Below the pieces are notes generated by a model. The model saw nothing but the letters and a program-made list of their open reading frames with translations, did no database searches and was not told the DNA's origin. The translations under genes were made by a program, and so were the position numbers. 45,311 nt of DNA from Chloroflexales bacterium (GTDB lineage: Bacteria; Chloroflexota; Chloroflexia; Chloroflexales; Chloroflexaceae), in NCBI GenBank assembly GCA_022360155.1, contig JAKSDJ010000486.1, positions 1-45,311 of the forward strand, in the 5' to 3' direction. This document shows positions 1 through 45,311 of the stretch, one piece after another. Within the stretch, counting starts at the first letter, position 1; each line of letters starts with the position of its first letter.

Positions 1-825
1 GCCCCAGGGGATGTTCAGTTTGCGTTCGATCAGCGCTTCACAGAGCGCAACGAACTTCTTCTTATTGATCGTCGGCTCTTCGTCGGCGAGGATGAAGAAG
101 CCAACCTTGTGGTCTTTGACCAATGTCTCGATTTCATCCACAAAATTGTGCGGATTGCGGGAACGGTATGTTCGCCAGAATTTCCACTGCGAACAGAAGC
201 GGCAGGTGAAGGGGCAGCCCCGCGCGAAATTAGGCACCGCCACTCGCACATTCATCGGGATGTAAATGTACTTCTCCCACTCCAGCAGACTCCAATCGGG
301 CGTTAGGATATTGAGGTTAGCGATAGGCGGTTGCGCTGGTGTAGCAACTACTTGTTCGTCTTCGAGGAAGGCAATGCCATTGATGGTGTGGCGATCTTTG
401 AGCTCGGTTCCTGCCTCAATCGAGCGCATCAGATTGACAATAATCTCCTCACCCTCGCCGCGCACAATGTAGTCGATCCAGGGCGATTCGGCCAGAACCT
501 GGGCATACATAAAGGTTGGATGCACGCCGCCTAGTATCGTTTTCACTCTCGGAAAGAGTTCTTTGACGATCTTCAAGGTATTCTGCGCCTTGTAGATCAT
601 CGGTGTGATCGCCGTCGCCAGCACGACATCGGGCCGGTTTTGCTTGATCAGCTCGGTCAAGCGGTCATCGGGAATATCGTTGGTCATTGCATCGACAAAG
701 CGGATGTTGGTAAAGCCAACATTTTTCAAAGCCCCGCCAATATACGCCACCCAGCTTGGCGGCCAGTTTCCCGCAATTTCAGCACCGCCGGCATGATAGT
801 TCGGCTGAATCATCAGAATTCGCAT
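1..825 (-). CDS. bchE: BchE, anaerobic Mg-protoporphyrin IX monomethyl ester cyclase (N-terminal part, cut by window edge)
   Basis: The frame is open from the ATG at 825 to the window edge (275 codons), so the C-terminal half is missing. BchE is an oxygen-independent B12-dependent radical SAM enzyme that forms the isocyclic E ring of (bacterio)chlorophyll precursors. Residues 1-150 form the cobalamin-binding-type domain beginning MRILMIQPNYHAGGAEIAG, with GEGEE near 124-128. The radical SAM cluster motif GCPFTCRFCSQWKFWR gives Cys204, Cys208 and Cys211, the CxxxCxxC pattern. These match the phototrophic Chloroflexota BchE as I remember it. A strong ribosome site (GGAGGA) lies just upstream of the start. 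It is the only photosynthesis gene in the window. A related B12-radical SAM enzyme is the alternative, but the N-terminal sequence and the cluster context favour BchE. Confidence 0.88.
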   Translation of the reverse strand, partial: MRILMIQPNYHAGGAEIAGNWPPSWVAYIGGALKNVGFTNIRFVDAMTNDIPDDRLTELIKQNRPDVVLATAITPMIYKAQNTLKIVKELFPRVKTILGGVHPTFMYAQVLAESPWIDYIVRGEGEEIIVNLMRSIEAGTELKDRHTINGIAFLEDEQVVATPAQPPIANLNILTPDWSLLEWEKYIYIPMNVRVAVPNFARGCPFTCRFCSQWKFWRTYRSRNPHNFVDEIETLVKDHKVGFFILADEEPTINKKKFVALCEALIERKLNIPWG

Positions 826-1454
826 GTTGGTTCCTCCTACTCCGCTGCACGAGTATCGCTAGCCTTGTTTAACCAGAATCACAGCTTCGGCAATCGGTCG
901 AGTCCTGTATGCTCCAAAAGGTGGATTTCAGATCAGCTTCTATGCGACAAGACTACCTTAAAGCATAGAAAGCGTCTATCGATCATCGGTTATATTCACG
1001 TTTGCGCGAAAATCGGCAATGTTCTTGTTGTCTTTTGGTAAAACACCTTGGGCATCGAGAGTGTTGAGTAATGTTTATACAACCAAGCCTCAACAAAACA
1101 GCGCTAACCCTTATCCCATTACATAATGCAGGTCGTTAGCAAGAACGAACGTGACGTAGTATGCATTAAAAACTACTTGACGTGGCCGGATTATAGCATT
1201 AAGGTCAATGCATGACATATTTGGCAAAAGCCTTGGGGAGCCTGTGCAACTATTCGCTGTGGCATTCTGACGCGCTGTCGTAGCTTTTAGGATTCGTTGA
1301 TGGTTATTAAAATTTCATTGACAGTTAGCAGGAGACAACTATTCCAACACAAACACGCAATGGTTTCAAGGTGGCAAAAGGCTATTTTTGGCGGGAAGCA
1401 GGGAGTGGAGGGTCTTGCGGTTCATCTGAAGAAGGTTCATCCTTATCCCCGGAC

Positions 1455-1519
1455 CTGTCATGTGTGACGACTGCGATCTGTTCTTGGAGCGAAGGGGTTG
1501 AGGGCGCCGCACATGACAG
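1455..1519. repeat. 10-bp inverted repeat, 45-bp spacer
   Basis: CTGTCATGTG at 1455-1464 is the exact reverse complement of CACATGACAG at 1510-1519. It lies in gene-free sequence beside two other palindromes, so it is more likely part of a repeat element than a regulatory site. Confidence 0.45.
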
Positions 1520-1565
1520 ATCTTGCCAAAGGTTTTGCAGACAGCCTCTCAAGGCTCACAAACAG

Positions 1566-1601
1566 ATCAACGGCGGCGTGCCGCCACACACCGCCGTTGA
1601 T
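1566..1601. repeat. Perfect 11-bp stem hairpin
   Basis: ATCAACGGCGG (1566-1576) pairs perfectly with CCGCCGTTGAT (1591-1601) around a 14-nt loop. There is no T-tract on either side, so a rho-independent terminator is unlikely. It is probably a REP-like palindrome. Confidence 0.5.
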
Positions 1602-1765
1602 ATACAAATCACCGATGGGCCGATAGCTCGGTACGAGACGGCTATTTTCATGCGTCTATATGCTCACCTCATACGGAGGGCGAGCCTCGCAGCCGTACAC
1701 AGACGACCGTCGCATCCTAGTACTACAACGAGACTTCCAGACCCACCTCGTTGGAACGCCGTCGA

Positions 1766-1843
1766 CCATGTCACTCTGAGCGTCGCGAAGGGTCTCGCAC
1801 CCGCTTCCCAGGCGATTCCGTCACGTCGTGCAGCATGACATGG
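1766..1843. repeat. Palindromic intergenic repeat (TGAGCGtcGCGAAGGGTCTC type)
   Basis: CCATGTCA (1766-1773) and TGACATGG (1836-1843) bound a segment containing CTGAGCGTCGCGAAGGGTCT. This core resembles a short dispersed repeat found between genes in many bacterial genomes. A diverged core with TCCTGAGCGCAGCCGAAGGA occurs near 25450. The element sits just beyond the 3' end of the glycosidase gene and may act as a transcript-end structure. Confidence 0.45.
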
Positions 1844-1855
1844 CGCGTTGTAGGA

Positions 1856-3412
1856 CTAGTTAGTCTGCACGACCAGCACCGGGCTCTCGGTTAGCGTCAA
1901 GGCGACTGCCCCATTAACCGGCGTTAACGGCGTCTGCACACCAGCGCGATCTACCAGCGTTATCGATTTACCCGCCGCAACAGGAAAGCTGACCGGGACA
2001 CTGGCAAAAGCGTTCCAGAGCACATCTATCGTTGTTGTGCCGCCGTCCCGGCTATAGCGATAGTTGTAGGTATGATCACCGGCATTGCCGCTGCCAATCG
2101 ACGGATTATAGACGTGGGTATGCACCGGACCAGTTCCAGCCGGGGTCGCATCGCGCAGTTGCTCCGCCAACACCTGATAGGCGGTGTACGCCGGCTTGGG
2201 CGCATAGCTCGAACCATTATAGTTGCGAACAATCGCCGCATTGCTCCAGGTCCGGTTCGCATCGTTGAAGGCGTCCTCGAACTGGAACCAACTGGTGTGC
2301 TGAACGCCATTCTGTTGTGCAATAACCATCGAACGGATCAGGTAATCAGCCTGTTGATTCTCGTTGACTGCAACACCGCCGGGGCACGCGCCGCCCGCAG
2401 TACACCAGCCAATCTCGGTAATCCAGATCGGCGCATTGGGACGACCAATATCATTGTTGAGCCAGTTTCGTGACTGAATGATACGCCCTTCAACGGTGAT
2501 CACGCCAGGAATCTGTGGTGCATCGGGGCGATCGGTTGGGATATAGGGATGGATCGAAAACACATCGAATGCCTGACGTGCGTTTGGCATCTGCTGGAAA
2601 ACGCCGCCCGCCGCGTTCAGGAAATTGAAACCGTCGCAAAGATTATTCGTGCAACTGCCGTCATAGATGTAGACCCCGCCAATCAAAACTGTCGCTGTCG
2701 GGTCGGCTGCCTTGATTGCAGCGTATGCAGCAACCAGCATCTGTCCATAGCGCAGCTTGCGTGCATTCGGATCAGCGCTAATGTTGGGCCATAGCGCGGT
2801 GTCATTTGGTTCGTTCCAGATCTCCCAGGCAGCTATCCGCGGCGAACCAGGAGCGTCCTGCTGTCCGTCGCCATCGTAACGCTCGACCATCCAAGCCGCA
2901 AATTCAGCAAACTCATTGACGTTGGCGGGCGGACACCAGAAGTTGTCCGGGCAGGCTGGGTCGCGAGCCCATCGCGGCGTTGTGAGCAGCATACCAATGA
3001 TGCCGAAGCCCGACTCAGCCGCCAAGCCCAGAGATTCATCGTAGACAGTCTGGAAGGAATTGTTGGCGGGTTCGATCAGATCCCAGGGTAGTTCCTCGCG
3101 AGTCCACTGCACAGAGGCTTGCTGCGCAGTCGTGGCCAGCAGAGGCAGATTATCGCCACTCCCGAGGCGTTCGCGCTTAGACAAGTACAGATTCATCCCC
3201 CAGTAGGTGATTGTATTAGGCTGCACAGCAGCGGGTGCAGTCAGGACAACCGGGATATAAATCGTATTGGTATTGGCCGTATTGGGAGCGATCGCGCTTG
3301 CTGTTCCCTTGACACGCATTGGTGTTGCAAGCGCCACGCAGGAGCAGATCCAAAGAACAAGCAGCAGCGTGTAGGTGCGGTGATTAGGATAGAAGAAAGT
3401 TGGTTGCTTCAT
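1856..3412 (-). CDS. Secreted clan GH-A glycoside hydrolase-like protein
   Basis: About 518 residues. An N-terminal hydrophobic segment (residues 13-30) is a signal peptide or anchor, so it should act outside the membrane. The (beta/alpha)8 barrel hallmarks of clan GH-A are present: WEIWNEPN places the acid/base Glu at 201 and WITEIGW places the nucleophile Glu at 333, with SIHPY (287-291) on an intermediate strand. The spacing is like GH5/GH39/GH53 relatives; the substrate cannot be told. The C-terminal ~110 residues look like a beta-sandwich. An in-frame ATG lies 15 bases upstream, but the chosen ATG has GAGGA eight bases ahead of it, so it is preferred. The upstream phosphopantetheinyl transferase ends at 3428, so the two genes are almost certainly co-transcribed. 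Confidence 0.8.
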   Translation of the reverse strand: MKQPTFFYPNHRTYTLLLVLWICSCVALATPMRVKGTASAIAPNTANTNTIYIPVVLTAPAAVQPNTITYWGMNLYLSKRERLGSGDNLPLLATTAQQASVQWTREELPWDLIEPANNSFQTVYDESLGLAAESGFGIIGMLLTTPRWARDPACPDNFWCPPANVNEFAEFAAWMVERYDGDGQQDAPGSPRIAAWEIWNEPNDTALWPNISADPNARKLRYGQMLVAAYAAIKAADPTATVLIGGVYIYDGSCTNNLCDGFNFLNAAGGVFQQMPNARQAFDVFSIHPYIPTDRPDAPQIPGVITVEGRIIQSRNWLNNDIGRPNAPIWITEIGWCTAGGACPGGVAVNENQQADYLIRSMVIAQQNGVQHTSWFQFEDAFNDANRTWSNAAIVRNYNGSSYAPKPAYTAYQVLAEQLRDATPAGTGPVHTHVYNPSIGSGNAGDHTYNYRYSRDGGTTTIDVLWNAFASVPVSFPVAAGKSITLVDRAGVQTPLTPVNGAVALTLTESPVLVVQTN

Positions 3413-3427
3413 GTGATCATTCCTCAT

Positions 3428-4174
3428 CTATAGCGCCAGATCCCAATAGCGAACCTGGCCGATTCCGCCCGCAACCGCCAATGCCGCGACATAGCCAGAC
3501 GCTGGGGTTAGAGCATGGAGGCTCCAGCGGTTGACCTCGCTTGGGTCGCTGGCGGTAAGGAGCGCTGCGGGCTCGCCCGGAAGGAGCGAGACGGTGAACT
3601 GGTCGAGAGGGAGCGAAAGCCCCTCGCCCCTGGCTTTGATATACGCTTCTTTGCGTGTCCAGCAGTTGAAGAAGGCCTGCGCGCGCAACGCGACAGGCAG
3701 AGAGTGTAGTGCAGCGACTTCGCCTGGCGCGAAAAAGCGCTCGGCGATCTGATCGCTCGCTAAGTCAGGACGGATATGCTCGATGTCAACGCCAATCGAC
3801 TGGCCCTTCGCAAGAGCATAGAGGGCAATGCCATGCGAATGTGAAAGATTGAAGCACACTTGTGATCCGCCTAACTCTTCGGACAAGCTGGGCTTGCCAT
3901 AGGAGCTGTAGGTGAAGCGCAGAATCGCCGCAGGAATGCCAAGGCAGCGACTGAGTATCAGACGCAATGCCCCCCGCGCGGCGATATAGTGATTGCGATC
4001 TTTCGCAAAGTGGAAACGTCCGGCCCGCTCTTGCTCATCAGCAGCGAGGCTTTGCGCCAAGCGAGCCAGTTGCGCTGGCGGCAAATCCAGCTCGACTCGC
4101 CAGAGATGCACTTCGCCGTCTGTTAGCATTATCTGGTTGGGCGACGCTGCCCATGGAGCAATCGGATCGGTCAT
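3428..4174 (-). CDS. 4'-phosphopantetheinyl transferase, Sfp type
   Basis: 248 residues, normal for the Sfp/Gsp family. The enzyme moves the phosphopantetheine arm of CoA to a serine of carrier proteins in fatty acid, polyketide or nonribosomal peptide synthesis. The two Mg/CoA motifs are clear: GVDIEHIRPD (Asp130, Glu132) and CWTRKEAYIKARGEGL (Trp172, Lys175, Glu176). An N-terminal motif FNLSHSHG (108-115) is also typical. No carrier-protein synthase lies in this window, so its client must be elsewhere. It sits between a metallophosphoesterase gene upstream and a glycosidase gene downstream, all transcribed leftward. The ribosome site before the ATG is weak. Confidence 0.88.
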   Translation of the reverse strand: MTDPIAPWAASPNQIMLTDGEVHLWRVELDLPPAQLARLAQSLAADEQERAGRFHFAKDRNHYIAARGALRLILSRCLGIPAAILRFTYSSYGKPSLSEELGGSQVCFNLSHSHGIALYALAKGQSIGVDIEHIRPDLASDQIAERFFAPGEVAALHSLPVALRAQAFFNCWTRKEAYIKARGEGLSLPLDQFTVSLLPGEPAALLTASDPSEVNRWSLHALTPASGYVAALAVAGGIGQVRYWDLAL

Positions 4175-4239
4175 TGTTTATATTACCAATGAGTCATATT
4201 CCGGCAATATACCATGGCCTACTGATATGATCGACGCTC

Positions 4240-5070
4240 CTACGCATACGTTTGCTGGCCGGGCAGAATTTCGCGCAGGTAGCGGTGCAGGCCATGGTGT
4301 TGGTTCCAATCACGCGGATATCCCAGGGAAACCTCCTCGAAACGTACACCGTTGCGAACATGCGACCCCCGCATATGGAGATGCCCATAGACAACAACCG
4401 AGACAGGAAAACGCACATGCCACTCCTCGGTTCGATTCGTGCCGCACCACAACGAGAAGCGCGGGATTCTGATCAGTTGCAGCAAATCCTGGCGCAATGG
4501 GAAATGGTTGATTAGTACGAGCGGCATGTCTGGCGGAATCGCACGGAGCCGGCTTTCGGTGTATTGGCAACGCGCAGCGCACCAGTCTGACCGCGAGGGA
4601 TGGGGATCGGGATGGAGCAGTTCTTCGTCCACACAAATAAGACCCGCTGCCGCAGCCCAATCTAGAGCCTGCTCAGCAGCAACATTATCGGGGCGGAAAC
4701 TGTAATCGTAGAGCAGAAATAGCGGCACGAGCAGACACGCCGGTCCTGCGCCGGTCCACTGAACATACTGGTCTTCTGGCGTCAGAACGCCATAGTCGCG
4801 GCAAATGGAGACGAGGCGTTGATATTTAGCTTCACCACGTAACCCTTTCCGATCTGTAGGCAACGTCCACAGATCGTGATTGCCCGGCGCCCAGATCACT
4901 CGTGCAAAACGGAGCGTCAAGTGTGCCAGAGCAAAGTGCAGATGCGACTCGGTTTCGCCGACATCACCAGCCAAAATGAGCCAGTCGTCAGGATAAAACG
5001 GCATGGCTTCCAACGCCAGCCGATTGATGCGATGTCCCAGATGGAGATCGCTAATCGCGTAGAGCTTCAT
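4240..5070 (-). CDS. Calcineurin-like metallophosphoesterase
   Basis: 276 residues from the chosen start. Family metal ligands appear in order: Asp8 and His10 (ISDLHLGH), LAGDVGE, GNHD, NHFPL and GHLH, all needed for a two-metal phosphoesterase centre. No signal peptide, so cytoplasmic. The substrate cannot be inferred; relatives range from nucleotide phosphodiesterases to protein phosphatases. A start 39 bases upstream (5109) is possible, but the family fold begins right at MKLYAISDLH, so the shorter start is preferred although both have weak ribosome sites. It is the first gene of a leftward run with the phosphopantetheinyl transferase (65-base gap). Confidence 0.85.
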   Translation of the reverse strand: MKLYAISDLHLGHRINRLALEAMPFYPDDWLILAGDVGETESHLHFALAHLTLRFARVIWAPGNHDLWTLPTDRKGLRGEAKYQRLVSICRDYGVLTPEDQYVQWTGAGPACLLVPLFLLYDYSFRPDNVAAEQALDWAAAAGLICVDEELLHPDPHPSRSDWCAARCQYTESRLRAIPPDMPLVLINHFPLRQDLLQLIRIPRFSLWCGTNRTEEWHVRFPVSVVVYGHLHMRGSHVRNGVRFEEVSLGYPRDWNQHHGLHRYLREILPGQQTYA

Positions 5071-5649
5071 AGCGTGTAAAGATAGTTGATCGTAAAACGA
5101 GTCATACAATAGATATTGAATTCATATCATCGCACATTATCTAGTATACCCGATCTAACCCGTACGAGCGCCACTTGATTTTACAAAAATGACTTTTCTT
5201 TCACGTCTGCTTAAAGCAAAGTTAACGCAGATCGTGTATAATACAATCACCTCAAAAATCTAAATGCTTTCATCCACAGCGATATCGGCAAAGTTTGCAC
5301 AGCAGTCTTTACATTCGTAACGGGCAGTTGCGCTAGTCGGCGGATATCATAGGTACATCTTAAAAGCATTTAGCCCAAGACGTGCGAAGCGGCTCGCCGT
5401 TGATAGCGGTGAGCACAATAATCTGGCGTAATACTCAAAGCGGTGTGTCTCTGCAACCCCGTTCTTTGTAGTTTTGCGATCAATAGCACTGAATGTCAAG
5501 ATGTTGGGGATCACAGACGTATCCCCGCATCGCTGTCGCTTGTGTGCTATACAACAGAGTTTTCAAGACCCCAAAGCTTTGATAGATATGCGCTGAGCGC
5601 CGCTGGGGTTTCTCAGGCATAGCTATAGATTTTCATTTAAGGAGTTATC
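5071..5649. other. Divergent spacer and leader of the acidic protein gene
   Basis: No gene seen. A perfect TATAAT lies at 5237-5242 on the plus strand, without a good -35 box at normal spacing. If used, the acidic protein mRNA would have a leader of about 400 bases. Near the end, ACCCCA (about 5567) and TGGGGT (about 5605) can pair around an inner GCGC-TGA-GCGC hairpin about 45 bases before the start codon. Confidence 0.4.
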
Positions 5650-5889
5650 ATGAGCGACGAGGAAATGCAAGAGACGGAAGCTGAAGAAACCGCCACCGAG
5701 TTGACTGAGGAGACCACGACTGAAGCGCACGAGGAGTCTGCGAGCGAGAGCGATGATGCTGGAGAGGCCAGCGAAGGGGGTGCTGCCGAAGAAACCGCCG
5801 CCGATGATAGCGAAGGCGACGGCGCAGAGGAGGCTAGCGACGAAGCTGAGAGTGCGGATGCTGCTACGACTGCCGAAGAAACCGCCTAA
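5650..5889 (+). CDS. Small, extremely acidic, disordered protein
   Basis: 79 residues with an excellent ribosome site (AAGGAG, 7 bases before ATG) and its own downstream hairpin terminator, so it is very likely a real single-gene transcript. By my count 32 residues are Asp or Glu, none is Lys or Arg, and there is no aromatic residue and only one leucine; the rest is mostly Ala, Thr, Ser and Gly. The EET/EETA motif recurs. It must be intrinsically disordered with a strongly negative charge. It has no signal peptide. I recognise no family. Possible roles are a cation or basic-protein binder, a nucleic acid mimic, or a charged spacer; none is supported directly. Confidence 0.75.
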   Translation: MSDEEMQETEAEETATELTEETTTEAHEESASESDDAGEASEGGAAEETAADDSEGDGAEEASDEAESADAATTAEETA

Positions 5890-5907
5890 CACTTGATTGC
5901 TCTTACG

Positions 5908-5955
5908 AATAAGGGGTCGCTGGATAGGCGCACGATGGCGACCTCTTATTTTCCT
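5908..5955 (+). terminator. Rho-independent terminator of the acidic protein gene
   Basis: AATAAGGGGTCGC (5908-5920) pairs with GCGACCTCTTATT (5938-5950), 13 pairs including one G-U, followed by TTCC with the T-rich TTATTTT at the 3' arm. It starts 18 bases after the stop codon. Confidence 0.75.
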
Positions 5956-6172
5956 CAAGGCGACCTGCCTCAGAGCAAGAAAACGCTATGCGCCTATTCT
6001 GGCAGTGCATAGCAATCCAGTGGCCGCTTACCCCGTGGTTCTTCCCAACTCCACTTCCGCAAACATACCTCACCTGCCGCTGCAGGCGCACGACAAGCCA
6101 TAGGAGTCGGGTATAATGCGCTTGTATGCGGTAATGACTTTTTCATTCATTTGCGGTTAGCTATCGGTTATT

Positions 6173-8752
6173 ATGCGGTTATTCCTCTCTCAGATCGGGC
6201 AATATATTTGCATTCTCTTGCAGGCGCTTTTGCTCGTCGCTACCGCTATCTACCTGCTTTATTTCGCTGCCCATGCCTGGAGTATGCTCGTCTATCCCTA
6301 TCCGCTCGACTATGGCGAGGGGCCGCTGCTCGACCAAATCGAGATTTTGCGCGCCGGTACGCCGGTTTGGCAGATCTATGCCAACCCAGCACAGGCGCCT
6401 TTCCAGGTTGTCAATTACCCGCCGCTTTACCCGCTCTTGGTTGTTGCACTCAGCCTGCTCACTGGCGACTCGCTGTCGGCAGGGCGGTTGCTGTCATTGC
6501 TAGCGGCCTTGGGCTGTGGCATCGCCCTTTTCATCTTGACCCAGGGCAAACGACAACCCACACACGATTTGCGCCAGACTCTACGGTCAGCGCTCATTGC
6601 GTTACTCTTCCTGACCATTCCCATCGTCCGCGAGTGGTCGGTACTACTGCGCGTCGATATGCTGGGGGTATGTCTAGGGCTATGGGGTTTAGTCGCCCTT
6701 CGTATGACGGGCGATCCTACGCAGACTACAACCCTCGACTCGCCGACCAGTTCTCGTTCCCCGCAACTCGGGTGGGCAATTGCTGCCGGGTTGTTGTTTC
6801 TCCTGGCGCTCTACACCAAGCCGTCGTTGATCGCCGCCCCGGCAGCGGGATATGCCTGGCTGCTCTTCGAGGTCTTGCGACAGCGGAAACACGCCGCTGG
6901 ACGACAAACGTTGATCGCTGGCCTGGCATCGCTCGTTGTGATGCTGGCGAGCGGCGGTTTGCTCTTTGGCCTGTTGCAGTGGGCAAGTGGCGGCTGGTTC
7001 GCCTTGCACGTTATCGTTGCCAATGCTAATCGCTGGGATGGCGAGCTAGCGCGCCAGTTCTGGCTCGACCAAACGCAATTGCGCTGGCCGCTTGCTCTCG
7101 CCGCAACCGGGATAGCGATACGCATTGCGCTCGACCAGCGCCCCCAACGAGTCGTGATGCCGTTGTTGTACACTGCCTTTGGCGTCGTTACCGCGATTGG
7201 TGTGGGCAAGGTCGGGGCCTATAGCAACTATTTTCTCGAATTGTACGCTGGATTAATCTGGTTGATCGGATTATCGGCAAACACGAGTCCAAGATCAGAA
7301 AGAATCGACAGCTCTATCGCCGCTAGCCTCCAGCCAATTGCCATTTACGTCCTCCTGCTTGCAAGCCTGTTTTACTACCTGCCGCTTTGGGATGCGAACC
7401 GGCTACGCCCGGCAGGGCAAATCGAGCCTGCCCCGCCGCGCCTGGCCTTTGGGCGCTACGGGCTGTGGCGCGACGCACAGCGTGAAGCTGACGTGCTTGC
7501 AGCCAAGGCGCGGGTGCAGGCGGTCCTGACAATGGAGGCGCGAGCGGCGGGTGCAGTGATCTTCACCGACATTCCCGGCGTTGCGGCAGCGGCAGATGTT
7601 CAGTCACGCATACAGATCTTCGAGCAACGCCAGCTCTTCGACCAAGGTCAGTGGGAGCAAGGTCCACTGCTGATCGAACTCGCAAACGGCGCGATCCCGC
7701 TGGCCGTGATTGACTATCTGGGAAACTGGCTGACGCCAGAGATGATCACAGTGTTACAGCGTCGCTATGCTCAGGACGGGTCACTCGGAACCTTTGACCT
7801 CTATCGTCCGGTTGCGCCGGGGCCGCGCATCTCTGCCGACCTGGCATTTCCGGGCGGGCTGAATCTGAACGGTTATCATCTCGCTCCATCGGTTGGGGCG
7901 CTGCCCGGATCGACCTATGCCGCTGGCGAACTGCTTGGCGTTACACTAGAGTGGCAGCGTGCAGAGCGTAACGATGAGCGCCTAGCCTTAGATGAGCAGT
8001 CTCCTCTTTCTGTTGTTATTCAGCTTACCGATGGTGCGGGATATACGTTGATCGAGAACGAGCGCCCATTGCTCTACGGTGCGTTGGCATCGGAAGACTT
8101 GCCGCCAGGTGCAGCAGTTCAACATATGTACCCGATAACACTGCCTGCCGAACTGCCGCCGCGCAGCTATAGTCTGGCTCTGACCCTGCGCGCAGCAGGG
8201 AACAACCTAGCACCGCCGCGCGAGTTCGCGCAGGTGACCGTTGAATCGGCAACGGGGCATCTATTCACGGAGACCGGCTACTTCGTGCCAGAGCCATTTC
8301 TAGGTTCCTGGGAAGCGCTGGGCGGGATAGAGCGCGCTGGCTACCCGCTTATGTCGGCTGTGCCCTTCAGTTGGGGCGTATTACAATGTTTCGAGCGAAT
8401 CTGCCTCGAACAGCGCGATGGTGTGGTTGGGCAGCGCGCCCTGGGAGAGCAACTGTACCTGGCGGAGACATTACGCAGCACCGATTGTCATGAACAACAA
8501 GCTGAGGGCGCAACATTGAGCGATAGCAACGGCCAAGCGCCTTGCGCCATATTCCATGAACTCTGGCAGCAATACGGCGCCGCAAGCCTGGGTTCGCCGA
8601 TCAGCGGCGAAGTCATGCGCAATGGCTTCCGTGTGCAGTGGACCCGTTATGCGCGCTTGGAGTACGCGCCAGATCGTGGCGAGACAGATCTCGGTCGCCT
8701 CGGTGACGATGCACTAAGACTACCGCCAGGGGTGCGCTATCGCTGGCCTTAA
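6173..8752 (+). CDS. Large polytopic membrane protein, GT-C glycosyltransferase-like, with C-terminal wall-associated repeats
   Basis: 859 residues. Residues 1-415 contain about ten hydrophobic helices; the first outer loop carries LDYGEG (45-50) and VNYPPLYP, an acidic-loop layout seen in lipid-linked-sugar glycosyltransferases of the GT-C fold (PMT/ArnT-like). Residues 415-700 are soluble, with a beta-rich part starting at LNLNGYHLAP. Residues ~700-859 hold two copies of a module with FTETGYFVPEPFLGSWEALG and VQWTRYARLEYAP, which also occurs in the L,D-transpeptidase at 25554-26678. It probably glycosylates something at the outer face of the membrane; acceptor and donor are unknown. The ribosome site is weak. 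A long overlapping frame at 6151-7029 is a shadow. Confidence 0.65.
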   Translation: MRLFLSQIGQYICILLQALLLVATAIYLLYFAAHAWSMLVYPYPLDYGEGPLLDQIEILRAGTPVWQIYANPAQAPFQVVNYPPLYPLLVVALSLLTGDSLSAGRLLSLLAALGCGIALFILTQGKRQPTHDLRQTLRSALIALLFLTIPIVREWSVLLRVDMLGVCLGLWGLVALRMTGDPTQTTTLDSPTSSRSPQLGWAIAAGLLFLLALYTKPSLIAAPAAGYAWLLFEVLRQRKHAAGRQTLIAGLASLVVMLASGGLLFGLLQWASGGWFALHVIVANANRWDGELARQFWLDQTQLRWPLALAATGIAIRIALDQRPQRVVMPLLYTAFGVVTAIGVGKVGAYSNYFLELYAGLIWLIGLSANTSPRSERIDSSIAASLQPIAIYVLLLASLFYYLPLWDANRLRPAGQIEPAPPRLAFGRYGLWRDAQREADVLAAKARVQAVLTMEARAAGAVIFTDIPGVAAAADVQSRIQIFEQRQLFDQGQWEQGPLLIELANGAIPLAVIDYLGNWLTPEMITVLQRRYAQDGSLGTFDLYRPVAPGPRISADLAFPGGLNLNGYHLAPSVGALPGSTYAAGELLGVTLEWQRAERNDERLALDEQSPLSVVIQLTDGAGYTLIENERPLLYGALASEDLPPGAAVQHMYPITLPAELPPRSYSLALTLRAAGNNLAPPREFAQVTVESATGHLFTETGYFVPEPFLGSWEALGGIERAGYPLMSAVPFSWGVLQCFERICLEQRDGVVGQRALGEQLYLAETLRSTDCHEQQAEGATLSDSNGQAPCAIFHELWQQYGAASLGSPISGEVMRNGFRVQWTRYARLEYAPDRGETDLGRLGDDALRLPPGVRYRWP

Positions 8753-9980
8753 ATATCTCAGATGAAGAACAGAAACCATCCTTAGAACATACATTCAGCG
8801 TGAAAAGCAACGCAAGCTATAGGATGAATAATTTGTCTCTATGTACAAGTGTAGCGTGTTCATAACCGAAAATTTATTACTTTTTTGTTATATATTATCT
8901 TTACTTTCTATGACATAAATTGTTAACATTTATAACACTTTGTTCATTTTTCAAGATGTCAGGGATAGGTTTTAGACCGTTGAGAAGAGTTAAAAAGGCG
9001 TATTTTTCCGATTCCTCGGGCTCTGATGGCACTTGACATCCTAAACGTTCTGCTGGCATACTATATATGTCCAAGGTTTCGTAGCTCATACAAGGCGGCG
9101 ATTACAGCCATTGTCGTATCGTTCGCTAGGATCATTTAGGATCGTTTGCATTCCATTGTACCAATGCAGCGGGCAGTCAACCTGTTCGTTGATGCATACA
9201 GGAAGGCGTCATGAAGACAAGCAATGTGGCTTGTCTGTGCATGAACAGGCACACACAGCTATACAACAAAGGACTGTCTTCTTCTCGCCAATATGTTGAT
9301 TCGCGATGAAGGCTATGGTTTGGTGGCAATCTACACGAACAAGGGGAGCTTTGGGGAGGATCGTCCTCTCTAGCTCCCCTTTCGCTATTTACCAGGCCGG
9401 GCGAACCATACGAAAGCCTATCTGATCAAGACTGACTGTTCAGTTAGGTTCACAGGGTGAGCTCGTATGACGACTGACTCCTCACGAACCTTATAGTTGC
9501 TCGTAGGCAAGGTGCATATGGCAGTCCGGACGTATTTTAGTTAGGAGGAACGCCTTTTGTTGTAATTTCAGATACATATCGCTGGTTAGCCCTAACTGGT
9601 GTATTGGAGCAATATCTCCCTCACATGCCACTCGCCCCAAATGCATTGCAAGCCAGCACCAGCTATAATCGTAACGACTCATCACTTCATTCCAAACTCG
9701 ATACGCTCAAAACATCTTGGTCGACACTCAAACAAAGCCGGTATAAGCGGTCTTGGGGATTTGCCGATATGAAGGCGTAAACCCTGGGAGTGTCCTCTAT
9801 ACAGTCACGAAAGCTGTTGCTACCCGCCAGATTTTGGACTGACTGTGTTCAGCAGGTCTATGAAGGTTGATTAGAAGTTGAGCGCTCTGAATGATGATGC
9901 ACCAATCTTATTGTGTTCATATATTAAAACCTGTTCCATGTGACGAACAGCGATACTTTCCCAAAGGAAGGGTATAAACA
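8753..9980. other. 1.2 kb spacer with no firm gene
   Basis: The left part (8860-8945) is strikingly AT-rich compared with its surroundings. Two short minus-strand frames are conceivable but unproven: 8901-9089 (62 codons, normal-looking composition, no ribosome site) and 9491-9685 (64 codons, GTG-ATG start, weak ribosome site); neither resembles a family I know. A strong hairpin at 9341-9381 suggests that at least one short transcript ends here. The last 100 bases lead into the subtilase gene. Confidence 0.4.
9341..9390. terminator. Hairpin resembling a terminator inside the gene-free spacer
   Basis: AAGGGGAGCT (9341-9350) pairs perfectly with AGCTCCCCTT (9372-9381), with an inner GAGGATCGTCCTC that can extend the fold. 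The following sequence is only modestly T-rich. There is no gene immediately upstream on either strand, so it may end an unannotated small RNA. Confidence 0.45.
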
Positions 9981-12900
9981 ATGCTGCTGCTCAAGAAGCG
10001 ACTTGCTCGAATTGGGTTTAGTGTGTTTCTTGTCCTGACAATTGGATTGTCGAGTACTGTTGCTACGTTTGCCCAAAGCAACAACCCCAACCGCACGCTC
10101 CCGGACTCCGTTAGCGATCTCAAATTGGAGACGCCGCTTACCGATATTGTTCTCTCCCCTGAAACCAAACTCAACCCGCAGCTGCTGGAGATGCAAGGCC
10201 CGCAGCAGGTTGTCGTCCGCTTGAATGAAAACCCGGTCGCGGTGATCGCCGCACGAAACCCGCGCGCCGTTTTACAGCGTCGCCAGTTAGACCGCGTCCA
10301 GCAACAGCAGGACAGCTTCCTGCGCCAGGCGCGCGCCGCCGACTCCGGACTGAAGATGCTTGGCACAGCGCGGTTGGCTCTCAATGCAGTAATACTCGAG
10401 GTTGACGCCGTAACCCTTGCCGCTCTCGCTGCTCGTCCCGAAGTCGTTTCAATCAACCCCGTCCTCGACTACGAACTCGACCTCAGCGATACCGTGCCCT
10501 ACATCGGCGCCACGGCAGTGCAAGAGTCGGGCTACGATGGCAGCGGGGTCAAGGTTGCTGTTCTCGACAGCGGGATTGACTACACCCACATTGCGCTGGG
10601 CGGCGCCGGCTCCCGCGAAGCTTACGAAGCGGCCTGGGGTGTTGACGTTAACGATCCGCGCAACACAACGCGGGATGGACTATTCCCAACTGCGAAGGTG
10701 GTTGGCGGCTATGACTTTGTTGGCGAGTTCTGGGATCGCACCAACGTTACCGAACTATCGCCCGATCCCGACCCAATCGATCTCGATGGTCACGGCACCC
10801 ACGTTGCCGATATCATCGGCGGCGTGAATGGCGTCGCTCCTGGCGTGGATTTTTACGCAGTCAAGGTTTGCTCGGCAGTCTCGTCGGCATGCAGCGGTGT
10901 TGCGCTCCTCCAGGGGATGGATTTCGCCCTTGATCCCAACGGTGACGGTCTTGTCAACGATAAAGTTGATATTATCAACATGTCGCTCGGTTCACCGTAT
11001 GGCCAGGCCTTCGACGACGACCTTTCAACCGCGGTCGATAACGCGAGCGCTCTCGGTGTGCTAACGGTCGCATCGGCGGGCAACTCGGCTGACAAGCCCT
11101 ACGTGACCGGCACACCCGCCGGAACGACCACAGCGCTGTCGGTCGCCCAGACGCAGACGCCCTCGGCGTTCCTGCCGCTGCTTGAAATTGTCGAGCCATC
11201 ATCTATTGCTGGGCAGTACGCAGCCGTGTTCCAGCCCTGGTCGAGTATGCTGACTGACGTCATCGAAGCTCCGGTCCAATACGGCGATGGCGCCGGCGGC
11301 AACCTGAACGCTTGCGCCGACTTTGCCCCGGGTTCGCTCACGGGCAAGATCGTTCTGGTCGACCGAGGCGGTTGTACGTTTAGCAGCAAGATCTATCGGG
11401 TCGAGCAGGGTGGCGGACTGGCCGGCGTTATCGGCCTGGTTGCGCCTGGCGAGCCGTTTTCGGGCGGTTTCGGCGGCGACACGCCGGCGCCCGCTATCCC
11501 TGGCTTCATGATCAGCCAGGCTGACTCGAACACGGTCAAGAGCCAGCTCGACGCCGGGGTGACTGCGCGGCTCGATCCGGCAACGATCCTTCCGCTTGTC
11601 AAGCACCTGGTTGGCTCCTCGTCGCGTGGTCCGACCATGAACTACAATAGCTTGCCCAAACCCGAGATCGGCGCGCCTGGAGCCTCGATTTCGGCAGTAG
11701 CCGGCTCCGGCGCCGGAGTCGAGCCGTTTGGCGGCACCTCTGGCGCGGCGCCGATGGTCAGCGGTGCGGCGGCGTTGCTGCGCCAGGCGCATCCGTTCCG
11801 GCCTATCCGCGACCTAAAACCAATGCTGATGAACACCGCCGAGATCAATGTTATGAATCGGCCAGCTTTTTTTGACGGCGATAAGGCCGCAATCACCCGC
11901 ATCGGCGGCGGTGAAGTCCGGGTCGACCGGGCGCTGAACACACCGGCGGCCGCGTGGGATCTCTTCACCCGCAGCGGCACGCTGGCCTTCGGCTTCCTCG
12001 ACGTTACCGACGAGAGTGTCACCCTGGTGCGACGGGCGACCGTGCGCAACTACACCGGCGAGACGTTGACATACCAGATCAAGCCGACCTTCCGTTTTAC
12101 CGACGATATTGAGAATGGCGCAATCACTATCAGCGCCCCCGAATCCATCACGATTCCACCGCTGAGGAACGCTGGCTTCAATGTTGTCATGACCATTGAT
12201 GGCGCGAAGCTGCGCGAGTGGGGGCTCAACTCGGGTTCGCAGGGCGCCAACGCCGACATCCTCACCACCTTTGAGTATGACGGCTATATCTTCCTTGACG
12301 ATCCGACCACCGCAACCAGCGATGACCTGCACCTGGCTTGGCATATACTGCCGCGCTTGGCGGCCAACGTCACGGCAGAGACGACAACCGTCGTGCCGAA
12401 TAGCTCAATCACGCTCGCGAACAGCGGTGTTGGCACGGGGTATGTGAACACATACTCGCTGATCGGCGTTAGCCCCAACCTCCCTGAGGGCGAGCGTGGC
12501 GAGCAAAACCCTACCCCTGATCTGCGCTATGTTGGCGTCCAGACCTTCCCGGTTGATGCAGGAGTTTGCTCTGACAATCCGTCATTTGTGATGAGTTTTG
12601 CGGTCAACACCTGGGAGCGGCAGACTCACGCCAATGCGCCAGCCCGCTTCGAGTTCTATCTGGATACTAATCAAGACGGCACAACTGACTACGTCGTCTT
12701 TAACGCTGATCGCTCGGTGTCCCAGCTTTCACAGTCCACTACAACCGATGGCCGTAATGCCACCTATGTACAGAACAACGCAACCGGTCGAGCCAGCGTC
12801 TTTTTCTTTACGGACCACGGTACCAATAGCGCTAACACTGTACTCACCTTCTGTGGCGAGCAGATCGGTATGAATGCGGAAAATCTCGGCCAGCTCATGG

Positions 12901-13196
12901 GAGTACGCGCCGTAGCCCGTGACCGCTCCTTCACTGGCGTTGTTACCGATGCCATCGATGGCATCACCATTGCGCCAGGTGGAGAAAACTACCTCGCCAT
13001 CAACCCAGAGGGCGGCACGAGCATTGACATGCCCGCCAATGGCAGCACGCCGCTGAACATTGTTGCAGTAGAGGGTGCAAGCGCCAACCCAAGCGAAACC
13101 GGGGTGCTCCTCTTCTTGGACGCAGTGCGAAGCGGTGGTGTCAAGGGCGGCGCACCGGTCGACAACGAGGCGATTGCCATCACCGTTACGCCCTAA
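9981..13196 (+). CDS. Secreted subtilisin-like serine protease (S8) with protease-associated domain
   Basis: 1071 residues. A signal peptide (about 1-32, KKR then hydrophobic, ending ATFAQS) sends it out of the cell. Residues ~70-160 form an I9-like propeptide. The S8 triad is complete: Asp196 (VAVLDSGIDYTH), His271 (DLDGHGTHVAD) and Ser587 (GGTSGAAPMVSG), with the oxyanion Asn368 (SAGNS). A PA domain is inserted between His and Ser (about 412-540; KIVLVDRGGCTF). About 450 residues of beta-rich domains follow, perhaps for surface binding. The ribosome site (AAAGGAAGG) supports the start. A second large subtilase follows 257 bases downstream. Likely role: degradation of external protein for nutrition; the substrate is unknown. 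Confidence 0.9.
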   Translation: MLLLKKRLARIGFSVFLVLTIGLSSTVATFAQSNNPNRTLPDSVSDLKLETPLTDIVLSPETKLNPQLLEMQGPQQVVVRLNENPVAVIAARNPRAVLQRRQLDRVQQQQDSFLRQARAADSGLKMLGTARLALNAVILEVDAVTLAALAARPEVVSINPVLDYELDLSDTVPYIGATAVQESGYDGSGVKVAVLDSGIDYTHIALGGAGSREAYEAAWGVDVNDPRNTTRDGLFPTAKVVGGYDFVGEFWDRTNVTELSPDPDPIDLDGHGTHVADIIGGVNGVAPGVDFYAVKVCSAVSSACSGVALLQGMDFALDPNGDGLVNDKVDIINMSLGSPYGQAFDDDLSTAVDNASALGVLTVASAGNSADKPYVTGTPAGTTTALSVAQTQTPSAFLPLLEIVEPSSIAGQYAAVFQPWSSMLTDVIEAPVQYGDGAGGNLNACADFAPGSLTGKIVLVDRGGCTFSSKIYRVEQGGGLAGVIGLVAPGEPFSGGFGGDTPAPAIPGFMISQADSNTVKSQLDAGVTARLDPATILPLVKHLVGSSSRGPTMNYNSLPKPEIGAPGASISAVAGSGAGVEPFGGTSGAAPMVSGAAALLRQAHPFRPIRDLKPMLMNTAEINVMNRPAFFDGDKAAITRIGGGEVRVDRALNTPAAAWDLFTRSGTLAFGFLDVTDESVTLVRRATVRNYTGETLTYQIKPTFRFTDDIENGAITISAPESITIPPLRNAGFNVVMTIDGAKLREWGLNSGSQGANADILTTFEYDGYIFLDDPTTATSDDLHLAWHILPRLAANVTAETTTVVPNSSITLANSGVGTGYVNTYSLIGVSPNLPEGERGEQNPTPDLRYVGVQTFPVDAGVCSDNPSFVMSFAVNTWERQTHANAPARFEFYLDTNQDGTTDYVVFNADRSVSQLSQSTTTDGRNATYVQNNATGRASVFFFTDHGTNSANTVLTFCGEQIGMNAENLGQLMGVRAVARDRSFTGVVTDAIDGITIAPGGENYLAINPEGGTSIDMPANGSTPLNIVAVEGASANPSETGVLLFLDAVRSGGVKGGAPVDNEAIAITVTP

Positions 13197-13224
13197 TCGC
13201 GTTATCTCTATCGCGGTATAGATG

Positions 13225-13258
13225 CGCAGCGGACCGCTGAATCAAGTGGTTCGCTGCG
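13225..13258 (+). terminator. Hairpin after the first subtilase gene
   Basis: CGCAGCGGACC (13225-13235) pairs with GGTTCGCTGCG (13248-13258), 11 pairs with one G-U, 28 bases past the stop codon. There is no T-tract directly after it, so it may be a 3' stabilising hairpin or a weak terminator. Confidence 0.5.
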
Positions 13259-13298
13259 TCGAGACAAAGTAGAAAGGAGGGTTTTTTTATTGCAGCAC

Positions 13299-13376
13299 CT
13301 TTGGGGAAACCCAAAGCCAGTGATCTTTGCTATTCATAATAGAAACGACGCCCCCAGGGACTCGTACGTGTCGTTT
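13299..13376 (+). other. Structured leader upstream of the second subtilase
   Basis: CTTTGGG-GAAA-CCCAAAG (13299-13316) is a perfect 7-bp stem closed by a GNRA tetraloop. AAACGAC (13343-13349) pairs with GTCGTTT (13370-13376). Two adjacent stems in a 5' leader suggest an RNA element, but I could not match them to a known riboswitch class. Confidence 0.35.
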
Positions 13377-13453
13377 TCGATGCGCATTGCATCTTCATAC
13401 ACATGCGCTTTAGCCAACACTATATTATTCCCGTGTAAGGAGGGAGTTATATA

Positions 13454-16400
13454 ATGAGTCAACGTACTCGGACTATATTCGCAAAATTGTTCGGCCTGTT
13501 GTTAATCTTGTCCCTTGGGTTGGCATTTCAACCCGCAGCGACAGCCCAAAGGCCTTCGGTTGACGACTTCGCGCGCTTGCGTGAACGGCTGAACCCGATA
13601 ACGAAAATCCACCCGAACCTTTTGACCGAGGTCAACACAGCGACAGGAGGCAAGGATCTCCAGTTTGTGGCCCGGATTAAGGCCGGTACCGATCTGAGCG
13701 CCTACACCGATTCGTGGTTTGCGCGCCCCTTCATCGACCCGCTGGGCAACACTGTTGCAATTGGGACAGCCAAGCCTACCGAAATCTTGAAACTAGCCTC
13801 ACTCGATGGCGTGCTGACCTTGCGTCGCCCCGAGTCATTAATCAAACCACCTGCACCGGTTGACCCCGATGTGGCCGAAGCGGTCAATCTCAACGCCACG
13901 CGCCAACTCAACCTGACGCCAACGGCCGGCGGCGGACCTGCTCCCGCAGGTTGGTATTATACCGGCAGCGCGATCCACGGCGCCCAGGAAGCCTGGGCCA
14001 AGGGATACACCGGCGAAGGCGTACGCCACCTGGTCAACGACTCGGGCGCGGACTATTGCCATGCTGACTTGCACGGCACATGGGCCTATATCGACGATCC
14101 GGCATCGCCCTACTATGGCTTGCCGCAGATGTTCGATGGCTTTTCGAGCTATAATGCCGCCCTTGATTACAATCTGGGCCAGAGCAATATTGCCAACGGT
14201 CGGACCGATTATTCCGACACCTCGGCCACAGCCAGCGGTAATTTCAGCTATGCCCCACTGGGCGCTGATGTCGCGCACGACTACAATGTACCCGGCACCA
14301 GCAAAAGCGGCGTCTATCACTACGGCTCACACCCAGATAAAGCTCTGGCTTCCGTCGCTGCTACCTTAAGTGGCGCATTCGGTGACGGCGCCGCTGTGCG
14401 CGGAGAGCGCGCCGCGATATTGGTTGTAGACGAAACCACCGCCGGTGTCTATGACACCGTCTATGTTGACCTGAACTACAACTTCGACTTCACTGATGAT
14501 AAGCCGGCTCGCCTGAGTCGCGACTTCGGCTACAAAGAGACTGCCTGTCTCGACTACAATGGCGACGGGCTGAATGATGTCTCTGGCGGCCTAGTCTACT
14601 TCATCTCCGATGGCTCCACGGCGGCGCCCACCCTCGATTGGTATTATGGCGTCCCTGGCAGCGCCTATGGCAACGGTGAATTGGTCGCCTTCCACGTGAT
14701 GGACTATTTCGAGGGCGGCGGCACCCATGGCATGGGTTGCACCTCGGTAGCGGTCGGCCAGGGTGTCGTCAGCGGGTCGATCATCTCGGGACCGGAAGGC
14801 CCGCCGCAGGCTGAAGGCAAAGGCTTAGTCGTTGGCCCAGGCAAAGATGTGATGACAACCCAGAATGGCAACTTTTACATCAACCCCTTCATCGAGGATG
14901 CGTATATCTACGCTGGCTTGGGATATGACGGCGTGTCTGGCACCGGCGACGACGTACAGATCGTCAGCAACTCCTGGGGCTTCAGCGGTACGGACAACGA
15001 CGGCTTCGATAACGACTCGCGGCTGATCGACCAGATCAACCGTGAACTGGCGCCGAACACCGCGTTGCTCTTCTCGACCGGCAATGGCGCCGCAGGGTAC
15101 GGAACCAATGCGCCGCCCAGCCCGGCGAGCGGCATTGGTATTGGCGCATCGACGCTCTATGGCTCGATTGGCAACTTCGAGGCCATCGAGTCGGCTGACC
15201 AGATCGTCGGCGGCGACCCGATATCCTGGTCGAACCGTGGACCGGGCGTCAATGTCGACACTGGCGCCGATGTAATTGCCACAGGCGCATTTGGCACCGG
15301 TTCTGTGGCGCTGAACCAAGTGCTGGACGGCTCGATTGCGACGGCCAGCTTTGGCGGGACATCGATGGCTGGCCCGGTGGCGGCAGGCAACCTAGCGCTG
15401 ATCTACGACGCTTGGCGTGATCGCACCGGCGCGTGGCCAAGTTTCGATCAAGCCAAGGCGTTGCTGATGGGAACAGCTAAGAACACCGGCCACGACATCT
15501 GGAGCCAGGGCGGCGGTCTGGTTGACTCCGATACCGGCACCGACGCGGCGGCTGGTTTGGGTGATGTGTATGCAACACCATCCGAGTGGTCGGTCGGCAG
15601 CTATCGAGGCGAGGAGTATCCTGCCTTCGCGAACATTATCCACCCCGGCCAGATCGACACCCAGACCTTCACGCTGTGGAATCATAGCGATAAGCCGACG
15701 CGCGTACGGCTCAACGCGCTGGAACTGGTCAAGATGGGCGCGAAAGACTATTCGTTCCGGTCATTGGACCAGTCTCTCGACCATGGCGCCTTTACCACCC
15801 CTGACTATGTCTTCCGCATTGACCAGGATATTCCGCCGGGAACGGAAATGCTCCAGGTGCGGGTCCAGAAGCCCTACAAGCAGTTCGACCCCGACGACAA
15901 CCAGGCGCCGCCCTTCAACAACTGGCGAGTCCATGTACAGAACTGGACCGATGTCGATGGCGACGGACAATTCTGGGTCGACGCCAATGACAATGGTAAA
16001 GTCGATCTCAATGGTGAGATGGAGACTGGTGAACATATCCGCTTCACCTATGGCTACAACACCGGCCCAAGCCAGCAAGCGCGGGTCGGCTACCCGCTGA
16101 AGCGTATGGCCGATGGCATTCTATTGACGCTGCGTCACCGCGATCAGGCTGAATCTGTGTCGCAGACCGACCTGACGATCGAGGCGTCGTACTGGCGGCA
16201 CAAGCGCTGGCCGTGGCTCCGCTTCGACCAGAACGTCGTCACCATTCCGGCCCGTAGCAGTGCAACATTCAATGCGACCTTCTTGGCGCCGCCCCAGGCG
16301 CCAAATGGCATGTATGAAGGTTCCATCGTGGCGAACTATAGCGACGATGGTCGCAAAGAATTAATCATTCCAGTGACCGTGGCAGTGGCGGCACAGGGCG

Positions 16401-17470
16401 GCAACTTTGAGTTTGGGAAGTTCTCTACAAAGCGTTCACCGTACGACAATGCCAACATGTTCGGCTACACTGACTATAACTGGCGGGCAGAGTCGGGTGA
16501 TTGGCGCTTCTTCTGGACGGATGTCGCCGCCAGCGATCTGCCGTCTGAGGGGTCGCCCTATCTGGTGGTTGACAATGCGTGGCTCAATGAGGGGACCGAC
16601 ATTGATACCATCATCCTCGGCCCAACCGAGGACGACTTAGCAGTTCAAAACCCGGCCACATATGGCCCTTACACTCTGGGTCAGGTCGGGCGGAGCGCTT
16701 ACACCTATATCGGCAGCGGTCGTTGGCGCTATCAGACCTCGTCGGGCGGCCCACGCGAGATCATCGCGGCGCCGGTCAGCGAGGGCTTGCATGGCATCCT
16801 GCTCCACCAGGTCAAGGTGGATGGCAGCACGCTAAACGACCGCTTCTATGGGCAGGCTGGTCTGGTGACGTTGAACCCCAGCACAATTGGCGGAACCTCC
16901 AGCCAGGGTTCAACGACGCTCTCTATTGATAGCGATATCGCGTTGAGCGGCTTCGTTGCCCGGGGCTTCGGACTCGGCGCTCCGGAGACGACAACCGGCG
17001 CCGTCAACCAGGACGACCCCAACGATCCATCCTCCGCCTCGTTTGTAATGACAGTGGATATCGACAATGGGGCGTTGCTGGAAGTTAGCACCGGGAACGC
17101 AGCCGGGAATGACCTCGATCTTTTCGTCTATGGCCCCGACGGCGAACTCCTCGGCTCGTCGACCACACCAACCGACGAAGAGTTCGTGTCGATCCTCTTC
17201 CCAGAAAACGGCATGTACACGATTGCCGTACTAGGCTGGAATGTTCCAACTGGCAGCACTTCGTTCGATCTGACGGTGAATGCTGTTCAGGGCAACGACG
17301 TGACCGTCAGCAACCTGCCATCGAACATTCCGGCGGGTGGCTCGGCTACGATGACCGTGAATTGGTCAACGGCGGACAAGGCCCCTGGCACATACTATGG
17401 TCTGGTGCTGATGGGTCCGGCTGACGCGCCGGCGCTGTTCCAGACGCCGGTCGAGGTGACGATCGAGTAG
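13454..17470 (+). CDS. Large secreted subtilase (S8) with TPP II-like catalytic spacing and C-terminal PPC-like domain
   Basis: 1338 residues with a strong ribosome site (AAGGAGGGAG). Signal peptide about 1-31. The triad is Asp196 (VNDSGADYCHADL), His425 (GGTHGMGCTSVA) and Ser637 (FGGTSMAGPVAAG), with a likely oxyanion Asn544 (STGNG). Asp and His are 229 residues apart, where ordinary subtilisins have about 30; tripeptidyl peptidase II has a similar long insert. The insert (205-420) carries Asp-rich segments such as LDYNGDGLNDVSGG, which look calcium-binding. The region 650-1150 is beta-rich, and about 1190-1290 resembles a pre-peptidase C-terminal domain (DLDLFVYGPDGELL). Secreted, so not the cytosolic TPP II role. 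It ends in a hairpin shared with the convergent lipoprotein gene. Confidence 0.88.
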   Translation: MSQRTRTIFAKLFGLLLILSLGLAFQPAATAQRPSVDDFARLRERLNPITKIHPNLLTEVNTATGGKDLQFVARIKAGTDLSAYTDSWFARPFIDPLGNTVAIGTAKPTEILKLASLDGVLTLRRPESLIKPPAPVDPDVAEAVNLNATRQLNLTPTAGGGPAPAGWYYTGSAIHGAQEAWAKGYTGEGVRHLVNDSGADYCHADLHGTWAYIDDPASPYYGLPQMFDGFSSYNAALDYNLGQSNIANGRTDYSDTSATASGNFSYAPLGADVAHDYNVPGTSKSGVYHYGSHPDKALASVAATLSGAFGDGAAVRGERAAILVVDETTAGVYDTVYVDLNYNFDFTDDKPARLSRDFGYKETACLDYNGDGLNDVSGGLVYFISDGSTAAPTLDWYYGVPGSAYGNGELVAFHVMDYFEGGGTHGMGCTSVAVGQGVVSGSIISGPEGPPQAEGKGLVVGPGKDVMTTQNGNFYINPFIEDAYIYAGLGYDGVSGTGDDVQIVSNSWGFSGTDNDGFDNDSRLIDQINRELAPNTALLFSTGNGAAGYGTNAPPSPASGIGIGASTLYGSIGNFEAIESADQIVGGDPISWSNRGPGVNVDTGADVIATGAFGTGSVALNQVLDGSIATASFGGTSMAGPVAAGNLALIYDAWRDRTGAWPSFDQAKALLMGTAKNTGHDIWSQGGGLVDSDTGTDAAAGLGDVYATPSEWSVGSYRGEEYPAFANIIHPGQIDTQTFTLWNHSDKPTRVRLNALELVKMGAKDYSFRSLDQSLDHGAFTTPDYVFRIDQDIPPGTEMLQVRVQKPYKQFDPDDNQAPPFNNWRVHVQNWTDVDGDGQFWVDANDNGKVDLNGEMETGEHIRFTYGYNTGPSQQARVGYPLKRMADGILLTLRHRDQAESVSQTDLTIEASYWRHKRWPWLRFDQNVVTIPARSSATFNATFLAPPQAPNGMYEGSIVANYSDDGRKELIIPVTVAVAAQGGNFEFGKFSTKRSPYDNANMFGYTDYNWRAESGDWRFFWTDVAASDLPSEGSPYLVVDNAWLNEGTDIDTIILGPTEDDLAVQNPATYGPYTLGQVGRSAYTYIGSGRWRYQTSSGGPREIIAAPVSEGLHGILLHQVKVDGSTLNDRFYGQAGLVTLNPSTIGGTSSQGSTTLSIDSDIALSGFVARGFGLGAPETTTGAVNQDDPNDPSSASFVMTVDIDNGALLEVSTGNAAGNDLDLFVYGPDGELLGSSTTPTDEEFVSILFPENGMYTIAVLGWNVPTGSTSFDLTVNAVQGNDVTVSNLPSNIPAGGSATMTVNWSTADKAPGTYYGLVLMGPADAPALFQTPVEVTIE

Positions 17471-17490
17471 TAGAGAGGAGTGCAAAGTCT

Positions 17491-17537
17491 GGCGCTGAGA
17501 GTACAAACAACTGCTCTCAGCGCCGGCCTCTTGTTTT
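17491..17537. terminator. Bidirectional terminator between convergent genes
   Basis: GGCGCTGAGAG (17491-17501) pairs perfectly with CTCTCAGCGCC (17514-17524), followed by a T-rich TTGTTTTT on the plus side. It lies between the subtilase stop and the lipoprotein stop and can serve both. Confidence 0.8.
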
Positions 17538-18571
17538 TAGCGAACGCCGCAGTAGTATCCCAATGCAGCTAGTGCTACGTAGCGATACTGTGTGTTGTCA
17601 ACCTGAAGCACAACTTCATACCCCATTCTCAGGCCGTCGCCAAGCGCGCCACTCTCATCGGCAACGGTCGTTCCGCACGGCGCCGCAGATTGAAGCTCCG
17701 CTTCCCGCGTGCTTACGACCAAGATGGTTTCGGCCCCCACGCCAAGCCGAGCAGCCAAGTGCTCAATCGAAGCCTGTTCTGCTCGGTCTTTGTGCTGAGT
17801 TGCTGGCTGTGTATCGCTTACCAAGTCGCTCTCATCAACGCTATAGATCAGAAACTGGTCAGCTGGCGCGCGTGTTGTCGGCTGCGTCGACGCAGATTGG
17901 GGTGAGCAGAGGAAGAAGAAGCCCCTAGTCGAGGAACGGTAGTCATACTCGGTAGCGCCCACACGCAGAACCACCCGGTACCCATCAACCTGCGCCTGGG
18001 TGTATTCCATACCAGGTTGCGGGCAGCCCAGCGAGCCGTCATTCCAGGTGGTAAACTCGCTTGCGACCGTGACGATAGCCGAACGCTCGGCGCCGGTGCG
18101 ATCCGCCAGGTCATCGATAATCTTTGCCATCAGGTCGGCAGGAACCTCGCCAAGAACAGCCGCTGCGGTTGGTGGGGCAGGCGATTCTTGCAACAAGGGC
18201 GCCGGGGAAACCGCCGGCTGGAGGACAACCGTTGTTGGCGTGATCGGCGCAACCGTCGTCCTGGCGACAGATGTACCGGCCGGTGCGGCTGGATCAGATG
18301 CGCCTGAGGGCGTCGTTGTCGCCCGACTGCTCTCGGTTGTTCCAGGCGCGGGAGAGTCGGTCGGCATTCCGACCTGAACCGTCTGTGTCGCTTCAGGTGT
18401 AGAAGGTTGGGTCGTGGTTTCGACCTGAACCGTCTGTGTCGCTGCAGTAGCAGCAGAGTCTGGCGTGTTTGTTGCGGAGCTGTTTTGGTTAGCCGGATTG
18501 GGTTGGCCGCACGCGGCAAGCATGCCGACCAATAATCCACCGAGGAGGAATCTGGTCAATATGTGCTTCAT
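17537..18571 (-). CDS. Lipoprotein with Ser/Thr/Pro-rich linker and a duplicated ~80-residue domain
   Basis: 344 residues from the chosen start, which has GGGAG ahead of it and begins MKHILTRFLLGG; the lipobox LAAC puts the lipidated Cys at 21. Residues 22-140 are a low-complexity Thr/Pro/Ala/Ser linker, including a 22-bp direct DNA repeat (18371-18392 and 18422-18443) that repeats TQTVQV. Two related domains follow: 144-222 (DGSLGCPQPGMEY, DGYRVVLRVGATEYDYR, FLC) and 264-341 (APCGTT, GYEVVLQVDNTQYRYV, YYC). Both have a helix, a central Cys and a terminal Cys, suggesting one disulfide each. Function unknown; likely anchored on the outer face of the membrane. The N-terminal extension back to 18640 is unlikely because it would place charged sequence before the signal. 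Confidence 0.8.
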   Translation of the reverse strand: MKHILTRFLLGGLLVGMLAACGQPNPANQNSSATNTPDSAATAATQTVQVETTTQPSTPEATQTVQVGMPTDSPAPGTTESSRATTTPSGASDPAAPAGTSVARTTVAPITPTTVVLQPAVSPAPLLQESPAPPTAAAVLGEVPADLMAKIIDDLADRTGAERSAIVTVASEFTTWNDGSLGCPQPGMEYTQAQVDGYRVVLRVGATEYDYRSSTRGFFFLCSPQSASTQPTTRAPADQFLIYSVDESDLVSDTQPATQHKDRAEQASIEHLAARLGVGAETILVVSTREAELQSAAPCGTTVADESGALGDGLRMGYEVVLQVDNTQYRYVALAALGYYCGVR

Positions 18572-18598
18572 CGTTGTCTCCCTAATCGAACAGAAGAA

Positions 18599-20091
<1,493 letters not shown>

Positions 20092-20093
20092 TG

Positions 20094-20113
20094 ATCCCCG
20101 CGTATGCGGGGAT
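20094..20113. repeat. 8-bp stem hairpin directly after thrC
   Basis: ATCCCCGC-GTAT-GCGGGGAT forms a perfect 8-bp stem with a four-base loop, two bases after the stop codon. No T-tract follows, so it is more likely a REP-like palindrome or 3'-end stabiliser than a terminator. Confidence 0.5.
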
Positions 20114-20118
20114 GAGGC

Positions 20119-20172
20119 GACGAAGCGCCAACGTGCTAACATGTCAACGTTTCAACGTTCAAACGCTCCCAA
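20119..20172. repeat. Dispersed CAACGTGCTAAC/CAACGTTCAAACG intergenic repeat, copy 1
   Basis: The spacer contains CAACGTGCTAAC, TGTCAACGTTT and CAACGTTCAAACG. The same words occur in reverse complement at 29367-29440 and in part at 25420-25553. The element has a loose 9-10 base periodicity (CAACGT words). Confidence 0.6.
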
Positions 20173-20175
20173 CAG

Positions 20176-20685
20176 ATGATTCTCACTGGCTACACACAAC
20201 GGATCGAGCAAGACCTGACCCCGGAGCAGATCATCGCTCCGGTTTATGCCGATTCCGGTGATCCGGCGCTCCTAGCGGCCCATTGTCTGGCAGCGATTGA
20301 CCCGCATCTGGCTGAAGTGTCGCGAGAAGGCGATGTGTTGGTTGTCAATGGGCGCTTGCATACCGGCGCACAAGCCGAAATAGCGGTGATTGCACTTCAG
20401 GCGCTCGGTTTTGCGGCGGTGATCTGTGCCGAGGCAGCGGATAGCATCGTTGCCCTGGCCGGCGTCTACGGCCTCCCGATCCTGATCCAGGCCACCGCAG
20501 CAACAGCTTTGTCAGCCAGACAGATCGTGCGCATCGACTTGGAGCGCGGCGCCATTGAGGAGCGCGAGACCAGCCTGGTGTGGCGGAGCGCGCCCTGTCC
20601 GCCTGAGGTCATCGCCGCAACGCGCCGGAACCAAATGCTGCTGCGGATGCGGCGGGTGGTCGAGGACGAAGGCTTTGCCGAGTGA
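20176..20685 (+). CDS. Orphan LeuD/aconitase swivel-domain-like protein
   Basis: 169 residues. The pattern GDVLVVNG (52-59), then AEIAVIALQALGFAAVICAE (67-86), GLPIL (99-103) and RIDLERGAIEE (119-129) follows the order of the small subunit of 3-isopropylmalate dehydratase (LeuD). In LeuD the loop reads GSSREH and binds substrate; here it is TGAQAE, so a normal catalytic role is doubtful. No large subunit (LeuC) lies nearby. It follows threonine synthase in the same direction, separated by a hairpin and a repeat. It could be a regulatory or substrate-specific paralogue in amino acid metabolism; this is inference from fold similarity seen by eye. Confidence 0.6.
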   Translation: MILTGYTQRIEQDLTPEQIIAPVYADSGDPALLAAHCLAAIDPHLAEVSREGDVLVVNGRLHTGAQAEIAVIALQALGFAAVICAEAADSIVALAGVYGLPILIQATAATALSARQIVRIDLERGAIEERETSLVWRSAPCPPEVIAATRRNQMLLRMRRVVEDEGFAE

Positions 20686-20996
20686 CAATTTGTTAACATA
20701 CTGGGGCTGCGTCGCGATAAAAGCAATCGACTGGGGCTGACGCCGACGGCGTAGATAAGAGCAAATCTGTATAATGATCTGCTTTTCGCACGCTCTTTTC
20801 AGGCGTTGCTATCGCCCGCTTTGCATACGGCAAAGACTATAGAGTAGTGATATAGTAATAGATAGGCAATGCAGGCCCGCTATTCAGATGTCATTTTTTG
20901 TCTTGCCACATGTTAGGTCAGCTACAAGGATCGCGATCATACGCCTAGCGCAAAAGTCGCTTCCAATCCTGTTTCAAACGAGGTAACAAATAACGT
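20686..20996. other. Spacer upstream of the ABC-cNMP gene
   Basis: No gene seen. ACTGGGGCTG occurs twice in the same orientation (20700-20709, 20730-20739). TATAAT at 20770-20775 lacks a clear -35 box. CTTTGC-ATACG-GCAAAG near 20820 can form a short hairpin. Confidence 0.35.
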
Positions 20997-22151
20997 ATGT
21001 TTTGGCGATGGTTGAAGCAAGAGAATTCGTCTAGTCCGACCACGAATGGTCGCTATCGTCATGGCAATGACCATCTGATCGAGCTACGTCAGGTCATCAA
21101 GACCTACCAGAATGCAGCGGGTAGCTTCGCCGCGCTAAAAGGCGTCGACCTGCGGGTCGATCGGGGCGAGTTCGTCGCCGTAATCGGCAAGTCGGGCAGC
21201 GGGAAGTCGACGCTGATCAACATGGTCACGGGGATTGATCGGCCCAGCTCCGGCGAAGTGCTAGTGGGCGATACCGCCATTCATACGCTGACCGAGGGGC
21301 AAATGGCCGTCTGGCGCGGTCGCACCTTGGGCATTATCTTCCAGTTCTTTCAGCTTCTGCCTACGCTCACCGTGGTCGAGAATGTGATGCTGCCGATGGA
21401 TTTTTGCGACATGTGGACGCCGCGCGAGCGTCACACGCGGGCCATGCGGCTGCTCGAACAGGTTGACCTGACCGACCACGCCAACAAACTGCCCTCGGCC
21501 CTCTCCGGCGGGCAACAGCAGCGTGCGGCGATTGCCCGCGCCCTCGCCAATGATCCGCCCATCCTGGTCGCCGACGAGCCAACCGGCAACCTCGACTCGA
21601 AAACCGCCGAGTCGGTTGTTCAGCTCTTCGAGCAACTGGTGCAGGAAGGCAAGACCATCATGATGGTCACGCACGACACTGACCTGGCCCGGCGGGCGAC
21701 CCGCTCGGTCATTGTCGCCGATGGCGAGATCATCAATCAGTACGTCGCCCAGGCGCTCTCCAAGCTGTCGATGGACCAGTTGGCGAAAGTCATGCGCCAG
21801 GTCAAACTACGCAGCTATCACCCGGGTGAAACCATCCTCACCCACGGCGAACAGGCCGACACGTTCTACATTGTCACGAAAGGCGCGGTGTTGATTACGC
21901 TGCACCATCCCGATGGACAAGAGATTGTCGTCGCTCGTTTGACCAGTGGAGAATACTTCGGTGAGGCGGGGTTGCTGCAAGGCGGTACACGGATGGCGAC
22001 CGTCCACGCCGATCCCGATCTTGGCGTCGAGGTCGTTCTGCTCCACCAGGACGAGTTTCATACATTGTTGGGCGAGTCCGAGTCGACTCGGCAAGAGTTG
22101 GATCGGGTGATGCAGCAGCGCCTCGCTGCCCAAGCTGCTATGCGCGATTAG
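20997..22151 (+). CDS. ABC transporter ATPase (LolD/MacB-like) fused to a cyclic-nucleotide-binding domain
   Basis: 384 residues. Residues 27-250 are a full ABC ATPase: Walker A GKSGSGKS (64-71), a Q-loop, signature LSGGQQQR (169-176), Walker B ILVADEPT with the catalytic Glu194, and switch His226 (VTHD). It resembles LolD/MacB-type ATPases. Residues ~255-375 form a cNMP-binding domain with YHPGETIL and the phosphate cassette [16 protein letters not shown], which keeps the canonical Arg (Arg332) before the A-T-V. No ABC permease gene adjoins it, so its partner is elsewhere. The design suggests that ligand binding gates the ATPase. The ribosome site (GAGG) is far (13 bases) from the ATG. Confidence 0.85.
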
Positions 22152-22217
22152 AAGATTGGCGCTGTGAGATGGGCGCCGCTCCTCGATCTCGCGCCGCGAG
22201 TCTCGACAAAGGCGATC

Positions 22218-23453
22218 ATGCGTTCAAAGGATTTCCGTAATACTATTGTCCGGGCGGTTTTGAATGACACAAGAGTCGCCCCCCGTTGCCCGCATGCCAA
22301 CGAGTGCGGCGGTTGCGCTTTTCAGGATCGCGCCTACGCCGGACAGGTCGCCGCAAAGGCAGCCATTCTCAACGAGCTTTGGAACACCGTCGTACTGCAA
22401 CCCGAGCGCCCGGAGCCGCAACCCGAGATCGAATTCGTCTCTTCCCCCGATCCCTTCGCCTACCGCACCCGCATGGACTACGTCGCGACGAAAGGGCGTT
22501 TTGGGCTACGCATGCGGGGGCGCTTCAACTACATCATCGAGTTGGAGACTTGCCATCTGATCCCGCCAATAGCTTTTGAGGCGGCGCGAACGCTCTGGCT
22601 GCGCGCCCAGGAGTTGGGCCTGCCCGACTATAACGTGCGCAGCCACGAGGGGTTTTTGCGCTACCTCGTCGTCCGCCGCAGCCCAGACGATGAGTTGTTG
22701 CTAGCTGCAGTCACTGCCGCCGGGCCATACGAAGCGGAGATCACGCAACTGGCAGACCTGGCCCTCACCCAGCCCGGCGTGATCGGGTTCCACTGGCTGC
22801 TCAACGACACGCTGACCGACCTCTCGTTCGGTACGCCATTGCGCCACTGGGGCGCTGCGACCTTACCCATGCGGGTGGGATCGAATACGTTGCTGATTGG
22901 TCCCAACACGTTTTTCCAGAACAATGTTCACCTGCTGCTCCCCCTGCTCGACGCTGTCAAGGCAGCAGTGAGCGGAACAGACCGCGCGAAGCCTGAAGAC
23001 GCCAGAGAATTGCCGGCTGTGGCCGATCTGTATGGTGGCGTGGGTGCGATTGCACTGCACCTCGCCCCAGTGGTTCGCAGTGTTGTTAGCGTGGAATCGG
23101 TTACCGAGAGCGCAGATTTAGCTCGGCAGAACATTGCCCTCAATGGGGCGAGCAATGTCACAGCCGAGACGGCTGATGTGGCAGCGTTTCTGCGCAACCA
23201 GGCTGCAAACAGCCTTGACATTGTCGTCGCCGACCCGCCGCGGATAGGGATGGGGCCGGAAGTCTGCGCCGAATTACTACGTCTTGCACCGCGCCGGATC
23301 GTTTATGTGTCCTGCAACCCGCTGACCCAGATCGAAGACCTGCGCCAACTCGTCCCGGTGTACCGCCTCACGCTCCTGCGCGGCTACGATATGTTCCCCC
23401 ACACGCCGCATGTAGAAATGCTCGCGGTGTTGGAATCCAGGCTTTCTGTTTGA
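22218..23453 (+). CDS. TrmA/RumA-family RNA m5U methyltransferase
   Basis: 411 residues. Transfers methyl from SAM to C5 of a uridine in 23S rRNA or tRNA. CPHANECGGC provides three iron-sulfur cysteines (24, 30, 33), with a fourth likely in LETCHL. The SAM site is DLYGGVGAIALHLA; the catalytic region ends with DPPRIGMG and VYVSCNP, whose Cys is the nucleophile. It has no N-terminal TRAM domain, unlike many RumA proteins. An in-frame GTG at 22164 would add 18 residues; the ATG here has AAAGG five bases upstream. It starts soon after the ABC-cNMP gene, possibly by chance. Position specificity (tRNA 54 or rRNA) cannot be told. Confidence 0.85.
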   Translation: MRSKDFRNTIVRAVLNDTRVAPRCPHANECGGCAFQDRAYAGQVAAKAAILNELWNTVVLQPERPEPQPEIEFVSSPDPFAYRTRMDYVATKGRFGLRMRGRFNYIIELETCHLIPPIAFEAARTLWLRAQELGLPDYNVRSHEGFLRYLVVRRSPDDELLLAAVTAAGPYEAEITQLADLALTQPGVIGFHWLLNDTLTDLSFGTPLRHWGAATLPMRVGSNTLLIGPNTFFQNNVHLLLPLLDAVKAAVSGTDRAKPEDARELPAVADLYGGVGAIALHLAPVVRSVVSVESVTESADLARQNIALNGASNVTAETADVAAFLRNQAANSLDIVVADPPRIGMGPEVCAELLRLAPRRIVYVSCNPLTQIEDLRQLVPVYRLTLLRGYDMFPHTPHVEMLAVLESRLSV

Positions 23454-23543
23454 GGTGCGAGAGCCGAGCCACCAAAAATCATAGGCGGTTTGGATCTGAA
23501 AAGAGCCCTTCGACAAACTGACGTTCACACCATATCACAGAAA

Positions 23544-24461
23544 CTACCTAGCGTCCGTAGTAAGATCAGCGGATCGAATCGTCGCTAGCCAATCTGGAAA
23601 CGACTTGACCAAGCGGGTAACACCTGCCGTGTTCGTTACTGTGTTCGCTACTATTCCTGCCCGAACCATACTCAAGAACTCGACGATACTCCACACTTTT
23701 GCAAGCGCAATATCCCGGCTCAAGCGGGTCACAGCCTGTGGGGTTCCAATGCCTGTCATTGCCTGAAGATACCGTTCTGCAATTAGTTGGAAGCTCTCCG
23801 GCGTAACAAGCCCAGGAGCTGTAATTGCCAGATCGAGGGCGGCGCTGCCTTGTCCAAAGCGTTCCCAATCGAAAAGCACCGCTGTTCCGTCGTTGCGCAA
23901 TCCCCAGTTTAGCGGATTCGGATCGCCTGAAATCCAGCATTGGGGCGCAAAGAGCGCTTGGGCTTGAACTTGCAAGTTGACAAGGGTCGCGCCGAGTGAC
24001 TCCAGCGAAGTATCTGGAAAGAAAGTCATCGCATCAGCCGTCATAGCGGGAGTCCAGGCAGGGCGAAAAGGGCGAGATGGGACCGTAGACAATACACTGC
24101 GATGAAGATGTGCCAAAGCTTCAAGCATCGCTGGATCAGCCACCCAGCGGGTTTCGGGCAATTGTTCCGGAAGCGCTTCGAGCACCAACCAGTATCTATC
24201 GTCGGCGTAGCCATCCCAGTACAGCTGAGGTAGTACGATACCTTACTTTACAAGGGCCGGTGCGATCTGCCGGTAAAATTCAAACTCCTGCGGCTGCACC
24301 ACGGCCTTAACAATCACCTGGGCCTGGGCAAAATCAACGCGCCAAACCATACTGGGACTAAGACCGCGGAGTCTTGTAACACCTTGGACAACACTATACG
24401 TCGCTGCCAAAAAGGCGCGAACACCTTCGGCCTACGCTGGATCGAGGTCCGGCGCTTTCAT
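23544..24461 (-). pseudogene. Aminoglycoside phosphotransferase (APH)-family gene with two in-frame stops
   Basis: Reading from ATG at 24461 in one frame gives 306 codons with stops at codon 10 (TAG, 24434-24432) and codon 73 (TAA, 24245-24243); no frameshift is needed. The product would start MKAPDLDPA-stop and continue with VIVKAVVQPQEFEFYRQIAP and YWLVLEALPE, the N-lobe pattern of APH/choline kinases, then ISGDPNPLNWGL and VLFDWERFG, the catalytic and metal loops. The catalytic His of HGDxxxxN is Ser here. The ATG overlaps the R2lox stop as ATGA, so it was translationally coupled. A shorter intact frame from a GTG at 24188 would lack the nucleotide-binding lobe. Sequencing error must be excluded. 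Confidence 0.8.
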
Positions 24462-25354
24462 GCATCATCCTCCGCAATAACCCGATCGGTTAGACGCTCG
24501 ATCTCGGCAAGGGATTTGCCCCGCGCTTGCTCGATCCGGTCGAGACGCTTCTGGAACTGAGCCAAAGCAAAGTCGGTAAGCTCCTCGATCACCAGACCAA
24601 AGGGCATCACATCATAGGCTGCGAAGGACTCGTCAATCGTGCCCAGGGTGTACATAATCAGCTCGTTCATCCGCTCCGAGATCAGCTCCCATAGGCTGTC
24701 ATCCTTGGCGATCAGGCGCGAGAGCAGAAAAACACCATACGCGATGTGGCGCGACTCGTCCTGTTTCAGCAAGCGCACTCCCTGGCGCGTACCCGGCATC
24801 AGGTTGTGGCGTTCAAGGATAGCGAAGTAGGTTTGATACCCGGTCTCGGCGAGCACGCCCTCGACGATCATGTTGTAAGTCAGCGAAGCTTCTGCCTGCG
24901 CCGCCGCCGATGCGTCGGTAAGCAGGCGTTCCATTGCGGTCGGCAGGGCTTCGTAGATCAAGGCGCGGTAGCTGGGGCTGTGATAGCTGCTTAGGTCGCG
25001 ATTCACTTGCGCGACCTCGTCCAGCCAGCGCCGGAAGAAGTCAGTATGCTTGGCCTCTTCCCAGAGAAACGTCGTCAGGAATAGTTCTTCTTCGATCCGG
25101 CCCTCGCGCGCAATAACCTGGATCAGCGGCAGAATGTCGAGCGTGACCGCCTCTTCTCCAGCTTGAAACAGCGAGGTCAAGCGCAGCAATAGGTCGTGCT
25201 CGGGTTCGGTGAGACCCTGCCAGTCCGCGATGTCCTGGCTAAAATCAAGATCGCTGGGGTTCCAGATGCCTAGGCGCTTGGCCTTCTCGAATAAACGGAG
25301 CGGCGGGCTCTCGCGGCGCAGGCCGCGGGTTGTACTGGCAAATGTCTGGTGCAT
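24458..25354 (-). CDS. R2-like ligand-binding oxidase (R2lox, Mn/Fe)
   Basis: 298 residues. It resembles mycobacterial Rv0233-type R2lox, a ferritin-like protein with a Mn/Fe centre that binds a long-chain fatty acid and forms a Tyr-Val ether crosslink. All metal ligands align: Glu67 (AGEEAV), Glu100 and His103 (EEAKHT), Glu165 (YNMIVEG), Glu200 and His203 (DESRH). The crosslink pair, Val70 and Tyr160, is kept. It is not the radical-generating RNR subunit: no RNR large subunit adjoins and the tail is R2lox-like. Start chosen at MHQTFA, with GAGG six bases upstream; the long extension to 25519 is chance translation of intergenic repeats. The stop overlaps the next gene's ATG (ATGA). Its physiological substrate is unknown in the family. 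Confidence 0.88.
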   Translation of the reverse strand: MHQTFASTTRGLRRESPPLRLFEKAKRLGIWNPSDLDFSQDIADWQGLTEPEHDLLLRLTSLFQAGEEAVTLDILPLIQVIAREGRIEEELFLTTFLWEEAKHTDFFRRWLDEVAQVNRDLSSYHSPSYRALIYEALPTAMERLLTDASAAAQAEASLTYNMIVEGVLAETGYQTYFAILERHNLMPGTRQGVRLLKQDESRHIAYGVFLLSRLIAKDDSLWELISERMNELIMYTLGTIDESFAAYDVMPFGLVIEELTDFALAQFQKRLDRIEQARGKSLAEIERLTDRVIAEDDA

Positions 25355-25380
25355 AGCATACCTCATTGTAGGTGACCTTT

Positions 25381-25553
25381 CTGACAAAGTGACTAGCGCT
25401 TGTTCTGAGCACAGCACAGAATGCCAACGTGCTAATGCGCCAACCCCGGTCCTGAGCGCAGCCGAAGGATGCCAACCTGCAATGAGCCGCAGATGGCGCA
25501 GATGAACGCCAATCAACACAGATCGAACGTGTCAACGTGTCAGCGTGCCAACC
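25381..25553. repeat. Cluster of intergenic repeats between R2lox and L,D-transpeptidase genes
   Basis: Contains GCCAACGTGCTAA and GTCAACGTGTCAGCG (family of 20119-20172), TCCTGAGCGCAGCCGAAGGA (core like 1775-1795), and GCAGATGGCGCAGATGAACGCC at 25489-25510 (family also at 26831 and 30271). Three repeat families are packed in one spacer, which presumably also holds the R2lox promoter. Confidence 0.6.
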
Positions 25554-26678
25554 TCACCAGCGCACCTGAACGGGTGTGCCCAGCGGCGCCCAATCGTAGA
25601 GCCACGCCGCCGAGTCAAGAGGCAGATTGATGCAGCCGTGGCTGCGCCGCACGCCGGTGCCAAACTGATTGTGCCAATAGGTGCCGTGCAGCGCCACGCC
25701 GCCGTTGATGTACATGACATGAGGTACATCGGGGACATTGTAGTATTCGCCGCCAATCGTGCCGCTCATGGTCTGTGAACGGACCTTGGAGTAAACGGTA
25801 AAACTGCCGGGCGGCGTGTTGAATCCGTCCTTGCCCGTGGAAATCGGCGCGTCGAACAGCATCGTTTCACCCGCGTAAGCATAGAGCCACTGGTCGCCCA
25901 GATCTACCACAATGTGTTTGCCGCCAAGGGACGCGGTGTTGACTGGGGCAGGGGCGGCAGGAGCGACAGCCGTAGGCGCAGGGGTGGGCGGCAGCGGTGT
26001 CGCCGTCGGCAGCAGCGGGGCAGGCGCAGCGGGGGCGGCCCCCCCTACATCCAGACCGCGCAGAAGCGCCAGATCACGACCAAGTGAGCCAATCCAAACT
26101 TCGTTCCCAACACTGGGGTATTGTTCTAGACGCGCGCGCTCGAAGTACTGCACCCGCGCCATTCGGGCGCCGACATACTCCCACAACGGCTCGCTGATGG
26201 GGTAGCCAAAAATCGAAAGGCCGCCATGCTCGGTCCAGAAGCTCAGGAATGGTTCACCCAGGGTATGGCTGGTCTCCTCGAAGAACTGCTCGCCGGGCGC
26301 TAGGGTGCGGGGCGGCGCTGCCTCGAATGTACGCCAGAGCGCTTCAGCATACTCGACGCCGACGCGGCCCAACAGGATCGGCGCCCCTTCCAATTCGGGG
26401 TGGAATTCCAGCCGTCCACGCTCGAAATATTGGACCGTCAGGCCATTCTCGACCATAGCCGCAGTGACGGGTGCGCCAAGGATACGTTCGCCGTTGACGG
26501 CGCGCCAATGGTTGAGAAACCCATAGGTGTTGCTCACGCTATGGCCGGTGGACGCAAAGAAGAGCCCATCATCGTCTGCTGAAAGGCTGGGCGGCGCCAG
26601 CCAGATCCCGGCCAGCATCCCTAACAGCAAGCAGCCGATGCCTACCCGAGCCCATCCCTTTGGTATGCGCAAAAACAT
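25554..26678 (-). CDS. L,D-transpeptidase (YkuD) with two wall-associated modules
   Basis: 374 residues with a good ribosome site (AAGGAG). A signal/anchor helix (10-35) places it outside the membrane. Two modules at about 40-115 and 125-210 read FFASTGHSVSNTYGFLNHW...VQYFERGRLEFHP and FFEETSHTLGEPFLSFWTEHGG...VQYFERARLEQYP. A Pro/Ala linker (216-248) leads to the YkuD domain, with HGTYWHNQFG and the catalytic SHGCINL, Cys349. YkuD enzymes make 3-3 peptidoglycan crosslinks or attach proteins to the wall. The same modules end the membrane protein at 6173-8752, so they may bind cell-envelope polymer. Upstream of the start lies a palindrome at 26742-26766. Confidence 0.9.
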   Translation of the reverse strand: MFLRIPKGWARVGIGCLLLGMLAGIWLAPPSLSADDDGLFFASTGHSVSNTYGFLNHWRAVNGERILGAPVTAAMVENGLTVQYFERGRLEFHPELEGAPILLGRVGVEYAEALWRTFEAAPPRTLAPGEQFFEETSHTLGEPFLSFWTEHGGLSIFGYPISEPLWEYVGARMARVQYFERARLEQYPSVGNEVWIGSLGRDLALLRGLDVGGAAPAAPAPLLPTATPLPPTPAPTAVAPAAPAPVNTASLGGKHIVVDLGDQWLYAYAGETMLFDAPISTGKDGFNTPPGSFTVYSKVRSQTMSGTIGGEYYNVPDVPHVMYINGGVALHGTYWHNQFGTGVRRSHGCINLPLDSAAWLYDWAPLGTPVQVRW

Positions 26679-26741
26679 ACATCAAACTCCTTAGCGCAGA
26701 TCAAGCGCACACGGCTCTTGTTTGCCTTGTACAGCTTCCTG

Positions 26742-26766
26742 ATGCGATATATATGTCATATCGCAT
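26742..26766. promoter_or_regulatory. 9-bp inverted repeat upstream of the L,D-transpeptidase gene
   Basis: ATGCGATAT (26742-26750) and ATATCGCAT (26758-26766) are exact reverse complements with a 7-bp spacer, 64 bp ahead of the start codon. Size and AT-rich centre fit a dimeric repressor or activator site. Confidence 0.4.
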
Positions 26767-27048
26767 TATAGCGCTGAATAACAAGTTGTCAACCAAACTA
26801 GTAGGACTGCGTCAATGTCCTGCAATGGCACGCAGATGACGCAAATGAACGCACGATTGCCGCAGAGAGCAAAAGACTTGTGGTAATCGTCCAGTTGATC
26901 TGCGACTGATATTCCATACAAAGAAGAAGCGCTTCCCGCCTGTTGAAGGCCAAGCGGGTCTCATCTACAAACCAACACCTGTATCGTGTAAATCCAAGCG
27001 CATGAAGCTTGAAACAGCGCCGATGCCAAAGGTATTCCAAAAACCGAC

Positions 27049-27076
27049 TTGACATGAGGCTATATAGGTGTATACT
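27049..27076 (+). promoter_or_regulatory. Sigma-70-type promoter of the tetR-ABC operon
   Basis: TTGACA (27049-27054), a 16-bp spacer and TATACT (27071-27076). Transcription should start near 27083, leaving a 40-base leader before the tetR ATG. Confidence 0.75.
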
Positions 27077-27104
27077 GTCTGTGAATAAAAAAATAAATCA
27101 GTCA
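27076..27104. promoter_or_regulatory. Candidate TetR operator
   Basis: TGTCTG (27076-27081) and CAGTCA (27099-27104) form an imperfect inverted repeat (5 of 6) around an A/T-rich 17-bp centre. It overlaps the predicted start of transcription of tetR, where autorepressor sites usually lie. Confidence 0.35.
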
Positions 27105-27123
27105 TATATTTACAAGGGGCGCT

Positions 27124-27723
27124 ATGCCAAAAGGTTTTTCAGAACGGGAGAAAGAACTCATACGCGCTGCATTGCTGGAAAAAGGCCGCGAGCTTTTAGC
27201 AACGTATGGCATCAAAAAGACCAGCATCGAGGATCTGATCTCGGCGGCGGGGATCTCTAAAGGTGCATTCTATCTGTTCTACGCCTCGAAAGAAGAGTTG
27301 TTCGCCGATATTCTCGAACTGTTCGAGGCGGAATTCCAGGCTACCCTGATCAAGGAGATTGCCCAGCCAGGCGAGTCGCCACGCCAGCGCTTCAAAGCCC
27401 TGGTGAGCAGAGTAATTGCACTCTGGAAGAGCAATCCGTTGTTTGCCCGCTTTGGCGAAGAAGACTACGAGCACCTGGTGCGCAAACTGTCGCCAGAACG
27501 CCTCCAGAGGGCCATCCGTGACGACGATGTGTTTGCGGAGCACTTTATCGCCGCCTGGCGCGAGAATGGCGTTGTGATCGAAGAAGACCCCAAAATCGTC
27601 GCCGGACTGCTGCGCGCTCTGTTCTTCATTAGCCTCCGCCAGGCCGACTTCAACCCGGAAGCATACCCAGTGCTGATGGATATGCTGGTAGATATGGTTA
27701 CCGATCGTTTGGTTTGTGCATAA
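27124..27723 (+). CDS. TetR/AcrR-family transcriptional regulator
   Basis: 199 residues, normal for the family. The N-terminal HTH (about 10-58) has ELLATYGIKKTSIEDLISAAGISKGAFYLFYASKEELF, split here as GIKKTSIEDLISAAGISKG followed by AFYLFYASKEELF, the typical TetR pattern. The C-terminal part is a helical ligand-binding domain. A ribosome site (AAGGGG) precedes the ATG. It is the first gene before an ABC exporter set and so probably represses the operon, including itself, until a substrate of the exporter binds. Confidence 0.92.
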   Translation: MPKGFSEREKELIRAALLEKGRELLATYGIKKTSIEDLISAAGISKGAFYLFYASKEELFADILELFEAEFQATLIKEIAQPGESPRQRFKALVSRVIALWKSNPLFARFGEEDYEHLVRKLSPERLQRAIRDDDVFAEHFIAAWRENGVVIEEDPKIVAGLLRALFFISLRQADFNPEAYPVLMDMLVDMVTDRLVCA

Positions 27724-27813
27724 CGTTGTTGAAACGCTCCGAGCGCGGCAATGGCAACGGATACGTTTCAACGCTGGAATGTTCGAGTTCGCACTGACAC
27801 AGAGGATACGGCC

Positions 27814-28668
27814 ATGATTGAAGTCCAACAGCTAGGCTACAGCTACGAACGGACCGCTACGCCCGCGATCTCCGATCTCAACTTTTGCATCAAACGGGGT
27901 GAAGTCTTCGGCTTCCTGGGGCCAAGCGGCGCCGGCAAGTCCACCACGCAGAAGATCCTGATTGGCCTGCTGCGTGGTTACCAGGGAAACATCCGCGTGC
28001 TGGACCGCGACCTGACAAGCTGGAAATCGGACTACTACGAGCGGATCGGCGTCTCATTCGAATTGCCCAATCACTTCTTGAAATTGACTGCCCTGGAAAA
28101 TTTGACCTATTTCGGCGCGCTATACAGTCGGCCAATCTTATCGCCCCAGGCTGTGTTGGAGATGGTTGGGTTGGACGATGATGGGCGAACGCTGGTTGGT
28201 CAGTTCTCGAAGGGCATGAAGAACCGCTTGAATCTGGCTCGCGCGCTGCTCCACGATCCAGAACTGCTTTTCCTCGACGAGCCGACCTCTGGCCTGGACC
28301 CAGTCAACGCGTGGCGGGTTAAAGATTTAATCAAGGCGCAACAGCAAGCCGGCAAGACGATTTTCCTGACTACCCACAACATGAGTGTGGCCGACGAGTT
28401 GTGTGATCGGGTGGCGTTTATCGTGGATGGCCAGATCCGGCTCATCGACGCCCCCCGCGCGTTGAAGCTGCACTATGGTGAGGCGCAGGTGCGGGTCGAA
28501 TTTCAAAACAATAGCCACACCGAGTGCCAGGATTTCCCGCTCTCCGGGTTGGGTCGTAACCATAGGTTTGTCGACCTGTTGTGCAGCGAGACGGTGCAGA
28601 CGATCCACTCCCAGGAAGCGACGCTGGAGGATATCTTCATTCGCGTCACAGGAAGGAGTCTGGCATGA
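27814..28668 (+). CDS. ABC-2-type exporter ATPase
   Basis: 284 residues from the chosen ATG, which has GAGGA upstream and begins at the first strand of the fold (MIEVQQLGYSYE). Walker A is GPSGAGKST, the signature is FSKGMKNRLNLARALL, Walker B is LLFLDEPTSGLDP and the switch is TTHNM. The C-terminal region after the switch is of the DrrA/NatA type. Its stop overlaps the start of the first permease (ATGA), a sign of translational coupling. An in-frame upstream start at 27751 would overlap repeat-like sequence and is less likely. Confidence 0.93.
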   Translation: MIEVQQLGYSYERTATPAISDLNFCIKRGEVFGFLGPSGAGKSTTQKILIGLLRGYQGNIRVLDRDLTSWKSDYYERIGVSFELPNHFLKLTALENLTYFGALYSRPILSPQAVLEMVGLDDDGRTLVGQFSKGMKNRLNLARALLHDPELLFLDEPTSGLDPVNAWRVKDLIKAQQQAGKTIFLTTHNMSVADELCDRVAFIVDGQIRLIDAPRALKLHYGEAQVRVEFQNNSHTECQDFPLSGLGRNHRFVDLLCSETVQTIHSQEATLEDIFIRVTGRSLA

Positions 28669-29366
28669 GCCGCTTGATTTCAACCATGCACTGGGATATC
28701 CAGCTCCAGTTTCGGAATGGGTTCTACTACGCGACCGCTTTTATCATCGCGTTCTGGGCGCTATTGATGAGTCAGGTTCCCGCCTTCGATATAAGATGGC
28801 TGTTGCCGGCTATGGTCTTAGGCAACCTGCTGATGACAACGTTCTACTTCGTTGCCGGCTTAATATTGCTGGAGAAAGACGAAGGTACACTCGAGGCGCA
28901 GGTTGTGACGCCGCTGCGCACCGGCGAATACTTGGCGGTGAAGGTGTTGACCCTAACACTTCTGGCTCTGATCGAAAACCTGATCCTGGTCGTTCTGCTC
29001 GCCGGGTTTGATTTCGCATCTCTGCCGCTCTTGAGCGGTATCGCGCTCGGTTCAGCAATCTTTGTGTTGGCGGGTTTCATCAGTGTGGTTCGGTATCCTT
29101 CGATCAACGAATACCTGTTCCCGTCAATACTCTATGCAAGCCCTTTGACACTGCCATTACTGCCCTATCTGATGCAGTGGGAACACTGGCTGCTCTATTT
29201 GCATCCGCTGCAAGCGTCGCTGGTGCTGATGCATGCGGCGTTCCACCCCATCGCTGTGTGGCAGATAATCTACGGGTTTGTCTATTCGGCAGTATGGATC
29301 GGGATCTTCTTCATCTGGAGTCAGCGCCTCTTTCAACGCTTCGTGGTTGCCCAGACGGCGGGATAA
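28665..29366 (+). CDS. ABC-2 permease subunit, first
   Basis: 233 residues with about six membrane helices. It carries GLILLEKDEGTLEAQVVTPLRTGEYL, split as GLILLEKDEGTLEAQ and VVTPLRTGEYL, the characteristic loop of ABC-2 permeases that touches the ATPase. It overlaps the ATPase gene by four bases. It likely forms a heterodimer with the second permease (29518-30258). The larger frame starting at 28581 runs inside the ATPase gene and is not the real start. Confidence 0.88.
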   Translation: MSRLISTMHWDIQLQFRNGFYYATAFIIAFWALLMSQVPAFDIRWLLPAMVLGNLLMTTFYFVAGLILLEKDEGTLEAQVVTPLRTGEYLAVKVLTLTLLALIENLILVVLLAGFDFASLPLLSGIALGSAIFVLAGFISVVRYPSINEYLFPSILYASPLTLPLLPYLMQWEHWLLYLHPLQASLVLMHAAFHPIAVWQIIYGFVYSAVWIGIFFIWSQRLFQRFVVAQTAG

Positions 29367-29440
29367 AACGTTGGCAGGTTGGCAGATGGCACGTTTGAAC
29401 GTTGACAGGTTATCAGGTTAGCACGTTGGTGCATTTAAAT
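29367..29440. repeat. CAACGTGCTAAC/CAACGTTCAAACG repeat, copy in reverse orientation, inside the ABC operon
   Basis: Reads CGTTTGAACGTTG and GTTAGCACGTTG here, the reverse complement of words at 20119-20172. It separates the two permease genes of one operon, so it is transcribed. Confidence 0.6.
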
Positions 29441-29517
29441 GTTATAGCCCCATTCTCCATTCTCATCTATTGGACCACCGGCTATTTTCATGTGTCATCG
29501 TGCGAGGAGACAACGAG

Positions 29518-30258
29518 ATGTCTATGCTCAAAGCTTTCAAGGCTCTGGGGCCGATCGATGTCCGTAGTGTCAGCCGCGACTCGCTGCTGCGCTGGATGGC
29601 AATCCTGCCGCTAGTGATTGCGCTGGCGGCGCGCCTAGCAATTCCACCGGCGCTGTTCAACCTGGAGGAGTTGCTTTCCTTCGAGTTGATGACCTACTAT
29701 CCGGCGTTTATGGGCTACGTACTGTTGACCATCGCCCCCAATCTCTGTGGCATGGTCATCGGATTCTTGCTGCTGGATCAGCGCGACGACCACACCCTGA
29801 CGGCGCTTCAGGTCACGCCGCTACCGATGAACAGCTACCTGGTCTATCGGCTTGGCATGCCCATGCTGATCAGCCTGCTTGTCACTCTCCTAGCCTTTCC
29901 TATCGCCGGCTTGAGCGAGAACGGCCTCCTAACGCTGCTGGCGGCATCCATAGCGGCAGCGCCGCTGGCGCCGATGATGGCCTTGATTCTAGGCGCATTC
30001 GCCGCAAACAAGGTGCAAGGGTTCGCCTTGACCAAGGCCAGCGGCGTTTTCTTCATCGCTCCAGTGATTGCTTATTTCGCGCCGGGGAATTGGCAATGGG
30101 CCTTTGGCGTTGTGCCGACCTTCTGGCCTGCTAAGCTGTTCTGGATGCTCCAGGCCGGCGAGTCTGGGGGATGGATCGTGTTTCTGATTGGGTTGATCTA
30201 TCAAGCGTTACTGCTGGCGTTGTTGCTCCGCCGCTTCAATACGGTAACGCATCGTTGA
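29518..30258 (+). CDS. ABC-2 permease subunit, second
   Basis: 246 residues with six or more membrane helices. LLLDQRDDHTLTALQVTPLPMNSYL, seen as LLLDQRDDHTLTALQ and VTPLPMNSYL, matches the ATPase-contact loop of the first permease, so the two are distant paralogues and probably pair. The start is the ATG with GAGGAG nine bases upstream; the open frame continues 16 codons further up without a ribosome site. Confidence 0.86.
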   Translation: MSMLKAFKALGPIDVRSVSRDSLLRWMAILPLVIALAARLAIPPALFNLEELLSFELMTYYPAFMGYVLLTIAPNLCGMVIGFLLLDQRDDHTLTALQVTPLPMNSYLVYRLGMPMLISLLVTLLAFPIAGLSENGLLTLLAASIAAAPLAPMMALILGAFAANKVQGFALTKASGVFFIAPVIAYFAPGNWQWAFGVVPTFWPAKLFWMLQAGESGGWIVFLIGLIYQALLLALLLRRFNTVTHR

Positions 30259-30270
30259 GACGCAAAAGGG

Positions 30271-30286
30271 CGCAGATGACGCGAGG
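30271..30286. repeat. CGCAGATGACGC repeat copy
   Basis: CGCAGATGACGCGAGG matches the words at 26831-26852 and 25489-25510. It lies between the exporter operon and the P450 promoter. Confidence 0.45.
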
Positions 30287-30342
30287 TCGACGCAAACTTG
30301 CACAGGTTTTGGAGTGTTGTTCGCGTATACAATCAAACTGAT

Positions 30343-30370
30343 TTGAAACATGCATACGGTATAGTATAGT
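30343..30370 (+). promoter_or_regulatory. Promoter of the P450 gene
   Basis: TTGAAA (30343-30348), 16-bp spacer, TATAGT (30365-30370). It would start transcription near 30377, about 43 bases before the chosen ATG. Confidence 0.6.
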
Positions 30371-30419
30371 AGATAATATCAATCTTTGGAATGTACCAGT
30401 TATGCAGAATGAGGGCAAC

Positions 30420-31793
30420 ATGAATACTCGAATATCAGAAAAGACCTCTGTCATAAGTTGGCAAAGCGGCCCGAGTACAGCGCCGCTGCCACCGTTGGCC
30501 GCCGGGTTGCCTGTGCTCGGTAATGTGATCGAACTGGCGGACGATGTGTTGCGTTTCCTGACCAAGCAGTATTACAAGCTTGGTCCGATTTTCCGCATCC
30601 GTGCGCTGAATGAAACATACACCGTCATCGCTGGACGTGATGCGAACTTATTCTTTGCGCGTGAGGGCAGCAAGCATTTCCGCTCGAAAGAGTTCTGGCA
30701 AGGAATGGATGATGAACTGGGTGCGGAAGTTTCACTGATTAGCAGTGATGGTGAGTTGCACACCCGTCTGCGCCTCTTGCAAAAACGTGGCTTCGGCAAA
30801 GCGGTTATCGAGACGCAGCTACCCACGGTTGCGGAGCTAGCGACAAAAGCCGTGACCCAGTGGCCGGTGGGCGAAAGCCGTCCGGTGCTCAGCTTCATCC
30901 AGGATCTTGTAACTGAACAACTGGGCGCCATTATCATAGGGCAAGGTCCGGGCGAATATGTGGCTGACATCCGCACTTTTATCCGCACCGCATTGCTGGT
31001 GCGCGTGACCCGTCAGCGACCAGGGTTTCTGCTGTACACACCCGCCTATCGGCGTGCTAAAGCGCGGTCGTTGGAATTGGGCCGTAAGATCGTGGAGAAG
31101 CATCGGCGCAATCCACCCATCGATCGCCCGACCAACCTGGTAGATGATGCGCTCGCGGCAGTCGCACAGGGCGATCTGATCAAGGATACGGACTTGATTT
31201 CGTTAGCATTGGGGCCGTACATCGCTGGTCTGGATACCGCTTCCAACACGATTGCTTTTTTGTTGTACGCGCTGTATAAGCATCCAGAAGTGCGCAAGCT
31301 GGTGCAGGCTGAAGCCGAGGCGCTCTTCGCCGACGGAATACCTACTCCGGAACAACTCAATCGGGCAGATGTCTTGCATCGCACCGTCTTAGAAACTCTG
31401 CGTCGCTATCCGATTGCGCCTGCCGTACAGCGTACCGTGACGCAGCCGTTTGAGTTTGCGGGCTATCGCGTAGATGCTGGACAACGCATTTTTATTGGTA
31501 CGACGGTAGCGCACTTTTTGCCCAATCTGCATCCCGATCCATACCGCTTTGATATTGACCGCTATCTGCCGCCGCGCAACGAGCATCGCACGCCTGGTGC
31601 ATTTGCGCCATTTAGTCTGGGCGCACATACCTGTTTGGGGGCTGGTCTGGCAGAGATCCAAATAATGCTTACGGTGGCCGCATTGATCCACGCTGGGCAA
31701 TTCGAGATCGACCCGCCGGATTATCAACTAAAAATCCGCGCCGTCCCTAACCCTGCGCCCAACAACAATTTCCGCATCCGGCGCGTGGGTTAA
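30420..31793 (+). CDS. Cytochrome P450
   Basis: 457 residues. The I-helix motif AGLDTASNT, the K-helix ETLRR (ExxR), and the heme loop FSLGAHTCLGAG with the thiolate Cys405 define a P450. There is no N-terminal anchor, so it is a soluble bacterial type; no ferredoxin or reductase lies beside it. The start chosen has GAGGG four bases before the ATG; an ATG 18 bases upstream is possible. It has its own promoter although it follows the TetR-ABC operon in the same direction. The substrate is unknown; the local mix of regulator, exporter and oxygenase would suit handling of a hydrophobic compound, which is inference. Confidence 0.93.
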   Translation: MNTRISEKTSVISWQSGPSTAPLPPLAAGLPVLGNVIELADDVLRFLTKQYYKLGPIFRIRALNETYTVIAGRDANLFFAREGSKHFRSKEFWQGMDDELGAEVSLISSDGELHTRLRLLQKRGFGKAVIETQLPTVAELATKAVTQWPVGESRPVLSFIQDLVTEQLGAIIIGQGPGEYVADIRTFIRTALLVRVTRQRPGFLLYTPAYRRAKARSLELGRKIVEKHRRNPPIDRPTNLVDDALAAVAQGDLIKDTDLISLALGPYIAGLDTASNTIAFLLYALYKHPEVRKLVQAEAEALFADGIPTPEQLNRADVLHRTVLETLRRYPIAPAVQRTVTQPFEFAGYRVDAGQRIFIGTTVAHFLPNLHPDPYRFDIDRYLPPRNEHRTPGAFAPFSLGAHTCLGAGLAEIQIMLTVAALIHAGQFEIDPPDYQLKIRAVPNPAPNNNFRIRRVG

Positions 31794-31827
31794 CGACCTT
31801 ACATTTGGCGAATTGCGCAATGATGTC

Positions 31828-31862
31828 TCTCGGTGCGTAGGCGAAACGCCTACGCACCGAGA
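31828..31862. terminator. Strong bidirectional hairpin between P450 and PrsW genes
   Basis: A 16-bp perfect stem starting TCTCGGTGCGTAGGCG (31828-31843) and closing at 31847-31862 around a three-base AAA loop. It lies between convergent genes. It lacks a long T-tract, but its stability suggests transcript ends from both sides. Confidence 0.7.
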
Positions 31863-31946
31863 CTCGCCAGCGATAGCTGGGCAATTCGAACCTGAATATT
31901 GCAGCAATACAAAATGGGGAAGATATGCCTTCGCACAACAGCCTGA

Positions 31947-32960
31947 TTAGAGGCCGAGCGCTTCTTCGGCTCGTGTTAGGGCAGCGCGTAGCATGATGAT
32001 TTCCTCGCGCAGACGATCACGCTCGGCATGGTGCTGGAAGCGATCACCAACCCGAAGTTGGTATTTGCAGAAGGCCAGTTCGGTGATCAAATGATAAAAC
32101 CGGACAACCTGTTGGTAGCGGGTTAGGTTGCCGCTCAACAGCGTCTGAAAAAGCACGTGCGCCCGGTGCGGGGCAGAAATAACCTCGGCATAATCGGCAG
32201 CGCTGATTATGCCCATCGCAATCTCTTCATCCAGCTCCTGCACCATCCAACTGCGTTCATGCCGCCAAGCAAGCACCGCCACCGCCAACACAGCAGCTAC
32301 ACCCGATGATTGCACAATCCACGAAAATGCAATCCCGGCTAATTGATAGTTCACCGCATAGTTATGCAAGCCATGCATAAATACCGCCAGGAGCAGGGCT
32401 AATGGCAGAGCGACATAGCCGAGCCAACGTTGCGGCGCATAGCGGACTGCGCCAAGAGCTAGTCCGACAATGCTGGTGAAGAAGGCGTGGTTGAAGCCAA
32501 AGAAGACGCTGCGCAGCCAGAATAGACCGCCAAAATTATCGGGGTAAGCGACAAAGAAGAGCAGATTCTCGGTCATCGAGAAGCCAAAGCCGATCAATGA
32601 GCCATAGACAATCCCATCGAGCGGACCATCGAACTCACGGCGAGCAAAGAGGAACAATGCTACCAGCGCTACCGCTTTGAGACCTTCCTCGACGAGCGGC
32701 GCCAGGCCCCACGTCTGAAATCCTGGACCGAGCGACGAGTTGAAGATCGGCGCGTCCAGAACAAACATAACGATGACTGCTAGCACGACTGCAGGCAGCG
32801 ACCCCCACAAAAAAGCCGCGACCAAGAGCGGAAGCGGTTCTTTTTCATAACGGTCGAGCCACCAAATCAGCAATGTATAGATAATCGTTGGTACAACCGC
32901 AGCGAGAATGGCAATGAGGACAAACATGACGATACACGCTGAACGACGAACGGTGAACAT
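31947..32960 (-). CDS. PrsW-family intramembrane metalloprotease-like protein
   Basis: 337 residues, about eight membrane helices then a ~70-residue cytoplasmic helical tail. Conserved PrsW positions are present: LVEEGLKA (Glu91, Glu92, Lys95), TENLLF (Glu131, Asn132), FNHAFFT (His158) and FMHGLHN (His196, His199). Family members such as Bacillus PrsW cut anti-sigma factors inside the membrane. No anti-sigma factor adjoins it here. The long tail is unlike the shortest members and could control access. Start codon uncertain: a Met at position 12 is another choice. It lies 39 bases after the AOR gene in the same direction, perhaps in one transcript. Confidence 0.85.
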   Translation of the reverse strand: MFTVRRSACIVMFVLIAILAAVVPTIIYTLLIWWLDRYEKEPLPLLVAAFLWGSLPAVVLAVIVMFVLDAPIFNSSLGPGFQTWGLAPLVEEGLKAVALVALFLFARREFDGPLDGIVYGSLIGFGFSMTENLLFFVAYPDNFGGLFWLRSVFFGFNHAFFTSIVGLALGAVRYAPQRWLGYVALPLALLLAVFMHGLHNYAVNYQLAGIAFSWIVQSSGVAAVLAVAVLAWRHERSWMVQELDEEIAMGIISAADYAEVISAPHRAHVLFQTLLSGNLTRYQQVVRFYHLITELAFCKYQLRVGDRFQHHAERDRLREEIIMLRAALTRAEEALGL

Positions 32961-32999
32961 GGAACCGGGTCCAGATACAACCCTTGTTCCTGTCCTTCA

Positions 33000-34805
33000 T
33001 CATTCCTGTTTCAAACGTATTCCTAGCTCAGCTATACGGGTAGGTGTTGGCTCGCCTATGTTATCCCAGCCATGACGGCGATAGTACTCAGCCACAAGAT
33101 CATGCAGCGGCGGAAGATGGCCAGCGGCGCGTCCCTCCTCCAACTCTATCTCACGCCAGCGGGACGGCAGATCGTCTAGACAGCCGTTATCGCAATAGCG
33201 GCGAGCAAAGAGTCGCTCAAGGGTGACGATACGCTCGCCAATCCTGGCTAACTCAGCGCCATTGAGCGACCGGCCGGTGACTGCGTTAATCAGGGCGATC
33301 AGTTCGCCAGGCGAAACTTGGTAGGCCATCAAGCCCAGGCGGCGGCAAACACCGACCGAGTCGAGGACAGCCGCATAGCGTTCGTGCCAGATCAAGCGCA
33401 ACACTTTACCTTTGACTGCGTGTGGATGCGAAGGTTCGTCAGGCAACCACGGCGGCGGCTCAGGTGATAATTCTTCGTACGCCATTGCATAACGATAGTC
33501 GCCGCCTATCGGGGCTGTCGCCATCGCCAGGGCCACCCCCGTCAACGCGCGCGGATCGAGCGCTGGCATTGCAAGGCCTTTGACGTGAGGGGAAAAGGTT
33601 GCGCTCCCCCAGAAGATCTCTTGCATTTCGCCGACACCAAGCGAAAGCACATCCCGTTTATCCTGACGCTGACCCAGCCGTTCAATGGCCAGGATCACTG
33701 CATCGTCATCGCTCCAAGGCAAGGTGCCGGAACGATTCAGGTTCTTCTCCTGGCACTCCATCATAAATGCGATGGCGGCGCTAGTTGCAGCAGGATCGAG
33801 CCCCAGCCGCAAGCATAGATCAGCAATTGCAAGCAGCGCATCAGGGCTGGTAATGCCGCAATGCGCGTTAAACCCAGCAACCAGCTCCAATTCTGGGCGT
33901 GGCATTCTTTGGCCAGTACGAAGCACTATGTCGAAGTAGCAAGGCATCGGGCATTCGACACAGCCTCGATCTTCGCTCGCTTCTCGTGAAGACAACGTGC
34001 CAGCGATACTATTCAGTTTATCGTCTACATATCCATCTTGGCCATTACGCCCAGTCAGCGCACCCCACTCCATCGCCCGTTCCAGATAGTACATACTGCC
34101 GAATTGGCGTATGCTTTTCGCTAGAGCGCTGTTTTGCGTTCGTTTACGAATAATGTCGGTAGCGATTTGGAGCTTGTGTTTGTCGAGCACCGGCAAAGGC
34201 GATCCCCGGCGTACGGCTATTGCCTTGATCCGTTTGTGGGCCATCACCGCCCCAGTTCCGGCTGGCTCAGCCATATAGCGACCTTCAGCAACAATGCTGC
34301 AATACGCGACTCCGGCCTCAGCCGCCGGCCCAACGCAGAGCACAGTATAGTCTACTCCCAATTCCGATTGGAGCGCTGCGGAGGTAGCGCGCGTATCCAA
34401 CCCAAGCAAATGCCTAGCCGGAGACACCTGAACATGATCACCATCAATTTGAATGAAACACCACTCTGGAGATTGACCGCTTATCACCAACAGATCATAG
34501 CCGGACTGGCGCAGCGCAGCGCCCCAGTGGCCCTGCGCCCAAGCATAACCAATGCTGCCGGTGAGCGGTGAGCGCGTACCAACAACAAAACCGCCGGTAG
34601 CAAAGGACTGTATGCCGGCAAGTGAACCAGCGGCAAAGACTAATAGATTCTCAGCGGAGAACGGTGCAGTGTCGGCGGGGAGCCAGTTGTTGAGAAGCCA
34701 CGCAATAGCGCCCCTTCCGCCCAGATAATCCTGCTTGACATCATCTGGGAGAAAGTGACACGCATTGTCCTGACCAAGAGCCACTGTAAGTGCGCGTAGA
34801 GTCAT
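33000..34805 (-). CDS. Aldehyde:ferredoxin oxidoreductase (AOR) family enzyme
   Basis: 601 residues, usual family size. AOR enzymes use a tungsten (or molybdenum) bis-pterin and one [4Fe-4S] cluster to oxidise aldehydes to acids with ferredoxin, or the reverse. Cluster ligands are GCVECPMPC (Cys282, Cys285, Cys289) and a later DSVGVC, the family's fourth ligand. The N-terminal GGRG (29-32) and GTRSPLTGS fit the first domain, which binds the cofactor. The start has AAGGGG just upstream; the ATG 36 bases further up lacks one. It is divergent from a gene for a 16-cysteine polyferredoxin, the probable electron partner. The substrate is not deducible. Confidence 0.9.
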   Translation of the reverse strand: MTLRALTVALGQDNACHFLPDDVKQDYLGGRGAIAWLLNNWLPADTAPFSAENLLVFAAGSLAGIQSFATGGFVVGTRSPLTGSIGYAWAQGHWGAALRQSGYDLLVISGQSPEWCFIQIDGDHVQVSPARHLLGLDTRATSAALQSELGVDYTVLCVGPAAEAGVAYCSIVAEGRYMAEPAGTGAVMAHKRIKAIAVRRGSPLPVLDKHKLQIATDIIRKRTQNSALAKSIRQFGSMYYLERAMEWGALTGRNGQDGYVDDKLNSIAGTLSSREASEDRGCVECPMPCYFDIVLRTGQRMPRPELELVAGFNAHCGITSPDALLAIADLCLRLGLDPAATSAAIAFMMECQEKNLNRSGTLPWSDDDAVILAIERLGQRQDKRDVLSLGVGEMQEIFWGSATFSPHVKGLAMPALDPRALTGVALAMATAPIGGDYRYAMAYEELSPEPPPWLPDEPSHPHAVKGKVLRLIWHERYAAVLDSVGVCRRLGLMAYQVSPGELIALINAVTGRSLNGAELARIGERIVTLERLFARRYCDNGCLDDLPSRWREIELEEGRAAGHLPPLHDLVAEYYRRHGWDNIGEPTPTRIAELGIRLKQE

Positions 34806-34868
34806 GAGACCCCTTGGTATCGGCAAGCTGCAACAATTCATCCATGCTCTCGATGGCCTAGAGCATTG

Positions 34869-34948
34869 CTATTGTACACCATGCCTTGAGACAGAGCAAT
34901 ATTTACCCACAGACCAGAATAAGGCATGGTACAATAGAATTATATAAT
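34869..34948. promoter_or_regulatory. Divergent control region with a long imperfect inverted repeat
   Basis: CTATTGTAcaCCATGCCTT (34869-34887, with two extra bases) is the reverse complement of AAGGCATGGTACAATAG (34921-34937). Each arm carries an outward TACAAT -10-like box. On the minus side TTGCTC-17 bp-TACAAT makes a fair promoter for AOR. On the plus side TATAAT (34943-34948) lacks a -35, consistent with an activator bound over the arm. It probably lets one regulator control both divergent genes. Confidence 0.55.
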
Positions 34949-34998
34949 ACCATTAACTAAGCAAGTTCGTGCGCTTCTGCACGAGATGAGGTGGCACG

Positions 34999-36459
34999 AT
35001 GGCGTCAAAAATGGCGCAAAGGCTACCATCCTCTAAATCAGGTATCCAGAGCATCGCGCTTGTTCAGCAGCACGAAGATCAGCGGCACGAGGGACTAGCA
35101 ACACTGCAAAGGTTAGATTGTTTGCATCAGGTCTCGACTGAAGAGTTGAGTCGCCTGCTTGATCTTTGTGTATTGCGCGCATTTATTCCCGGTGCAACAC
35201 TGATCAGTGAGTGTGAGGCCAGCCGCTTCTTGTACTTTTTGTTACAAGGAGATGTTCAATTAACCTCGCATGACCGCGATGGTCATGAGATATTGGTCGG
35301 TGTGCTTGGTCGCGGCGATTGTTGTGGCGAGGGACAACTCTTTGGCAACTTCTTCCGCCGCGCGCGGGTCCGCGCCAATACTGTCTGCTATGCGCTCCAG
35401 GTTGCGCTATCCGACATACAAGTGCTGCTTCCGTCTCTGCCAACCCTTCGTGCAGCCCTCCGCGAGATCCATCGCCGCCGTATGGTCGAGAGCACCCTGG
35501 TTCGTGTACCGCTCTTTAGTCAGCTACTCCCGCTGGAACGACTGGCCCTAGCTGCGCTGCTCCAAAGGTCGCATTACCCCCGTGGCAGCGTGATTGTGCG
35601 GCATGGCGAGCCCGGCGAGGCGCTTTGTTTGATCGAGTCTGGCCAGATTGTTGTCGAACAGAACGGCGTAACGATAGCCTCTCTACAAGAGGGCGACTTC
35701 TTTGGCGAAATTGCGTTGCTTTCCGATCGACCACATAACGCAACAGTGCGGGCTTTCACTGCGACCGACATCCTGGCTCTGCCCGCCGCCGATTTTCACT
35801 GGCTTCTAGTGCAACGACCTGAACTTGAAGCGCAATTACGGACTGTTGTCGAGCAACGTTTGAACCATAATGCCACGATGCGCACCGACCAAGACCGCGT
35901 GCGGAATTTGACCTTAGCGGTTGAAAACGGCTTGTTGCGTGGAAGTCACCTGTTAGTCCGCACCCCGGAGCTTTGCCCGCCGGGTTGCCGCATCTGTGAG
36001 GACGCCTGCGCTTCTCGGCATGGTCAAACCCGCTTGCACCTCAACGGTGTACAAATTGGCGATTTCGACGTCGTCGATACATGTCGACAGTGTCGGATTG
36101 ATGCCGAATGTGTCGAGGTTTGTCCTGAAGACGCCATTCAGTGGAATGATCAGGGCGCGCTGATAATCACTGATAAATGTACTGGCTGCGGCGAATGTGT
36201 ACTCGCCTGCCCCTATGATGCTGTGACACAAAAGCCGCTTCAACCTCATCAGCCTAACGGACCGCTCTGGAAACTCTGGTCGGCGATGCAGCAGCGGCTC
36301 AACAATCAACGCCATATCATCCCCCTCGATCCGGTCCAGTATACATACCGCGCCGATAAATGCGACTTGTGCCACAACTATGATAACTTAGCATGTCTCA
36401 GCGCTTGTCCAACCGGTTCACTCCGGCTCATGCCGGTTGAAGAGCTATTCCCTCTCTGA
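34999..36459 (+). CDS. Two cyclic-nucleotide-binding-like domains fused to a four-cluster polyferredoxin
   Basis: 486 residues. Residues ~40-160 and ~170-290 are two cNMP-binding folds (GATLISE, RFLYFLLQGDVQL, CGEGQLFGNFFRRARVRA; then RGSVIVRHGEPGEALCLIESG, shown here in part, and FGEIALLSDRPHNATV). No helix-turn-helix follows, so this is not a CRP-type DNA binder. Residues 320-475 have 16 cysteines in four groups (326/330/333/337, 362/365/371/375, 394/397/400/404, 455/458/466/470), the pattern of four-cluster ferredoxin subunits such as DmsB. In the second domain the usual phosphate-binding Arg is His246. It is divergent to AOR, so its Fe-S part is probably AOR's electron carrier, with the cNMP part sensing or gating. 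The name of a known family is not certain. Confidence 0.85.
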   Translation: MASKMAQRLPSSKSGIQSIALVQQHEDQRHEGLATLQRLDCLHQVSTEELSRLLDLCVLRAFIPGATLISECEASRFLYFLLQGDVQLTSHDRDGHEILVGVLGRGDCCGEGQLFGNFFRRARVRANTVCYALQVALSDIQVLLPSLPTLRAALREIHRRRMVESTLVRVPLFSQLLPLERLALAALLQRSHYPRGSVIVRHGEPGEALCLIESGQIVVEQNGVTIASLQEGDFFGEIALLSDRPHNATVRAFTATDILALPAADFHWLLVQRPELEAQLRTVVEQRLNHNATMRTDQDRVRNLTLAVENGLLRGSHLLVRTPELCPPGCRICEDACASRHGQTRLHLNGVQIGDFDVVDTCRQCRIDAECVEVCPEDAIQWNDQGALIITDKCTGCGECVLACPYDAVTQKPLQPHQPNGPLWKLWSAMQQRLNNQRHIIPLDPVQYTYRADKCDLCHNYDNLACLSACPTGSLRLMPVEELFPL

Positions 36460-36871
36460 CAATCCACTGATACTGTAACAAAAGTCGGACTCTACAGACA
36501 CCAACAGTGAAGGTAACATGGCTGCTCATTACAAATCTTAAGAAGCTGTCTGCAGCGTAAGTCTGATAAGAGTCGACTGACTGGCGTACCAAATCACAGC
36601 GCTTACTGCTTGGAGTGGCGGCGTTGTTTTTGCATCCGCAAGACCAGATTGAGTGAAACCTCGCTCCTTCAAGTGAGACCTTGTTAGACGGTTTTTATAC
36701 ACTGGCAACGTTTTGATCATGACGACTATAAACTGTCATACCATTTCGATGTACATGCCCCGCCCGTCATGCCAAGCGGAGCCGCCGGACTCAGGATACT
36801 GATTTTCATAGTTGCGGACAGCTCACAGGGCCAGGATTACCGATATAAGCTAATCATCAGGAAGGGGTTCA
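36460..36871. other. Spacer upstream of the NDH-2 gene
   Basis: No firm gene. A 60-codon minus-strand frame (36538-36720) starting MIKTLPVYKNRLTRSHLKER has ordinary composition but no family I recognise and could be an eroded gene. The rest is AT-rich sequence leading to the NDH-2 ribosome site. Confidence 0.4.
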
Positions 36872-38662
36872 ATGCATAACTATTTACGACGAGGAATTAT
36901 TGGGTTACTGGCAGGGTTGGCAAGCAGTACTGTCCTGATGGCCACACTGGACCAGATGATCGTAGGCATTGGGCTCGGCGGACTGCTCGGCATCGGGTAC
37001 GCTCTGGCCTTCCGCTCCGAGCGCTACGCCTATGCCGACAGCATTATGACTACGGCGGCCTTTGGCATTCCGCTCTGGGGTTTGTTCAGTGTGATTATAC
37101 TGCCCTTTCTGATGGGCCAGGGGCCACAGTGGAATGCCGCCGGAATGCTGTCATTGTTTCCTGCTCTTGTGGGATGGGTGCTTTATGGGGCTGGGTTAGG
37201 GCTTCTCAATCAGGCCTTCAACGATCTGTTCTTGCAGTTGCTAGGCCCAGAACCTAGCAAAAAACCGCAGCCACGCGAGATCAAGACTCGAATTGTCATC
37301 CTAGGGGGCGGTTTTGCCGGGGTGACCACAGCACAGTACCTTGAGCAAGAATTTGGCCCGGACCCCACAGTATCTTTCACGCTTATCAGTGATACCAATG
37401 CGCTGCTCTTCACCCCTATGCTAGCCGAGGTAGCATCGAGCAGCCTGGAGCCAGGTGAAATCAGTACACCGCTACGTACGTCGCTGCGCCGCACCGATGT
37501 CATCCGCCAACACATAGAGCGGATCGATCTGGAGAATCGACAGGTTCTGCTTGCAGCAGACGATCAATCGCCTGCACGTCAGGCGCCGTTCGATCACTTG
37601 GTGCTTGCGCTTGGCTCGGTCTCGAACTTCCTCGGCCTAACCAATGTCGAGAACCATTCCCTCGACTTCAAAAGCTTGCGCGACGCGATCATCATTCGCA
37701 ACCACGTGATTGATATGTTCGAGCGGGCCGACCGTGAGCCAGACCCCGAGCTTCGCAAGACGCTGTTGACCTTCGTGATTGCGGGAGGAGGCTTTGCAGG
37801 AGCCGAATTGGCCGGCGGCTTAAACGACTTTGTACGGGGCATGTTGGCTTTCTACCCTAACATTACGCCTGAAGACGTACAAATCGTCCTAGTTCACTCT
37901 CGCGAACGCATCTTACCGGAGCTGAGTGAACCGCTCGCCGACTACGCGCTCAAGAAAATGGAGGAGCGCGGTGTAACCTTCAAACTTAATACCCGTGTCG
38001 CTGATGCACATTCCAGCGGCGTGATCCTCAATCCGACTGAAGAGATCCGTGCGCAAACCCTCGTTTGGACTGCTGGTACAACCCCCAACCCGCTGATCAA
38101 GCAATTGCCAGTCGAACGCAATAAGCGCGGCGCGTTGATAGTGGACGGAACGATGGCGGCGCCCGGTTTTCCAGGAGTTTGGGCTCTAGGTGACTGTGCA
38201 GCCGTACCCAACGCCAAAGACGGCCAGATCAGCCCGCCAACAGCTCAGTTCGCGTTACGTCAGGCCTATACGCTAGCCTACAATATCCACGCCAGCATAA
38301 CAGGCAAACCGCTCAAGACCTTCGACTTTGCTGTGCAGGGTGTATTATGCGTTATTGGTCACCATAATGCCTGTGCTGAACTCGTTATTCCATTTTCCGG
38401 CGACAAGACCATGCGTTTCTCCGGACTCTTCGCCTGGTTTTTGTGGCGTGGCGTCTACTTGAGCAAATTGCCAGGCTTGGAGCGTAAAGTCCGCGTGGTC
38501 CTTGCATGGATTGTCGAGTTGTTCTTCCCGCGCGATATCGTACAGACCATTGATATCAGGCGTCCCTTCACGCAGCGTCGCACTGTGCAGTCCGACGCTC
38601 AGAGCATGCCGGCAGAAGTTGTAGCTAGCGGCGCCAAACAATTGGAACAAGGACGAATGTAA
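36872..38662 (+). CDS. ndh: Type II NADH dehydrogenase (NDH-2) with N-terminal membrane module
   Basis: 596 residues. The flavoenzyme body starts at 139 with [15 protein letters not shown] (FAD), has a second nucleotide fold at [15 protein letters not shown] (NADH) and the family's ALGDCA motif. It oxidises NADH and reduces quinone at the membrane without pumping protons. The C-terminal part ([18 protein letters not shown]) is the usual membrane-binding amphipathic region. Unusually, residues 10-115 add three to four membrane helices ([28 protein letters not shown]), the same module that is repeated in the next gene. Ribosome site GGAAGGGG. Its stop is one base before the next start, so the two genes form an operon. 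Confidence 0.9.
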
Positions 38663-38663
38663 T

Positions 38664-40079
38664 ATGCAAACAATATTAAATCCTAGGTTTATCGCCTGTA
38701 TCATCGTTGGCGCCATAGGCGGCGCTATTGCGGCGTTGGCAACCGGCGCAGGTTTGGTGTTGATGTTGGGGCTTGGCGCGATCTATGGGCTGCTGTTTGG
38801 TCTGATTGCGCTACCGCGTGCATTCAGTCCTGGCTCAGGGTTGCTCTGGGGGTTGGGATATGCATTCTTGTTATGGCTCGTTGTGCCTATCGGCCTGTTG
38901 CCGCTTTTCAGCAATGGTGCAACGATGGGAATGATCGAGACAGCCCGCACACAATTTCCTGACCTGGTTGCCTATTTGCTCTGCATCGGCGTACCTCTAG
39001 GGTTGGTGATGGGCAGTTGGAATGTGCTCTCGGGCCAACCGGGGCACTTCAGCTTACAACCTTTTAGCCTGCCCCGGGCAGTGGTCGTTGGCGGGTTGGC
39101 GGGTTTGTTCGGCGGCTGGGCTTTTGGCGCTTGGATGGAACAGGCTGGGCTTTTTCCGCTTGTGGCCGGCCTGCTTAATTCAACCTCGCGCGATATCGGT
39201 GTGACGCTTCACTTTCTCATCGCAGTGTTCATTGGCGGTAGTTTCGGCTTGCTCTTCCAGCGCGATGTGCGTGGCTACGGTTCAAGTATGGGCTGGGGGG
39301 TAGCCTATGGCATGCTCTGGTGGTTCCTCGGGTCGCTGACCTTGTTTCCCCTCTTCAATGGTAATCCGGTTGACTGGTCGTACATCCAAGCCGGAGCTCA
39401 ATTCGGCGCACTGGTCGGGCATATTATCTATGGGGTGCTGCTAGGCGTTATCTACGCTGCGCTGGACCAGCTATGGCTTGGCTTCTTCGTTGCTTCAGAC
39501 CCAATCAACCGTGAGCCAGAAGGCCCAGGAACACAGACATTGCGCTCGCTGGGGTGGGGGGCATTGGCAAGCCTTGCCGGAGGATTGCTATTCAGCCTGC
39601 TGATGGTGGCGACCAATGTGCTTCCCAATATTGCCCAACTCGTTGGCAGTTCATCACCACTGACAGGCTTTGTTGTACATATGGTCATCAGCGCACTTAT
39701 CGGCATGAGCTATGGTGTTCTCTTCCAACGCGAGTCGCCTGATGCCGGGTCAAGTGTTGCGTGGGGATTGGTGTACGGCTTGATCTGGTGGTTCTTGGGC
39801 GCCTTGACCTTGTTGCCGCTTCTGCTTGGCGGATCACTGACCTGGAATATCACTGCTGCCGGAGCCACCTTACCCTCACTGCTTGGTCACTTGGTTTATG
39901 GCGCGGTTATCGCCTTTGTCTTTCTACGGTTGGAACACCGTCACGCCGCATGGCTGCAACTTGATCCGCGCATCGCTGCCCGTGAAGAACGTCGCCGGCG
40001 GCCAATTGGCACACCTGCGCCAGCCTTGTGGTTGTTCGCACTTGGAGTTGGGGTATTAACGCCCATTCTTCTGCAGTAG
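38664..40079 (+). CDS. Polytopic membrane protein made of three repeats, partner of NDH-2
   Basis: 471 residues, mostly glycine-rich membrane helices. The unit occurs three times, about residues 10-115, 139-268 and 296-422. Marks are GSSMGWGVAYGMLWWFLGSL with FPLF and GHIIYGVLLG in unit two, and GSSVAWGLVYGLIWWFLGAL with LPLL and GHLVYGAVIA in unit three; unit one is more diverged (GSGLLWGLGYAFLLW). The N-terminal module of the preceding NDH-2 is a single unit. It has no catalytic motif I know. Immediate coupling to NDH-2 suggests a membrane platform or quinone-access partner; this is inference. A short basic loop (440-447) precedes a final helix. Confidence 0.85.
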   Translation: MQTILNPRFIACIIVGAIGGAIAALATGAGLVLMLGLGAIYGLLFGLIALPRAFSPGSGLLWGLGYAFLLWLVVPIGLLPLFSNGATMGMIETARTQFPDLVAYLLCIGVPLGLVMGSWNVLSGQPGHFSLQPFSLPRAVVVGGLAGLFGGWAFGAWMEQAGLFPLVAGLLNSTSRDIGVTLHFLIAVFIGGSFGLLFQRDVRGYGSSMGWGVAYGMLWWFLGSLTLFPLFNGNPVDWSYIQAGAQFGALVGHIIYGVLLGVIYAALDQLWLGFFVASDPINREPEGPGTQTLRSLGWGALASLAGGLLFSLLMVATNVLPNIAQLVGSSSPLTGFVVHMVISALIGMSYGVLFQRESPDAGSSVAWGLVYGLIWWFLGALTLLPLLLGGSLTWNITAAGATLPSLLGHLVYGAVIAFVFLRLEHRHAAWLQLDPRIAAREERRRRPIGTPAPALWLFALGVGVLTPILLQ

Positions 40080-40272
40080 CAGGGCCGAGACAACCCTCCA
40101 CACAAATTTTAGGAGTCGCAGGCAAACTGAATAAAAGCGTTCGTTGCCTGCGTTGGCGATGGTTCATGCCTATGAGGTGCGCTCGCATATCTATTCAGGT
40201 CTGCTCAAAAATGCATATGACGCCTACAAGCATAAGGTAAGGATGTGATGATTTTACGATGAACTTTGAACC

Positions 40273-40542
40273 TTATTCTTTGGGCGCTTGGCTGCGGTCC
40301 TGGGTATAGAGCTTGAGGTTGACGACCGTTTTGCTGAGTTGGCGTACGGCGGCATGCATCTGCTCGAAAATAGCCTCATAGTCGTCTTCGGTGATCGGGT
40401 CTTCATCATCGGTCAGGCGTTTGAGTTGATTTCCTAGCAAGCTGACCGGGTTATACAACTCATATGCCAATGTAGTAAGGATCTGATCTGGCGTCAGGTT
40501 TGCCCAAGCATGTGAGTCGTGTCGATTTGACTGTTCCTTCAT
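40273..40542 (-). CDS. Stand-alone degenerate histidine-kinase dimerisation (HisKA-like) domain
   Basis: 89 residues with a good ribosome site (GGAG). LTTLAYELYNPVSLLGNQLKRL has the spacing of the HisKA helix (cf. SHELRNPL...) but the phosphoacceptor His is Tyr27, and no ATPase domain follows. A second helix (60-82) would complete the four-helix-bundle hairpin. It could dimerise with or block a real kinase or bind a response regulator. No two-component genes lie in the window. The resemblance was seen by eye and needs profile confirmation. Confidence 0.7.
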   Translation of the reverse strand: MKEQSNRHDSHAWANLTPDQILTTLAYELYNPVSLLGNQLKRLTDDEDPITEDDYEAIFEQMHAAVRQLSKTVVNLKLYTQDRSQAPKE

Positions 40543-40681
40543 AGCGCTGCTCTCCAGGACTTAAGCGATTCATACGCTCCAGAGCTATCATACTGCGTAC
40601 GATAAACGATAGCTACAGCCTAAAGGTACTACTCCGCTTTCTATTTAACATGTATTGTACCAATGGAAAGGCCTAGAGCGC

Positions 40682-40724
40682 CAGTAAGGTATGGTGCGGA
40701 CATAAGCCGCACCATACCTTACTG
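40682..40724. terminator. 18-bp perfect hairpin after the S9 peptidase gene
   Basis: CAGTAAGGTATGGTGCGG (40682-40699) pairs fully with CCGCACCATACCTTACTG (40707-40724) around a 7-base loop. It lies about 90 bases past the stop of the leftward S9 peptidase gene and is probably its 3' end. There is no T-tract. Confidence 0.65.
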
Positions 40725-40816
40725 AACCTGACGATGGTTGATCATCAGCTGCAGTGCACATTCCTTCAAGGGCTATGAATTCCAAACCCTCAGTTGTAGT
40801 TGCATACCACATAAAA

Positions 40817-42859
40817 CTAACGGCAGTAGGCATCAAACCAATCTAGTGTACGGGTCATATGATCTGCCCGATGACGCGGTTCACCTGAACGTATCAATTC
40901 ATGACCCTCGCGAGGGTAGCGCACAAATTCAACAACTTTTTTCTGGCGGCGTAATATTGCAAAGAGTTGCTCGGCCTCGCTGATCGGTACGCGATAGTCT
41001 AATTCACTGTGGAGAATGAGCAGAGGCGTATTGATCTTGTGCGCGTGCGCCAGGGGCGAATGATACCAGAGCTCCTCATACAATTCCCAGGGATAGCCAT
41101 TGAACTCGATCTCGATCAACTCATGCGCATCGCTCGTGCTATGCTCGGTCAGCAAGTTGTAAACGCCTCGCACGGAGACGGCGCACGCAAAGCGATCAGT
41201 ATGACTAATCAGCCATGCCGTCATGAAGCCGCCATAGGAACCGCCGGTCACGCACACGCGCGCCGGGTCTACATAACCCCTGCTGATCAATTTGTTAATC
41301 CCAGCTTCGATATCGGGCGCGTCGGCCTCACCCCAACGCTGGCGGATCGCATCACGCCACTGCTCGCCATATCCTTCGGAACCACGTGGATTACAGAAGA
41401 ATACGATATAGCCACGTGCAGCAGCGGTTTGCCACTCGTGCCACATTGTGCGAAAACCAGGCCCCCACATGGTGTGCGGCCCGCCATGAATATAGACCGC
41501 CAGCGGGTATTGCCGGTTAGGATCAAAATCTGGCGGATGCAGCACCCAGCCCTGCACCACTTCCTCATCGGGGGCGGTATAACGCAACTCTTCGATGAGG
41601 GCAACATAGCGCGTCGCTAGCAGTGTAGTATTCAATCCAGTCAGTTGCATTTCCGTCCCGGTTCGATGGCGAACAAAGAGTTCGCATGGATTCTCAGGTG
41701 AACTGGCAATAAAGGCAATAGTGCCATCATGACCAACATCAAAGGCGTGAATGATACGTCGTCCCCCCACCAGAGTAGCGCCGCGCTGATGGGTTGGTGT
41801 TCCCTCCAGTCCAATAGCATAGATGTGGGCATCGCCATACCAGCCAGCGAAGAAGATTACACCCTGACCGTCAGGCTGCCACTGAAATCCCTCGATATGC
41901 AGATCGGTATGGGCGGTCAAGTCGCGCGGTTCGCCGCCCTCAGCAGGGATAATGGCAACGCGACTGCCAGCGCTAAGGAGGCGGTCTTCCGGAACGCGCC
42001 GAAAAGCGATGAGCGCACCGTCAGGCGAAGGCTGTGGCTCGAAATAAGAATGACCGGCTTCGGTAAGTACCTGTGTTTTACCTTCAGTTAGCGGCACACG
42101 CAACACATCATAGTAGGCGAAGAGCGAGTCGGCTTCTGGATCGCGCGTCGCTGTTGTAAGCAAAGAATTGCCATCCGGCATCCAGGCAGGTGCGCTGTAG
42201 TGCATATCGCCATCTGTTATGCGTCGTGGCATTGGGATAGCGCTGATATCGCTAGAGGGCACATCTATTATATAGATATGGCGACGACGGTCATCGAAGA
42301 ATTCCGTGCCCATGCGATAAGGTAAGCGTTTGATGACCCGAGGGTCATCGCGTTCCTTATCTTCATGGCGACGTTGATCTTTGAGACGCTGGGCTTCCCA
42401 GGCGGTTTCTGGCTCAGGCGATTGTATACCTGTATCTTCTTTTACTCGCTCTTCCTCATTGCAGCGAGATAGGAATGCAAGTTGTCTTCCATCAGGGCTC
42501 CAGACAGGATTGCTCGCGCCATGGGGCATCTTTGTCAACTGCTGCGCTTCGCCACCAAACGTATTGATGACATAGATCTGACCTTGATCATCGTCTCGTG
42601 TTGAAACAAAAGCCAATCTGTTTCCATCGGGGCTCCAGCGTGGTGTATGGTCTTGCTTTGCACCACTTGTAAAGCGACGCGGCGCCTCGCCATCGAGAGG
42701 CGCCAGATAAATAGCGCGGCGATAACAATTGTGCAGGCGGTCAATGTTGACCTGAACATAGGCGACCACTTGCCCCGCAGGGCTAATACGGGGATCTTCC
42801 AACCAGCCAATCAGGTAAAGATCCTCAACCGTAAAGGGAGTTCGCTCGTCGGTTGTCAC
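40817..42859 (-). CDS. S9 family peptidase (prolyl oligopeptidase/acylaminoacyl-peptidase-like)
   Basis: 680 residues. Residues ~20-400 have repeating TolB/DPP-like beta-propeller motifs (PRWSPDGNRLAFVS, NPVWSPDGRQLAFLS), and ~410-680 an alpha/beta hydrolase. The triad is Ser541 (GGSYGGF), Asp621 (SELDYRVP) and His653 (EGHEL). There is no signal peptide, so it is cytoplasmic and cuts short peptides, perhaps from the external proteases' products after uptake. The start is a GTG with a weak ribosome site. It is convergent with nothing close; it is followed by the 18-bp hairpin. Confidence 0.92.
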   Translation of the reverse strand: MTTDERTPFTVEDLYLIGWLEDPRISPAGQVVAYVQVNIDRLHNCYRRAIYLAPLDGEAPRRFTSGAKQDHTPRWSPDGNRLAFVSTRDDDQGQIYVINTFGGEAQQLTKMPHGASNPVWSPDGRQLAFLSRCNEEERVKEDTGIQSPEPETAWEAQRLKDQRRHEDKERDDPRVIKRLPYRMGTEFFDDRRRHIYIIDVPSSDISAIPMPRRITDGDMHYSAPAWMPDGNSLLTTATRDPEADSLFAYYDVLRVPLTEGKTQVLTEAGHSYFEPQPSPDGALIAFRRVPEDRLLSAGSRVAIIPAEGGEPRDLTAHTDLHIEGFQWQPDGQGVIFFAGWYGDAHIYAIGLEGTPTHQRGATLVGGRRIIHAFDVGHDGTIAFIASSPENPCELFVRHRTGTEMQLTGLNTTLLATRYVALIEELRYTAPDEEVVQGWVLHPPDFDPNRQYPLAVYIHGGPHTMWGPGFRTMWHEWQTAAARGYIVFFCNPRGSEGYGEQWRDAIRQRWGEADAPDIEAGINKLISRGYVDPARVCVTGGSYGGFMTAWLISHTDRFACAVSVRGVYNLLTEHSTSDAHELIEIEFNGYPWELYEELWYHSPLAHAHKINTPLLILHSELDYRVPISEAEQLFAILRRQKKVVEFVRYPREGHELIRSGEPRHRADHMTRTLDWFDAYCR

Positions 42860-43303
42860 GGGTGTAACTCTCTGCTATCTCCAGTTATAGGCGTATATGG
42901 GCCACAAGACTGGTTGATACTTTCAACATACGATCCAGAATAAAATAACAAACCTATTGTACCATAGAAGTTTTTGCATTCGTTTTTCTGATGATCAAAC
43001 CAATACGTGCTGCAATGAATCGTGTCAATAGATCTGTGTATATAGCCAACTTGCAGCAAAGTGCAGCAGCAACGCCAGTGCTCAATGGAGAGAACCATGA
43101 CAAGCCGTATGCAGCGCAATACCCAAACAGTCTCAAGCTCAGAACAGACCCATACTCAGCGTGTATAGACATCGTATTGCTGCGTATGGTATGGCAGTGT
43201 TAAGGATGAGAGGACAGTGTTGATCGCTCCATGTATGAACTCACAAATACGATAATCAGATAGTTTAAACGTTATCATGTATTTCACGCATACCACGGCG
43301 AAT

Positions 43304-43351
43304 AAAAAGGAGGTAGAGGGCTACGCAGGCTACTTCTCGTGTCCCTTTTTT
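43304..43351 (+). terminator. Terminator-like hairpin with T6 tract
   Basis: AAAAAGG (43304-43310) pairs with CCTTTTT (43344-43350), and an inner GAGGTAG/CTACTTC stem extends it; the T-run reaches 43351. It ends plus-strand transcription before the promoter at 43429, yet no recognised gene precedes it. Confidence 0.5.
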
Positions 43352-43428
43352 AGAGAAGCCATCCTTAAACTGTCGTTACTTTACCATCGGAATTAATGAA
43401 TATCACCGTTTACGAACGGTTTTTACAC

Positions 43429-43457
43429 TTGACATGATACCCAAATGGTCGTATACT
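43429..43457 (+). promoter_or_regulatory. Sigma-70-type promoter of the double-HTH gene
   Basis: TTGACA (43429-43434), 17-bp spacer, TATACT (43452-43457): near-consensus. Transcription should begin near 43464, about 297 bases before the start codon. Confidence 0.75.
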
Positions 43458-43463
43458 CTTAGC

Positions 43464-43760
43464 ATTCGGCACAGTTTCAAACTTCACTTTCATTTTACAT
43501 CGCACAAAATACGTTCAGGATGAAACAAAAACACTGGGCCTGGTTTGCTCTTTAATCATCCCCTACAAGGTGGAGGTAGTAGTACTGTCGAGAGGTGGAG
43601 TTCCTCTATGGGCGTTTATATGTTTAGCGTTTGATGTAGGGATATATCCTTGCAGGTAGGTCTAGCTGAGAGTCGTGAAAAACACAATTACAGCTATTAG
43701 GTTAGCACCTGTAGCGCTTTGATGGTTTGTGTGCATTTGTATTTTAGAGGAGCTTTTTGA
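43464..43760 (+). other. Long 5' leader of the double-HTH gene
   Basis: About 297 bases with several purine-rich GGAGGT/GGTGGAG words at 43570-43600 and possible local stems such as GAGAGG/CCTCT near 43590-43615. No known riboswitch motif was recognised. It may hold an RNA switch or a separate small RNA. Confidence 0.35.
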
Positions 43761-44513
43761 ATGGGTAAAACATCACCCGTTGCGGCAAACGGCGCATCCT
43801 TGACCAATTTACCTCTCTCGGTGTTGTTGTTCAATGCTGCGATGACCCAAAATATCGCGTTGAGCGATTTTGCTGAACAGATTGGCCTCGGCGCACTTTC
43901 ATTACGCCAGTTCATTTCTGGGCAAACTCAACGCCCGCGTGGAAAGACATTGGAATTGTTAGCTGAAGCGCTAGGCATCTCTCTTGATGAGGCTCGTCAC
44001 CGTACGTCACTTCGACCCATCACGACTCCAAGTTTTGCCGACTGGCTTAAAGCGCAAATGGATGAACGATTCTCGCGGGCGAAGCTTACTCGCGAAACTC
44101 GCATCAGTGATGGTGCGTTGCGGAACTACTTGGCCGGGCAAACCTTGCCCGACGCTGATCAGGCCCAACGCCTCGCAGATGCACTCGGGGTTTCCTCTCT
44201 TGATATTGCCCAGGTGATCGTTGCCGACCTGACGCTACGCTCGGGTGGCGAAACAGCGCCCGCGCCTATCGAAGAACCGTTTACGCCGCTGGTTGATCTT
44301 TCGCTCGATATTGCACCAGATGTTTCATCCGCGCAAATGAATTCGGACTCTCGTGAAGACTACGATGAGAAAGTCGCCTCAACGCTTCGCCTCGGGCCTG
44401 GGGTTCCGGTTGCACGTGACGAAGATCAATTAATCCACTTATGGCGACAACTACATCCTCAGGGTCGGCGCGCCACGCTAATCTATATCGCTGGTCTCCT
44501 TGCTGAAGGATAG
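43761..44513 (+). CDS. Protein with two XRE-like helix-turn-helix domains
   Basis: 250 residues with a strong ribosome site (GAGGAG, 8 bases). HTH one (about 33-78) reads LSDFAEQIGLGALSLRQFISGQTQRPRGKTLELLAEALGI, given here in part: LGALSLRQFISGQ and TLELLAEALGIS. HTH two (about 90-140) is similar: RISDGALRNYLAGQTLPD and QRLADALGVSSL. The tail (200-250) ends LIHLWRQLHPQGRRATLIYIAGLL, a form seen in some regulators. DNA binding as a dimer is likely; targets are unknown. It has its own promoter, a long leader and a strong terminator, so it is a single-gene unit. Confidence 0.85.
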   Translation: MGKTSPVAANGASLTNLPLSVLLFNAAMTQNIALSDFAEQIGLGALSLRQFISGQTQRPRGKTLELLAEALGISLDEARHRTSLRPITTPSFADWLKAQMDERFSRAKLTRETRISDGALRNYLAGQTLPDADQAQRLADALGVSSLDIAQVIVADLTLRSGGETAPAPIEEPFTPLVDLSLDIAPDVSSAQMNSDSREDYDEKVASTLRLGPGVPVARDEDQLIHLWRQLHPQGRRATLIYIAGLLAEG

Positions 44514-44538
44514 TCTGTTTTATGTTTTCACCCTGTGC

Positions 44539-44580
44539 AAGCCGCAAGCCTGCGCTATAGCGCAGGTTTGCGGCTTTCTC
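44539..44580 (+). terminator. Terminator of the double-HTH gene
   Basis: AAGCCGCAAGCCTGCGC (44539-44555) pairs with GCGCAGGTTTGCGGCTT (44560-44576), 17 pairs with one G-U and a TATA loop, ending in TTTCT. It begins 26 bases after the stop. Confidence 0.85.
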
Positions 44581-44751
44581 TGTGCATGTACGTAAACCCA
44601 GGTTCTTGGCAATAATACCGTTTGGCGCAGACACGCTGATCGCTCCTTCTTATCTCCCCATACTCTGCGAACTGTCACCACAGTTATATCCTTGCGTCAT
44701 TGGCAGTCCCTTGCAGGATAATAACGCCGCCCTATCCAAAATAACTATGCG

Positions 44752-44780
44752 TTGCGTTTTGGCGCCAGCCATGCTAGACT
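44752..44780 (+). promoter_or_regulatory. Candidate promoter of psd
   Basis: TTGCGT (44752-44757), 17-bp spacer, TAGACT (44775-44780). Both boxes match the consensus in four of six bases; start near 44787. Confidence 0.45.
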
Positions 44781-44818
44781 AGAATCAATATAGTTCTACC
44801 AAGCTAATGAGCCCGATT

Positions 44819-45311
44819 ATGCCCGAGGAAACCATCTCAAAAGATACTGCACCGCATATTCTTGGTCTGGATGCCGAAGTCGCTCCCTTCTTGGGTCTGG
44901 GCCTGGGTCTTACTGGGTTGGCGCTTGGTTTGCGCCCGCGCCTGGTTCCCGTCCCCCTCGCACTGACAGCTTTGGCCGCCATTCTCTATCGTGATCCGAA
45001 GCGCACAACGCCCTATGCGCCAAATGCGTTGTTTGCAGTCTCTGATGGTACAGTGATAAGCATTGACGAGATCTATGAACATCGTTTTCTTCATACTGAT
45101 AGCCTGCGGATTGTAACCTCCCTTTCACTGCTTGATGTTCCGGTCAACCGCAGCCCTGTTTCGGGTGTTGTACGCTATATCCAGCACATAACCGGCGAAT
45201 ATCGCACCGTTAGCGATGGAGAAGCGGCTGAACGCAATACGCGAACCTATATTGGCATTGAAGCTTCCTGGGGGCCTGTGCTCGTTGTTCAGATCGCTGG
45301 GCCAGTTGCCC
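44819..45311 (+). CDS. psd: Phosphatidylserine decarboxylase (N-terminal part, cut by window edge)
   Basis: 164 codons seen; the autocleavage and pyruvoyl site is beyond the window. The enzyme makes phosphatidylethanolamine from phosphatidylserine at the membrane. Family motifs are clear: FYRDPKR-like LYRDPKRTTPYAP, VSDGTVISI, SLSLLDVPVNRSPVSGVV and GPVLVVQIAGPVA. The N-terminal hydrophobic segment (LGLGLGLTGLALGL, then VPLALTALAAIL) is typical of the membrane form. The start is uncertain: ATG at 44807, 12 bases upstream, is in frame; neither has a strong ribosome site, but GAG precedes the chosen one at a suitable distance. Confidence 0.88.
   Translation, partial: MPEETISKDTAPHILGLDAEVAPFLGLGLGLTGLALGLRPRLVPVPLALTALAAILYRDPKRTTPYAPNALFAVSDGTVISIDEIYEHRFLHTDSLRIVTSLSLLDVPVNRSPVSGVVRYIQHITGEYRTVSDGEAAERNTRTYIGIEASWGPVLVVQIAGPVA

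Follow-up and report, generated by a model that had tools for sequence, protein, structure and literature searches.

The closest described systems to the locus analyzed here are tungsten aldehyde oxidoreductases (AORs), which are known with bare polyferredoxin subunits. In AorABC of Aromatoleum aromaticum (8c0z; PMC10413684), an AOR subunit is combined with the four-[4Fe-4S] polyferredoxin AorA, which has no cyclic nucleotide (cNMP) domains, and with AorC, a FAD/NAD subunit. WOR5/ASOR of Pyrococcus furiosus (6x6u) likewise joins an AOR subunit to a four-cluster beta subunit and has no regulatory domain. The same absence of fused cNMP domains applies to the small subunit of WOR1/electron-bifurcating WorLS + WorABC (9mqx, entitled an electron-bifurcating tungstopyranopterin aldehyde oxidoreductase; PMC12096430) and to HycB3 and HycB4 of HDCR (7qv7), whose partners are a hydrogenase and a formate dehydrogenase. 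We found no report of an electron outlet of this kind that carries nucleotide-sensing domains, and a search of the literature on Chloroflexus AORs or cNMP-ferredoxin fusions found nothing relevant; the word "aldehyde" is absent from the C. aurantiacus genome paper (PMC3150298).

The window, that is, the whole stretch of 45,311 nucleotides that was analyzed, belongs to an assembly of 8.9 Mb from a member of the Chloroflexales, and in it an AOR-family gene stands divergent from a gene for two cyclic nucleotide-binding domains (CNBDs) fused to a polyferredoxin. We named the fusion protein CNFD (for cNMP-cNMP-4x[4Fe-4S] protein) and refer to homologues of the window AOR, at roughly 45% identity or above, as AOR-A. 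Like AorABC and WOR5/ASOR, the locus combines an AOR subunit with four [4Fe-4S] clusters in a second protein; unlike AorABC and WorLS + WorABC, no AorC-like or WorABC-like neighbors were seen at the window locus, and the alignment of AOR-A to WOR5 is partial. Glu331, Tyr443 and His464 are used by AorB, and of these only the Glu is retained in AOR-A. CNFD shares two CNBDs and the Glu(+9)Arg cassette with the regulatory parts of PKA and PKG, but its output would be a ferredoxin domain as opposed to a kinase, and its cassette 2 has His for Arg. If the gating proposed below is true, a second messenger would directly control a chain of Fe-S electron transfer, and this is testable in cultivated C. 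aurantiacus, a model phototroph in which the genes occur. Genes of the AOR-A and CNFD type are presumably also present in cultivated Roseiflexus and Herpetosiphon.

Gene content of the window

The four open reading frames named in the first-pass annotation, an AOR divergent from a protein with two cNMP domains and a four-cluster ferredoxin, followed by an NDH-2 and a membrane protein, were all found to be real, since their positions in the ORF list and their curated Pfam domains agree (Table 1). The true start of AOR-A is probably at 34805 (601 aa), 12 codons downstream of the listed start at 34841, because its homologues begin at residue 13 and an RBS-like site (AAGGGG) lies upstream of the ATG. 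The PrsW gene is likely co-transcribed with AOR-A. Beyond the membrane protein, positions 40273-40542 encode an 89-aa protein that resembles, by eye, a lone histidine-kinase dimerization segment and has no Pfam match.

Table 1. Features of the AOR-A/CNFD locus and adjoining genes, in window positions.
Feature	Positions	Strand	Details
PrsW-type intramembrane protease	31947..32960	(-)	Pfam PrsW-protease E 4e-36; 39 bp behind AOR-A
AOR-family protein (AOR-A clade)	33000..34841	(-)	613 aa as listed; Pfam AFOR_N E 2e-50, AFOR_C E 6e-78
AOR-A fourth cluster ligand C499	33345-33347	(-)	aligned to Pyrococcus AOR C494
AOR-A signature D448-Y449-R450	33492..33500	(-)	canonical AORs have Cys447-His448 there
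AOR-A [4Fe-4S] loop C294-x2-C297-x3-C301	33939..33962	(-)	aligned to Pyrococcus AOR C288/C291/C295
Intergenic inverted repeat CTATTGTACACCATGCCTTG ... TAAGGCATGGTACAATAG	34869..34938	none	probable divergent promoter/operator, from sequence
CNFD, tandem CNBDs + four-[4Fe-4S] polyferredoxin	34999..36459	(+)	486 aa; two Pfam cNMP_binding domains
CNFD phosphate-binding cassette 1, GDCCGEGQLFGNFFRRARVRA	35314..35376	(+)	Glu111 and Arg120 kept
CNFD phosphate-binding cassette 2, GDFFGEIALLSDRPHNATVRA	35692..35754	(+)	Glu237 kept; phosphate Arg replaced by His246
CNFD polyferredoxin domain	35941..36456	(+)	16 invariant cysteines in four groups
NDH-2-like flavoprotein, N-terminal membrane module	36872..38662	(+)	Pyr_redox_2 E 6e-44, NDH2_C E 1.4e-8
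Repeat membrane protein	38664..40079	(+)	weak DUF1440 match, E 7e-10

Structure and conserved residues of AOR-A and CNFD

The AFOR_N and AFOR_C domains span the full length of AOR-A, and its AlphaFold2 model (pLDDT 88.7) has the full AOR fold, with a Foldseek TM-score of 0.91 against 1aor and one of about 0.9 against 9mqx_D, the latter being the best match both by sequence and by fold E-value. The window protein keeps all four [4Fe-4S] ligands (C294, C297, C301 and C499) as well as, in Pyrococcus numbering, Glu313 and the cofactor-site residues Asp343 and Asp489. Replacements in the same numbering were Arg76 to Gly, Asn93 to Trp, Arg182 to Tyr, Tyr312 to Leu, Asp338 to Leu, Tyr427 to Leu, His448 to Tyr and Tyr452 to Met. 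In most aldehyde oxidizers there is a conserved second shell of Thr243, Glu313, Tyr427 and His448 (reviewed in PMC12096430); with Ser, Glu, Leu and Tyr at these positions, the window AOR-A departs from the aldehyde-oxidizer pattern. AOR-A proteins form a single clade (tree support 100/100) that has lost Tyr427, His448, Tyr312, Arg76 and Arg182 and usually keeps the Fe-S cysteines. Among 33 sequences, the position of His448 is occupied by Y, A, F or V, with H in three, and two residues have newly become invariant, Asp448 and Arg450 in the numbering of the window protein. The aldehyde oxidation that had been attributed to this locus is weakened by these results: because the clade lacks several conserved active-site residues, such activity appears doubtful for AOR-A and should not be assumed. 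The altered pocket suggests an undescribed AOR-family reaction and is a warning against annotating proteins of this clade as aldehyde oxidoreductases.

Beyond its cluster ligands AOR-A has a single invariant cysteine, C343, and Pyrococcus AOR also has a cysteine at the aligned position; as judged from conservation and this alignment, no candidate for an extra Cys metal ligand of the BamB/YdhV type was apparent. Cluster ligands have been lost in two groups in which the other key residues are intact: in genus g3 (G005 L069 5418-7211; G004 L131 3678-5573) all three cysteines of the CxxCxxxC loop are gone, and in two genomes of family f3 (G054 and G055; L125 and L126) the first loop cysteine is gone. 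These losses would break the electron path in g3 and in the two f3 genomes. The absence of pterin synthesis was considered as a sign of an AOR-A without cofactor and was uninformative, as almost all genomes of the order have MoaA. A second AOR of the same genome (G000:C205, L142 4618-6471) has canonical active-site residues and adjoins a MoeA-like gene; it and its relatives keep the second-shell residues and are located by MoaD- or MoeA-like genes.

In the AlphaFold2 model of CNFD (pLDDT 86, with the relative placement of the domains uncertain), the CNBDs match the regulatory tandem CNBDs of PKA-R and PKG by Foldseek. The matches include the guanosine-bound kinetoplastid PKA-R (6hyq), a precedent for a changed choice of ligand. 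Cassette 1 has the canonical GE(+9)R spacing, with E111 in 31 and R120 in 30 of the 38 CNFD sequences, and in cassette 2 E237 is present in 36 of the 38 and H246, at the position of the Arg, in 34. Cassette 1 is degenerate in CNFDs of the Herpetosiphon type, as are both cassettes in genus g34. The cysteines of the ferredoxin domain are arranged as C-x3-C-x2-C-x3-C, C-x2-C-x5-C-x3-C, C-x2-C-x2-C-x3-C and C-x2-C-x7-C-x3-C, and all 16 are invariant in the 38 sequences, those of g3 included. The nearest solved chains to this domain were HycB3 and HycB4, which scored highest, 9mqx_E, the WOR5 beta subunit and AorA; the last three, which are AOR partner subunits, matched with E-values of 4e-10 to 1e-8, so that the domain is of a kind that serves as partner to known AORs. 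No other polyferredoxin of the CNFD type was found in the genome, which contains several class III cyclase domains.

Distribution and gene neighborhood

CNFD was identified in 71 of the 82 genomes of the order Chloroflexales, and when 400 genomes sampled from the phylum were searched, all matches fell inside the order. Its architecture was common to five members from different families in a Pfam scan. A scan of genome contigs for such fusions in other phyla, which used exact short peptides and is a weak negative, returned one genome of the same order and otherwise matches to the cNMP part only, and in those proteins the ferredoxin motif was absent from the matching frame. AOR-A was identified in 56 of the 82 genomes. 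All 45 AOR-A genomes that are at least 90% complete have CNFD, and 15 near-complete genomes lack AOR-A, 11 of them with CNFD; among near-complete genomes, CNFD is thus missing only where AOR-A is missing as well (p 0.003 for co-occurrence among near-complete genomes, phylogeny ignored). CNFD without AOR-A occurs in most of family f3, in genus g34 and in several genomes of f1, the family of the window, and in one genome (G029) PrsW and CNFD remain and the AOR is gone. Because CNFD is also found without AOR-A, it has another partner or role besides AOR-A; these genomes, together with the g3 AOR that has lost its cluster, show that the pairing is not required in all cases. The only position of CNFD that was specific to AOR-bearing genomes was G101, which was of no help in telling the two groups apart.

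In 26 further f1 genomes, as in the window, AOR-A and CNFD are divergent neighbors, a recurrence that speaks against a chance arrangement; the exceptions are a contig break or a separation of the genes in G004, G021, G024 and G037. The conserved neighborhood proposed in the first-pass annotation therefore stands for this pair, but not for the NDH-2 and membrane protein genes, which are found elsewhere in three other genomes, as described below. In families f2 and f4 both AOR-A and CNFD are present and unlinked, and their neighbors are housekeeping-like genes such as tsaB/tsaE (identified by eye). The PrsW gene follows AOR-A in three families (f1, f2 and f4). A proB-like gene with no obvious functional link recurs behind AOR-A in f1, and since this unrelated gene is also a frequent neighbor of the AOR, part of the AOR-A/CNFD linkage may be plain synteny; taken alone, the linkage is evidence of moderate weight.

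The spacer between the two genes has features of its own. Back-to-back -10 elements resembling CTATTATAC-N15..29-TRTGNTACAA were identified in 18 of the 26 distinct f1 AOR-A/CNFD spacers, and zero such paired elements were expected in base-shuffled spacers. Most relatives have elements like CTATTATAC-N15..18-TRTGGTACAAT, spaced by 15-18 bp, and the window spacer has an inverted-repeat version with longer spacing. Within about 0.92 Mb of related DNA that was scanned, the paired element was restricted to AOR-A/CNFD spacers. Such a back-to-back promoter suggests that transcription of AOR-A and CNFD is coupled or mutually exclusive. No second ferredoxin gene was found beside AOR-A in the AOR-A neighborhoods examined.

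A proposed AOR-A/CNFD partnership and its alternatives

As read from the gene order, the conserved unit at this locus is the divergent pair of AOR-A and CNFD. We consider the chances about even that AOR-A exchanges electrons with the CNFD polyferredoxin and that nucleotide binding acts as a switch, the complex, the ligand binding, the gating and the substrate all being predicted. AOR-A would be a tungsto- or molybdo-bis-pterin enzyme of AOR fold with a rebuilt pocket, and CNFD would serve as its electron-transfer subunit, substituting for AorA, Wor1S or the beta subunit of WOR5, with electrons passing between the pterin site, the [4Fe-4S] cluster of the AOR and the four-cluster ferredoxin domain of CNFD. 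The tandem CNBDs would sense a cyclic or related nucleotide, site 1 being canonical in f1 and site 2 having His for Arg, and its binding would alter either how the ferredoxin domain docks or its output, and so gate catalysis allosterically. The pairing is favored because of the divergent arrangement in f1, the 45/45 co-occurrence and the homology of the ferredoxin domain to AOR-partner subunits. It is further supported by the best matches of AOR-A and of the ferredoxin domain, 9mqx_D and 9mqx_E, being chains of the same complex, and by CNFD being the sole such polyferredoxin found in the genome, with no other ferredoxin beside AOR-A. The 16 invariant cysteines, the GE(+9)R motif of cassette 1 and the class III cyclase domains of the genome also speak for the model. 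Points against the model are the unlinked genes of f2 and f4, CNFD without AOR-A, the cluster losses in g3 and f3, and the degenerate cassettes of the Herpetosiphon type and of g34. The fuller reading, of a polyferredoxin directly switched by a second messenger that serves an enzyme of AOR fold whose rebuilt site does not act on aldehydes and is native to the Chloroflexales, including Chloroflexus aurantiacus, is judged less likely than not.

Alternatively, CNFD may be an independent nucleotide-gated or nucleotide-sensing carrier for some other, more widely shared oxidoreductase, with its adjacency to AOR-A in f1 reflecting only inherited synteny or shared regulation. The genomes with CNFD and no AOR-A agree with this, as do G029, with its retained PrsW and CNFD, the proB-like gene that has likewise stayed close to the pair with no evident function, and g3, in which AOR-A lost cluster ligands while CNFD kept its 16 cysteines. 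We nevertheless regard it as rather unlikely, given that every near-complete AOR-A genome has CNFD, that HycB and the partner subunits of AORs are the closest matches of the ferredoxin domain, and that the intergenic promoter element is conserved. CNFD could also be a signaling protein, in which the Fe-S clusters sense redox state or oxygen and the CNBDs bind or release a nucleotide or partner protein, with AOR-A making or removing the signal instead of employing CNFD as an electron carrier. The resemblance of the tandem CNBDs to PKA/PKG regulatory parts, the altered active site of AOR-A and the absence from CNFD of any DNA-binding or catalytic domain (Pfam) are in keeping with such a role, but the full set of four clusters, laid out as in electron-transfer subunits, is retained in the ferredoxin domain, and we judge this explanation improbable.

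The AOR, CNFD, NDH-2 and membrane protein genes lie within about 7 kb on this one contig, and a single aldehyde-to-quinone module, with electrons passing to the quinone pool via NDH-2, had been suggested from that arrangement. The comparison with other genomes did not support this route, and such a module is now highly improbable. Homologues of the NDH-2 with at least 58% identity occur in three further genomes (G005, G021 and G050), in each of which the NDH-2 gene is followed by that for the same membrane protein, with neither AOR-A nor CNFD close by; G050 has no AOR-A, and the AOR-A/CNFD pair of G005 is on another contig. The NDH-2/membrane protein pair was not found in any other AOR-A or CNFD neighborhood examined, and in the window a gap of 412 bp separates CNFD from NDH-2. 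Nothing points to NDH-2 as the final acceptor for the AOR-A/CNFD pair. We judge NDH-2 and the membrane protein to be a two-gene unit of their own that occurs in four of the order's genomes and is not part of the AOR module; that the two belong together is indicated by the homology between the N-terminal module of NDH-2 and the membrane protein's repeats (E 3e-13). In another genome (G041, L141 7399-11698), an NDH-2 forms a fusion with cNMP-binding and FHA domains and is encoded beside another cNMP/FHA protein, which makes it a second fusion of nucleotide and redox domains in the order.

Follow-up and report, generated by a model that had tools for sequence, protein, structure and literature searches.

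The stretch of DNA analysed here (the window; 45,311 nucleotides of contig JAKSDJ010000486.1 from a bacterium of the order Chloroflexales) encodes a protein in which two domains resembling those that bind cyclic nucleotides (cNMP-binding or CNB domains) are fused to a ferredoxin-like part with 16 cysteines (Table 1), and the question it raises is what a sensor-like pair of domains could be doing on an electron carrier. In bacteria the cyclic-nucleotide effectors known so far are for the most part transcription factors and channels, together with a small number of enzymes. We propose that the fusion protein may be a ligand-controlled electron relay, which here would serve an aldehyde oxidoreductase encoded by the adjacent divergent gene, a reading to which, taken as a whole, we give an even chance.

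Table 1. Positions in the window of the fusion gene, its parts and the neighbouring features discussed in the text.
Feature	Position	Strand	Details
Tandem-cNMP/polyferredoxin fusion protein P0001	34999..36459	+	486 aa; orthologs aligned
cNMP domain A, about residues 36-150	35104..35448	+	E111 (35329-35331), R120 (35356-35358)
cNMP domain B, about residues 165-290	35491..35868	+	E237 (35707-35709), H246 for Arg (35734-35736)
Four-cluster ferredoxin part, residues 316-486	35944..36456	+	16 Cys, four motifs
Aldehyde ferredoxin oxidoreductase family (tungsten) large subunit P0002	33000..34841	-	613 aa; AFOR_N + AFOR_C (Pfam)
Divergent intergenic region, 157 bp	34842..34998	.	-10-like boxes both ways
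Extended -10-like box toward fusion, GGTACAAT	34928-34935	+	promoter-like by consensus match only
-10-like box toward oxidoreductase, TACAAT	34871-34876	-	promoter-like by consensus match only
PrsW-type intramembrane protease	31947-32960	-	downstream of oxidoreductase
NDH-2-like flavoprotein	36872-38662	+	Pyr_redox_2, NDH2_C
ABC-transporter-type ATPase	20997-22151	+	C-terminal cNMP-type domain

The fusion gene is real and begins with an ATG. A Pfam scan of its product matches cNMP_binding over two regions (E = 7.1e-38) along with a number of Fer4 families (Fer4_7, E = 8.4e-13), with no helix-turn-helix or other DNA-binding domain and no output domain (helix-turn-helix, kinase or other) among the matches. 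NCBIfam CRP models match over the CNB part only, so that the combination of a CNB domain with a helix-turn-helix, which marks the CRP/FNR proteins, is absent. Residues 30-300 are predicted as a block with pLDDT mostly about 80-94, and when this block is searched with Foldseek, PKA/PKG-type regulatory proteins make up nearly all of the best 50 chains (best E = 3.1e-20). Superposition of the CNB pair on yeast Bcy1 with VIA-align gives a Z of 18.4 over 245 residues with an rmsd of 8.2 Å, therefore the arrangement of the two domains differs from that in Bcy1, and for single CNB domains Z reaches 20.5. The two cNMP-like folds and the lack of a DNA-binding domain that an earlier note had read from the sequence are thus confirmed, and the likeness is to the tandem CNB domains of PKA/PKG regulators.

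The ferredoxin part is poorly modelled (pLDDT <50), and its fold assignment therefore rests on sequence. Its 16 cysteines form four motifs, at residues 326-330-333-337 (C-x3-C-x2-C-x3-C), 362-365-371-375 (C-x2-C-x5-C-x3-C), 394-397-400-404 (C-x2-C-x2-C-x3-C) and 455-458-466-470 (C-x2-C-x7-C-x3-C). The relatives of this part found by HMMER in the PDB are HycB4/HycB3 (best E = 1.4e-11), AorA of Aromatoleum (8c0z_C, E = 1e-8) and two entries named 'Oxidoreductase, Fe-S subunit'. The fusion protein has the four [4Fe-4S] sites by which the small subunit WorS is defined in PMC13328260, and it is very probably a four-cluster electron carrier.

The fusion is not exclusive to the window. Of 158 genomes searched in the class, 82 belong to the order and 72 of these carry it, a hand count that includes partial or interrupted copies (G002, G020, G021, G038, G059 and G074), with 39/41 genomes in family f1, 8/9 in f2, 6/6 in f3 and 19/26 in f4; among the remaining 76 genomes, one (G087) has it. 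From these 73 fusion-bearing genomes, 53 copies were aligned, one per genome, the others being partial, broken or outside the set fetched, and all 16 cysteines are invariant in all 53, as would suit the four-cluster ferredoxin that the earlier note had described. A scan of genome contigs gave 30 loci, and among the 17 ORFs read, that of L038, a contig of the MAG 'Chloroflexi bacterium AL-N1', alone was the fusion, the other 16 having one to five cysteines. The fusion gene is old and conserved in its order, and the same architecture is also present in other Chloroflexota and among genomes grouped around alphaproteobacterial, myxococcal and acidobacterial loci.

Trees of the two parts speak to how they came together. 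In the tree of the ferredoxin part 40 fusion rows form one clade against seven outgroup rows (96/85), and again against two WorS rows together with FdhB and HyfA (99/96), the tree program warning of long branches; the WorS rows, from L250 and L251 beside oxidoreductase genes, are the two that passed our filter among 30 oxidoreductase loci. The ferredoxin trees place the copies of this order and G087 on one branch, and the cNMP tree recovers the same main groups, thus the same grouping holds for both parts. Since all 40 fusion rows form one clade apart from the two WorS rows, these sequences favour one fusion event between the CNB pair and the four-cluster part and give no support to a descent of the ferredoxin part from WorS.

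When a profile built from 18 fusion copies was run against 400 genomes from the phylum, 59 genomes matched at E up to 1e-35, of which 38 are of this order. In family f30 (genomes of 4.4-13.7 Mb) there are full-length relatives that run from an N-terminal two-cluster ferredoxin through the CNB pair to the four-cluster part, and at the two loci annotated (L164 and L165) the gene is flanked on one side by that of a Pyr_redox_2/FHA flavoprotein and on the other by that of a Ferric_reduct-like membrane protein. Reading frames of about 1.39 kaa at L166:8199-12389 (-) and L167:2109-6260 (+) are consistent with the flavoprotein and the cNMP-polyferredoxin being in one chain. A tblastn search of plasmids located the CNB pair and four-cluster part on 12 Sphingobium plasmids; on plasmid pMSHV of S. 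herbicidovorans (L186) the protein (P0003, 825 residues) is a flavoprotein-cNMPx2-polyferredoxin. It is followed by a b561-like membrane protein (a weak match, E = 1.4e-4), by a multiheme protein of the cytochrome c3/c7 type whose N terminus is FHA-like (Yop-YscD_cpl), and by a metallophosphoesterase; the counterpart of this last protein in a sister plasmid is annotated CpdA. When the shared part was made into a profile (A5), it matched at E up to 1e-60 in 32 of the 337 genomes sampled at class level around G509 (Aestuariivirga locus), and, at phylum level, in 8 of the 195 around G512 (Archangium) and 13 of the 199 around G516 (Thermoanaerobaculia), where some matches span part of the profile only and the group names are those of the locus titles. 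Among 20 of the A5 loci that were read, a membrane b-type protein is beside the gene or fused to it in 12, an ORF with two or more CxxCH motifs lies within the fetched stretch in 19 and a CpdA-like gene is present in two; a CpdA-like phosphodiesterase occurs at four of all the loci inspected.

Several other associations were seen at such loci. Multiheme c-type cytochromes with an FHA-like N terminus, assigned by Pfam in L186 and by similarity in L227 and L229, adjoin the cNMP-polyferredoxin gene at L186:11249-13048, L227:3325-5103 and L229:10782-13025; a DUF6909 protein (E = 7e-253) is encoded near an f30 module at L165:13546-15519; and in other Chloroflexota tandem cNMP domains are fused to membrane peptidases (M50, PrsW; L178:6907-9039 and L179:3145-4848). 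An anti-phage role was also considered and set aside, the PADLOC matches being to Pycsar protein models and confined to the shared cNMP domain.

No membrane b-cytochrome or multiheme gene lies beside the window's fusion, and a membrane b-cytochrome profile gave no full match in the 158 genomes of the class, partial matches (E of 1.8e-5 or worse) being found in 10 of them. Within a widespread family of tandem-cNMP polyferredoxins, whose members look soluble on paper, the window copy represents a pared-down branch. Our literature search, partial in its coverage and with most subscription journals outside it, found no description of this family.

The divergent neighbour of the fusion gene, an oxidoreductase of the tungsten enzyme family, keeps its cluster cysteines (C294, C297, C301 and C499), and a close homologue is present in 32 of the 41 f1 genomes. 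In 27 of the 32 f1 genomes holding both genes they lie divergently side by side with gaps of 121-865 bp, the exceptions being G002, G004, G021 and G037, where they are not adjacent, and G024, where both are at contig ends. The fusion gene is therefore next to a WorL-type gene, as a WorS gene would be, in the window's genome and in those 27. In the window the intergenic region carries the extended -10-like TGGTACAAT toward the fusion, where the box GGTA[CT]AAT is present, and only a relaxed form of this box toward the oxidoreductase. Of the 27 f1 intergenic regions, 18 have GGTA[CT]AAT facing the fusion, 17 have it facing the oxidoreductase and 11 have both, where shuffles preserving base content only give expectations of 0.155, 0.14 and 0, respectively; the corresponding counts are 0, 1 and 0 for 12 divergent gaps elsewhere in 20 stretches (the window and 19 f1 loci). 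Because of the relatedness of the f1 genomes, they are not independent in the box and pairing counts. The two facing -10-like boxes also explain an inverted repeat in this region.

These data make the oxidoreductase a fairly plausible partner of the fusion protein in f1. However, outside f1 the two genes are adjacent in none of the 21 genomes that have both, and 19 of the 72 fusion-bearing genomes have no close oxidoreductase homologue (both hand counts), therefore the oxidoreductase is not an obligatory partner. The same counts would suit an incidental pairing, in which the two genes simply share a divergent promoter region in f1 and the fusion protein serves some other redox enzyme, as would the NDH-2-like flavoprotein gene that follows the fusion on the same strand at a distance of about 0.4 kb; this flavoprotein could be an electron partner in the window's genome, although across the loci compared it is not conserved beside the fusion. 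Against an incidental pairing are its retention, with back-to-back -10-like boxes, in 27 of the 32 f1 genomes and the fact that no other conserved functional neighbour of the fusion was found in the loci compared, and on balance we consider it doubtful. One partner conserved across the whole order is ruled out, as the genes flanking the fusion vary among f2, f3 and f4 and seem to be unrelated.

Other genes near the fusion or its partner deserve mention. A frequent f1 neighbour (c2) is, from its sequence, presumably glutamate 5-kinase. The neighbour family of the PrsW-type protease in the window recurs at G005, G029 and G030, and the cNMP-type domain of the window's ABC-transporter-type ATPase is similar to domain A. 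The window's genome also encodes another, only distantly related aldehyde ferredoxin oxidoreductase (28-29% identity) at G000:C205:4633-6366, with no four-cluster small subunit seen nearby.

In domain A, residue 111 is Glu in 46 of the 53 aligned copies and residue 120 is Arg in 44, the two occurring together in 42; we take E111 to be the canonical Glu and R120 to be at the position of the canonical phosphate-binding Arg (Glu+9, the PKA spacing), and domain A has the Glu and phosphate Arg of a PKA-type pocket. The earlier note had seen the CCGEGQLF cassette of this domain as unusual, but it keeps the CRP-like GD..GE..LF pattern and, as E111 and R120 are retained, is a CRP-type cassette, in which C108 is common (40/53) and C109 alone is out of the ordinary (16/53). 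For domain B the note was right that His246, within FGEIALLSDRPHNATV, occupies the place of PKA's phosphate-binding Arg. The His is present in 48 of 53 copies and E237 in 51, jointly in 48, and the Glu/Arg combination of a PKA-type pocket is missing from this domain, Arg at 246 being found in one copy (G087), which has Glu/Arg in both domains.

Outside the order, most homologues carry the Glu/Arg pair in domain A and many carry it in domain B as well, and the majority of the alphaproteobacterial and acidobacterial copies read have it in both; the f30 copies keep the domain A pair, except for one of six (L167, with Tyr for Arg), and have lost that of domain B. The Glu/Arg pockets of homologues elsewhere suggest that the ancestor probably had two cyclic-nucleotide pockets, and the His of domain B is probably a change of this order that was afterwards retained. 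Because E111 and R120 are kept and domain A of the homologues is mostly Glu/Arg, a cyclic nucleotide is the likeliest ligand for domain A, and we think it reasonably probable that this domain binds one. With slightly more assurance we would say that domain B does not bind cAMP or cGMP in the classical way. The earlier suggestion that the ligand may be neither cAMP nor cGMP thus fits domain B, but not domain A.

It could be, instead, that the protein is a constitutive electron carrier whose CNB pair is a structural or dimerisation module with no ligand control. CNB-like domains without a ligand are known, and the domain A pair is lost in 11 of the 53 copies, while in two g34 copies that were read, from genomes with no class III cyclase match, both pairs are gone. 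However, the pairs are kept jointly in most copies of either domain, as given above, and H246 has an alignment entropy of 0.67 among highly variable neighbours at 243, 244 and 247 (2.49-3.07). Moreover, in f2 domain A is degenerate (pair lost in 4/4 copies), yet the Glu/His of domain B stays in 4/4; in f4 the domain A pair is lost in 5/9 copies and the domain B Glu/His kept in 7/9. We therefore consider such a constitutive carrier unlikely.

Class III cyclases were matched in 65 of the 82 genomes of the order, with seven matches in the window's genome, and 12 fusion-bearing genomes have no match. The f2 genomes have 14-16 cyclase matches despite the loss of the domain A pair, and the f3 genomes G050-G053 have none and keep the pair, so pocket and cyclase do not track cleanly, and cyclase content as an explanation of pocket loss fits only partly. 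The retention of the pair in G050-G053 is a mark against a simple cAMP or cGMP story.

Control could also run in reverse, the state of the clusters altering the CNB domains, which would then act on another protein in the manner of FNR. The CNB domains do resemble CRP and the PKA regulatory subunit (PKA-R) and a polyferredoxin could report electron supply, but Pfam finds no output domain on which such a signal could be passed, four-cluster relay subunits normally conduct, and the homologues are placed in electron-transfer operons; we regard this as quite improbable. That domain B might be a nucleoside pocket like that of trypanosomatid PKA-R, for which its lost Arg and the presence of trypanosomatid PKA-R structures (some with guanosine) among the Foldseek matches could be cited, is very unlikely and was rejected, because the signature Glu, which according to PMC10959531 is conserved there in place of the Ala at PKA A202/A326, is absent at the matching residue 239 (Ala or Ser in 51/53 copies).

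The most economical reading that these observations suggest is a sensor acting on electron flow. In a ligand-controlled relay of this kind, electrons from a reduced partner would enter the C-terminal half, pass through its four [4Fe-4S] clusters and exit to another partner. The CNB pair at the N terminus, which resembles a PKA regulatory subunit in its build, would bind small ligands, most likely a cyclic nucleotide in domain A, with the ligand or role of domain B adapted to its Glu/His pair. Ligand binding would move the CNB pair, as in PKA-R, and so open or close access to the cluster chain or to a partner, and for such gating we see roughly equal prospects of its proving right or wrong. Elsewhere a member of this family usually has a flavoprotein on one side and, on the other, a membrane cytochrome b and multiheme cytochromes. 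That set is missing beside the f1 fusion gene, where the likely partner would be the divergent tungsten-family oxidoreductase, with which we infer physical contact and of which the fusion would be a regulated small (Fe-S) subunit.

More speculatively, cyclic nucleotides may gate electron flow directly and post-translationally in an undescribed carrier family of several phyla, domain B having been re-purposed once (Arg to His) for another ligand in this order and the unit recruited to throttle a tungsten aldehyde oxidoreductase; as a whole we hold this extended view tentatively, with the balance somewhat against it. If true, a relay controlled by cyclic nucleotides would couple second messengers directly to redox flow, bypassing transcription. 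For a group of tungsten-family oxidoreductases with no assigned physiology known to us, the fusion would also offer a candidate for the small subunit and for a point of control.

Comparison with known systems helps to place the protein. With the PKA/PKG regulators (Bcy1, PKA RI-alpha) it shares two CNB folds in series and the Glu/Arg pair of domain A, but it is fused to a ferredoxin where theirs binds a kinase, and domain B has His for Arg. As regards CRP/FNR, CRP is the best-scoring NCBIfam model for domain A, which is similar to CRP structures, but the window protein has no DNA-binding domain. HycB3/HycB4 of the hydrogen-dependent CO2 reductase are the best match of its ferredoxin part to a solved structure by sequence, although they are not known to have CNB domains, and serve a different partner.

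A four-cluster subunit is used by some relatives of the oxidoreductase, namely the class II/III WOR (PMC13328260) and the AorA nanowire (PMC10413684), and the fusion protein resembles WorS/AorA as a four-cluster relay near a WorL-type gene in f1; it differs in its extra CNB pair, in its divergent gene and in forming a clade apart from the two WorS rows. Closest is P0003 of Sphingobium with its set of b-cytochrome, cytochrome c3 and metallophosphoesterase, which has the same CNB pair and four-cluster part and belongs to the same clade, but carries an N-terminal flavoprotein, Glu/Arg in both pockets, and membrane and multiheme neighbours.
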